The position numbers and the translations under genes were made by a program. The notes beneath the pieces were generated by a model. It made no database searches, was not told where the DNA came from, and worked only from the letters and a program-made list of their open reading frames with translations. From Chalciporus piperatus (taxonomy: Eukaryota; Basidiomycota; Agaricomycetes; Boletales; Boletaceae), in the NCBI GenBank assembly GCA_038093975.1, contig JBBPTG010000004.1:620001-684000 (forward strand): a stretch of DNA of 64,000 bases, in the 5' to 3' direction. Position 1 is the first letter of the stretch; each line of letters opens with the position of its first letter. Positions 1 through 64,000 of this stretch are shown here, piece by piece.

Positions 1-665
1 AGCTTGGTTGGCGTCGTCGAGCTGTCCGGAGCAGTACGCGGTGCCTTGATCAACCCATCGAGAGCCGACGAGTTCGTAAACCTTTGAAGATGATAAGCGT
101 CGGTCAGAACGGGCCCTTGAGATCATGCAAAATGGCGGGAGGGCAACTAGGCAGGAGGGACGCGTAGGGTTTTGAATGAAAAGGAGAGGGGATTGTTACG
201 AGGGAGCTGAACACGTTGCAAGTATGACGTCCCTGCCCGTTATGAAGATGGTGGCAGAGTGGAGGCCGTGTGTGCCTTTTGCCATGGAATGAGGTGGGAT
301 GGACGTGAGAAGCTCACCTTGACACGTTTCAACTCTAATGACGCCTCAGGCGACTGCTGTTGTGAGTCCTGTTGAGTGACAGCCGGGTCTACGGCCTCGA
401 CCATGGTGATGTGGTCATCCTTGACATGGTCACCAACGTGGTCGATGTCGCCAAAGATGTGGTCACGAGAATGCTGGAGCGCCATTTGAACGGGGTCGTT
501 TGACTGAGTGAGACATGCAAGTTCGAGTTCGAGGGCTACCTGATGGCCAGGTGGAGGCAAGTCCGCGTGGTGCGAGGGTGATAACAAGTCATGGTCGAGG
601 ATGTCGGCGTCGGAGTCGTGATTGGACGTAAGAGAAGATGATGGTGGAGCGTCCACGCCGCTCAT
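1..665 (-). CDS. PSY2: PP4 regulatory subunit 3 (PSY2/SMEK), 5' part, runs off the window
   Basis: This is the N-terminal part of the regulatory subunit that targets protein phosphatase 4, which acts in DNA-damage recovery and other nuclear processes. Two exons are visible on the minus strand: 318-665, starting MSGVDAPPSS, and 1-81, which is truncated by the window edge. The intron between them has a GTGAGC donor after codon AAG and an AAAG acceptor, both phase 0. The join reads LKRVKVYELVGSRWVDQGTA, the start of the PH/EVH1-like domain typical of the family. Residues 1-110 before it are low-complexity and acidic. An in-frame GTG six bases upstream of the ATG was not used. The identification rests on the VYEL-GSRWVD-GTA motif only. 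Confidence 0.82.
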
Positions 666-1857
666 GACCACCTAAGACGACCTTTATCTGTGAATTTCGT
701 CCACCAAATCCCTCCAGAAGAAATCCGAGATAGCGCTGAGTGCTGCTTATGAGGCAGTTCTGGTCTAAAGTTGAGTCGTCCTTTCAACGTCAACTCCAAC
801 AACCCGTGAGAACGACCGCCCACTCTCCCCGCCGGAGACATCCGGGACCCGCTCAACGTCGTCCATGATCCTCAACATCACCGACGACCTCTACAATCCA
901 ATGACGAGCCAGGCTGCGTAACTTCAGCTTGATAGCATGCACCATGCATGGCTTGCTATGAAGGGATGTTACGGCAATTCCAAACTATTTCAAGCTGCCG
1001 GCGGGATTAGACCATCTGTGATAGACATCGACGTGCGCTTACCGTGATATACGTCTCGTGTTTGATGTAGATAATTGCGTAGTGTATAGCTCAAGCAGAC
1101 CAAGACGATGTTCTGTTCCGGAAGGGTTTGTGGTAAGCTTTGTGGTACTTGAAGTAGCGGCATCTCCCACCCCACAGATCAAAGCATCGACAACAAGACT
1201 CTCAGTTTCTCTGGCGTTGCTCCCTGCATATTCTCGAAACGAGGCACGGTCCACGTTTGCAACTCTCTATCCAAACGTGTTTCCTGGTCTCGAGATTAGT
1301 TGTCGGTCACCGGTCAATTAAACAAAACCGGCCCAACTTCTAGGCCTCCTATTCCATGTCGGTCAATCACTTACAACAGACTGAAAGTGCTTTCAGTTCG
1401 TGGATTGCCTCGATTTCTGACATGTACAGGTCGGCGATGTATACCTTGTTCAGGGGCTATTGATCACATTCGAACCTACCCTTGCCAAACCCTTGCTTTG
1501 GCTTTCAGTTCCCAAAGGTTGGGTAGATGTTCAAATCTCTTGCCGAGGGTCATCACGGAGTCGGAGGAGACTGCAATTCAGGACGAGTCCAGTACAACAC
1601 CGCAAAAATGGATCGCGCATGGGAAGCGAAGCTAATATTCGTGTCCAAACGGGCATTTTTAAACGCTGGGAACGAAAACTGTTGCCCAAGTACGATTTGA
1701 AGTGTGTCCATGCCGTGACAGTTTGTCCCCGCTCTCCTGTCCCGCGCTGTGAGAATCCTCTTGAATTACGTAATAATTTACGCGAAATACGAATTTTTAT
1801 CCTCTGACGTTGACGCTGTTTCCTCTTGTCTCCCTCTGTCAATCCCTTCGCGTCAAA
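666..1857. other. intergenic region between PSY2 and TOM20
   Basis: About 1.2 kb separates the PSY2 start (minus strand) from the TOM20 start (plus strand). Several overlapping short open frames exist on both strands, none with recognisable motifs or consistent splice structure. It is best read as divergent promoter and 5' UTR sequence. A pyrimidine-rich stretch (TTTCCTCTTGTCTCCCTCTG) lies just before the TOM20 start. Confidence 0.5.
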
Positions 1858-2627
1858 ATGACCAGGTCAACGACAATGTTCACCGTTGCCGGCCTCGCCG
1901 TCAGCGGTCTCGTTGCCTATGCTGTGTACTTTGATTACAGGCGGAGGACAGATGCCAGCTTCCGCAAACGACTTCGTACGTTGCACTTTAGTTCTTGCGC
2001 CAGGAAAGGGCTGAGCAGTTCTGAACTAGGGAAGGACAAGAAGCGCGCCGAAAAGAGCCAGACACCTTCAGAGGCTTCAGCAAGTACCGAGGGTGTCGAT
2101 GCAAATGAGCTCACTGCCGCTTTGGAAAAAATCCGGACTGAGGAGGTTCCTACCGATCAGGACGAGAGACACCAATACTTCATGACGCAGGTCAGCCAGG
2201 GTGAGACGTTAAGCGTGAAAGGTGCGTAGTGAACAATCCGTTTTTATAAGGGCGAGTCACTTACAGGCGACAGGACCTGCATTCTACATGCCCGCCGCAC
2301 TTTGCTTCTACCGAGCAATTCGAGTGTACCCTTCACCGCTGGAATTGATCATGGTCTACGAGAAGAGTCTTTCTCCTCCTGTATTCCAGGTAAGTTTCTT
2401 TGTGTAGCTTGATTCGTTTCGAACATGATCGTTCTGACGCGACCCTCTAGCTTGTCATGCAACTCGTCAACTTGGACGTGAGTTCAGCTCCTTCGTCTTC
2501 CACGAGGGATCCGTATTCGATTCTTGACGATGATGACGAGACGAGCCTCTCCGGCCCGCCCTCGGATGCGTCTTCGCAAGAGTGGGACAAGGTCACGGAC
2601 CCAGGCACTCGGACGCCTGCGATATGA
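1858..2627 (+). CDS. TOM20: mitochondrial import receptor Tom20 (short isoform)
   Basis: Tom20 is the outer-membrane receptor that recognises presequences for the TOM complex. Exons are 1858-1975, 2030-2221, 2274-2389 and 2451-2627 (603 nt, 200 aa). The N-terminus has one membrane anchor (residues about 6-24, FTVAGLAVSGLVAYAVYFDY), followed by a basic, charged linker (KDKKRAEKSQ) and a single TPR-like helical pair around FYMPAALCFYRAIRVYPSP. The C-terminus is acidic and ends SSQEWDKVTDPGTRTPAI, a tail I associate with fungal Tom20. The ATG at 1858 is the first in frame. The last exon contains an internal GTGAGT donor at 2478; using it joins the receptor to the SET-domain coding region downstream, and retaining it gives this short form. 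Confidence 0.9.
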
Positions 2628-4287
2628 CTATGAGTCATCGTACACACGACCTTGGACGTGCAACTCACATTGCTGTACGCTGTATTGTCGTCTGGATTCA
2701 TGTACCCCTCCGACGCTCGCTATCTTCCTTATATTTTTCCTTTGCTCTATTCGTTATCCATGCAATGAACTGATATGAATGTTTTTGCATTTCCGGTTCT
2801 GTCATTGCTGGCTGCGCTTTAACTGTCGCGCTTGACCTTGAACTATTCTGCCCTTAGGTGAAGACGCGTGCTGAAGGTATGCCTTGTCGACCAAGGAACG
2901 AGAACTGCTGAGCTAAAGAATGGTAATAGGCTACTTCGACTGTTTCCCTCGGAAAGAGATGAACGTTGCTGTTCGGAATGCTGAGGTACCTCCGACAGCT
3001 GGTGGGAAACCTACAGGTTCCGCCATGCGCAGGAAAATACTGGTTTGCACAAAGGATTTCCAGCCGGGCGACCTCATTTACAAAGTGAGTATCATCATCT
3101 CTTTACCACGCCGCGTGTCGACCGTTCCAATGACAGGAAGAAGCTATCGCTACTGCTCTTGACCTGGATCTTCAAGGCAAAGGAACACACTGCAGCTACT
3201 GCTTGCGCGTCTTTGAAAAGGAGGACGCGGTCGTCCGCCCCCCTGTGTCGGACCGGTTCAACTCAGTGTACTGCTCCAATGATTGCCATCTCAAAGCCAA
3301 GACATTCTCCCAGAGCTTACTCTTCACACTCGAACCACCCCTGCCGGAACAGTTGATTCCTGAGACGCCCAGCACCTCGGAGCGCGACCATGCTCAGGCT
3401 GCATTCGCAGAGTACCTTCAGAAGACTGGAAAGGCTGCACCTGAGTTGATGGCACGTCTTTTGGCCCGCCAGGTCTCCGTTGAGACGTCGCGAATGCTCA
3501 CCGCCGTGGGACTTGCACCTCCCGTCGATGCCAACCCGGTGCTTACGGACGGCGGTGACTACACGTTCAACGACCATCTCGAGCGGCTTCGCTACATTGA
3601 TGTGACTGCCTCTGAGGACATAGCGAAGATGTTCGCAGCCGTACTCAAACATGCGATTCCTGGACTGGAGCATCTTGCGACGGAAGAACGCCTCTCGGTC
3701 TTCCTTGGTACTATGGTGTACAACGCCTTTGGTGTGTACTTTGGGGAGGGAAGAGATGACAAGGTGAATGCGCAGTCACTCGGTTGTAGACTGTTGCTGA
3801 TGGCGTCGTTCTTTCTCGTAGCCCGTACCAACCGCGAGACCAGAAGATGTGGAGAAGACGCGTACCCCACTCGGTACTCAGAAACAAGTCGGCTCTGCCT
3901 TCTACTTTGTGTCTTCCTACGTACGCATCTTCACACGTCATTTACCTGGATCTGTTATTGACGTGGTTCACACAGCTCACCCACTCTTGTGAACCCTCTG
4001 CTCGCACTTCTTTCAGCAACGGCACGTCCGAACTGCACCTCGTTGCCACCCGTGCTCTCAAAGCAGGCGACGAAGTCACTGTCGCATACGTCGACGTCTC
4101 CCAGCATGAAGGCGAAAGCGTTCAGGATTGTCGTCGCAGGAGACGAATTGAACTGGCGCGAGGCTGGGAATTCGCTTGCCCATGCTCCCGCTGTGCCGCG
4201 GAGGCCAGCCCTGCAGATGAACCCGAGAGTGGGGTTCAAGACAGGTCGAAGGTGTCCGAATCTGCTGCGACGCTCGAGGGAGTGTAA
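1858..4287 (+). CDS. Tom20-SET fusion isoform (SMYD/Set5-like methyltransferase part)
   Basis: If the donor at 2478 is used, the exons are 1858-1975, 2030-2221, 2274-2389, 2451-2477, 2858-2876, 2930-3084, 3137-3763, 3822-3920 and 3976-4287. They total 1665 nt and stay in one frame, giving 554 aa. Residues 1-151 are Tom20. The join reads VNLD-VKTRAEGYFDCFPRKE, and the rest resembles a split SET domain of the SMYD/Set5 type: cysteine pairs CSYC and YCSNDC, the SET core LTHSCEPSARTSF near residue 452, then VAYVDV and the post-SET cysteines CPCSRC. The usual GxG motif at the SET start is not obvious (SAMRRKILVCTKDF stands there), so catalytic activity is uncertain. A separate SET-only transcript starting at the ATG at 2959 is also possible. 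Frame continuity is seen directly; in vivo use of the splice is inferred. Confidence 0.72.
2478..2857 (+). promoter_or_regulatory. alternative intron that decides Tom20 versus Tom20-SET
   Basis: This 380-nt intron has a consensus GTGAGT donor at 2478 and a CCCTTAG acceptor ending at 2857, and is phase 0 at both ends. Its first 150 nt encode the Tom20 C-terminal tail and stop codon (2625-2627). Retention therefore makes normal Tom20, and removal makes the fusion. It is several times longer than the 50-70 nt introns common in this window. Confidence 0.7.
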
Positions 4288-4719
4288 ACACAAAAAGAGG
4301 CTCTTGCTCAACGTGAGGGTTTATTGCTTATTGCAGACTACATATTTGACCGCTCGATTCGCTTGATACAGGTAGAGAATCGCTAGTAGGACTCGTTTTA
4401 ATCACTGAGATCGAGAGATCCGACTCGTCGGTTCATTTTCTTTAATTTCTTTTGCTTCTGCTTTGCCATCTCCACGCTACAAAATACGTTTGGTATCTAG
4501 TTTTCGCTCGCATGTTATATCCACAATCCTCACTCTGCATCTGCATTTGTTTCGCACTTGCGGGGTAATTCATCTCGACTTCCGAGTTTTATAACTGGAC
4601 TGGTGATCAGTGAGATTAGTGATATCGCAGGAAACGTCGCGGTAAGGTCTTGGACAAGTGTTCTTGTGGGATAGGAGCGGAGGCTCCTTCTGTTTTTGGA
4701 GAGCATCTCAGTACTCACC
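4288..4719. other. intergenic region between TOM20-SET and NDUFAF3
   Basis: This stretch of about 430 bp is T-rich and AT-richer than the flanking genes. No open frame with recognisable content was found. It should hold the 3' end of the TOM20-SET transcript and the NDUFAF3 promoter. Confidence 0.5.
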
Positions 4720-5463
4720 ATGAACCCTTCATCGGTCCTCCGTGCGCTACGACGGCCGTACCTAAGTTCACGTATCCAATACCCTCTCTCGTCGACACTC
4801 AAATCATTACACCAGTTTCAACCTCAAAAATGGACACGTCCAATCCATACTAGCTGCGCGTGGTGCGCTCCGGACCGTCCGACGTCCCTCACGAACATGC
4901 TCGCGTCCGAGATCCCTCCTCCTGTGCAGGTCGCTTCTGTCGGGCCCGCTGGCATCAAACTCGCGGACGGGTCAGTGTTTGAGGGCGCGGTGGTATTTTT
5001 GGAGGGAAAGGTCTTTCTGTGGGACGTGCCGAGTGTACTAGGGTCCGGGAGGGGTGCATGGGAGGAATGGAAGAAAGAGCACTGGGAGATCTTCGAGGTC
5101 GTTGTTCCGAAGCCAGGTATGCTTGTGTTCAGTACTAGTGGTCTGGTTCTGCCCGTGGACTAGCTAACTAGTTCACTTGGCTGAATCCCAGAAATTCTGA
5201 TTTTTGGAACTGGCGCGAGGATGGAACTCGTGCCGAGTAGTGTTCGAGCACATATGAAGGAGTTGGGGATACAGATGGACGTTATGGATACGGTAGGTGT
5301 CTCCCTCAGGCTCAGTCTTCGACGCTTGACGTGACACCTTTTGTCGCATATTCAGAAGAATGCATGTTCGACGTATAATCTGTTAGCCGAGGAAGGTCGA
5401 CGTGTGGCTGCTGCACTCCTTCCTATCGAGCCCAAGAAATGGACGAAGAAAGAAGGGTGGTGA
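4720..5463 (+). CDS. NDUFAF3: complex I assembly factor NDUFAF3 (Mth938/DUF498 domain)
   Basis: NDUFAF3 is a mitochondrial matrix protein needed for early assembly of respiratory complex I. Exons are 4720-5116, 5192-5292 and 5356-5463 (606 nt, 201 aa). The N-terminus is a basic, Ser/Arg-rich presequence (MNPSSVLRALRRPYLSSRIQ), followed by linker and the Mth938-like fold. The diagnostic segments are EILIFGTGARMELVPSSVR, then GIQMDVMDT joined across the last intron to KNACSTYNLLAEEGRRVAAA. Length fits fungal homologues with a presequence. Both introns keep frame (phase 1, then phase 0) with GTATGC and GTAGGT donors. The neighbours NDUFA8 and NDUFA1 also belong to complex I. Confidence 0.9.
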
Positions 5464-5658
5464 TACTCTCATGAGACCACGACCTCTTGTTTCGTGACCA
5501 CCACACGGTCGAACCGCCAAAATCTTCATCATATCCACCGACGAATTATCCAGCGAACCTCACGACGCAGCTAAGCTTAATGTACAGTACCACGTATCTC
5601 ACTGATCATAATACAAGCATCACCCCTCCTATCTAAAGGAAAGATCAAGAGTTGTGCG

Positions 5659-6399
5659 TCACTCTGGTGGAGCCTTTCGTTTCCCCTTTCCGACTGCCAC
5701 GGGTGATTCTGGTAGCTGGGGTGCTCGACGCGGCTCGTCCTCCTCCTCATCCAGAAGTGAAGGTTGGGAGACCTCAACAGGGAGGAGATTGCCTACACAT
5801 GGAAAGTTTGGTCAGAAAACGTTGGCCGGAGACACAACTACCTTTACCATCCTCATCTCTGAACTGGATATAAAGCGTCTCCCAGTTGCTGAACAATCCT
5901 TTGATCGGCGATGACGTGTTCAACGTCTCGTAGGACGTAGGCACAGACGACGCCGCGTTAGATTTACCCTTGTCCTTTACCGCCCGACATAGCTCAAAGT
6001 CCTCGAGTGAGTGTATGCGTGGAACCTCTGAACCACCCCCTTCCTCTTCGTCCATCGTCTCGTCATCCTCTCCGGGGGCAGTCGGAATACGGGGAACACC
6101 TGATGCTGATGTGAGGACGGCCGACGTAAGTGCTGACAGTGCTTCCTCCTTTAGTTGCGCGACCGTCAAGGACTGGTGGACGGTGAGGAAGATGGTGAGT
6201 TTGTGTGTCTTGAGGAGCAATTGGTATGCCTTTGGTGGTGCTCGAGGGGGCTGTACGTAGTATTTTCATGACCGCTGTCATACATTGGGGATCTACTCGA
6301 CTCACCATCGTGTCTGTAACGCGTCGATGCTCCTGGTAAGTTACTACTTAAGGAGGAGCGCGTCCGTTCTCTAAATAAATCGTGAGAATCACTTTCCAT
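5659..6399 (-). CDS. small conserved-looking protein with a ubiquitin-like N-terminus
   Basis: I do not recognise a named family. The model is exons 6306-6399, 5848-6240 and 5659-5792 on the minus strand (621 nt, 206 aa). The first intron needs the acceptor CCCTCGAG rather than the CAG ten bases before it, because only that keeps frame. Residues about 34-70 (KAYQLLLKTHKLTIFLTVHQ and onward, with AQLKEEALSAL) look like the beta-beta-alpha start of a ubiquitin-like fold. An acidic linker and a basic tail ending KGKRKAPPE follow. It is divergent from NDUFA8, with 72 bp between start codons. The function is unknown; the fold is inferred from pattern only. Confidence 0.65.
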
Positions 6400-6471
6400 T
6401 CTCGTCGGCTAGCTTCCCGATCTCCTCCAACCCGACGTTGGCCAAGTTCACGCGGAAAAACAGCAGGAAAG
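6400..6471. promoter_or_regulatory. 72-bp divergent promoter, ubiquitin-like gene / NDUFA8
   Basis: Only 72 bp separate the two ATG codons (6399 minus, 6472 plus), so the genes must share a compact bidirectional promoter or have start sites inside each other. No TATA box is evident. Confidence 0.5.
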
Positions 6472-7285
6472 ATGGGTGTATTCCGCAACAGCGCATCCTC
6501 TTCAAACCCCTACGTAGACCCTACACCACTCCCGGACGATATTCCAAAGGTCCAGGAGTTGGGTGCGACGAGTGCACCTCTCAAGAGCGCTGCCTTTTTC
6601 GTTGGAGCGTACTGCAAGGAGTACAATGGTGAGCCTGTTGGCATGAGCGTCCTGCTAACAGTATGCTGAAGGAGTCCCCACGGTTGCTGCTGGCGCATCA
6701 CCACTACTGTCGTCGGTAATGACTTCTCTACGGCCATAATTGGTACTCGGTCTTCCCTTCGAAACTCAGAGGACTTTATGCTTTGCAAGAACGAGGCTGG
6801 TGCTGACGTTGGACGGTGTTTGAAGGAAGGTCGGCGAGTAACACGGTGCGCTACTGACTTGTAAGTTCTCCACTCCTCGCGCTTGCCAAAGCAACGCTTG
6901 TGTCTCACTTGACACCCACGGACGTGTACTGAATCACAAACCTGATTAGGATCAACAAGATGCGCGAGAACTGCTTGGAGCAGTTCGAAACGCACTGGAA
7001 CTGTCTAGAGATGAACAACCATGTGGGTTCTCTTGCTTAGCTTTCTGGGCGAATCGTCTCATCCTGTCGTCTACAGGAATACTACGCGTGCCGAAAACCA
7101 GAACGTGCTCTTAACAAGTGCATGTTCGAGAAGCTCGTACGTTCGCCATAGTCTGAAGTTGATCGTTCTCATTTGTAATGTCATGTGTTGTATAGGGCCT
7201 CGTCAAGACGATTCCTGGATCTCCTGCAGGTCAAAAGCAGATGCACGAGGTCGAGAACCCTATATATACCACCCTCCAGCGGTAG
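6472..7285 (+). CDS. NDUFA8: NADH dehydrogenase 1 alpha subcomplex subunit 8 (NDUFA8, CHCH protein)
   Basis: NDUFA8 is an accessory subunit of complex I with twin CHCH motifs, facing the intermembrane space. Exons are 6472-6628, 6770-6860, 6950-7022, 7077-7136 and 7196-7285 (471 nt, 156 aa). The cysteine pattern is clear: FFVGAYCKEYN-EDFMLCKNE, GRCLKEGRRVTRC, MRENCLEQFETHWNCLE and YYACRKPERALNKCMFEK. The C-terminus ends NPIYTTLQR. The first intron is 141 nt, long for this genome; the alternative acceptor at its 5' half would break the conserved N-E-D-F junction. Oxidative folding of CHCH proteins in the intermembrane space depends on Erv1, encoded by the next gene. Confidence 0.92.
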
Positions 7286-7410
7286 GGACACCGGATTTTA
7301 TCTACCGCGTCATCCCCCGTTGTGCTATGTAGAATGGAATACAACGAAGGATCCGAACTCATATGCTATAGATCATTGTCTGCTCTTCCGCATCTAGAAC
7401 TCACCAACAA

Positions 7411-8029
7411 CTAATCGCAGCTCCCATCAGAAGGACCATCCTTCCACCTTTCGTCTGTTTTCGCGCAATCAAACCTTTGCTTTCCAAGCCTCTCGTTCAC
7501 TTCATTATGCCTCTCGCACAACCACTGACTCAGCCCAACGCGCCCACTCACGTCTGGCGGACGACGTTCCATCTCCTCCTTTAAATGTGAAGCGCAGTGA
7601 GAGCAAGGGTATAGCACTGGTAAAGAGCGAAGCAAGTTCAACATATTGACGCGTTGGAAAGGCGTAGGCCGTTCGGGGTAATAAGCTGCAGTCGTGTGCA
7701 GGAACGTCCACGTTGCGCTCCCGACTTGCTCGACGTCCGGAGGGCAGTTTGGGGGGCGCTTGTCATTGTCGCGCTCAGGATCCGATGCATTTTGAAGACC
7801 TTTGCCAGACGCCAGCACGCATCATGGCGGCTGTCGTTTTCTTGCCCGAGCCCGATTGTGAGGAGGAGGACTGCTTTGGCTTCCAGTATCGCCATGCAGT
7901 GCAAATTTTGCATGGTTTGCCATCTGAGCCGATGACCATGCCTGGAGGTAAAGATGGCTTGGGTGTGCTGGGACACGGTCGCGGGCAAGAGATGGTGTGA
8001 ATCCAAGTCGCGTCACGCGTCGAGTGCAT
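7411..8029 (-). CDS. ERV1: FAD-linked sulfhydryl oxidase Erv1/ALR, with an unresolved +1 frame shift
   Basis: Erv1 re-oxidises Mia40 in the mitochondrial intermembrane space. The C-terminal domain is typical: CPPDVEQVGSATWTFLHT, LPVLYPCSHCASHLKEE with the CxxC redox pair, LCERHNEVNERLGK and FDCAKTDERWKDGP. The N-terminal segment is also typical (SLPPGMVIGSDGKPCKICTA, shuttle-type cysteine pair) but lies one frame away. The shift must occur between 7778 and 7821, because the upstream frame stops at 7775-7777 and the downstream frame is closed at 7822-7824. No intron of normal size fits; a 19-nt GT...AG stretch at 7800-7818 has the right length modulo 3 but is too short for splicing. A sequencing indel or real frameshift is likelier. 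The ATG at 8027-8029 overlaps the start of the divergent gene. Confidence 0.82.
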
Positions 8030-9624
8030 GTTTTCCCTGTCCCGCCATGTCATGCAAACACGCTCTTCGGCCTCGACTGCATCGTTCATCCCTAGGTCCT
8101 GTGTGCGACCGATAGTGCAGTCTTACACTACCCCACATCAAACACGGTCATATGCAGCTCTTCCTCGCACATCTCTGACACCATCCCATTCCATTTACAT
8201 CTCCAAGTCTGTGGACCCATACTTCAATCTCACACTTGAGGACTGGTATGTACAATCTCGTTGTTTCATGAAACAAAAAAAAAACTCACCATCCGTGTCC
8301 GCGTCACTCTCCAGGCTCTTTCGGCACCACCCTCCAGAGGCACCGCTCTTACTTCTTTACAGAGACGCACCTTGTGTCGTCATTGGACGGAATCAGAACC
8401 CATGGAAAGAGGTCAACCTCTCAGCAGCAAAGGCGAGAGGCATTCCATGGATCAGACGTAGAAGTGGAGGAGGAACTGTTTACCACGTACGTCCAGCTCA
8501 GAGTTCCTCAGGAATCGGAACGGTAGATCGCGTATATGACACTGTTCTAGGACCTCGGTAACACCAACTATTCTATCCACGTCCCGCGCACAACGTTCGA
8601 CCGCACTGTCACGGCGAACGTTGTCCTACGCGCCGTACGTGCGCTCGGTGTAGACGCGTATGTGAATGAACGAAATGACATCTGTGTCTCTGGAGACAAG
8701 ATGAGTATAACCTGGCTGGCTTACATTGTTCATCGCGGCCTTACTTATCTTTTGTTGTTGGTATAATCACGTTTCAGGCTCGGCCTACAAGATTGTGAGC
8801 AATCGAGCATACCACCACGGTACGATGCTCATCTCGACGAGGCTACATACCCTTGGTGATCTCCTGCACACTAACAAGGTAGGTCGTATTTACTCGTTGC
8901 ATTATCATTGGCTCTAATGTTTTGTAGGAAACAATGAATACTAAAGGCGTCGCCTCCGTCCGTTCTCCCGTACGGAATCTCGTGCAGTCAAGCGCGGCTG
9001 TGACACATGAGGCGTTCGTTGATGCTGTCGTGAAGTCGTTCAGAGAGGAGTACGGCATACACCAGGAGGTGAGCAAGTTGTCATCGAGTGAACTCTGCAA
9101 GGCGATTCACTGACGGACTCTTTGCAGCCATGCTTCGTCGATGAGGCACCAAAATATGTCGAAGATGAGTATTTTAGAGTTGGGATGTCTGAATTACGGG
9201 TATGTCCACCCCCTTGCCAAGGTTTTCTTTCCTTTGACCCATTTACTCAGAGTTGGGAATGGGCTTATGGACAAACACCCGAGTTCGAGTACGTCGTTCG
9301 CAAAACGTTCCGATGGGGAGACGTGGTGAGCTCTCTCTGTTGCATCTGGTGACGCACGTATACTCAGCCTTCTTTCTCTCAAATTTATTTTGGCAGATAT
9401 CCACGATTCACTCAAAACACGGCATCATACTCTCGTGTACATTCTCTTGCGATGCGCATATACCCACGGGTACCCGTTCGGCGTTGGATAGCCTAAGCCA
9501 TCGCTTAGTTGGCAAGAGATATGCCTTCGTGGACGACAATGAGGTGTTTGGGGATGATAATGGCGAAGAGGCCGGGGATATCGATGAAGTGTGGAGGTGG
9601 CTAAAGGAAGAGATGGCTGTTTGA
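8028..9624 (+). CDS. mitochondrial lipoate-protein ligase/lipoyltransferase (LIPT1/Aim22-like)
   Basis: This enzyme attaches or transfers lipoate to 2-oxoacid dehydrogenase and glycine-cleavage subunits in the matrix. There are eight exons: 8028-8245, 8315-8486, 8551-8704, 8778-8878, 8928-9068, 9128-9199, 9251-9325 and 9397-9624 (1161 nt, 386 aa). The N-terminus is basic and rich in Ser/Thr (presequence). The BPL/LPL catalytic domain shows RDAPCVVIGRNQNPWKE, the lipoate-binding stretch RRRSGGGTVYH-DLGNTNYS, SAYKIVSNRAYHHGTML with the catalytic lysine region, and the C-terminal EFEYVVRKTFRWGDV. An in-frame ATG at 8052 is an alternative start. Assignment to LIPT1 versus ligase activity cannot be settled from sequence alone. 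Confidence 0.88.
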
Positions 9625-9977
9625 GCTAACCCAGTAGAATGGGAAATGGATTTTCAATGCGGGGTATACTCCCGCGGAATGATTCCTCAGCCCGACGTTT
9701 CTGTGCTTTTCTCCCTCACAAGATAGTGCGTCAGTATTGGTGAGGGTACCTTCGCAGTATATGCGACGAGAAGGGTCCGAAGCACATGCTAGCACACTCT
9801 TGGCAGAAACTGAGGGTGGCAAGGTCTCGCATACATTCCCAGAGTCGACTCTAAGGGTGATATTAATCCGATATTTCCTGAGTGTACCAAGCGGCACTGG
9901 TCTCGAAACCGTCCGGGGGTGTAGGATCCGACTACGGGATGGAAATAATTAACAAGAGGGGCCAAACAAGCACCATT
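9625..9977. other. intergenic region, lipoate enzyme / NDUFA1 (convergent 3' ends)
   Basis: About 350 bp lie between two convergent genes. A 98-codon open frame on the minus strand has no recognisable motif and is treated as chance. Confidence 0.45.
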
Positions 9978-10295
9978 TCACAGTACCTTCTGTCCACGCA
10001 CGTGCCCCGTTAGCCGCCTGTCACGGTCCATCATCATGTCGTCCCATGCATCGATGTTGTATCGTACGGGCTGTAGGTCAGGCGCGTCTCTGGTGAGGAG
10101 CAGGTCTTGAGTTGGTGCACAGAGGGTGAAGACACACCTTCCCTTGGTTCTGGGCCATTTTAGACGTGTTCAAAAGAGTACCCGCCGCAGCGAACATGGA
10201 GGTCAAGAGACCTGGACACGAGAATGAGCGGGGTCTGCTGAGCGGGGTGTATGGAGCGTACCGAATGGAATGAGGGCTTCCCATGGGACTGGCAT
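9978..10295 (-). CDS. NDUFA1: complex I 9.5-kDa subunit, NDUFA1-like
   Basis: This is a small single-span accessory subunit of mitochondrial complex I. Exons on the minus strand are 10262-10295, 10138-10211 and 9978-10070 (201 nt, 66 aa). The protein starts MPVPWEALIPFG, has a short hydrophobic segment (LLTSMFAAAGTLL), and ends in the family signature RYNIDAWDDMMMDRDRRLTG. The reading frame is kept across both introns (GTACGC and GTGTGT donors). The final codons GGACAGAAG could also act as a donor (GTACTG), so a slightly longer C-terminus is possible. Confidence 0.88.
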
Positions 10296-10449
10296 GTTCG
10301 CGTCTTGGTTTAGCTATACAGCGCTAGTTGGCTCTACTTTCTGTTCTGTTCGGTAAATCACGGTAGTACATGTTTGGTGTTGTTTGTTTCGAAAGTCACA
10401 AGATTAGATAAGATAGGGTAGACAGGAGACTTGACAGTAAATAGGTCCC
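10296..10449. promoter_or_regulatory. divergent promoter, NDUFA1 / aldo-keto reductase
   Basis: A 154-bp spacer separates the two start codons. It should hold both promoters. No clear TATA or CCAAT box was seen. Confidence 0.4.
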
Positions 10450-11729
10450 ATGGATCTGAATTCCTTTCTCAAGCCATCTACATCTCCTCCGAGCTCTACC
10501 ATGGAAAAAGTAGAAAACGTGAAGTTGAACACTGGTATAGTATCTGAGAGATATCCGCAGACGAATTAACGGCTTACCTGAGTCAATGATAGGAGCTACC
10601 ATGCCCAGCTTCGGCTTTGGTGTGTACGAGATGGACGATTCAGAATGCGCGAGAGCGTGCAAAGACGCGATCGACCTTGGGTACAGGTGGGTGTCTTGGC
10701 CTCCATCTCGAGGTTGACTCTCATTGGACGCGCGTTTGTAGGCATATCGACACTGCGCAGTACTATCAGAACGAGGCACTGGTCGGCGAAGGTGTAAGAA
10801 TCTCTGGTATTCCACGTGAAGAGATCTTCATCAGTACGTTGCACCTGGAAGTATGTATTCTCTGAGGCTCACTTGAAAAATAGCATCCAAGGTCGTCAAC
10901 CACGAGCTTGATGAGAAGCAGACCTACGAGAGTGTCCAGGAATCAGTTAAGAAGCTTGGACTTGGCAAGCATCTTTCCACGAAAAAAACAGCCTGCAACA
11001 ACTGACGTGACACTGTTAGGCTACTGTGACCTCTTTCTCATCCATTCCCCCCACGGGGGACGCGACAAGAGGCTCAGAAGGTACAAGGCGCTTCTGAAGG
11101 CGAAGGCGGACGGCCTCGTGCGCGCCGTCGGGGTATCCAATTAGTGGGTTTACATCGCTTTTCGTTTTGATTCTGGTTACTGACGCGCAGGATTTGCAGC
11201 TCCGAGAAGCATATTGAAGAAATCGAGCGGGCGGGACTGGAGCTCCCTGCCGTCAACCAGATCGAAGTGAGAAGCCATTCTCAAGGAATCTGAGATAGGA
11301 AATGCTGACAGTGGAGATCGAAAGCTTCACTCCTTTTGCCAGCAGCGCCCGATCGTGGCATACTGCAAGTCAAAGGGTGTCATCGTACAGGCGTACTCAC
11401 CATTGGTTCAGGCTAAAGCGGGTCGGATTGATCACGAAGTTGTACGCAAGGTCGCAGACAAGGTACGACTTTGGGGGTTACTTCAGGCATGCCTGTGGCT
11501 CTAACTGAGGTTGTGATTCTAGAATGGCAAAACAAATGCACAAATTCTTCTTCGATGGTCTCTGCAGAAAGGACTTGTACCGCTTCCAAAGGCCACGTCC
11601 CGTCAGAGAATCGAAGAAAACATCAGTGTGTACAATTTCAGCCTTGATGCAGAGGATATGGCTACGCTCGATGCCCTTGATCAAGGAGCTGCGGGTGCGG
11701 TGACATGGAACCCCGTCAATGAGCCTTAG
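10450..11729 (+). CDS. aldo/keto reductase
   Basis: This is an NAD(P)H-dependent carbonyl reductase of the AKR (TIM-barrel) family, probably cytosolic. There are eight exons: 10450-10534, 10593-10686, 10742-10833, 10884-10964, 11020-11143, 11200-11266, 11325-11462 and 11523-11729 (888 nt, 295 aa). Visible AKR landmarks are [28 protein letters not shown] (catalytic Asp and Tyr), ITSKVVN (Lys), [10 protein letters not shown] (His), [23 protein letters not shown] and [16 protein letters not shown] near the cofactor site. The fourth intron (10965-11019) uses a GC donor (GCAAGC), required to keep the [11 protein letters not shown] reading. A second in-frame ATG at 10501 could be the true start. 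Confidence 0.9.
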
Positions 11730-11976
11730 GCTTCGAGTGTTTCCTGTACACATTTCGTGATGTAAAGATGATCGGACCCGATCTCGCTGGCTGTACATGA
11801 TGAATGGCACATATCTTGAACTGAGCGATGATACTGCGATGATGTGGATGGGCTGTGGAACTAGTGGCGTGGTAATCGAACATGATGGTGTGTGATGAAA
11901 CGTAAGGGAAGCGCGGCATCCAGCCTCCGTTAATGAGCACACCATTCTCAGTTGTTCGCGCTCGTCGTTCAGAACG

Positions 11977-14900
11977 ATGACCACAATGTCCTCGTCGTCG
12001 GGCAGCGCATTCCCAAGGTGTCTCGTCTCTCTCATTCTCTTGCTCGCCTTCTCCACTCCAGTGTTCACACAGCCTGCCACACTCGTGTTCAATGATTGCT
12101 TCACAGGTAATGCTTCGAGGAAAATGTCGGTTGACACGGTCTACACCCAGATAATAAACGAGACCACGCTGAACATCACCGTGCTCGGCGATACTGCTGC
12201 ACAAATTGTCAACGCTGGGAATAGCGGCGGTATGTTTTCGAGGTTGTTCCCTCGAAAGTTGTTGCTCAAGTCGGCGTCTTCTATCAGCTGCCACTACACT
12301 TTTCACGGACGCTACGACTCTCACAATCAACACTTACAATAATGGAACCTTTTTATGCGATCTTATCCACCCACCCTCGCCTCTCCCTACGCTCTCCCCA
12401 ACAAATACAACGTACTGCCCAATACTACCAGGGCCGTACGCCCTCTCCATTTCGATACCGTTCAATACCCAAAACTCCCTCACTACCATGAACACACAGC
12501 TCCGTGCCCTTGATCCGAACCAGCAAGAGATTCTGTGTTTGACTATTGCTACCACTCCTCTCCATCCCGGACCGCTCAACTCCCCGTATGGAAATGCGCG
12601 CATCGTTTTCTGGGCTACCATTGGTCTAGCAATAGTATACTGGCTCATAGTCGGCATCGCACGCATCACTTCAGCGTGGGGGCGTGGTTTAAGTCGACCT
12701 GGGCCGGGCATCTGGCAGCGCGTTGAGAGTGCTGGCTTTATTCTCACGAGTGCGATCAGCGGTGAACGTCTAGCGGCTTCCCCAGCGCTGATGAGATTCT
12801 GTGCGTGATCTCGTTTTGTTGGATGTACAGAGTCTCATTCATTTTTTGAAGGTTCACCTTCATTGCGTGATATCATCATGCATACCCAGTGGTGTGCTGC
12901 GCTCTCCATGGTGGCCGTCCAATGGCCACCGTTCATTTGTGAGTTAATATCCATAATTCTTTTGTCGGTTCCTAATCCCCCGTTTAGACCCTTTGCTTTC
13001 TCAAACTTCCTGGGCTACCCTTACATACAGTGAGTGCACCCGAAATTTATGAGTTGCTCACGGCACTAGCGTTTTTCATAGATGTTACCCTGTCATCCCA
13101 TTCGGCTCATTGGAATCCCCTGAATGTTTCGTCATACAATCCACCTTCGAATTTTGCAGATCAGCTGAGCGATCCAACCTCCACTATCTATATCAACCCC
13201 TCCATCTCCAATTCGCTCTTTATGCTTCCACCAGGGACGCCGAGCGGAATGCAAGCCTTTGCATGGAGTGTAGGCGTTAGCCCCCAAGACCTCTTCGGGA
13301 TATGTCTTGCCCTCTTCCTTGCCATCTTGGCTGGAACCATCTTTATCAGCTTATTTATCTGGATGATCGATTCGATCTTCTCACGGAAACCTCAACCTCC
13401 TTCGTCAAGCCTTCCGACATCGGCAACGTTGGCCAGTGCGAACAGCAAGGGTCGCAGCCCACGCCAATCAGCCGGAAGCAAAGACTTACTTGACACTAGC
13501 GCTGATGCATATCCCGTTCTCCGACGGCGCTGGCTGCGTCCGGACTTTAGCTCATTTCACACCAGTGTTTTGATCGGAAATCTCGTACGCGTGTTGTCCC
13601 TTTTCCACTTTCCTGTGACTGTTTTCTCGGTCTACGAGTTCACCACTGCCACCGCGGCTTCCTCCGTTGCCCTCGGGGCACTCTCGTTTGCGGTGTTCTC
13701 GGTTATCATCCCCTCTTTCTTATTGTTCCGACTTGCTCGGACACCCACATCAAAGCTCTACGATGAAACACGGACACTCCTTTCGCTCGGACCTCTCTAT
13801 AATCACTTCCGTCCCGGCTCAGAGCTTTTCTCCGGGTTACTCCTCCTTTCAAACTTAGTTAATGGAGCTGTGATAGGTGGCGGTCAGCGAAGTGGTACAG
13901 CACAAGCTGTTGTGATTCTTGTTTCGGAAGTTGTCAGCGCTTTGATCACGAGCATATGGCTTCCCTGGGGCACCGGAGCAGGCATGGGCCTCATTAGTTT
14001 TTTGTTCTGTGTTGCTAGAATCGTAATTGCGGTGTTGCTGGTGGTGTTGACACGGACGGTGAGGGCTATCCATTGTTATAATTTTCCTCGGATAACTCAT
14101 GACGTGTTGCCCCACTAGATTTCCATCGGATCGGCTGCTGGTGGCTGGGTTGCTTACGGCGTACTCTTTGTTCTGTGCCTCGTTTATCTCGCCTTTTTCC
14201 TCATCCTGGTGGTCAAGTTCGTGGAGGCCCTTGTCCGCATTTTCGGTTGCGTAGGTTTCGATCGATCGAAACGTCCGGTCGATAGCGGCCTCATTGGCGC
14301 TCTTTCATTCCTCGGCTGCTGTGGAGGGCGCCGGGATGATCAGCGGAGACGTTACAGACACTCCCAAGCGCTGGATTCCTATACTATCCGCGATTCGGGA
14401 TCGTTCGTGCCCCCTGTGGCGTCATTTGCCCAGAAATCCAAAGGTTCCGCTGCATCACATCACTCTGGACCGCCAGCTTCTGTTCTCCGCCCTGAACATG
14501 CCCTTCGTCCTTACCGGGAGGACAGCGACGAGGATGATGAAAGTACGCACATCATGGGCGCGTGGCAGCCCTTCCCAGGACCTGGAAGCAGATTGTCATA
14601 CGACCGCGCGGAATCCTCGCCTCGTACACAAAACTCCGGATTCTCTCGCGTTGGAGGAGGTCGTGCTCATTTCGATTCACCCTATGCAATCGCGGGAGGC
14701 AAGGAAGGGTCGACGCTGACGTTCCCGAGTATGGAGAGGAAAGGTTCCGGCCCTGCGGCTGATGGTTCTCCCAAGGTTGCGCCCCGTGAAGCGGAAGGGG
14801 CACCGACACCAACCACATCCGTTGCGAATGTGGCGAGGATGCCAGTCCTCACTAATGCAGGGTTGCCGGCGGGTAGAACGATGAGTCAGACTGCTGTCAT

Positions 14901-15303
14901 TGTTGGGGAACTGGCAGCCATCGCCGCTGCAGCTTCGTCAGGGACATGCCCTGAATCGCATCCTTTAGTGGAGACTGGCGACCGCCCTGGATCTGGCGTC
15001 AAAGGGTCTCGTGGGGATAGTTCGGCCAACGTGGATGCAAGCCAGCCAAAGAAGAAACATTGGTTTAACATCCGACGTCACCGCAGACATTCTGATGGGT
15101 TGGTGCTGGATGACGTGGAAGATGACGAAAGTGTGGCTGCCCCATCTTCAAAAGGGCCTGGCAGATCATTCGTCGTGATCCGCGATCGACGTCCGACATC
15201 TTTTCGGCCCGACACAAAGTCTGGTCAAAAACCTAGGCAGTCGCTGGACGAATCTAGCACCCGAAGTCCATCATTCGCTGTGAAGAGAGGTGGGCAATCA
15301 TGA
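11977..15303 (+). CDS. TRP/FLC-like polytopic membrane protein with ML-like domain
   Basis: Fungal proteins of this type are flavin-carrier/TRP-like channels of the plasma or endo-membranes. Exons are 11977-12229, 12288-12800, 12852-12938, 12988-13029, 13082-14058 and 14119-15303 (3057 nt, 1018 aa). There is a signal peptide (residues about 14-32, LVSLILLLAFSTPVFTQ), then an ML-like lumenal domain with cysteines (FNDCFTGN, FLCDL, TYCPILPG), then roughly nine hydrophobic spans, including ARIVFWATIGLAIVYWLIVG, CLALFLAILAGTIFISLFIW and AYGVLFVLCLVYLAFFLILV. The last 350 residues are a hydrophilic Ser/Pro-rich tail. All five introns are frame-consistent. Family membership is by topology and recalled sequence pattern; ion or substrate specificity is unknown. 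Confidence 0.8.
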
Positions 15304-15650
15304 CTTACATATCGCAAAAACGCGGCAGGGACTTGTTGATATCCGCTTAATGCGTATATATACCGGATTTTTTTTCTTCTTCTTCTCTTGCTTACTCGGT
15401 TCTTTGCATCTGCCATCCTTTATCCATGGACCTCGCTACGTTACCAAAAGGTACTACCTGCACGTGTAATATTTGGTGCACCCGCTTGCTGTTTTGGACT
15501 TGCTGTGTGTAATACAGTATCAACGCTGAGTATTTTACACTGGTGATCGCGATCTACTCGTTCGCGCGTAAATGTACAGTGTACAGGAAAGATCCGAAAA
15601 AAGACACTGCGATAGATCAACTGTCCCGTGGTATCACAACCCGTTCTCGT
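15304..15650. other. intergenic region between convergent genes
   Basis: About 350 bp lie between the TRP-like gene (plus) and the CNH-type gene (minus). The stretch contains a T-rich run near 15366. No gene is seen. Confidence 0.45.
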
Positions 15651-18362
15651 TCACACAAGGACACCGTCCTCCTCTTCGCCGTGTCCTGCGACGTCACTGG
15701 CATCGCCCCCAACCCAGAATACTCGCCAGTCTTCCACGTCCTTTCTCAGCCCCCCGTATACTCCGGCATCAGCCCTCAGCCGTGCGGCGACCTCTTCGGT
15801 CTCAACGCTCTCAAATGAGCTCGTCGACGTCGCCGAACCGGTCCGCTCGAGAGGAGGCGCACTAACCGGGGTCGTGCGATGCCAGTGTCCGCCAGCCGCG
15901 AGGAAGCCAGTCTCCCCAAGGAAAGACCGTGCGCGGCGAGGTTCCGCAAGTGCCACGCCCTTCCCCTTTCCCTTTGAACTCATAAACGCGGAAAGAGGAA
16001 CCTCCTGCACCTCCACACCGTCCTCGCTCATCCCGATGAGTTGGAGGAAGGGTAGTTGGGGTTGGGGTTGCTTGGCGTGCGGTACGCATACGCGCACGCT
16101 TACGCTCGACGGTGACGAAGACCAGGCAAGGGTGAAGAGGGGCGGAGAGTTCTGAATGGCAGCGGGGAGCGGTGCAGAGACGAGGTGGGTATTTTTTCCT
16201 CGGGTGAGTACGTATACCGACTTTGCAGGATAGATATCTCCGCCGGGTAGTTGCGCTGCGGGTAGATCGATCAGGGTAGGGAGGATAAAGTTGCCTTTCG
16301 ATTCCTTGGAGGCCATGAAGTCGACGGAGGCTCGGGAACGCCTGGAGTGAAGGGGGTTGGAGACGGACAATGAGTCCATTCCCGCCAAGAGACTTCCACC
16401 ACCTAGAAGACTACTTCCTCCTCCTCCAGTGTCGAACATCTCAACCTCCGTCACTGCCGCGTCAGCGATCCGGATGACTCCCGCCTTTTTATCGAAGACC
16501 ACGAATATAGCCATTTGTGCGCTGTATGTCATGTTGCCAAGCATGGACGCCCGACTGTTGGGAGCGGAGGCATGCGAATCACTGGACAAGCCACGAGAAT
16601 GACCATATCCTGTTTGTCGTGGTGAGCTGCCGTCAGACGATGACCGGGCTACGTCTTGGACCGACTGGTGCACGAATGCGAGATTACGAGGTTGGATTGG
16701 GGTATAGAATTCCTGTGAAAAATTTGCGGTGTCAGAACTTCAATAAACGATATTAAAGCAAATTAATGTGGTACCTGCACAAAATGAAACGCTCTTTCTC
16801 CTTTCGGGGTTTCGTATAAGAAAATATTAGATTTCGTGGCGACCGCAAGGAGTGCCCTTCGTCCATGTCTTCCGCCACCGGGGCCGGCTCCACCCTCCTG
16901 CCACAAGGCATATGCAATAACACTGGAACTCGCTAATCGGGAACCGGAGCTAGCGAGTGGGACGAAATCAGTTGCCCACCGCAAGGGCAGATCATCTACG
17001 ACATCCCAGGTTGCATCAGCCGAGGCAGTGTCGGTGTGCCTTTTGGTGCTGGGAACTGCAAGGTAAGACTCGTAAGATGTTGCGGCCTGCTGTATTCGTA
17101 TTGGAGACTCGATGAGATTTTTCAGACCTCGCGTAATACTACTTGCGGGCCGGTGTTTCTTGACAGGTGTTTGCTGGACGTTCCAGTCAGAAGCACGGCG
17201 GAGGTCCACAGGATTTGTGCCCTATACAAAGACGGATACATGGAAAACATCCGCAAAAGCTGAGTAATTTACGCACCTTTTGAGCAACTGTCCATTTTGC
17301 GAGGCTGGTGAGACTTGTGAGATTATACATTCTGAGGCTCCGTAACGATTCCTGGTGCCCGCTTGAAGCAAAGGTGGCGCCAGGATCCGGTCCTACTAGC
17401 GCCAACACAACTCCCTGTGGAGTTCCTTCGCCAACATTTTCGTACTCGAGGATCGACATTTGAAACACTCTGACATGGCGAGAATAAGCACGGATAAGTG
17501 TTAATTGAATCGAGACTACGTACGCTTCTCCGGTCCATAAGACGCGTGCCTGTGCTTCATCAGGGCCCCTTTGAACGATTCCAACGTTACCATCACTTGC
17601 CCATTCCATGGGGTACATATCTAGAACCGAGAGACCGCTATCTGTACCGATAAGCAGTAAACGATCCCGCTGGAGTGGAAGGATACATCGGATGGGCGAG
17701 GTTGTATGTGGAAGGAATCGTGAGCCAAATTGGTGCATTTGGAGGTGAGTAGGGATAAGTGTTTCACATGCCGTTCCTCGCAGGTCTTGTTGGGATTGAG
17801 ATAGAGGGTCTGCTGAGGAAGCAGAGACAGAGGATTGTAGTTGAGATGGGCCTTGATCAGGCTCCGAGGAAGATGTTGGGGGAGCCGGAAGTTCATCGTT
17901 TATCCGGATGCGCAACGGCAAAGGAATTGATGGAGTATGGCTTTGATCAGGAATATCCTGGTCTAGTCAGCCCGGGTACCCCATCAAAGCATATTCCGGG
18001 ATTCACGCTTACGGGTTCGTGCTCGTCATCGAGTCCCCAACCTCGAGTGCGCCTACGCGTCAAGTCTTCCGGAGTGAGGTCTGCATGGCGCTCCGCTGCC
18101 CTGGACTCGGACTCGTCTCAATACGCGGTCATGTTTTGGTGATCGGGGAACATCCAACCTTTTTTCGATCCAGCCTCTCCAGCGACCAAACCTACGAACG
18201 TGTCCACGTTTGGATATGAAATACACACCGATGCACGTACCGTGAGTTGGCACTGCTCTGGGCGGCAAGATCGTCGTAGGTCGGCAAGTCTCCGTCTCCG
18301 TGCTGATCTTGCTCTGCACCTTGCGTGTAGGTTTCGAAGGATTCGGAGGAGTTGGTGGACAT
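15651..18362 (-). CDS. large hypothetical protein with CNH/beta-propeller-like repeats
   Basis: Exons on the minus strand are 18241-18362, 18159-18191, 18013-18100, 17277-17957, 16775-17221 and 15651-16712 (2433 nt, 810 aa). The N-terminus carries LPTYDDLAAQ, then a short helical block (GRWRGWIEKRAAERHADLTP). The middle has propeller-like strands: FGSRFLPHTTSPIRCILPLQ, LLLIGTDSGLSVLDMYP, GVVLALVGPDP, ALLAVATKSNIFLYE and MAIFVVFDKKAGVIRIAD. These resemble citron-homology (CNH) blades. I do not recognise a named orthologue. The 33-nt second exon is supported by frame on both sides; its downstream intron has an unusual GTTGGA donor. A role in signalling or trafficking would be a guess. Confidence 0.72.
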
Positions 18363-19832
18363 TTGGTCAAACCTGGATCAATCAAAGAAGTACGTATGTC
18401 AAGATTCAGCGATTGTTGTGGGTCCTCGCAGTCAAATTTCCATTTTCGGGGTGTAGTGGCTGTGTGCCAAAATTTAAAAAAGTCAAGTTGATGTCTTCTT
18501 TGGTCGACGATGTCACCAAACTCATATTCGAATTCATCAACACCAGCTGCATGCCAGACGTTCTATCATAGCTGATCCGGAGCAGACACTGCACGCGGAG
18601 ACATCACGGCCTTCATTAACTGTGACTTGACTGTGATCATAAACATTTACAGATCAGCTCAATCTCCTCAACTCAAGTATGCCCCGCGGACTTCAGTGGC
18701 TTGTAACCTCGTTTTTAATCCTTTCTGTCCCCCCATACTAACCTAACCTAGACCCGACCTCTCTTCATAGTTCGTCCAACTCTGGACGTACCGCACAGGG
18801 TCGCGTCTAATCAGGGTCATGTTCCCGTCCTCTTCGGGACTCGTGTCCATCAACAGCTGTCGCTGTCTTCACCTTTCCTTCCGGTATCGTCTTCTTATCC
18901 TTCTGATGGCATCCACATATGGTTGCTTGCGCCGACGTCCATGTCTCTCCGTCGCACCCCAGGTCGATCAGGAGTCGCGGCGATCTGGATCTGTGGCGCA
19001 AGAGCTTCGTTCGTTCAATGCACTGGCATATTATATGAAAAAGTCAGACGTATTCCGTTTGCAACTCACCAGCGGCAAGGTTGGCAGACGGACGGTGCAT
19101 ATGTGATGAGACACCCCTGCTTGTTGACATTGACATCGATGCAGGGACAAGGTGGACTTGTTCAGAAACGAGTGCACGGCAATGTGTTAAACGTTGTTCC
19201 GTCCTCACGTTACCGATCAAATCTTGTCCCACTTTACGGTGACGATCTTTTCAGCTTGGTGGTCCCCTCACCCAGCCGCACGACCCGAAAGCTGTGTGCA
19301 GGCGTCGGTGCATCTCCAAACCGTTAAAAAGCGGAGTCATTTCTGAAAACGTCTCTTGTTTTTACTTTTACTTTCCATCACTCTCCTTGACCCAAAGTAG
19401 TCGGACGATGCAAGACACGCCGTATGGGACCTCCACACTCACCGTCTAATGTTTCTTCCTGATGTCCGTCCGTACAGGCACTTCCATTATCCTTGCCATC
19501 AAAACACGTTCGATGAGCACTGTTACGACGGTGCTCACAGCGCCAACTCCGCTATGTCGGTACCTCACTTCACGCCACATGCGTTCACTCAGTGCGCCCA
19601 GATGATTTTTGTATGCTACATACATAGTTCATACTGATTCGTTGGCAGGACGATCGTTCCCACACCTGTCTCCAACCTCGCTGATAGTTCGCTGAGCACC
19701 GCTCCACGTGCTGCTGAGTGAGCACTACTCCCGTTTGAAAAGTTGTTTCATTCAACGCGCCGGTGATTTCTCAGAAACCTCTGGCATCTTACCAGCGCCC
19801 CTCCCCCAAATGTGTTGAACCGAACACCGACC
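18363..19832. other. 1.5-kb region with weak, unresolved coding signals
   Basis: No gene is confidently assignable. On the plus strand, the ATG at 18679 begins a short hydrophobic frame (MPRGLQWLVTSFLILSVPPY) that stops at once. A CTAAC-rich branch-like stretch and a TTCATAG acceptor follow at about 18740-18770. Several overlapping frames of 60-130 codons occur at 18800-19330, and a Thr/Ser-rich frame (PTPVSNLADSSLSTAP) at about 19650-19723. They could not be joined into one frame. Some of this is likely the upstream region of the C2H2-like gene. Confidence 0.35.
19810..19818 (+). promoter_or_regulatory. minimal upstream ORF (Met-Cys-stop) before the C2H2-like gene
   Basis: ATG TGT TGA lies 14 nt before the main ATG at 19833. 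If it is in the 5' UTR it could lower translation of the main frame through reinitiation. Transcript start is unknown. Confidence 0.35.
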
Positions 19833-20567
19833 ATGCCCCCTTCGACGGGCCGCGCTCACTATACGAATATCGATTTATTGCAAGATCAAATCTATGACGC
19901 CCTGAGGGAGCGTCTTCTTGAGCTACCTCTGGAATATCGCCAGTCCCTCATTGACAGGCTGACCGCGAGCATTCGCGAGGACATCAACTTTTCTATGAGG
20001 TCTCGCTGGACTGATGGAGAAGTCAGCATTACTCCAGCGTTCACGCCATCGCCGAACCAATCAGTCGAGAACACGGCCAGCGGACTATTCATGCGACCCA
20101 GTTCAAGTCAAGTCTCTTCCGGGACGACGAATCGGGAGTCCTCCCGAGAGTCATCATGGCTACCGCGCGGCATGGGTGGCACCTACCATGCTGTGGAGCG
20201 GCCGGTGCGGCCACAGCCGCGTCTCGCAGACGCTGCCCCGCAAGCCCTATGGTCTTCTTCGGGAAACCCGGCCCCTTTTGAGGTTCAAAACTGCCTGATT
20301 AGTCAGACCCACTTGGAACGATCAGTCGCAGGCCCTGGCGATGATCCCCAGCGCATGCTAGACCCTATCACGGGGCAGGTCCCATCATCCCCCCTGCCTC
20401 ATCGAAATCAACGCAGATCGCGTGATTTCAACTCCCGTGTAGAGCATGCCATCTGTTACATGTGCAAGAAAACTATGCTCAGGCAATCTTTGAAGAGGCA
20501 CTTGAAGGAAGTTCACGACAACGTCAAAAGGCCTCGTCGTCAAAGCTTCATAGTAGTTACTCCATGA
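19833..20567 (+). CDS. hypothetical protein with one C-terminal C2H2-like zinc finger
   Basis: This is a single-exon gene of 735 nt (244 aa). The N-terminal 60 residues look helical (LLQDQIYDALRERLLELPLE and a following acidic helix). The middle is Ser/Pro-rich and probably disordered. Near residues 215-235 there is a zinc-finger-like motif, CYMCKKTMLRQSLKRHLKEVH (C-X2-C-X11-H-X4-H), followed by a basic tail (VKRPRRQSF). This suggests a nuclear DNA- or RNA-binding protein. I know no named homologue. The ATG at 19833 sits in a good context (ACCGACCATG). Confidence 0.62.
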   Translation: MPPSTGRAHYTNIDLLQDQIYDALRERLLELPLEYRQSLIDRLTASIREDINFSMRSRWTDGEVSITPAFTPSPNQSVENTASGLFMRPSSSQVSSGTTNRESSRESSWLPRGMGGTYHAVERPVRPQPRLADAAPQALWSSSGNPAPFEVQNCLISQTHLERSVAGPGDDPQRMLDPITGQVPSSPLPHRNQRRSRDFNSRVEHAICYMCKKTMLRQSLKRHLKEVHDNVKRPRRQSFIVVTP

Positions 20568-20932
20568 TCCCCGCGACACCGATTCACCAACATGCGACAA
20601 AAACATGTTCACGCTTCATATGCACAGGCGACTTGCCTTTATACAGATACTATATATGATCCGTATGTTTTACCAACAGCTGTACTGTATGCTTTTACTT
20701 TTTAGGTCTCGGTTTTCAAGGGATCTGTGATTCCTTATATCAAAAAGTTTGTACGTATGTAAACGCCCATTAATATTATCTATCTGGCCACTGCTTTACC
20801 TAACACTGCATGTGCGCAATGTCAAGTCCTCATCTGTGCGGCTGTGACACTCAATTAGGATAACATCATAGTACAAACAAATACATATGCATACGAGATT
20901 GTACAAGTAAGATGCATGAATCTGTCCGTCCT
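20568..20932. other. intergenic region between convergent genes
   Basis: This 365-bp stretch is AT-rich, with several ATAT and polyT-like runs that fit 3' UTR and polyadenylation sequence for the two convergent genes. No coding content was recognised. Confidence 0.45.
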
Positions 20933-22042
20933 TCAAGAGAATGCAAGTCCTGTCCAGGTGGCTACCGCACCAAACACCACACCCCCTGCAGCCGCTGTTA
21001 ATTTCCCGCCCCTCCCCTGTGCCCTCGCACTCCTTTGTTCTTCGGAGCGGAACTTTTCCGCCAATAAGCTAATAGCGTCCTCCTCTGTGCCAAGAATGAC
21101 CCATTTCCTGTCTTCCTCCTGACCAGGAAGGACGCGAACGATAAATCCCTTTTTCTCTGCCTCGCTCCGAACGCTATCGACGTCGGCGAGAGGGAATGAG
21201 AGCAACGTCGCGGGTGCCATTCCGGAGGAATGGCTGAGCTGTTGCAAAAATGCAGAACGTTGCTCGAAACTCATCGAGCGGCCGACAGGTCTCTTTCGTT
21301 TGACATCATAGTCTGGGAGGAGATAAATGGTTTCGTTCATATTGACAGCCGAACCCCCGATCCCATGGTCGGACAGAATGTCTGTTGGAGTGAGACTAGG
21401 AGTGAAGAGCGTGCAAGGCATGCGACGAGAAAGTGGGGGAGCCGCGCGGCTGTTGCTGCTGCTAGTCATGGAGCCGGGCTCTGGTTGTGGTTCTGGCTCG
21501 ATCTTGACGTTGGTGCGCCCTCCTAGCTTGGGGGGTTCAGCGGCATGAAGGGTCTTCTGCCACCGCAACACCTGTGCTAGGCTGTCCTGAGCAGACACGT
21601 CGTCGCTCATCATCCCAGGCTGGAACAATTGCTCCACCAATTCCGAGTCTGTCGGGCTTAAAGAGGCGAGGGTCTGCTCCGGTACGAGCACGAATCGGAC
21701 AGAAAGACCGCGCTTCGGAGTCTTCCCGCTGCGGGACATGTGGTGAGTCTCCTCGGTAGGAGATACGATGTGGAGGGAAGAGAGTTCCTCTGAGATGCCA
21801 TCATCACCTGCGGGTGCGACCTGCGCGACCCTGGAGGTGGGTTTACTGGAAGGTGACGGGGGATTCGACGCGTCAACGTAGGGACAACCGGATCGAGGAT
21901 GTCCCGCGCGTGGGCGGTGGCACTTTGTACAATGTGGTGTACGACGTGTGGCGCTGGGTGGTGTTACTAGACCGCCTGAGCCGGTGCTGACGCGTGGCCT
22001 AGAAGGCGTCGACGGTGCAGAGGAGCGCGTTGCTGGTGCCAT
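20933..22042 (-). CDS. hypothetical protein with a C-terminal membrane anchor
   Basis: This is a single-exon minus-strand gene of 1110 nt (369 aa). Residues about 33-55 contain a Cys/His cluster (HCTKCHRPRAGHPRSGCPY) that could bind zinc. The central part is Ser/Pro/acidic. A more conserved-looking block at about residues 245-340 includes ETIYLLPDYDVKRKRPVGRS and a helical stretch, then GFIVRVLPGQEEDRKWVILG. The last 20 residues (LTAAAGGVVFGAVATWTGLA) form a single hydrophobic span with no signal peptide at the N-terminus, so a tail-anchored topology is plausible. No named family recognised. Confidence 0.7.
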   Translation of the reverse strand: MAPATRSSAPSTPSRPRVSTGSGGLVTPPSATRRTPHCTKCHRPRAGHPRSGCPYVDASNPPSPSSKPTSRVAQVAPAGDDGISEELSSLHIVSPTEETHHMSRSGKTPKRGLSVRFVLVPEQTLASLSPTDSELVEQLFQPGMMSDDVSAQDSLAQVLRWQKTLHAAEPPKLGGRTNVKIEPEPQPEPGSMTSSSNSRAAPPLSRRMPCTLFTPSLTPTDILSDHGIGGSAVNMNETIYLLPDYDVKRKRPVGRSMSFEQRSAFLQQLSHSSGMAPATLLSFPLADVDSVRSEAEKKGFIVRVLPGQEEDRKWVILGTEEDAISLLAEKFRSEEQRSARAQGRGGKLTAAAGGVVFGAVATWTGLAFS

Positions 22043-22675
22043 GGATCAGGGATATGGTGTGAGTATGATGCTGTGCGGGTGACTTGCTGATCGTGTTGGG
22101 TGGTAGAGCGGATGTGAAGATGCGTCGAAGGTTGAAGCGATTTATGGGATTCGGCCCGGGTGCTTGTGGACAAGTTGTGGATGTGAATCAATGTGACTCT
22201 GCCCTGATTTGCTTGGAGGATATGAACGTGTGGAACCAAGTGTGGAACGGATGGGTCATGCATCACAATTATCTCTTTTTCCGATCTCGCTCCCGGAGTC
22301 AAGGCAACTCGAGTCATAGATCCTTTGCGACGCCTTGCTAAATGAATACAACAATTGCAACTGACGAGTCTGGAAAAACAATTACACCATGTACCCTTGA
22401 CACATCCGTTTATCTCCACAATTATGGGTGCTGAGCGTCAAAAACCTAAGATGAAAACATATCGCCAGAGCGACAAGGACTGGCGGCAATGGGCGACCGA
22501 GGATGGTGTGGATGGGCAAAAAATGATCTGATCCTGGATCGAACAGGAGACCTTATGTGTGTTAGACAGATGCGATAACCAACTACGCCATCAGACCGAT
22601 GTTATCGTTCAACTTGTGTGAAATATGACCTTAACCCACTTCTTCCAGCAACCACCTCGACGTCGCCTGCTCGAC
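22043..22675. other. intergenic region, divergent promoters
   Basis: About 630 bp separate the start of the tail-anchored protein gene (minus) from the F-box gene start (plus). Short open frames on both strands lack motifs. An in-frame ATG at 22625 could extend the F-box protein by 17 residues. Confidence 0.45.
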
Positions 22676-24292
22676 ATGCACCACGCTTTGCAAGTCGCTG
22701 AGATCTTCGACATCATATGCAAGTCTTCCCCTCGAAGCACCCTTGCATGTTTACTTCGAACATGTCGCACATTTGAAGAGTCTTCCCGCAGAGTGTTATG
22801 GGCAAAACTCGACTCGTTGGATCCTTTGAGTTGCTTGTTACCCAACTATATCGTCCAGGCGGCGAGTCGTACCTTCAGTCATCTTGATATGATTTGACTG
22901 AATGCGCTACAGTTCTATGAATTCAATTCACAAGTCGTACTGTCTCTGAGTGACGACCAGTGGCGCCGGGTCAAACTGTACACCTCATGTGTCACCGACC
23001 TCAACAGCATTCCCTATCACCAACCAGGACTGCTTGTCTCACTCGCCCCGCCAAACGCTCTACTTCCTATGTTCCCAAAGTCGAGGACAGTCCGTGTCGT
23101 GGATCGCAGAGGCGCGTATTCACTTGACAGGCCGACCATCCAGTTACTTCACTGGATGAATAGGCTCGCGGTGACCGAGTTCCAAATCCATGCGTTTCTC
23201 CCTGTTCGCACCCCCACAGCGGTAGAGTTGGTCGGGTCCCTGAGCAATTTGTTCCCGAATGCAACACGCGTCGCTCTTGAACTCACTCATTCTCAAACAT
23301 GGAGGCTAGACTCGTCAGAAGTCCACGCTTACATCTCCAACGCAGTCCGTAGTTGGAAACATCTCGTTCACTTCTCTTGCGTTTGCTACAACCTTGACGT
23401 TCCTGCATATCGACACATTTCTGAGCTCGAATCCCTCGCTTCTCTTCATCTGCGAGCGGGATTTCATGAGCCAAGTAATTTGGCAGTCATTCTGGATGCT
23501 ACTCGTCCCAGTCCGTCAAGTTTTCCCGCCCTCGCTAATATCCAACTTGACGGATACGACATCCCTATGTTGGCACGGTGGATCAGCCATTACCACCTAT
23601 CTCCAACCAGCCTAACCTGCCGCGTTCTTCTACTCGACAAGAACCAAACGCCGCACGAACTATTCAGTTCCATCGGTTCTCACTTCGACCACCAGTCTCT
23701 GCAAATGATCTCTCTGATCGGAGATATCTCCCAATGCGTCAACGACAATATCGATCCCTTGACACACCCCATACAGCCACTTCTCGCATTCACCAACCTT
23801 CGTTCAGTGGTCATCTCTTGGTTGTGGATGTCTTCTTTAGACGATACCGACCTAGAAGAGATTGCACTCTCTTGGCCAAACCTCGAGGTATTAGATCTGC
23901 ATCATAGCAATGTCGCGTACTATGACAGCACGCGTCCGAGGGCGACCTTCAAAGGGCTTTTCACCCTCGCGAAAAACTGTTCACGTTTACAAGAACTCTC
24001 GATCGTGATCGACGCGAAGGACTATAAGTGGGTCGACCTGGACGAGATGGACGATCGTATTACCAACCGCACGTTGTCGACACTCAGCGTCATCCATTCA
24101 CCTATTGCCAATGCCAAGCAAGTCGCGAGGATCATCAGGGCCACCTTTCCGTCGCTGAAGCAGGTGGATGTCGGGGGATGGGAAACGTTATTGATATCGC
24201 TGAGAAAGAAGCAGAAGAAAGTCCCGCCTGCACGTATCTCATTGTGGAACAGGGTCAGCTTCCATCTGGCGAAAACTTTTCCTCCCACGTAA
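22676..24292 (+). CDS. F-box/LRR-like protein
   Basis: F-box proteins recruit substrates to SCF ubiquitin ligases. The N-terminus MHHALQVAEIFDIICKSSP with LACLLRTCRTFEESSRRVLW and LDSLDPLSCLLP is the degenerate F-box layout common in agarics, and the rest is irregular leucine-rich repeats (LESLASLHLRAGF, LANIQLDGYDIP, LRSVVISWLWMSSL, WPNLEVLDLHH). Read unspliced, the frame has a TGA at 22895. A 66-nt intron at 22869-22934 (GTACCT...CACAAG, phase 1) removes it and keeps frame, giving exons 22676-22868 and 22935-24292 (516 aa). Without that intron the gene would carry a nonsense codon. Substrate unknown. Confidence 0.78.
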
Positions 24293-24487
24293 ACGACCGG
24301 TGAGTAGGAAAGATGGAGCACAGTCATGGTGTTTGACTTGAAGCGATCATTACTCTAACATATCCATTGGGGGATCCTTGGTATCGTACGAGTAGCTTCC
24401 ACGGTTTGCTGCCGCTAGAGAGAACAAGCTGGTCGTACACATAAGGGAAAACATTGGATACAACGCTGTAATAGTACAGGCTACTAT

Positions 24488-25634
24488 CTATCTCTGCGAT
24501 CTCGATGAGAAACCTCTCGAGCGAGTCTCATCGTACCTATCTCCGTCATCGCTGCGTCTGGACGAACCAGGTCGCCGCGGGTCTCTGTCAGGAGTACGGC
24601 TCCTCATGCGAACATCTCCATTATCTCTGTCTCTCCGGGGAGAGTCCCTTGGACTATAATCGTCTCTTCTCCTCTGCGGCGAGCGTGAGTGTCTTCGATC
24701 TCGCGAACGCTCGTGATCTCTGTCAGTTGTATCTCGTTCATCCAATTTTTTGTCAAGGTTCTTCAGCAAATCCTCAACTCCCTTCATGCCTTCCGATTTC
24801 TTCTCTTTCCGCGGCTTCTTCTCGCGCCTTCGTTCTTTCCTCGCACGCCGTTCTTCAGGGGTCTCGTCTTTGTGTTTATCCTTCTTGGATTTCTTGGACT
24901 TCTTGAGCGCTTTCATTTCTCTGCGTTGCCCCAATAGATAATCTCTCATAGGATCTTCAGGGTCGATGGAGAACGCGTCAGACGCGTCTGAATCAGAAGG
25001 TGGCGCGTCATCTAGAACCACCGATATGAGCAACGTGATGATCGAACAACGAGAGCCAGAAACGAACCAATAATCATCCCAGGTTTCGCGTTGAGGCTTT
25101 GTTCCTCAGGTTCTACCCATTCACCATCCTCGCCCTTTGCCTTCGGTTGTTTGTAGTTCTTGACGTGATCGACGCGCAGAGTTTTGTCCAGGACGTTGGC
25201 ACCGTTGAGATTGTCAACAGCTAAGTTGGTGGATCTCTGGTCTTCGTACATGAGGAAACCGAAACCCTTTGTTTTGCCCGTTGATTTGTCACGAGGTAAA
25301 TTTACGTCCATGACTTCCCCATACCTGTGAAGAGTTCGAACCATCCCCAATGAAGGACAGACAACGGGCTCACTGAGAGAAGATCGTTATAACATCACCC
25401 TCTGTAAGGTCATAATGAAGACCGCCAACGAAGATGTACGCAGAATCTGGGGAAATGTTGAGAACCTCTGCACTGTCGGGGAGTTTAACCTCTCACCTTT
25501 GTAATCGTCGTGCCATGACGCAGAACTGCCTAGCTCTAGCTCGCGCTCGTTGATTTTGTTGATTTCTCGGACGACGCTGAGGTCTGCTAGTTAGTCGTCG
25601 TCGTGTCTGACAATGGCGCGCCAACGTACTTCAT
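24488..25634 (-). CDS. IST3: RNA-binding splicing factor IST3/RBMX2 (RES complex)
   Basis: Ist3 is the RRM subunit of the RES (retention and splicing) complex in activated spliceosomes. Exons on the minus strand are 25630-25634, 25497-25576, 25374-25446, 25068-25324 and 24488-25011 (939 nt, 312 aa). The first coding exon is only five bases (ATGAA), giving MNVVREINKINERELELG. The RRM follows: SAYIFVGGLHYDLTEGDVIT, QYGEVMDVNLPRDKSTG, KGFGFLMYEDQRST and LRVDHVKNYKQPK. After IDPEDPMRDYLL the tail is a Lys-rich then Arg/Ser/Asp-rich (RS-like) region. The last intron has a GTTCGT donor. The gene is divergent from eIF3d, with 105 bp between starts. Confidence 0.9.
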
Positions 25635-25739
25635 GTTCCAAGTCCAAGTTGCCGTTTCTCACGCTCTCGGTCCAAAATTTCTTATCCGCGACGGTCAAAA
25701 GCCATCGCATCTAACCATCAAGCTTCAAGAGTCCATACG
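25635..25739. promoter_or_regulatory. 105-bp divergent promoter, IST3 / eIF3d
   Basis: Two housekeeping genes start on opposite strands 105 bp apart. A shared bidirectional promoter is implied. No TATA box is apparent. Confidence 0.5.
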
Positions 25740-27772
25740 ATGGCCTCGTTCACTTTACCAACGATCCACGATAATCCAGATGGCGGATGGGGTCCTTCAG
25801 CGTCCAACATCCCCGAACAATTCAAGTTCAAAGATATTCCATATGCCCCATACTCAAAGTCTGACAAGCTCGGTCGATTCGCAGACTGGAACGATACGGC
25901 GGGCGATAACCGTCAAGCTGCCGTAGGGGCCCAGAATACTCGCGATACACGTGGTCCTTCAGGTCGATCGAAGAGAGGAGAGGGTGCACAGGCGTTTGGA
26001 AGCGGCACTGCCAGCGCATTCGCGTATTTCCATGTCGAAGATGAATCAAGCTTCTCATTGGTGGACAATAAAACTGCTCCGCTACGTCGGGGTGGATTTA
26101 CTAGGGGAAGAGCATCAGGTCGTGGTTTCAACACTTTCGGTGCCAGGGGTGCTCAGAGAGGTGCTCGTGGTGGTTTCACGAGTGGGCGCGGAATGCAACG
26201 TGGTGCGCGGAGAGGTTGGAGAGACTGGGACAAAGTAAGTCTGATCATCTTGGGATTGGTGCCGACCTGGTATCATTGACGATATGATTGTAGACCAATC
26301 GCACTCGGGAATCATCCGTTGCTATTTCACCCGAGTGGTCTTTATTAGAGGAGATCGAGTTCCATCGCTTGTCCAAGCTCAAGCTTGAGGTAGACGAGCC
26401 GGAGGACATGTAAGTGCCACCGATAGTCCCTGATAGTTGTTGAATCCTATGTTCAACAGTGATGCATATGGGCGAGTGTTTGCCTACGATAAATCCTATG
26501 ACCGTATCACGACCAAAACCGAGCGACCACTCCAACTCGTGGATCGTATAAAGTACAATACCACTACGTCAGACGACCCTGTCATTCAACAGGCAAGTGC
26601 ACACCAAGTATCGCTCACTGAAAAAACCTGAGCTCGATTCTATAGCTTGTCACCAAAAACACGGCAACGGTCTATGCCACCGATGTCATCCTTTCTGTGC
26701 TCATGTGTGCTCCTCGGTCGGTGTACCCTTGGGACATTGTTATTGTCCGCGAAGGCAACAACCTATACTTTGACAAACGCGACGGCGGCGCATTCGACAC
26801 GGTCACCGTGAACGAAAACGCGTCGGATCCCCCTCAGGATCCCACCCCTCCCAATCCTAACAATCCTACCGAAAAAACTGCGACTCCGGAGGCTCCGTCT
26901 ATCAACTCTGCCACCTCGTTGTCATTGGAAGCCACATACATCAACCAGAACTTTGGATTCCAGTCCGCACAAGAAAACTCGACGGTCGACTTCGCCCACC
27001 CTAATCCGTTCTACGGTCCGGACGAAACTGAACCGTTGGCATCGTGTGGTTACCGATACCGTGTTTTCGATCTCGGCGTTACTGAAGACGAAGATCTCAA
27101 AATCTGTGTACGCACAGAAGTCGATGCGTTCACGCCTGGTGCAGGAAATCCTGCCGAGGGCCACGGCCTCGTGACTATCCGAGCCCTGAATGAGTTTGAC
27201 CCCCGTGCCCAGGGTGCAGGTGGAGCTCAAGACTGGCGTTCAAAGTTGGATTCTCAACGCGGTGCTGTCGTTGCAACGGAGATGAAAAACAATAGCTGCA
27301 AGCTTGCCAAATGGACAGTCCAGTCCGTATTAGCAGGCGCTGATCTCATGAAAATAGGGTATGTGTCGATCAAGTTTGGAGCCACCTCGACTCTCACCGG
27401 TTTCAACTAATTGGTTTATCTGTTTCCAGATACATCTCGCGTGTTAACCCCAAGGACAACACTCGACATGTCATTCTCAGCACCACTTCCATACGTCCCA
27501 CCGATTTCGCCACCCAGCTCAACGTCTCCATTGCTAATGGCTGGGGTATCGTTAGGACCATCACGGACCTATGCATGAAGATGCCCGAGGGCAAGTATGT
27601 GCTCATCAAGGACCCCAACAAGGTGCGTAGTGTTGCTTCGTGAATTTCCAGACGCTCATACCTAGCTCAACAGTCTGTGATACGGCTGTACTCTGTCCCA
27701 ATGACTGCATTTGTGACTGAAGACGACGAGGGTGAACCCTTCGAGGGAGAAGAACCTGAGTTGGCGGCTTAG
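25740..27772 (+). CDS. eIF3d: eukaryotic translation initiation factor 3 subunit D
   Basis: eIF3d is a cap-contacting subunit of the eIF3 complex. Exons are 25740-26234, 26294-26409, 26460-26592, 26646-27358, 27430-27622 and 27674-27772 (1749 nt, 582 aa). The N-terminus [20 protein letters not shown] and [18 protein letters not shown] are typical. They are followed by an RGG-rich RNA-binding stretch ([26 protein letters not shown]), then [50 protein letters not shown] and the C-terminal acidic end EGEEPELAA. The third intron (26593-26645) uses a GC donor (CAG then GCAAGT). Length and order match fungal homologues. Confidence 0.95.
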
Positions 27773-27954
27773 TGGTATGTAGTCCGTAGATTGAGGGTGT
27801 CTAGCGATATGTGGATGGACGGAGCCCGATTGATACACATAGACAAAATCGAGTGTCTACCCGCCCATCATTGGGCATTCAGAAGAATCTCAACGGCGGC
27901 CTCGATATTTGGACTACATGTGATACGTCAGTGGAAACATCCGCAGAAAGGATT

Positions 27955-29180
27955 CTAGTCCCACCTTCGCTGAAGTGCTCTCGTGATTGCTTCTCGGGAG
28001 ACGTCAGGGAACATCGCAGCGAGTTGTGTGATCTCAGTCTCGCTCGGCGTTCGTATTGCGGGAGCATCCGCCCTGCCAGTCAACTCATTCACCCACTCAC
28101 GGACTACATTACCAGCCTCTCCCTGGGCCTCGGGAGTAGTTCCATCAGTCGGCCTAGTCGATGCAGAAGGTCGCGCGGTGGTGACTATCTCCTCGTTCAA
28201 CAATTCAGTTGCTGAGTCGGGTCGATCCGGACGAGCGCGGTTAAGGCGGCGTGGTGGACGCATCGAGCCAATCAACGGGAGTAAGAAGCGCTGAGAGAAC
28301 CTGGCTACAGCGGGCGAGACGCGCCATTTCTTGATGTTGACGACCTCTGAGCGATATATGAAGCCCACGAATAGCCCAATACATGCAGACGCGAGCGATC
28401 CAGGTAGGTGTCCCAACGCAAGCTACTTCACGTCAGCAGCAGAACAGACAACAATGCTAGAATACTCACCTGGGACGCTAGTATATAAGTGAAAGATTTG
28501 TTGCTTAAAGGTATGCCGAAGATTCGGAGATGATACGCGGAAGGCACTAGTCTGTACCACTGGTAAAGTATACTGAACACGACAGCTGTTGGTCCGGGAG
28601 GTATATGGTTGAGTCCGACACGGTGGAGGAGTAGAAGTGACGAGAATTCTAGTGTCGTCGACATCAATGCCGACATGATGGCAAAGGACTGGAGTGGGTT
28701 GGGTCAATGGTCGGAGCATTACTTTGACATAGTACTCACAGCGAACTTGACACTCCCGAATTGACGCTCTATTGTGACGCCGACACTATACAGTATGAGC
28801 TCGGCAAGCAACAAATCACTCGAACTTGAGAACGCCAAGTGATGCGTCGCGAGGCGCCAATACTGTGCAACGGAAAGAGAACTGTTTCAGACACGGTCGC
28901 CTTCACCCCTTGAGATGGAACACGAACGAACGTACCTGATAATGACGCGAAATATGCGGGACGAACTGAGAAGGAAGATCGTATCAACGCAGGTTCGCAG
29001 ATGAAAACGAGAACGCCCGGACCTGCATATGAAGGTAGTGCTTGACATCAAATACACCGCCAACGAGAGATGTGAAGGCGTAGGCCATCATGAGCCCTTT
29101 GAAAATGAATTCAGAGTGCTGGTTTAGCAGAGACAGGAAGCCTGCCTACCTTTTGTGACAGATGCATGCTCGAAAGACAT
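27955..29180 (-). CDS. DSC2: DSC2/UBAC2-like rhomboid pseudoprotease with UBA domain
   Basis: Such proteins are ER/Golgi membrane subunits of ubiquitin-ligase complexes (Dsc complex; UBAC2 in animals). Exons on the minus strand are 29150-29180, 29023-29096, 28936-28965, 28740-28862, 28470-28688 and 27955-28422 (945 nt, 314 aa). The protein starts MSFEHASVTKGLMMAYAFTS. Six or so hydrophobic segments follow in rhomboid order, with YWRLATHHLAFSSSSDLLLA and SVGVTIERQFGSVKFASFAI. No Ser-His dyad in GxSx context was seen, which fits a pseudoprotease. The C-terminus (SETEITQLAAMFPDVSREAI, then TRALQRR) is a UBA domain. The second intron has a GTCCGG donor. The gene is convergent with eIF3d. Confidence 0.85.
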
Positions 29181-32100
29181 GTCGTTTATGTTCCAAAGGT
29201 GGTCTCTTGTTGCCGTATGCGAGTGGTGTGATTCTCAGCGCTCGAAACAGAGTAAGTACAAGAGAAGGGTTTGAGGCCTGGCAAACGAGGGACAAAGCAG
29301 CATTGCGTGTGGCTGTGTCACTTCACCACTTGCTCAGCAGGAAGCGTCCAAAGTCAGTGACTTGCACCCACTACTAAAAACTCTGTTTAGCAGCCCTCCA
29401 CCAACATTATCGAAATTTGCGGTGTAACCCGACATGTCTGCGAGGCTCCACGAGTCTAAACGTGTCAAAGTGGAGATTCGGGTGGGCCGAGTTCCTCCTG
29501 TTCAGGTAAGTAGAAGGTGACTAGCTTGGTACACTAGTACTGGCACTAGCTAGTACCGTCCGACCCTGCAGAAGCTAGTCTCGCAATAGTCACGGACAGT
29601 CAACTGATTGCCAAAGTGTTCAGGGATACACGCATGACTGTTGATCCGGTTATACGCTGTCTTTGGCAAAACTGTTCTCTGTGCACTACGGGAGTTGCAA
29701 ATTTGACCAAGATATCCCCCCCGCGTGGATGAAGTCAGTTCACGCGCCCTTCCGCTTCTTCTCGGAGGTAGGATCATCCAGCTCGTGTGTCTGGAATGTC
29801 AGAACGAGGTTTATGAGGTGCAATGCATGCAATGTTGTCATTCCACCGTTAATTTCACGCAAACCACGCTCTTTCCTACCGGTACGACCTGTCAAAGATG
29901 ACCATTCCAGGCTGTTACACTGATAGGGTTTTCTCGAGCTCCTAGTGAGTCCGTCTCTTTCTTCAAACGTGAACATATTGGGTTACGAACAGTCTGTTGT
30001 CATGCGCCCGCTATTCCCAATGGCCTTTAGGCCCCTGTTAGACAGCAGTACCGTTTCTTTTTTTTGGGCTTCTGGGTAAGTATATTCTTATTGAAAGAAG
30101 TTGGCTAAGGACTTGCGGTTCTTGCGTTTGATTCAGCCGTCGGTACAGTATGCGTTCTTGCGCTTCCGTCGTGCGGTCTGAGGGACGAAATCACATGTCT
30201 GGCACCCTGCCGTCCCTGACTTTAAGGCCCAGCTCGGAAACCTGGTTAGGAAGGGCTGGTTTGGGTGGGAAAGTTGTTTGCGCAAACCAAGCGCAAACCA
30301 GCACTTCGCACTCGGAGGTTTGCAAACTAGTTCCCACGGTTTACAAAAGTTGTAGTACTGTCCACGATAACCCCTAAACCTCACCATAAATTGGTGTACT
30401 GTTCACAATAATCCCTAAACCTTGCCATAAATTGGTGTACTGTTTGTGATAGTCCCTATAACTCGACCAAGTCTTTAAGCGAGTAAACCTTGCGATAAAT
30501 TGGTGTAGTACTGTCCGCGATATTCCCTAAACCTCACCATAATAAATTGGTGCACTGTCCGCAATAATCCCTAAACCTCACCATAAATTATTGCGGACAG
30601 TGCACCAATTTATTATGGTGAGGTTTAGGGAATATCGCGGACAGTACTACACCAATTTATCGCAAGGTTTACTCGCTTAAAGACTTGGTCGAGTTATAGG
30701 GATTATTGTGAACAGTACACCAATTTATGGTGAGGTTTAGGGATTATTGTGAACAGTACACCAATTTATGGTGAGGTTTAGGGGTTATCGTGGACAGTAC
30801 TACATCAATTTATAGCAAGGTTTACTTGGTTAAAGACTTGGTTGAGTTGTACACAGCCGCCACTCGCGCGCGGGCGGAAATATCCGAAATCCGACCAAAC
30901 CCAGTTGCCGTGCACTGGGTGCGAGTTTGCGGATGGTTTGTTCGCAAACTAGCTGGTTTGGGCAAACCATGGTTTGGCAGGCAAACCACACCTAAACAAT
31001 CTGAACAAACTCTCGGAGTGACGCAATCGTGACCAACGGGGTTCTCAGTGAGCGGTCCTCCCGGCAGAATATTTATCGCACAGGGGGAGCTGAGACAAGC
31101 GCCATATGGTGATGTCCAGACGCGAATATTGCACTTTCACCTCATGGGGATGTTCAGTCCCTTCCAAACGCGTTTGCTCGCGGACATGTTAAGCGACTGT
31201 CAGCTAGTGTTAGTAGCACCAACCAAACGGCCTTGTCGTCACCTGCTTGACCTACAATAGTAGGCGACATTTTGCGACATCGCTTTTCCAGTTGGCAGCT
31301 CGGGAGAGAGATCACCACTGATTTAGTTTGTTATCGTCCGCCATCACACGGTGGTGCTCTGATACGAAATGTGTCAATGTTCAGCGTGACCCGTGATAGA
31401 TACCTCCTCAGTGAGGCGGTTGCATCATTGCTATTTCCAAACACATTATTGGGTTGACCTTGGTTTACTAAGTAGGAGTGGTCGCTGCGCATTTCCGTGC
31501 CTCATATACATATATGATCTGCCATGTCGCCGGATCTGATATGTACTCGACTGATACTGAAACTCACAACCGCTTCGCACGTTGCCTTCGCTCCGTCCGC
31601 GGAAGCATTCAATTAGGAAAAGGTACCACTGTTATGTTAATTGGTGAGAACACTGAGAACTTGCCTACAGTGTATATTCGGAATCCAGCTTAATGCATGA
31701 TAGCGATCAGGTTCACAGGCATGAAAACCATTAGCTCAAGTACTGCCTTGGGCCGATTGCTCGTGACCGGATTGTTTGGTATCTATACAAAGTGCAACTG
31801 CGAACTCTGTTCCGTTATTAGTTGACTCTGGTTCTAGTGCCGCTCTGCGGTGACAGGATTGGGTGATATGATTTTCATATTTTGGATCGATTCGGCTGTA
31901 AATCCAAGGCGTGGTTTGATTACAACGGTCTCGGAACCTTTACAGAGACGGAAGATACGGCAATGTAACCAATTTTGAAAAAGGCAGAGGTACTACGAGA
32001 ACATTCATCCGTGGAGTTTGTGGAAGAAAGCTGAGCTGGGGAATAAGGAAGGTACCGAGCTTCGTGAAATAACGGTACCAGTTCAAATATGATGGTGTGC

Positions 32101-33421
32101 TTCCTGATCTTGGGCCCTTGTGGCGACGACGGGTGGTATGTTGATTGGTCGCGGATCGGTTGTCGTAGCTGTTATGAAAGGACATCCAATACAATGGTTG
32201 CGATGGACGCTCGACCTGTACTGTCCACTTGGAGTCTTGGACAGCCTTGACTTTCCGAAGCAATCATCATTGATGCGGGAGCGCTAAGAGTAGACCAATA
32301 ATGACCGAACCGATGGTATGGATCATTTCACATTTGGTAGTACCCCATTTGAAACACAGAGATGTAGCATTCACAGAATGAAGAGCAGATAAAGATACGA
32401 GTGTATCCCCCCATGACTCGCGGAAGAACTCGTGCGATGAGGTGATTGCGGGGATGGGGCGGTGCCCAGACCCTTGTCAAGTTACCGCTGAGTTGGATTG
32501 TGGTGATTAGGTTTCCAACCAAGCGTAACAGTCAATATCGATGGGTATGCTCGCGCAGCAAGAAGGCAGTGATCAAGCTATGGGAAAGGGAACTGTGGTT
32601 AGACTGATGCCAATAAAAGGCAATACATACTTGTGATACAGAAAGTTATACTTAGAAAAACCTGTGCGGTCCGGAGGCAGTGCAAAAGCCTGGAGCCGCA
32701 GAGAACAGAGCAAAGGCAACTCCAAATGTCGAGAACTGGGAGTCATGACGATGGGATAAAAGCCATACATAGTACGAAATTTGATTACCACTGGTGCACG
32801 ATGACAAGGTGAGCGGTACCAGTAAATTGAAACTAGCCTGAAGCGTGGGTTAGAGAGTTGAAAACTGACGTTGTTTCAGATGGGCTTAACCGCCCTACCG
32901 GAATGTAGCAGAGAGCTGTGGAAGTTATGGGGACAACTCTGCTCCAGTATGTCCGGTAAAATTCATCCCTTTGTCATTATGAGTGCAAAGAGGCACAGAA
33001 GCGTAGCTTTTATTGGAAATGACGGTCCCAGGAACGCACGAAGTGAGCCAACACCTCAGTCTCCATGCAGCTCGCTGGATTTACAAGGGGCGTAATCCTG
33101 CATAATCCGGCGCAAGTTGAGAGTGCTGTGAAATACTGACCACATTAGCAAGCGCCTAATACCGGCGGTATTTGAGGAGGGTAAACGCAGGTCAGCTGAA
33201 AGGCACGGTCACCGAATCTTGATGAAACGCAGGCCTTCAGATCTGAGACCAGCTCCCGACAAAGCGTGCACTGACATTATTATGACGCTGGGAACATTGA
33301 GAAAGCGAAGTTCTAAGTAATGCGACGCTGGCTCACAGTCGCGGAGATTCAATTTGAGTGGGTTGCTGACAAAGGCCAGATCCAATCCACAACGTCGAGT
33401 TCGTCGTCGTCCACGGTGACC
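29181..33421. other. 4.2-kb gene-poor region
   Basis: No gene could be supported between the DSC2-like gene and the ING-family gene. Short frames occur, for example a plus-strand frame at 29434 (MSARLHESKRVKVEIRVGRV, ending at a GTAAGT donor) and a Cys-rich stretch at about 29785-29880, but they could not be joined. The main structure is the long inverted repeat at 30351-30804 with degenerate flanking repeats. The remainder (31050-33300) looks like non-coding or decayed sequence. Confidence 0.5.
30351..30804. repeat. near-perfect inverted repeat: 218-bp arms, 18-bp loop (foldback element)
   Basis: The left arm 30351-30568 and right arm 30587-30804 pair base for base without any gap. The spacer is 18 bp. 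I counted seven non-Watson-Crick positions, and every one is a G.T/T.G pair, so a plus-strand RNA would form an unbroken hairpin. Inside the arms a unit of about 40 bp recurs (CTAAACCTCACCATAAATTG followed by GTGTACTGT and CAATAATCC). It contains CCCTAAACC, similar to a telomere-like heptamer. There is no open frame of note. It could be a MITE/foldback transposon or a hairpin-RNA locus. Confidence 0.9.
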
Positions 33422-34674
33422 ATGAGTACACCTTCTGTCCAAAATTTAGAAGAAGCTGCTGCAATCGCATCGGAATTCATCGCAAGTAAGCAGTATCAAT
33501 GTAAACATTCGTACAACTAATATGGGCAATTGTAGCACTCGAAAACATACCCAGTGAGGTGCAATTCCTCTTACAGGAGCTTCGCTCAAAGGAAACCCAA
33601 GCGCAAGGTACATCTGCCCGTCTCTCAAGTATATGCTCTACTGACTTTATTCAAGAGATACAGCAAGAAATTGCAAAGGACTCTCACAAATTTATCCGTC
33701 ATGCACTCCGCACCGATTCTGACGCCACTGGTAAAGATAAACCATCGCCGCCACCCCCAACAGAGAAAATAAGACAAGCCCAAAAGTCACTAGCCACGCT
33801 CGCAGATGAAAAGATTGCACTCGCTGAACGCATCGTTGAGTTGCTGTCGAGAAAGCGTTCCCGACTGGACTACGATCTTGGTCGTGTTCTTGTACTCCAA
33901 GGGGAACCTGATCCAGCTGCGGTCGTCGCAGGCGCTGCCCCTCTGATGTCAGCGGGTGTGACTGGGGCCTCAGCAGGATCTGGGTATGTTCTTGGAGGAA
34001 GAAATCCCGCTGCACATATCAATGAAAGTCTACGAAATGCCTTCTCGGGGGCATCTATTCCTGCGGCGACCACAGGAAGTGTTGCTGCTGCCACGCGGAC
34101 GGGCAGCACAGAAGAGAGTGCATACAAAAGTACGTGGTTTACAGGTTCTTCTCCTTGGCGAGCTTTCTGACAGATGTGAATCGCAGAACGTAAGCTTACT
34201 GCGACACAAGGCTCTATCAAGCTACCCTCTCCAGCTCCGTCGTTGTACGTTCCAGCTTCTGGTCGCGGTCGACGAAAGAAGCGCGGAGTTTCTTCCGAAG
34301 TCGATGACATGGACTTCGACCTTGGTGAAGAAACCCAGGTTGTAGAAGAAGCCGAGGGTGAGGAGGGCGAGGAAGGTGATGACGGTGAAGACAAAGAATT
34401 GTACTGCTTCTGCCAGAAACTCAGCTATGGCGAGATGATTGCATGCGACAACCCTGAATGTCCCTACCAATGGGTGAGTGCTGCGCCCAATATCGGAAAA
34501 TGTGTATCATTACTCTACAGTTCATATGCTGACTATGCTTGCCTTCAGTTCCACCTCCCATGCGTCAACTTGAAGCAGCCGCTTCCAGAAAGCTGGTTCT
34601 GCGCCGAGTGCACGAAACGTGGAATGGGCGCACCCTCTACTACCGCTCCTGCACGCAAAGGACGGAAGAAGTAG
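33422..34674 (+). CDS. ING-family PHD-finger protein (Yng/Png-like)
   Basis: ING proteins are histone H3K4me3 readers in acetyltransferase or deacetylase complexes (NuA4, Rpd3). Exons are 33422-33485, 33536-33607, 33656-34129, 34187-34473 and 34549-34674 (1023 nt, 340 aa). The N-terminal ING helices read LENIPSEVQFLLQELRSKET, IQQEIAKDSHKFIRHAL and LADEKIALAERIVELLSRKR. A Ser/Ala-rich linker and an acidic run (EAEGEEGEEGDDGEDKE) precede the PHD finger (residues about 276-322): YCFCQKLSYGEMIACDNPEC, YQWFHLPCVNL and WFCAEC give the Cys4-His-Cys3 ligands and the aromatic cage. Whether this is the NuA4 or Rpd3 paralogue is not clear. Confidence 0.92.
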
Positions 34675-37600
34675 ACCTACCATCTACCCGGTTTTACCAC
34701 CCGCATTGGGATGACGTACTTGCGCTCTACTTGCCGCTAGCTACCTTCGCCAATTTCAAGAGCGGTGCTTTCCAACGGCGACGTATCTCCCAAACAATTG
34801 GTTATTCCCCATTCTGAGTATGTGGAATTGGGCGCCCCTCTGAAAGCCGGAAAATTTTCCCGTAGCTTTATTCGGGGTTCCTTGACGTCCACCGCTTGGT
34901 CACAACTGCATGTGTTTGGAATATCGCTACCTCCCCCACGCACCCACAAATGCGCGCCTGTACCGATCTACTATGGAACGTGGTTTGAACTTTCACGAGC
35001 CATGGCTGAGTTTGTTTTTCGTGTACTTACTGCTTTGGTATGTAGAGGTTCCGCAATGTACCATAACCCACGAGCGACACAGCAGTGCCGCTATGATCTT
35101 CAATGGCCAGATTATCTTTTCATGTGGGCCCCAGAGTCGCCCTTCCTCCCATCAACAACCCATAATCCAGGCATGTCAAACTGCGCAGCTCAACGTTCTA
35201 CTACTCTATCCTCATGGTAGCTGTGAGTAAACTCGAGGCCGGGCCCCTCGGATCCCTGACGCCGGGACTGGCAACTCTGCATCTGGTTCTATTGCCATGT
35301 CGCGATTTGCTGCGCCGCCACGCCGATGATATCCTTGTCTGCGATGTCTCGCAGAGCTTCCGAAACGATCTTCCGCACCGTTTCAATTGATCAGCTGTCG
35401 TCTGCATTTCGTGAGCCCATCGTTCCATTGCATGGGTGACCGGTGAAGCATCAACTTACACAGCGTTCCGACCAAATAGGCAATATCCCGATTCTCTCCG
35501 ACACATTATATCCATCGGTATTGATCGCACGTCCTGTCAGTGTGACTTGCACAGGTAGTCATGCTGCCAGTTCCTGGAAGTTATACCTCACGATGTGTCT
35601 CCGCGGCGTTCATTTCTCCGTTACCCACATGATCACTACGATAGGCTGTGAGGCTGTGAGTTTCAAACAAGTGAATTTTCTTTGTTCTTTTTCCTTTTTT
35701 GTCATCGCCAAATGGAAGTTGGCTACACGAATCCGTGGATTCGGCATGATCACGGGGACGTATGGGAGTCTGAGCTCCAGCCCCAGGAGCGCAGAATTCC
35801 CGATGGGGAAAGCGCGCGACGCTGTTTCCTGCTCGGGTTTGGCTCGGGTCCTCAGGGGGGGCACAGCTATCCCGCTGCAACAATTGGTCAAGACTCGACG
35901 TGGAGAAGTTATTGGATATTCGGTACGCCAGATATGTGCGATACTTTGTGTATGTCCGCCGCTCTGTCGCCGACTAGCCTACACGGAGAATGGAAGAAGG
36001 CGGGAAACACGAAAGAGCGCCCATGTGGAGACCATGAAACGTGGCGGCTCGAGGGGACCATATCTGGGCTCGCCCCACCCCGCCGTGCCTAAAACGTTGA
36101 GGCGTGGATTGTACCTTTTCTTTACTTCTCCTTGGTTAGCTGTTGACTCGGATCGTCGTTGTAAGTTTCAACTTGTTCGCCTCCCGCGGGCATGCCGTTT
36201 GAATCGAGTGCCAAGCTTTCCGACTCCTGAATGCGATGCCGCCATAATTGCGTTGCCATAATAGTGAGTCCTGTAAGAAGCTCCAGTTACCGTTTGTGCT
36301 GATGCCGTCACGGTGATGGCCCGACGGTCGTGCCTGGCTATCTTCGAAAACTGGACGATTCAACAAAGTTATTTAGGAAGTGGTAAGAGCAAATACGACT
36401 TTCCTACCCGACGGAGGTTGACGACAATGGGACCCCACAATTCAGTACGTTGACTTTGAATGAATGAATGAATGAATGCTTGCATGAGCAGTGGGCGCGA
36501 GTTTCAGGGAGCGCAGGTCATGAGACGGGAGAATAATTCGCAAGCTGCACGCTTCTGACTCCACGGGCCAGAGTCACAATTGTTGTACAGTAAGCACGAT
36601 CCGACCGAGTTGTTGTCTTGCTGTCACGGTGGCGGGACGTCAACGTCATCAGCCTTGCGCCTCTCCATATCAAGACATCCCTTTGCGGCTCGTCTAAACT
36701 GTCCTTGACGGGAAGCGCGTTTTTCTTTATGTTCCAGGAGAGGATACAATTAGAGATTTAGAATGAAGAAACGCCCTGCGGGGAGTGACGGCAGCCACGA
36801 GTAAAGTTAACTCGAGCAGCCAATCTGCCGATGAAGATGCGGCATGGCCTGAGGGGTGTGTACAGCGGTGGTGTCGCAGGAAAAACTTCAGGAATAGGTA
36901 CCAGAAGTATGTGTCAGTGGATGGACTTCGTGGCGGCTACTTGAGCGCATCGTCGTGCGATGGAGCGGCGGTGCCTCGCTCGCAAGGACCGCGCTTGATT
37001 CGGGGGAATGCCAATAGCCCGATAGCGATTCGAAAATGCAGGCTGTCAGAACCACGCTGGCTGAGAGCGTCGTCATAGATCGGTGGTGCAATAATGCACA
37101 GTCCGAGTTTGGTCCAAGTCGGTCAACGGTGGGTTACCTGAGACTGCGCCCAGGCGGAGAATCGCGATCTGCAACGGAGAGATCTTGTTCATGAAAGTAC
37201 TAGAGCGTGCAAGGACCGGCAAAGTCGAAGAGCCGTGTCAGCTGCATATTCTGCACCGGACTGACTCCATAGTTGTGGACGTTTTCACAGATAGATCTAC
37301 CAAGTAGAGACATTAGACGCCCGGGAGGACAGTTTTCTTTGTGTGTAGACGCACCAAGCGAGAATCCGTTCTCTTCCTTTGAGCCCTGAAAGAATCTACA
37401 ACTCGGTGAGTTGACAGAAGTCCGGTATCGTATCTACGCCACTTCATTGGCAGGTATGACGCTGTGAGCACACGAGGAAGCAACGGTGGACCGTCCTCGC
37501 CGAAAAGCCGCCCACACACCGAGGACTTTCCAACTAGCATACTCGAATACGGAACCGCGAGTTTCGGCCACAACCACACCGTCAATGCAGGACAGCTGCC

Positions 37601-40600
37601 AGCGTGCTAACTACAGCAAGCAACACGTCCGACGCAACCGCACACAGTCTGAAATTACCCTGGCGGCTGACTTTGCCCGCCTTGGGCAGTGAGTCATGAG
37701 TGGCAGCGGAATTGCTAATGTACTACTAATGTACTGCTAATCGGTCTCACTGTCAGGTCAGCGAACCCATGAATAGTGTGTGAATTGACTTAAAGTTCCT
37801 TAGTTGCAGCACCATCCTGTGAAGGAACACCCACGGACTCGGAAGCCGAACCCAACTACAACGTATACCCTAGTAGTCTGCCCCCCTGTGGTCTTAGCGT
37901 TTTTCCTCGAGGGCCAATCGAAGCTATCGAAGCATTCGTACGCACGTTTCAAGTTGAACAGCGGAATCGGAAGCCCCGATGGCAAAGGGACTTGACACGA
38001 GTCCAACTCAAAATGGATGTCAAGGGGAACGAAGAAACATCAGCCTATTGCCTACGAGATAACAGCTTCCACCACACCGGCGTGCATGACCACTCCGTCT
38101 CCTATTCGAACCCCCCTGGATTTTCCCGATTCGCTAAACCTCTCCCTAGATCCTTTGAGCGTCATTGGCAAGATGTCCTCCTCTAGCCTGGACAGCCTCA
38201 GAGGTCGCGGGAGATACCGAGGAGAAGCGGAATGCGCATGGGCGAAATAACCTTCGAGGGAGGGAACGTGGTGTGGAGGAACTAACCAATCTCGTTAGCT
38301 TGGGGTCTTTCTCGGCGGCAAGATAACACCACCGGAAGGCACGGTTTCAAATAACAATATAGGTCATTTGGGACTAGGTTTGCGATTGGATTGTTCAGCC
38401 AGACGTCATGTCTTTTGTTTACTCGCTCCCGTGCACATGTTTTACATCCATGTGCCATTCATTTGGATAATTTCATTCGTGAACATGAGCTGCAAGGGCG
38501 TACGCAGCACGACCATGAAAAGGGACAAAGAGCGACATTCCTCCTGGGTTGCTCAGCAACAAACACCTTTTCCGATCCAACGCAGGATTTGATTTCCACG
38601 TGCATGGTGGTTACGTCGATAATACTATAATCAAAATTGCAATGCAATCGAGGCCAGCGATAGCGGTGTGGATGCATGTGGATGGACCGATGACTGCGGT
38701 GAATAGAGACAGTGCTCTTCGATCTCAGCTGGCTGCCTGTGACGCTACTCGTCGTCGGCGATCACAATCGTTGCACAAAGGTCCGTTCAGCCCTCGAAGA
38801 TAAGCCTATGATAATCAAGTAGTTACTCCCGATCTCTGAGCGGTGCCGTGCCTCGAGTAATGGCGGATTGGTGATATGAGAAGATCCTCGCCATGACCGA
38901 GGCTTCGGGCGCCTGTGGTGGTTGGAGCATGCTCGGGGGTCATAGGACGATACGCGCACAGGAAATCGACCTCCTCAATGCGAAACGTGCGGATCTCTTC
39001 GTTGATACTTGATATACACGGCGTTTGTGCTGTGGTACAGGATCCACCAAGCTGAAGGTCTTCAAGACCTAGGATAGAAGCGCAGAGAGACAATCCAGGG
39101 GAATTCTTAACAACCCGCCTCTCGTCATTTCATTTTAGGATTCGTAGCTGGGGACGGCAGTGCGGAGATGGCGAGATGCGAGAGAACCAACCCCCAAATA
39201 TGAAATGCGGCAAGACAGCATCGGTCTGCCGTACAAATGAGGCACAGGAAACTCAGCGATAACAGAGGGTATTCAATGTTCAATAGTCTACAGCATGGCC
39301 CAGGAGCCTGAGCGCGGATGAACCGAATGCAAACCCGCCCGCGGTTCGCGCTCAGCATTGGGCGGTCAAAAAGGTCCGGAGGTCAGCGGCTGAGGCGATA
39401 TCTCAGGAAAGGCGCACAAAGTGGAGAGTAACGGACAAAAATGGTTCACGAGGATAGATCTCCGCGAAGATATCGCGATGCTAGTGTGGAAATATCACGA
39501 CCTTTGTCATGGGGGACGATGACTAGTTGTAGGGGAACAAGCAAGCATCGTTTGTGCTGTTGGCACCGGTCAGCAATCGCGATCATTGGCTGTGTGCGGG
39601 AACAAGAGAGAGCCCATGTAAGGAATCGATGCAAAGTTGCTGCACGGGATATGTCACTGATACAGGGACAGACGTGACGGTGTCGCTTTGTGGCTGGATC
39701 GTGAGTGCATGCCAAGTACGTTTTCTAAAGGTAAAGAAAGAACCGAGGGACTGAGACCGATATGGACTGAACTTTGTGTATTTCGTCAACTCAGCTCTAT
39801 AGTCAGAGACCCATGCGGAATAATGCAGGGGAAAGAAAATGCTAGGTGTACAAAAATGGGAACGGCAGGCCGCAGAGTGGCGAAACGAGAGAGCAAATTA
39901 CATATATGGCAAATGTCGAAGTTAATGAATGGACGAGCACAGCACAAACGAACAAGATGAATGAGGCTGTTTGTGTCAAGGTTTGTGTCAAAAATACAGC
40001 GATACAGAGAGCGCGAATGAGGGCGTTGTGGCTCTGGAATAGCACCAGGCCTCAAATCGAAGAGTCAACGCTTGAAAGGAGCGGATAGGTGCAGCCTCGG
40101 CGCGGGTCCCGTTGTCGAGGATGACCTGGACTCGTCCGAGTCACATGGGGATCGAAAAACGTGAAGACAGCCCAATAGGGAGCAAGTGGGAAAGGCGGGG
40201 ATAAACTGACCACGGAGGGACGAAAGTGGGGTCGGCGCTGTCTTGGATGTCGATATCGTGTTGGTGAACCACGGGAGAGAGGGGAGAGCATTTGGAGGAG
40301 AGGGAAGGTTGATCGGGTGCGGATAGTGACAGGCAGTGCTGTGCGTGGGAATTGGACAAGGGTGGACGTAACGCGGACACGCTGTAACGTCACCGTGTTT
40401 GGAGATATTGTATGTGGATATTGTTGTGTATTTGTTGGATCTGAGATCTTAGGCGGGATGTTCCGGAGAACCGAGTGAGTGGGTACGGTAGAAAGAAAGA
40501 GTAGCCGAAATCTGGGAAGAGAGATGGGCTTGAACCGGAAAAGGAATTTCTGAATTTGGATGTGATTGTGTCTTCTTATAACTGCATTCTCTCCTCCGTC

Positions 40601-40666
40601 TTGCTGCGACGGTCCGTCCTCCAGTCTCTGTCAAATATTCGCCGGTCCATCCACTTGTCATCGACC
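34675..40666. other. 6-kb region without a supportable gene, upstream of the GATA gene
   Basis: This is the longest empty stretch in the window. The longest frame is 272 codons at 35443-36261 on the plus strand. It has no recognisable motif and an erratic composition, and other frames are open over the same bases, so I treat it as chance. Nothing resembling a transposase, reverse transcriptase, rRNA or tRNA was seen. A short GAAT microsatellite lies at 36458-36478. The region may be the long regulatory upstream of the GATA factor, contain non-coding RNAs, or be decayed repeat sequence. Confidence 0.5.
36458..36478. repeat. GAAT tetranucleotide microsatellite (5 copies)
   Basis: Five tandem GAAT units are followed by a partial copy. 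It is a potential length-variable marker and has no other evident role. Confidence 0.85.
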
Positions 40667-42153
40667 ATGCAATTTGACGCCTACTCCTCCAACTACGCCG
40701 ACTCTTCCCCCCCTTCCTTCTCCGATTCCTCTTCCACTCCCCGTACCCCCTCCCCACACTCGAACGACTTCATACAAAACCTCAACTTCAAACTCCCGAT
40801 CGGATCTGTCCCCCACATCTTCCAGGAGTCTGATTCTTTCCTCTCCTCCGACCCACAGATGATCCAAAACGAAGCCTGGTCAGCTCACTATCCTTACCAA
40901 CATCGCGGCTCTCTTCTCCAAGAGTTGTACGACCCAGACGCGTCAGAGCAATACACGAACGACCTCCACATCGATGACCACGCACACTACAACGAGTGGC
41001 AACAGCAACAGCAGACCCAGCTCCAGCACACAGCCGTTCGTCGTGCCACTTTCCCCTACGTCAGGCATGATCTCCCCCAGCCAATGCATACCCAATATTA
41101 CGATCAATACCCCATGTACAGCGACACCCACCCCGTCTCTCCAGACCCAGCGGAGCACCAGGCAATCAAACTTGAGGATGCTCCTCTCATAGTCCCGTCC
41201 CAGCTGGGCTTCCCTGCCCATCCCCTCCAAGCTCACCACCACGCATCTTTCAACCCTTCTGCTGGTGCTGCTGTTCCTGTACAGCACACAGACGACGCTG
41301 CCAGCAAGGAAACTCAGTACCTTCGTAGGCGCTGTTTCAACTGCCACACAACCGAACCTCCTTCCTGGCGTCGCTCTACGCTCAATCCTGGAAAAATCGT
41401 CTGCAACAAATGTGGTTTGTACGAGCGAACCCACCTTCGTCCTCGTCCCTTGCGCTTCGATGAGCTTCGTGCGGGCGGGAAAACGCGCAAGGCCAATGGT
41501 ACGCAGCCAGACAAAAAGACCACAAAAACTGCCCCTGTTGTCGGCCCGCCACACGTTAAGAACGAACCTCGCGAGTTCGCTATTGGGCGTCGCAGCTCGG
41601 TTTCAAGCAATGCGTCGAGTAGTGGTGCTGCCAGTGACTGGGACGATAATGGTAAGTTTTGTGAGGATCGATTGTGTATTCTCCGATGCTTATCTTCACA
41701 GTTTCGGTCTGTTCATCTCTGCCTCCCACTCCTGGTTCTGCATCAGGCCAATCGTCTTCCTACTCTTCTCCTGCTGTCCAGACCTTCCCTATCCCCCGCA
41801 GTTCCCAGAGTCCTCCGGTTGACACGGGCGTTCAGGCTCCCATTCGCCTCCCAAACACGCCCCTTGCAGACGTGGCCTCACTTCAACAGTCCCACCCACC
41901 GCCTCGCAAAGCCGCCACTACACCTAATTATTACTCACAACCGGCTGTATATCAGGGTCAACCGGAGAGCTTCCGCCGCGGCTCTCTTCCTACGCAACGC
42001 AATGTTCCATTTGGGTCGCCATCCATGTCGTCACAATCCCCTGCGCCAATGCAAAGTCTCACGTTTGAGGCACCATTGCAGGCTTCTCTTCTCCACGCGT
42101 CGCCTCATCTTATGCCGTCAGCACCCCTCGCCCCCGAGGCCCTGTCATCATAA
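40667..42153 (+). CDS. GATA-type zinc-finger transcription factor
   Basis: Exons are 40667-41651 and 41702-42153 (1437 nt, 478 aa); the intron is 50 nt and phase 1. The N-terminal 220 residues are low-complexity, with Ser/Pro-, Gln- and His-rich tracts (EWQQQQQTQLQHT) typical of activation regions. The finger is CFNCHTTEPPSWRRSTLN continuing to CNKCGLYERTHLRPRP, that is C-X2-C-X19-C-X2-C, two residues longer between cysteine pairs than the usual fungal 17. Basic residues follow (GGKTRKANGTQPDKKT). The C-terminal half is Ser/Pro-rich. It is probably a sequence-specific nuclear regulator; the process cannot be told from sequence. The large 5' and 3' intergenic regions fit a regulated gene. Confidence 0.9.
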
Positions 42154-44893
42154 GTCGATGAGCGTCAGCCCTTCGTATTTTGACACTATTTATCATGTTT
42201 CGACTTCGCGTTCGACCTTCTTCCTATTCGACTCCTTTCACGCGATCAAGGCTTATTTATGCGTTACGGCTCAAAAACAACGGCGGAAAGTGGCGCGGGC
42301 AAACAGTAACGATATTTATCAAGCAAAGCGCCGTCCGCAGTCTTCGACTTGTATCCTCTACATCGCTCCCACCAAATCGTTGACTATGTCCATATTGCAC
42401 ATATACATAAGTCAATTACAGATACTCCTCCATCCCTCAATCCCTCTTGGGTCGTTGTCGCGATGATAGATACCCTACAGATAATGTACGAAATTCACAG
42501 CCAAGCAAGAACGACAGGACTGTACTAGTACTACCCGGAGTGTTAGTTACCGCATGTTAGTTAGTATACCTTGAACTAGATTTTTTGGCACCCTTGGAGT
42601 GGATGGCGTGATCGTGGCAGGCGTCGTTAAGGTTCAAATTTAATAAGGGGCAAACACTTCTTCGCTTCCTTGAGCTAAAGTAGGTCCCTGTCACTCTGCC
42701 ACCAACGTCAGGGTTTCCTTGCGGAGAATTGAATAGGCCCTGGTGGGCTAGTTTTCATTACAGAACTTTACTTTAGTAGGTATATAAAACACGAGGTGCG
42801 CCAGAAGCAAGTCGATAACTTTGTTTGGGAACCAAGGGGCGCCCTACTCAAGTGGTGGCAAAGGTTTGCGCCAAACTGATTCTACTGTATATGCCAAATA
42901 TATATGCGCTTACCTACGATGCGAATCCCATTCGCTACACGTCCCGAGCCTAGTTAACCCGAATATGTGCCTACCAAATATAAGCCTCGGTAAACGCAAT
43001 TTTGTCAGTTGGCGTTTGACGGCCAAAAGACGTTCCTGCCCGGTCTATCGGAGAGTTATCCCGATGGCCATGCGACGAGCGGGTCAATTCTGCCAATGGT
43101 CGGTCTGGTGCGCACCAGGACCTGGTGCTGGGCTTGATGGGCTTCTTGTGGCGTTGGCGGGTAGGGTGCAATGCTGGCCCAAGTCGTCGTTATACAAGAG
43201 CCAACGCCACAGCTCGACTGTTTATCATAGGTCCAAACTAAGGTTGTAAATGACGAATCAGCTGCCGGGGAAAATTGACGCTTTTACGTGGCTGCGCCCC
43301 TCCGCTTGCCTTTGTCCGAGTGCAGAGACGTATGGGCACAATGCCAATTTTATTACTTTGGGGGGACGATGCCAAGCTGACCTGGACGGATGATGGATGC
43401 CCCACCTGCCGCGTCTCGGCGTCCGGGAGGAATCAGCACCGTAACCGGAAACTTGACATTCGTTATAACTTGTGACTGGGTGGCGTCCAAAGACTTGCGC
43501 GCTTATAGAAAGAAGATCATAGCACGCATCCCCTGTCCCACGTGGAGCTCAAGGGGGATGCGATTCGTGCGCAAACACCAAAGGTACAAAGGCCACAAAC
43601 CTGGATCTTGGCGGTTCATGTGATGAAAGGATGATTAGCTTACTAGGCATTGATGACGGTCACGACCTTCCCGGTCACGTCAAGCATGTCATTGCACGAC
43701 AGTTTGGCCACAAGGAGAGTAGATTTGAAGACCTGGCCGCCTGTGGAGGCCGAGCGCTGCAACGAGAATCATGACCGTGGTGGTTACACGTGACACGATG
43801 GTTAAACTTGTCGACGGAATGCGAAGGAATGGTTGCCCAAGTATTTATTGTAAACGTGGGTGATTGAATTAAGAATTGATCTCGTCTCGGGGCGGAGTGG
43901 GTGGCCGCTGAAAAAAAAGTCGGGAGTGAATGGGCATGACATGTACAGTACGGTGTGACACGTCGCGCCGGGCGAGACGCATGGTCCACGGTCTATTCTT
44001 CCCGTGACGAGAAAAGAACAAGAGGACTCGTTCAAATCGGGAGGAATTTGGTGACAGGACAAGGAAGTAAACGGGACGGGCTGATAGAACATTCTCGAAG
44101 CTCGTTAGAATTCGTTTCCTCATGCTCGGAAAACCAACCGCGTAATCACGAGGGACTCATGCGTGTCACAGGGACATGTGAGTAAGTAACGCATGTTTTT
44201 CGTTTCAACCTTTGTTTCAACCTTTATCCGGGAGGAGATTTATGTGCCCCGCGAGGTGGGATTGCATATGAGTGTTTTGAGAGTTGGCGTCGGTAAGGTT
44301 CTTATCCATGTGTATTGGGAGGTATTGGGTTCGATTTAGGGAGAGACTGATCTGAGAGGGGATGATCAAAAGGCCGGGAGGGACCGGGGGGAAAGGCACC
44401 AAACTCCAGACGGGCGGCTAAGCGAATACTACCGTGACGCCGGGGATACCTTGTGATCAACTTCGTGGCGTAATCAGCCAGGAGAAAGAAAGTATGAACA
44501 CCTCCCTGATGCGGCGTATTCGGGCCCGATCAACAGTCAGAAGACTTGGAACGCCAAGGGCCTGTGGTCGGGCGACAGCTCGACGTAGGTACAGTACACG
44601 GTCTCCAAGTTGGCTCAAGAAATTGAAGCGTGGCTGTGCCCGCCAAGCGTACCGCATCCGGCAGTCCCCTGGGGCGGCGACGAGCAGACTCGCCTCGACA
44701 TACGTGTGGAATTCAATGGACGTCTAGATCTTTGGGTCGAGCTGGATCTTGAAAGCTTTAAGAAGCTCCAAAGGACCTGCTTCAAGTTGAAAATAAGGGC
44801 TGATTCAGGGTGTGACATTGGTGCCCCGTCACGAGCGTGACAGTAGTTTCAAGCTCGTCAGTGACAAGTCTCTAAGTCTCTTTGCAGAACTTG
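42154..44893. other. 2.7-kb intergenic region with one coding-like fragment
   Basis: No complete gene is supported. A plus-strand frame at about 44601-44840 has natural-looking protein content (EIEAWLCPPSVPHPAVPWGG, then RLDIRVEFNGRLDLWVELDL and SFKKLQRTCFKLKIRAD). Another short frame precedes it at about 44492-44583 (PINSQKTWNAKGLWSGDSST), closed by a TAG. The two could not be joined by a normal-sized intron. The fragment may be a decayed gene or a 5' leader. The rest, 42154-44430, shows nothing recognisable. Confidence 0.4.
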
Positions 44894-47800
44894 ATGGCCA
44901 AGGGATCACAACTCTCCCAACTCAAGTCCGCGCTCTCGCGTGCCGGGGTCAGCCGACCCAACGGGAAGAAAAAGAAATCAACCCCTCCGTCCGAACATGA
45001 CAAAGTCAAGAAAGCCGCTAAACTAAAGGAGATCCAACAAAAACTCAATCCGTTCGACGAAAAAGTCACGCGACTAAAACACGATGTCGGAGGTAGGAAG
45101 ATCAAAGGGGCTACGGGAAGACCAGCGCAGAGCAAGCAGGCTGGGATGCAGCAAGTAGAACGGTTCTCGTACTGACTGCGTTTTGGTTGACGCAATTGTA
45201 TAGCGTGAAAAATCCCTTTTGAAGGAGATCGAACAGAGAGGACGTGTCGGTGGACTCGTCGATCGACGGTTTGGTGAAAATGATCCTTCGCTGTCGCTGG
45301 AGGAACGTATGCTCGAGCGATTCACGAAGGAAAGACAGCGTGCATCGAAAGCTTCAGCGTTCAACTTGGAGAATGAAGAGGACCTTACGCATTATGGCCA
45401 GAGTCTGTCTAAAATGGACGACTTCGACGACATTTTGATCCCGGTGGATGAAGATGAGGATGAGCAAGGTGAGCAAGCACGAGGTTTCGAAGGAGGATTC
45501 TGACGCCTTTTGTAGGAGGTCAACTAGACCGCGAGACTGTTAAAAGAGCCCACTTTGGAGGGTTCAGCGATGAGAAAGAAAGGGAGGAAGTAAGTTGTAT
45601 CGACTCTTTCGTGTTCGTATTGTCTTCATGCGCTTTCGTAGCCTGATCGAAAGAAGTCTAAGGCCGAAGTCATGGCCGAGGTCATTGCCAAAAGCAAGGC
45701 GCACAAGGTAATGATTCTACGTCTCTACGTTTCAAATGGAACTTGAGGTGTTCCTCGACATAGATGCGCCGTCAAATGGAGAAAGAGCAAGAGGAGAATA
45801 TGCGACATGAACTTGATCAGGATTTCAACTCGATCAGGACGTTACTCTATTCCACCGATCCATCAGCCGTAGATAACACCACTGCCGACGCTCCAAAACT
45901 TCCGGCATCAATACCTGCCAACGATGAGGACATGATGGACTACGATAAGCAAGTACGCGAGCTTGCGTTCGACAAAAGGGCGAAGCCAAAGGATCGAACG
46001 AAAACGGAGGAGGAGTTGGCTTTGGAGCAGAAGGAAGCTCTCGAAAAGGCGGAGAAGCAACGGAGGCTGCGGATGTTGGGTGAAGATCCTGGGATCGACG
46101 ACGAAGATGGCACTGGGCGGAAAAGGAAGCGCGCCCGTGGAGGTGACGATCTCGACGATGATTTCGTGGGGGATGAACCTATAGGTGCACTCGGCCCTGG
46201 ACTCGGTGCCGATGTCGACGGGGATGCGTCTGAGAGTGATGGTGAGGATGAGGATGAGGGAAGTGGTCTTGAAGACGAGGATGACGATGAAGAAGACGAA
46301 GACGACAACGACGATGATGCCGAAGAAGATGACGAAGCTGAATTTGGCGGTTTCGGGGAGGCCGAACGCTCCAGCGACGAATCGTCGGATTCCGAAGAGA
46401 CTGGCGAAATGACAACAAAACGCAAGACTTCCCGGACATCTAAAACTTTGAAGTCTGCAGAGGAACTTCCCTATACGTTTTCTGCTCCGGAAAGTCACGA
46501 TGAATTCCTCGAAATTGTCGAAGGCGTTCACGATTCTGATGTCCCTACGGTGGTTCAACGCATCCGTACGCTGTATCACCACACCCTTGCCCCTGAAAAC
46601 AAATTCAAGTTGCAGGTAAGTTTAACTGAATGTATCACTCTGTCCAGTCTGATCTTCAAAATAGGACTTGACGAGAGTTCTTGTTGACCATATCCTACAC
46701 ATCACTTCCCCACCTGCGCCACGAATGCCATTACTATCCGCTCTCACTCCACATCTGTTCGCACTCAGTCGATCGTACCCCATCGAATCGGCACAGTACT
46801 TCGTGGAGAAATTGTCCCTTGTGCATAAAAACCTTACGCGTGGCTTGGCAACTGGCGCCTTGGATCGAGGATCGAGAACGTGGCCGGGTATCCCCGAGTT
46901 GTCTCTCCTCCGGGTGATAGGTATCATCTGGCCGACCAGCGACATGCAACATCCTGTCATTTCTCCTGCGCGACTATTGATGGGAGCATACCTTGGGCTG
47001 TGCCGCGTCAGATCATTCACGGACGTCACCAGCGGTTTATTTCTGTCGTCCCTGTTCCTTCAGTATGAAGCCCTGTCGAAGCGGCTCGCTCCGGAAGCTG
47101 TCAATTTCGCGATTAATGCCACACTACATCTTGTTCCTCATGGATTCGCCAGCTCAAAGTTGTTGCCTGGCAGCTTTCCGCTGCCGGATTTCCAATCTGA
47201 GCTATGCATATCTCTGGCCATTGACGTGCAATCAGCCAAAGCCCTTGTGGCTCGAAAGCCTAACTTGACGCATTTGATGTTGGGAAAGGTCACAGAGCAA
47301 TTCAAAATAGACGCTTTGGGATTGTCACTCAGCCTGCTGGAACGTTTCGCGGACATGTACAAGGCACTGGATGGGTTCATTGAGCTCTATGAACCCATCG
47401 ACCTCGTTCTGTCAGGCCTGCAATGCGGGGAGTTATCAGAAGATATCCAGGTACGTATCTTCCTTGTCATCGGTGACTTTGGAGGTGTTTGACACGTCAG
47501 CAGACCCGCATTGCAACAGCCCACGATAAGATTAGACGTCTCCTGAAGTTTGCACACCAGTCACGCAAACCTCTGTTGCTCCAATCGCACAAACCAATAC
47601 CCATTTCCACTTATATCCCCAAGTTCGAATCAAGTTCATCATCGTATCTCCGTCGACAGGACCCGGATCGAGAACGAAACGAAGCGTCAAAATTACGTTA
47701 CCAAGTCAAGCAGGAGCGCAAGGGGGCGATTCGGGAACTGCGCAAGGATGCGAAGTTCCTTGCGTCTGTGGAGCACAAGAAGCAAATGGAGAAGGACCGT

Positions 47801-47914
47801 TCGTACAAGGAACGTATGAACAAGGTGTTCGGCTCATTGGAAGGGGAGAGGGCGGAGCAGAAGGCGCAGGAGAGGGAGAAAGGGAGGGAAAAGCGACGCG
47901 CTGGTCGCAAGTAG
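44894..47914 (+). CDS. NOP14: nucleolar complex protein Nop14
   Basis: Nop14 is required for processing 18S rRNA and nuclear maturation of the small subunit. Seven exons: 44894-45154, 45204-45468, 45516-45589, 45642-45707, 45764-46615, 46665-47450 and 47504-47914 (2715 nt, 904 aa). Landmarks are the start [84 protein letters not shown] and [19 protein letters not shown] long acidic run follows (about residues 370-430, with [20 protein letters not shown]). The C-terminal domain has [20 protein letters not shown] and ends with a basic coiled stretch ([18 protein letters not shown]). All introns are frame-consistent. Confidence 0.95.
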
Positions 47915-48088
47915 GAACGTGTGGATCATGTACATATCTCACTTTCGTGTATCGTCGCGTCCATATCCAAGTGCTCGATGGAGTGCCACCACAACTGGTC
48001 CTCACAAGTAGTATTTACGTAATCCGACCAACTCGACGCGTCGCGCCTCCCGGGCCAGTGTTCCTCGTTGGCCGTCTGCCTCACTTCC

Positions 48089-56578
<8,490 letters not shown>

Positions 56579-57133
56579 GGGATAGCGCGGGAGAGAACAT
56601 CTCTGAATTGTTACAGTTTGTCCCTTGCTGCTCAGATTGGCTCGACTCCGACTTTACGCCTGAAGGATCAGGGTCTCGATTTCAGACTCGGGGCTTGATC
56701 TATTAGCCAGGTCTCTTTTGAGCCGAGTCATCGCCAAGAGACACTCACTGTAGAGGCTGCCGTCCGAGCCGCTGACGTCGATTCAGTGGGTCCTTCGTCT
56801 AAAACAGAAAGCGTATTCCAGACCTATGTTCTCGTTTGAAACCTCGATACTCTGTTGCTGAATCATCGAGACGGTTCTGAAGCTCCGAATTCTATCTATG
56901 AGAGCGTGTAACCTCTGCACGAAAAGCATCGCTTTCTTGGCGAAGCTTGCAAAGGTCGCAAAGAAGTCTAGCCGTTCTCCGCCTGAAGCTGTTGGACGAC
57001 TGTCTGTTGGTGGACATGCAGTATATTCAAGTTCATATTGATATTGAGTCACATAGGTGTATATTGAGCGCTTCGTGAGTCGGTTGCTGCCATCATGATC
57101 TGGAATAGTTCTCTCCTTGTTGGATATACCGCA
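56579..57133. other. intergenic region, ATR 3' end / F-box fragment
   Basis: This 555-bp stretch contains only short frames without motifs. It lies between convergent units and probably holds 3' UTR sequence. Confidence 0.45.
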
Positions 57134-58107
57134 CTATCCATTAGCAACATCCGGCAAACTAACTAGCCCATCTACCACAGGTTTCTCCCTCGTATCGCGC
57201 AGCTCTAGCAGTTTCAAGGTAGGTATAAGTGAGGAGAATTCTTTTCTTTTCTCCCCAGATATCGCTATTCCTGTGATCTTGAGTGTCTCGAGTTGACAAT
57301 TCGACCGAGATATGAAGTCCTTGAACTCCTCGTGTGGCCAAGCCCACTCCAGCCGAACAATCTCAAAGTTGAGCTCGCGTAAGTTGGGCAGGGTTAACTT
57401 GTCCAGAAGATACCCGATGTAGTCATCTTCTAGGCTGATCGTCACTGGTGAGCGAAGTTTATGATGGAGCATGACAAAGTGTGTCTACGTGGATAAATGA
57501 GACAACCATGTTTTCGAGGTTGGGGCAAAACAGGAGGGGCAAAAACCCAATGTTGTGGCCGTACGTGATATCCAGGGTGATGCTTGTGAGCTCCGTCCAA
57601 CCGGGGTGGAAAACATTGAAGAGAGCATCAACGTCGAGTTCGTCCACATCACCCTTGAAGGTTATCCTGAAGGCGCGACCCCCTGATCCGTTGAGCAAAG
57701 GTTGACGGAACAACTCGTTGCACTCGTAAAGGAGGAGGTGACGCAAGTTGGGGAGTGTCAGCGTGTTGAAAAGCGCGCCCTCAGGCTCCTCGCATATTCC
57801 ACCCTTGATTCCACCCATCTCCAGCGTACGGAGTTTTTCGTGTGTGAGCGAGACAGGGCCTTCTACTTTGGGAAGAATGTCGGAGAAGAGGAGGTGTTCG
57901 AGGTTGGGACATATCTGGTGGAGCGTCCAGAAGACGCGATGGTCGACGGTTCTATGATCGAATAACACTCCGAGATGTGTGAGATTCGTCCATCCTGGAT
58001 TAAAAAAGATTATAAGTTTGTGAAGGCGAGGGTCATCAGGAAATTCACACTTTACTGATCTATCCTTAGTGGCACTTATCGGACATTTAAGGACTCGTAA
58101 GTAAAGT
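57134..58107 (-). pseudogene. C-terminal LRR half of a broken F-box gene
   Basis: The minus-strand frame runs from the direct-repeat copy at 58084-58107 (LYLRVLKCPISATKDRSVKC) through leucine-rich repeats: NPGWTNLTHLGVLFDH, ICPNLEHLLFSDILP, LTLPNLRHLLLYECNELF, WTELTSITLDITY and LFCPNLENMVVSF. It stops at 57459. The family sequence appears to continue one frame over from 57472 to 57134 (LEDDYIGYLLDKLTLPNLRE, LNFEIVRLEWAWPHEEFKDF), with no intron that would join them. There is no F-box in this piece; the matching N-terminal half lies beyond the 1.6-kb insert. I read it as the decayed 3' part of one gene. Confidence 0.62.
58084..58107. repeat. left copy of a perfect 24-bp direct repeat
   Basis: This is identical to 59736-59759 and starts CATTTAAGGACTCGTAAG. 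On the minus strand it encodes LYLRVLK in the F-box fragment. It may be a target-site duplication of the insert at 58108-59735. Confidence 0.85.
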
Positions 58108-59735
58108 TTCTCCCAAGTAGAACTTACTTGTTGCAGTAGGTTCCAATTCTTAAAATCAACTTATTTGGCACTTGGTCATGGATGTGCACATTCGAGCAAG
58201 GATAGTAGGATTTATGTAAGTTGATAATCAAGTACAATAAACACTGTATAATGGTGCCCCAACACACCGGTTTGAACTATGGCTTCGATTTGAGTGTGCG
58301 TGCGCTCGTTGACACGGCGCGCCAGTTTTCTCGCCACTGCACCCCTTGAATTAAGTGCTGGTACTTTCTTTGCCGGAGACTTTGTTGAGTTTGGATTTCG
58401 TGGGTTCGTATGGTGGGTTGGCGAAACTGGTAGGTCGTTTGGAGTGAGGGGGAATGGGTGCTGGCCCAGGTGCCCATGTAGCACTGGTCGCGATCGTCGT
58501 CGGTCTGACTCGCTGTGAATCGCGGCCGAGATTACTTCAAGTTGTTGCGTAATCATTCTCGCTCGATTCGACTTGATGGGTTCGGTACATCGCCGTCGTC
58601 ATTTGGATCACCTTCTCGGCGTTCTGGGTCAATTCGTCGAGCTCCCGTTGTGACCATATTGTCGCATGGGCGTTCCGTGTGGTTGTGCGATCACAGCGCG
58701 TGTTCAACCATTTCTCGTCGTCGCGGTCGCTCCGAGTCGTAAGGATGCCGGATGGCTGGGTGTGCACAACCGACGAGACTCGTTGTTGTTGTTGCCCGTG
58801 GTCTTCGTCGACTCCATGAGCTTGGCGTCGATTCGCTCAACTTCACCATCTCCCCCTTGAGCGACGTGCTTTGGAAATCTGTTGGTGAGTCGTCCTGTCC
58901 GTTTTTCGTTCGCGTCAGCGTCAACGGACGTGTTCGCTGTCGCTGCGGCAGCAGTCTTGTCCGTGGATGTCTTCGCTTCATTTTCTTCGACTAATGGCCC
59001 GTCGTGGGCATTATTCGTGGTCGCGTTTGACGTGCTTCGTCGTCGTCATGTTGGTGAGTCGTCCTGTCCATTTTTCGTTCGCGTTGGCATCAATGGACAC
59101 ATTCGCTGTCGTTGTGGCAGCGGTCTCGTCCGTGGATGTCTTCGCTTCGTTCTCTTCGACTAATGGCCCGTCGTGGGTATCCGAGTCGTTCTTGGTCGCG
59201 TTTGACGTGCTTCGTCATCGTGTTGGTGAGTCGCTGTTCTGTCTGTTTTTCGTTCGCGTCGGCGTCAACGGACACGTTCGCTGTCGTTGCGGCAGCGGTC
59301 TTGTCCGTGGATGTCTTCGCTTCGTTTTCTTCGACTAATGGCCCGTCATGGGCATCGTTCGTGGTCGCGTTTGACGTGCTTCGTCGTCGTCAACGAGCAG
59401 TGGCGTCGTGAGAGCGTTGGGACGGATACCACAGGCTCAAGGATAGGTGTTGTCCTCTGCACGATTGTCGGCGGTCGTTCAATATTATGGTGGAGTGTGT
59501 TGTGAACAGTGCGTGAGGTGGGAAGGCAAGGAGTGAGATGGACTTGGTGAAAATTTCACTACAACGGGAATTGATAGTCATATAGCCATGACCACTGATC
59601 TACTAATGAACTCTTGTGGTGTAGTCTCGCCTCAACCCAAAATTTACGATGTTTTCTGCTTATTTAACTTTCATTAGTCTCCTTGGGTGGGCCACAGTAA
59701 AGCCTTATAAGTCGAAAAAAGTCGGAATATTGGGC
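58108..59735. mobile_element. 1.6-kb insert splitting an F-box gene, possible mobile element
   Basis: The segment is bounded by the 24-bp direct repeat on both sides. It holds a tandem array at 58882-59395 and several overlapping low-complexity frames on both strands, for example a minus-strand frame at 58212-58556 and one reading KTSTDKTAAATTANVSVDAD in the array. I find no transposase or reverse transcriptase. The ends show only a weak inverted match (CCCAA). It may be a non-autonomous element or a duplication product. Confidence 0.45.
58882..59395. repeat. tandem array, three copies of a ~170-bp unit
   Basis: Copies begin at 58882, 59051 and 59223 with TTGGTGAGTCG and end with CGTGCTTCGTCGTCGTCA or a close variant. 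The spacings are 169 and 172 bp, so the unit length does not keep one reading frame. Copies differ by scattered substitutions and small indels. Each plus-strand copy carries a perfect GGTGAGT, a 5' splice-site-like motif. Confidence 0.85.
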
Positions 59736-59759
59736 CATTTAAGGACTCGTAAGTAAAGT
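59736..59759. repeat. right copy of the 24-bp direct repeat
   Basis: This perfectly matches 58084-58107. In the minus-strand orientation it follows the F-box half, where one frame reads LYLRVLKW before a stop. Confidence 0.85.
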
Positions 59760-60383
59760 GTGTGGCTGGACAATCGATATATTCCGCTGTATGGTATCCA
59801 GAGGTCCGTCGAGGTATACGAGGCTTTCAAGATCAGGAACATCTCCGAACAACAGATCCAGACCATCCGCCGAGTGAAATTCGATGGCAAGATCCGTGCA
59901 GCGCATGGTGTAAAGGCCCGAGAAAACGACGGCCGGCTTTTGCCACTGTCGATCTCGCCAGTTAAATGCGCTGACTAGGTCGATTTTGAGTGAAAGTGGA
60001 CAACCACTTGATTTCCCGAGCCAACACTGATGGATGCCAAGCTGTTCCGTCGGTTCCCTCCTGGTGGCTTTGATAGCCAATGAACGCCACGATCTTGGGG
60101 TTCCAAGAGCAACTACTCGCCAAACCCTGCATATCTGTGTCAGCAGCAACGGTGCCGCTCGTGTATCTGGGGTGAGGTACTCCTCATCGGGCAAACACTG
60201 GATGAAGATCTCGCCGAGTATATCCGAGGGGAGGCGACGGATGCACGACACGAAGCCCTCGTGAGTCTTCACGGAACACGCTATCCTCTCACGTTGTTCA
60301 TGAAACTGTTGAATGATGGTGTCAAGGGCGGCGAGTTGCTCCCGATGCCGGGACACGATGTCGCGAATGGCAGGGACATCCAA
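59736..60383 (-). pseudogene. N-terminal F-box half of a broken F-box/LRR gene
   Basis: The minus-strand frame from 60383 (ATG, MDVPAIRDIVSRHREQLAAL) has the coiled lead-in typical of agaric F-box proteins, then the F-box itself (IRRLPSDILGEIFIQCLPDE) and TQICRVWRVVALGTPRSWRS. LRR-like sequence follows up to DLESLVYLDGPL. The frame ends TLLTSP-stop inside the right copy of the 24-bp repeat. Continuing in the neighbouring frame gives LYLRVLK, which matches the start of the LRR half at 58107. So a frame change as well as the insert separates the halves. Alternatively this is a short intact F-box protein of 214 residues. Confidence 0.62.
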
Positions 60384-61132
60384 GCCCGACGCGACATAGT
60401 TAGAGATAGAGTACTTGGCGTACGGGGTGTCGATGGATGGAAACTGTGTTTCACCACTGTTAGCCTTGTTGTCAGAGCGTGAACTAAGTGAAATCCTACA
60501 ATCGCCTGAGGATCAAAGGTCAAGAGCTAGAGTAGGAAGTGAACTCTCCCCAGTTGGTCAACGAGGATACTTGCTGTTCGAAGTAACTCTTCAGCGGACA
60601 TTGCTATACAAGTACATGGTTGGGTTCAGATGGCCGTGGAGTGCTATCGCCGCAAGAAGTTGCTGTGCCAGATGATGAACTAAGTTGCGCCCCAGTCCTC
60701 CGAGAGGCTGCAGATTGAATCTTTGCAACCATGTGCATGAATGTTTGTACTTCGGTCTGTGAGATTATGGAATGTCGCTGTGCTGTGCTATCACGGATGG
60801 GATCCCAAGCACGAGATATGTACATCTTATAAAAGGTCAACTTGAATCACATATCCATTCTCCCAAACCGTGTAAGGATCAACTAAATTCAAGGCAAATG
60901 CATGCCTCTCCCCTTATGCTGAGTGATTTTGTGTTTTCCACTTGCTTCATCGTAGGTGTTAGATCTTGTGTATCACCGCGACTTGTCAGATTCGATTGAG
61001 CCAAGGTGAAGTTACCTCCTCTAATCACACCGCAAAATGCATGGTTTGCTATTCGATTTCAGGACCGCACGAGGGAATAATGTTGACAGGAATGGATTGA
61101 AGGAAGGTAACAAGTCAAGTCTACGAGAACGT
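60384..61132. other. intergenic region, F-box half / COX7
   Basis: About 750 bp contain no supportable gene. Short frames on both strands lack motifs. It should hold the upstream region of the F-box half and the 3' end of COX7. Confidence 0.45.
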
Positions 61133-61553
61133 TCAGTCCTCCTTTTTCATCGGCTTGCCCTGTACAAGTTTGTTTATGAATAAGCAAGAGATAAATATAT
61201 TCCAGAAAGAACGTACGAATGCAAGGGCGTAGATACCATATGCGGTACTAGCCATCCCGACCGCATAGAGGGCGAAGTATGCACCTTTAACGATTGTCAA
61301 TAGAACGTTCGCGGTCTATCGTTCGTGAAATATACCGAGGTACACTCTTGCCCGTGGTGGCCGCATGTAGATGGGCGAGGTAGAGGACTATTATGTATCT
61401 TGGTGAGCGACTGAAATAAACCCGAGTGTATGCTGCACACCTGGAAAGCCTTTTGCTGCTCCAGGACATGGTTAGGGCCTAAATAGAATATCAGGGCTGT
61501 ACCATCGCTGACGACGACCTCTGCTTACGGTGAACCAGGGAGTCGAGGAACAT
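61133..61553 (-). CDS. COX7: cytochrome c oxidase subunit VIIa-like (Cox7)
   Basis: This is a small single-span subunit of respiratory complex IV. Five tiny exons on the minus strand: 61529-61553, 61441-61478, 61336-61387, 61217-61284 and 61133-61159 (210 nt, 69 aa). The protein reads MFLDSLVHRPNHVLEQQKAF, then a short basic block (IYMRPPRARVYLG), a transmembrane span (AYFALYAVGMASTAYGIYAL) and the tail GKPMKKED. Each junction keeps frame (phases 1, 0, 1, 0), which is strong support for so small a gene. It is divergent from YAF9. Confidence 0.85.
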
Positions 61554-61673
61554 GGTGAATGAGTAGAACTTGTTGCAAATTCGACGAGCGTAAGTCGACG
61601 GTTTGAAAGTAGGTCGGAGTCTGAACGGCGTTTGCCGAACCCTCCCGACCCGCTCAGTCACGAATCACGATCC
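61554..61673. promoter_or_regulatory. 120-bp divergent promoter, COX7 / YAF9
   Basis: The two start codons are 120 bp apart on opposite strands, so a shared bidirectional promoter is likely. No clear core element was recognised. Confidence 0.45.
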
Positions 61674-62615
61674 ATGGCAGACCGCGTTCGCCTCAGAGTA
61701 TGTCCACAAGTGTGTTGCTTTCAGACCAGAGTTATGCTCATCGTCGACATTACAGGGCGTGATCATACATAGACCGATCATCTATGGGAACACAGCGACG
61801 GTGTTGCCACCGGCTGAGAGGGAGCTAGCTCCTGAAGGGCATACACATCGATGGACTGTGACGGTCAGAAGTGCCGCCAGCGCGCCGGACTCTGATGTCG
61901 TCGGAGGCGCAGACGACCTTGGTTACTTCATCAAGAGGGTGACCTTCAAGCTCCACGAAACATATGCCAATCCGTCCAGAAGTAAGTTCGTGTCACAAGA
62001 CCTGCCCTGCTCGCGACCTGACGAACACAGATATCGACAAGCCGCCGTTTGAGGTCTCAGAGACAGGGTAAGCACTCGTCCTGACCCAATCATGCTTGCC
62101 CCGACCTCATGCCGTTCTACAGGTGGGGAGAATTTGAAATACAGATCAGAATCAACTTCGTGGCCGAGTCTGGTGAAAAGGCTATCACAGTGTATCACCA
62201 CCTCAAACTGCATCCATGGACGACTTCATATCCGGCTCCAGGAACTGAAGCAGAGATCCCGTCACCCGAGAATGCGACCAAGCTTGGTCCCGTTCATTCC
62301 TGGCAATACGATGAAATCGTTTTCACAGACCCATTTCAAAACTTCCTCTCGATGTTAACCGCCCATCCACCGACTCCACTTCCGAAAGGCACGAAGAGGC
62401 CAATTCCATTCCATACGTCCAATCCTGCAACGCTAGATGAGACGAAGAAACCAGGCGTACCAGAGTTCACTGCCGACATGGAAAAGGAGGAAGCCGAGAG
62501 ATTGGAGGAAGCTCGCGGAAAGATCATCAAAGAGCAGGAGAAATGGAGGGGTATCCTGATTGAACGAGAGAAGGAGTTGGAGAGATTGCAGAAGCTACTC
62601 GCCTCGAAGGAGTGA
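61674..62615 (+). CDS. YAF9: YEATS-domain protein Yaf9/GAS41
   Basis: Yaf9 is an acyl-lysine reader shared by the NuA4 acetyltransferase and SWR1 remodelling complexes. Exons are 61674-61697, 61756-61981, 62031-62067 and 62123-62615 (780 nt, 259 aa). The YEATS domain shows GVIIHRPIIYGNTATVL, EGHTHRWTVTVRSA, YFIKRVTFKLHETYANPSR, the junction NIDKPPFEVSETGWGEFEI and INFVAESGEKAITVYHHLKL, with the Trp-Gly-Glu-Phe turn of the acyl-binding pocket. The C-terminal 40 residues form a coiled coil (EEARGKIIKEQEKWRGILIE). The length matches fungal Yaf9. Confidence 0.94.
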
Positions 62616-62993
62616 AGTCCATTCCACCACGCCGCACGCCACGCACACGGTCTCCATGTTCACTCTCACGTCCCGAGTGTTTGTTGTAGAGGAAATGGGG
62701 GATGCATCCGATTATCAATCGACCTTCCGGAGCCCAGCCTAAACGCCGCAATTGATCCGTCTTTGCATCTGTATTATTTCTTTCTCGGGGATGAAAATGG
62801 ACGCGGCTGGATCACCTGCGCACGCTTCCATCGAGCTGTTTTCGAAAGTTGGTCACCCGTGTGGTATATATCAGAGCGCCTTGTACAGACTCGTCGCAAA
62901 ATATACACCTTTGTGCTAGACCCTATCTGAACGGAAACCGTAGCACAGCCACATAAGTCTACTCTCTCTGGTGAGCACACTGGCACGGTAACC

Positions 62994-63637
62994 ATGTCTG
63001 CCCCATACGCCTCCCGAAAAGAAGTCGCAAAGTCCTACCGACCACACAGCTATGTAAGTATCCTATCCTAATCCTCGCCAACATCTCCTGACCTCCTCCT
63101 GATGCCGCCCCGGACACCCCGCAAACCTCCCTTTCCACTCGAAACACTGTAACGTCCCGTCCCGAAACACTGCAGGTAATGTCCCCAGGTCTCCTCCGCG
63201 CACGCGCACCCTTCCGTCTTCAAAACGCCATCACCGGACTCGTCCTTTTCGGATTCTCAGCCGCCGTCTGGGCATACTCCATCAGCGCCGTCAAACAAGA
63301 CGATTTCTCAGACGTGGACGAAGAAGCAAAGGAGATGATGATGATGGCGCGAGGGAGACCGGGTGTAGATGTTGTCGGTGCTGGTGTAGATGTTGCTAGT
63401 TCTGCGGGGAGCGCGGTGGACGCGCCGGTGGAGTTGGATTCGGGGAGGGTTGAGAGTGGGAGTGGGAGGGGGAGGGGGATGGTGGGTGGGGTTAAGCCGA
63501 GGGGGGTACTTGCGCCGTTGTTGGATCGAACGTTTCCGAGCTTGTTGGATCCGACGCGGAAGACGTTGGTGTGGGGTGCACCTTCGTTGGACGACCTTGG
63601 ACTAGTGCGTCTGAGGAGCTCAGGGGAGCGGAGATGA
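62994..63637 (+). CDS. COA3: cytochrome c oxidase assembly factor Coa3
   Basis: Coa3 is an inner-membrane factor that couples COX1 translation to complex IV assembly. Exons are 62994-63053 and 63176-63637 (522 nt, 173 aa). The N-terminus reads MSAPYASRKEVAKSYRPHSY, joined to VMSPGLLRARAPFRLQNAIT. One membrane span follows (GLVLFGFSAAVWAYSISAV), then the conserved KQDDFSDVDEEAK. The tail is longer than usual, with a Gly/Arg/Val-rich stretch, and ends near PLLDRTFPSLLDPTRKTLVW. A possible extra intron near 63603 (GTGCGT) would alter the last ten residues. Confidence 0.85.
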
Positions 63638-64000
63638 GGTTCTTTCGGTTCACACTTTTCGCCTGCAAGGTGAGGCACTCCTTACCGCCCTTGTAAGCGA
63701 CAGGATAGCGATTCATATTCCAGACAGACTGTTTAGATGGATAGAAGACAGCAGGAGAACCACTTGGGATGCGAGGTTGCGGGAGAGGTAAAAGTATCTA
63801 AGAGTATCTCTCGGAATCCACTTGGACGTATTTATCCAAGACTTGAATTTCTAATACTAATCCCGGCTCAATCCGTCCGTCCGATGATGCAATCCGAAGA
63901 AGCCATACGTGTGCTAACAACCATACAGGTATCAGGTATACAGGCGACGTGTTGAACGCCACGATAAAAAGGCAAGGAACAGAATCCGTGAAAGTGGTTG
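63638..64000. other. right-end region with no gene seen
   Basis: The last 363 bp have only a 72-codon chance frame. The stretch probably includes the COA3 3' UTR. Confidence 0.4.

Follow-up and report, generated by a model that had tools for sequence, protein, structure and literature searches.

Two alternative 3' ends at the one Tom20 locus found in Chalciporus piperatus probably specify an ordinary import receptor and a Tom20-SMYD-like fusion

Tom20 serves as a general receptor in mitochondrial import. In the window, by which we mean the whole 64,000-nucleotide stretch of Chalciporus piperatus DNA that was analysed, we found a Tom20 gene that can be read to either of two ends, and we consider it likely, with a probability of roughly 0.78, that this gene, the only Tom20 found in the genome, uses a single promoter and two ways of processing its fourth intron to give rise to two proteins, that the arrangement is old, and that the longer protein bears a SMYD-like attachment. 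The shorter protein, Tom20-S (200 aa), would be a plain import receptor that ends in the conserved acidic SSQEWD tail, and would arise when intron 4 is left unspliced, whether it is retained or the RNA is cleaved and polyadenylated within it. The longer protein, Tom20-L (554 aa), would arise when position 2477 is joined to position 2858, and in it the last Tom20 helix would run into a SMYD-like split-SET module. Removal of intron 4 would thus swap the acidic tail for this module by way of a continuous helix. We infer that the promoter, like the anchor and the receptor domain, would be common to Tom20-S and Tom20-L and that the module would face the cytosol on the outer membrane.

The fusion open reading frame was rebuilt from its exons, and the nine exons, all on the + strand within 1858-4287, added up to 1665 nt in a single frame encoding 554 aa plus the stop, with all eight introns of the GT...AG type. 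The coordinates, the 19-nt exon and the 1665-nt frame given by an earlier, sequence-only reading of this DNA were therefore confirmed. Exon 1 (1858..1975) holds the start codon and encodes the N-terminal membrane anchor of Tom20, a putative assignment that we base on a visibly hydrophobic N-terminus with basic residues next to it; exon 2 (2030..2221) encodes the linker and receptor domain, and exon 3 (2274..2389) encodes receptor domain. In its fusion version, exon 4 (2451..2477) encodes LVMQLVNLD, the last Tom20 helix as far as the donor, and in its short version (2451..2627) the same residues are followed by the acidic SSQEWDKVTDPG tail and the stop codon TGA at 2625-2627. Exon 5 (2858..2876), the 19-nt exon, encodes VKTRAE plus the first base of the following codon and extends the last Tom20 helix. 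The SMYD-like module begins in exon 6 (2930..3084), where the ATG at 2959 is the first Met codon past the junction; exon 7 (3137..3763) carries the CxxC...YCSxDC zinc site and the SET-I helices, exon 8 (3822..3920) the RPEDVEKTRTPLGTQKQVG segment, and exon 9 (3976..4287) the THSC motif, TVAYVDV (with the Tyr that aligns to SMYD3 Y239), the CPCSRC post-SET zinc site and the stop.

Intron 4 (2478..2857, + strand) has the donor GAC/GTGAGT at 2478 and the acceptor CCCTTAG/GTGAAG, with its last base at 2857 (here and below, a slash marks the splice point). It is 380 nt long, compared to 52-61 nt for the other seven introns of the gene, because the tail of Tom20 lies in it, together with the stop codon and 230 nt of prospective 3' UTR. 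When read unspliced through 2478, the frame continues as V-S-S-A-P-... to the TGA and yields a 200-aa Tom20 in which Pfam finds MAS20 alone, so the proposal that the unspliced intron supplies an ordinary Tom20 tail and stop was borne out. The donor had also been placed eight codons before the acidic tail; the acidic, SSQEWD-bearing part does lie farther on, but the tail itself begins at the donor. An Rfam scan of positions 1-6500 gave no RNA element at gathering scores, and a promoter scan of 2478-2900 gave no match, although the latter is of the bacterial type and so carries no weight for a fungus. A second, weak in-frame GT lies within the tail (AAG/GTCACG, with the GT hexamer at 2592..2597, + strand). 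The models of at least 10 relatives, including P0003, P0007, P0008, P0075 and P0088, join SSQEWDK (or SSQDWD followed by R or K) directly to the exon-5 peptide at this second GT; such models represent either a third form or a habit of the predictor. At the left end of the window there is a minus-strand open reading frame (240-671, 143 aa).

A Pfam scan of the fusion detected MAS20 (PF02064; E 2.1e-39) and SET (E 1.6e-8), with the Tom20 part in the first ~150 residues and the SET domain in the remainder. The window's proteins exceeded the MAS20 cut-off of 27 bits, the fusion scoring 135 and the short form 137.7. With the NCBIfam Tom20 model TIGR00985, relative P0001 scored 115 bits, below the cut-off of 163.55. 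A search of the assembly (35.5 Mb, 484 contigs) revealed neither another Tom20 nor another full copy of the SET half, which had weak matches at two other places (E 9.7e-6 and 2.5e-5), and the SET-family matches of the genome came to 12, one of them being this locus. Since this was the only Tom20 gene found, the choice made at intron 4 would determine which import receptors the cell has and in what proportion.

The 64-kb window contains 30 copies of the hexamer GTGAGT on its + strand, so the donor alone proves nothing and support must come from conservation in relatives. A search for fusion proteins returned 159, and 118 of the 120 listed carried both domains according to a precomputed Pfam column; the length filter of this search excludes short forms, and the number is therefore not comparable to those for short forms given below. 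The species-named proteins among the listed matches appear to be Agaricomycetes, taxonomy having been looked up for five names in all, and fusions occur in Cantharellus (P0282) and Botryobasidium (P0113), both Cantharellales. Being wide in Agaricomycetes, Cantharellales included, the fusion arrangement is, to judge from these proteins, old. The spacing across the junction, mostly D/VKxRVEGYY, was identical in 83 of the 84 sequences matched by a pattern that allowed spacings of 17-21, which leaves tail-keeping models and odd splices uncounted, and the 332 sequences examined include many Tom20-only or SET-only proteins. As with all motif and junction counts here, these refer to matched rows only, since sequences failing a pattern drop out. 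The exon-5 peptide was conserved and had Met at its first residue in only 3 of 83, and in the predicted structure of relative P0001 a single helix crosses the junction. A lack of donor and frame conservation in relatives was one of the refuting conditions set by the sequence-only reading; at the protein level, with the donor deduced from the protein letters, the proposal was not refuted.

The tail encoded inside intron 4 was present in 53 proteins, the window's own among them, a set that mixes short Tom20 models with fusion models keeping part of the intron. The tail started with V-S in 48 of the 53, with V-A in two from Wallemia, and could not be aligned at its start in the other three; a GTNAGY donor would encode V-S, matching this tail start. 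The next residues were variable and were followed by a strongly conserved block, PPSExSSQEWDKVTDPG. The tail was found in Serendipita (Sebacinales) and Tulasnella too. Outside Agaricomycetes, the sole lineage giving a view of it was Wallemia (class Wallemiomycetes), whose Tom20 has a version of the tail motif, no V-S, and no SET in the model. To judge from the protein letters, then, a block of the intron is conserved as protein and the donor lies on two constant residues, as would be expected of a sequence that has to serve both ways. These comparisons support a single locus whose two 3' ends exclude each other, with a common N-terminal anchor and a frame-preserving junction, wide in Agaricomycetes.

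Proteins from short contigs bear on whether both forms are made. Among 22 that were picked by hand and are not all independent (P0144 duplicates part of P0121), six had the fusion junction, eight had the tail and eight had neither. Their frames were continuous across the gene's intron sites, with the exception of the tail form P0173, which appears to keep intron 3, and these contigs are therefore probably transcripts. The short form P0121, on a 1947-nt contig, matches P0010, a fusion model of Pisolithus microcarpus, at all but 1 of 145 residues, and the two diverge exactly at the donor (DVSSPSS versus DVKERVE). SET-only frames were found on contigs of ~2.1-2.3 kb (P0226, P0228, P0254 and P0255), so transcripts that keep intron 4, or start inside it, may exist. 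Among 120 listed of 220 matches, no SET frame was found on contigs sized like those of the short Tom20 forms (1947, 2580, 1378 nt etc.), as a two-frame transcript would require. P0137 and P0263, both on 2461-nt contigs, were considered as one such transcript and rejected: P0137 is of the fusion type and ends just past the first SET strand, which fits retention of a later intron. By extension from the relatives, both RNAs would be made in C. piperatus as well. The idea that one intron decides between two products thus held as to the two 3' ends, the common anchor and the conserved junction, but the short form may arise by polyadenylation inside intron 4 instead of by plain retention. Overall, the dual-product reading is well supported by comparison among relatives.

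An alternative is that Tom20 and a separate SET gene lie side by side and that the fusion is a gene-caller artefact or a minor readthrough product, as in the polycistronic transcripts of Agaricomycetes documented in the excerpted text of PMC4503453. Five species, Pleurotus djamor (g4894/g4893), Meripilus lineatus, Termitomyces sp. T32, Arthromyces matolae and Tephrocybe rancida, carry annotations that divide the locus into two adjacently numbered genes, over-joined models do exist (those of four relatives continue into the next gene), and the contigs with SET-only frames are big enough for a two-frame transcript. Close behind the junction, 54 of 76 fusions have a Met, as the window does at 2959, and a separately started SET protein is therefore possible there. 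In Schizophyllum (P0291 and P0292) and in P0228 the exon-5 peptide itself begins with Met (DLD/MTSKIEG in P0292; MTSKIEG and MTSRVEG in the others), so that translation of the downstream half could begin right at the acceptor. We nevertheless regard two separate genes as unlikely, because the exon-5 peptide and the junction spacing are conserved with Met so rarely at the first position, 16 of the 76 fusions are without any Met before the first SET strand, the junction is present in 6 of the 22 short-contig proteins, and the single predicted helix of relative P0001 spans it. The other alternative, that the fusion is the only functional product, with the intron-4 tail a pre-fusion leftover and short transcripts unspliced noise, could draw on the tail motif in Wallemia, outside the class, which makes the tail plausibly older than the fusion, and on the very many species with annotated fusion models (from a search whose length filter excludes short forms), but it is very improbable, since a tail block and V-S kept across Agaricomycetes, Serendipita and Tulasnella included, are hard to square with a dead intron and the short form occurs on short contigs with a frame unbroken across introns 1-3.

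We then asked what the module attached to Tom20-L may be. It had been called lysine-methyltransferase-like, and the SMYD-like predicted fold of the module of relative P0001, with the split SET core present, and the Tyr retained in the window agree with this, but other hallmarks do not. GxG at the N-SET start was found in 0 of 168 rows within an eight-residue stretch about the point where the first SET strand begins, a position placed by eye, as was that of F183; glycines farther upstream in some rows (Suillus) fall outside this stretch. The Pfam SET match in the window's fusion starts only at profile position 4. The Asn of NHSC was kept in 20 of 167 rows, the window's protein having Thr there, and the position aligned to SMYD3 Y239 was Tyr in 112 and F or W in 55, so that neither residue holds as a family feature of the module. 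In the excerpts of PMC1524980 and PMC3136521, the Y239F change is reported to abolish SMYD3 activity. The best structural match of the P0001 model ends at SMYD2 residue 277, which is residue 533 of 553 in the model and leaves no room for the C-terminal helical (TPR-like) domain of SMYD proteins; this domain was absent from the P0001 model compared to SMYD2. The MYND-type cysteines, CxxC and YCSxxC, were conserved, yet no Pfam zf-MYND match was obtained at E up to 1. From these residues, the label of lysine methyltransferase appears doubtful and the module may have lost the usual chemistry; we lean towards a module that is stabilised by zinc and serves the receptor in binding or regulation, over a classical SAM-dependent lysine methyltransferase. 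Against a non-enzyme stand the Tyr kept in the window and in 112 of 167 rows, the HSC His, invariant in a 50-row alignment, and the pattern of post-SET cysteines, which 161 of 167 rows show; the pattern behind the 167-row counts itself requires the HSC His and Cys and is uninformative on those two residues.

Compared to Chaetomium Tom20 (PDB 9i7s), Tom20-L would go on into the SET module and be without the acidic tail. Compared to SMYD2 and SMYD3, its module is without GxG, has a variable Asn and catalytic Tyr, and is without the C-terminal helical domain, with Tom20 at the N-terminal side instead. The excerpted text of PMC9692433 describes 'Group 25' fungal SET genes with a MAS20 domain upstream of SET, none identified from Ascomycota, and the MAS20-SET fusion architecture is therefore already known. 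The window's fusion has the same architecture, MAS20 upstream of SET in one protein, as members of Group 25, Cluster 3, compared by domain order. That excerpt gives domain order alone and mentions neither a locus common with plain Tom20, nor a pair of 3' ends, nor degeneration of the catalytic residues. The transcripts in the excerpt of PMC4503453 resemble this locus in having two neighbouring coding units per RNA in the same fungal class; there, stops in all frames separate the reading frames, whereas splicing unites them in a single frame here. Neither Tom20 nor MAS20 is mentioned in the main texts of PMC4503453 and PMC11590231, and among the papers listed by literature searches there was no report of a fungal two-product Tom20 locus, a tail conserved inside an intron, or loss of these catalytic residues.

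The next gene downstream (4720-5463, + strand), with three exons read by eye, encodes a protein of the DUF498 family (PF04430), which includes the complex I assembly factor NDUFAF3. The models of relatives P0014, P0016, P0021 and P0026 run Tom20, SET and DUF498 together, and the three are therefore probably neighbours there too. In Botryobasidium botryosum, the P0113 model continues past the SET half into a piece of HSP70, which suggests that the model is over-joined and that an HSP70 gene lies next to the locus. In databases, 'import receptor subunit TOM20' is the name of some SET-half proteins, and the fusion P0087 is called a 'transcription factor', labels that fit one part of the fusion or none of it; for this locus, 'SET domain protein' and 'TOM20' each cover only half.

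Tentatively, Tom20-L can be pictured as a second Tom20 under splice control, whose presequence-receptor domain would stand in for the missing SMYD C-terminal domain. Precursors docking at the outer membrane would be shown to the SMYD-like module, which may be a pseudo-enzyme, and the degree to which intron 4 is spliced would tune the import gate; we hold this as a speculative possibility. The module would offer a natural series of SET domains in which the fold is kept and catalytic residues are lost. Much of a fungal class seems to have attached a SMYD-like module to Tom20 and, by means of one intron, to have preserved the plain receptor as well, and regulation of import by splicing would be directly testable in tractable mushrooms.
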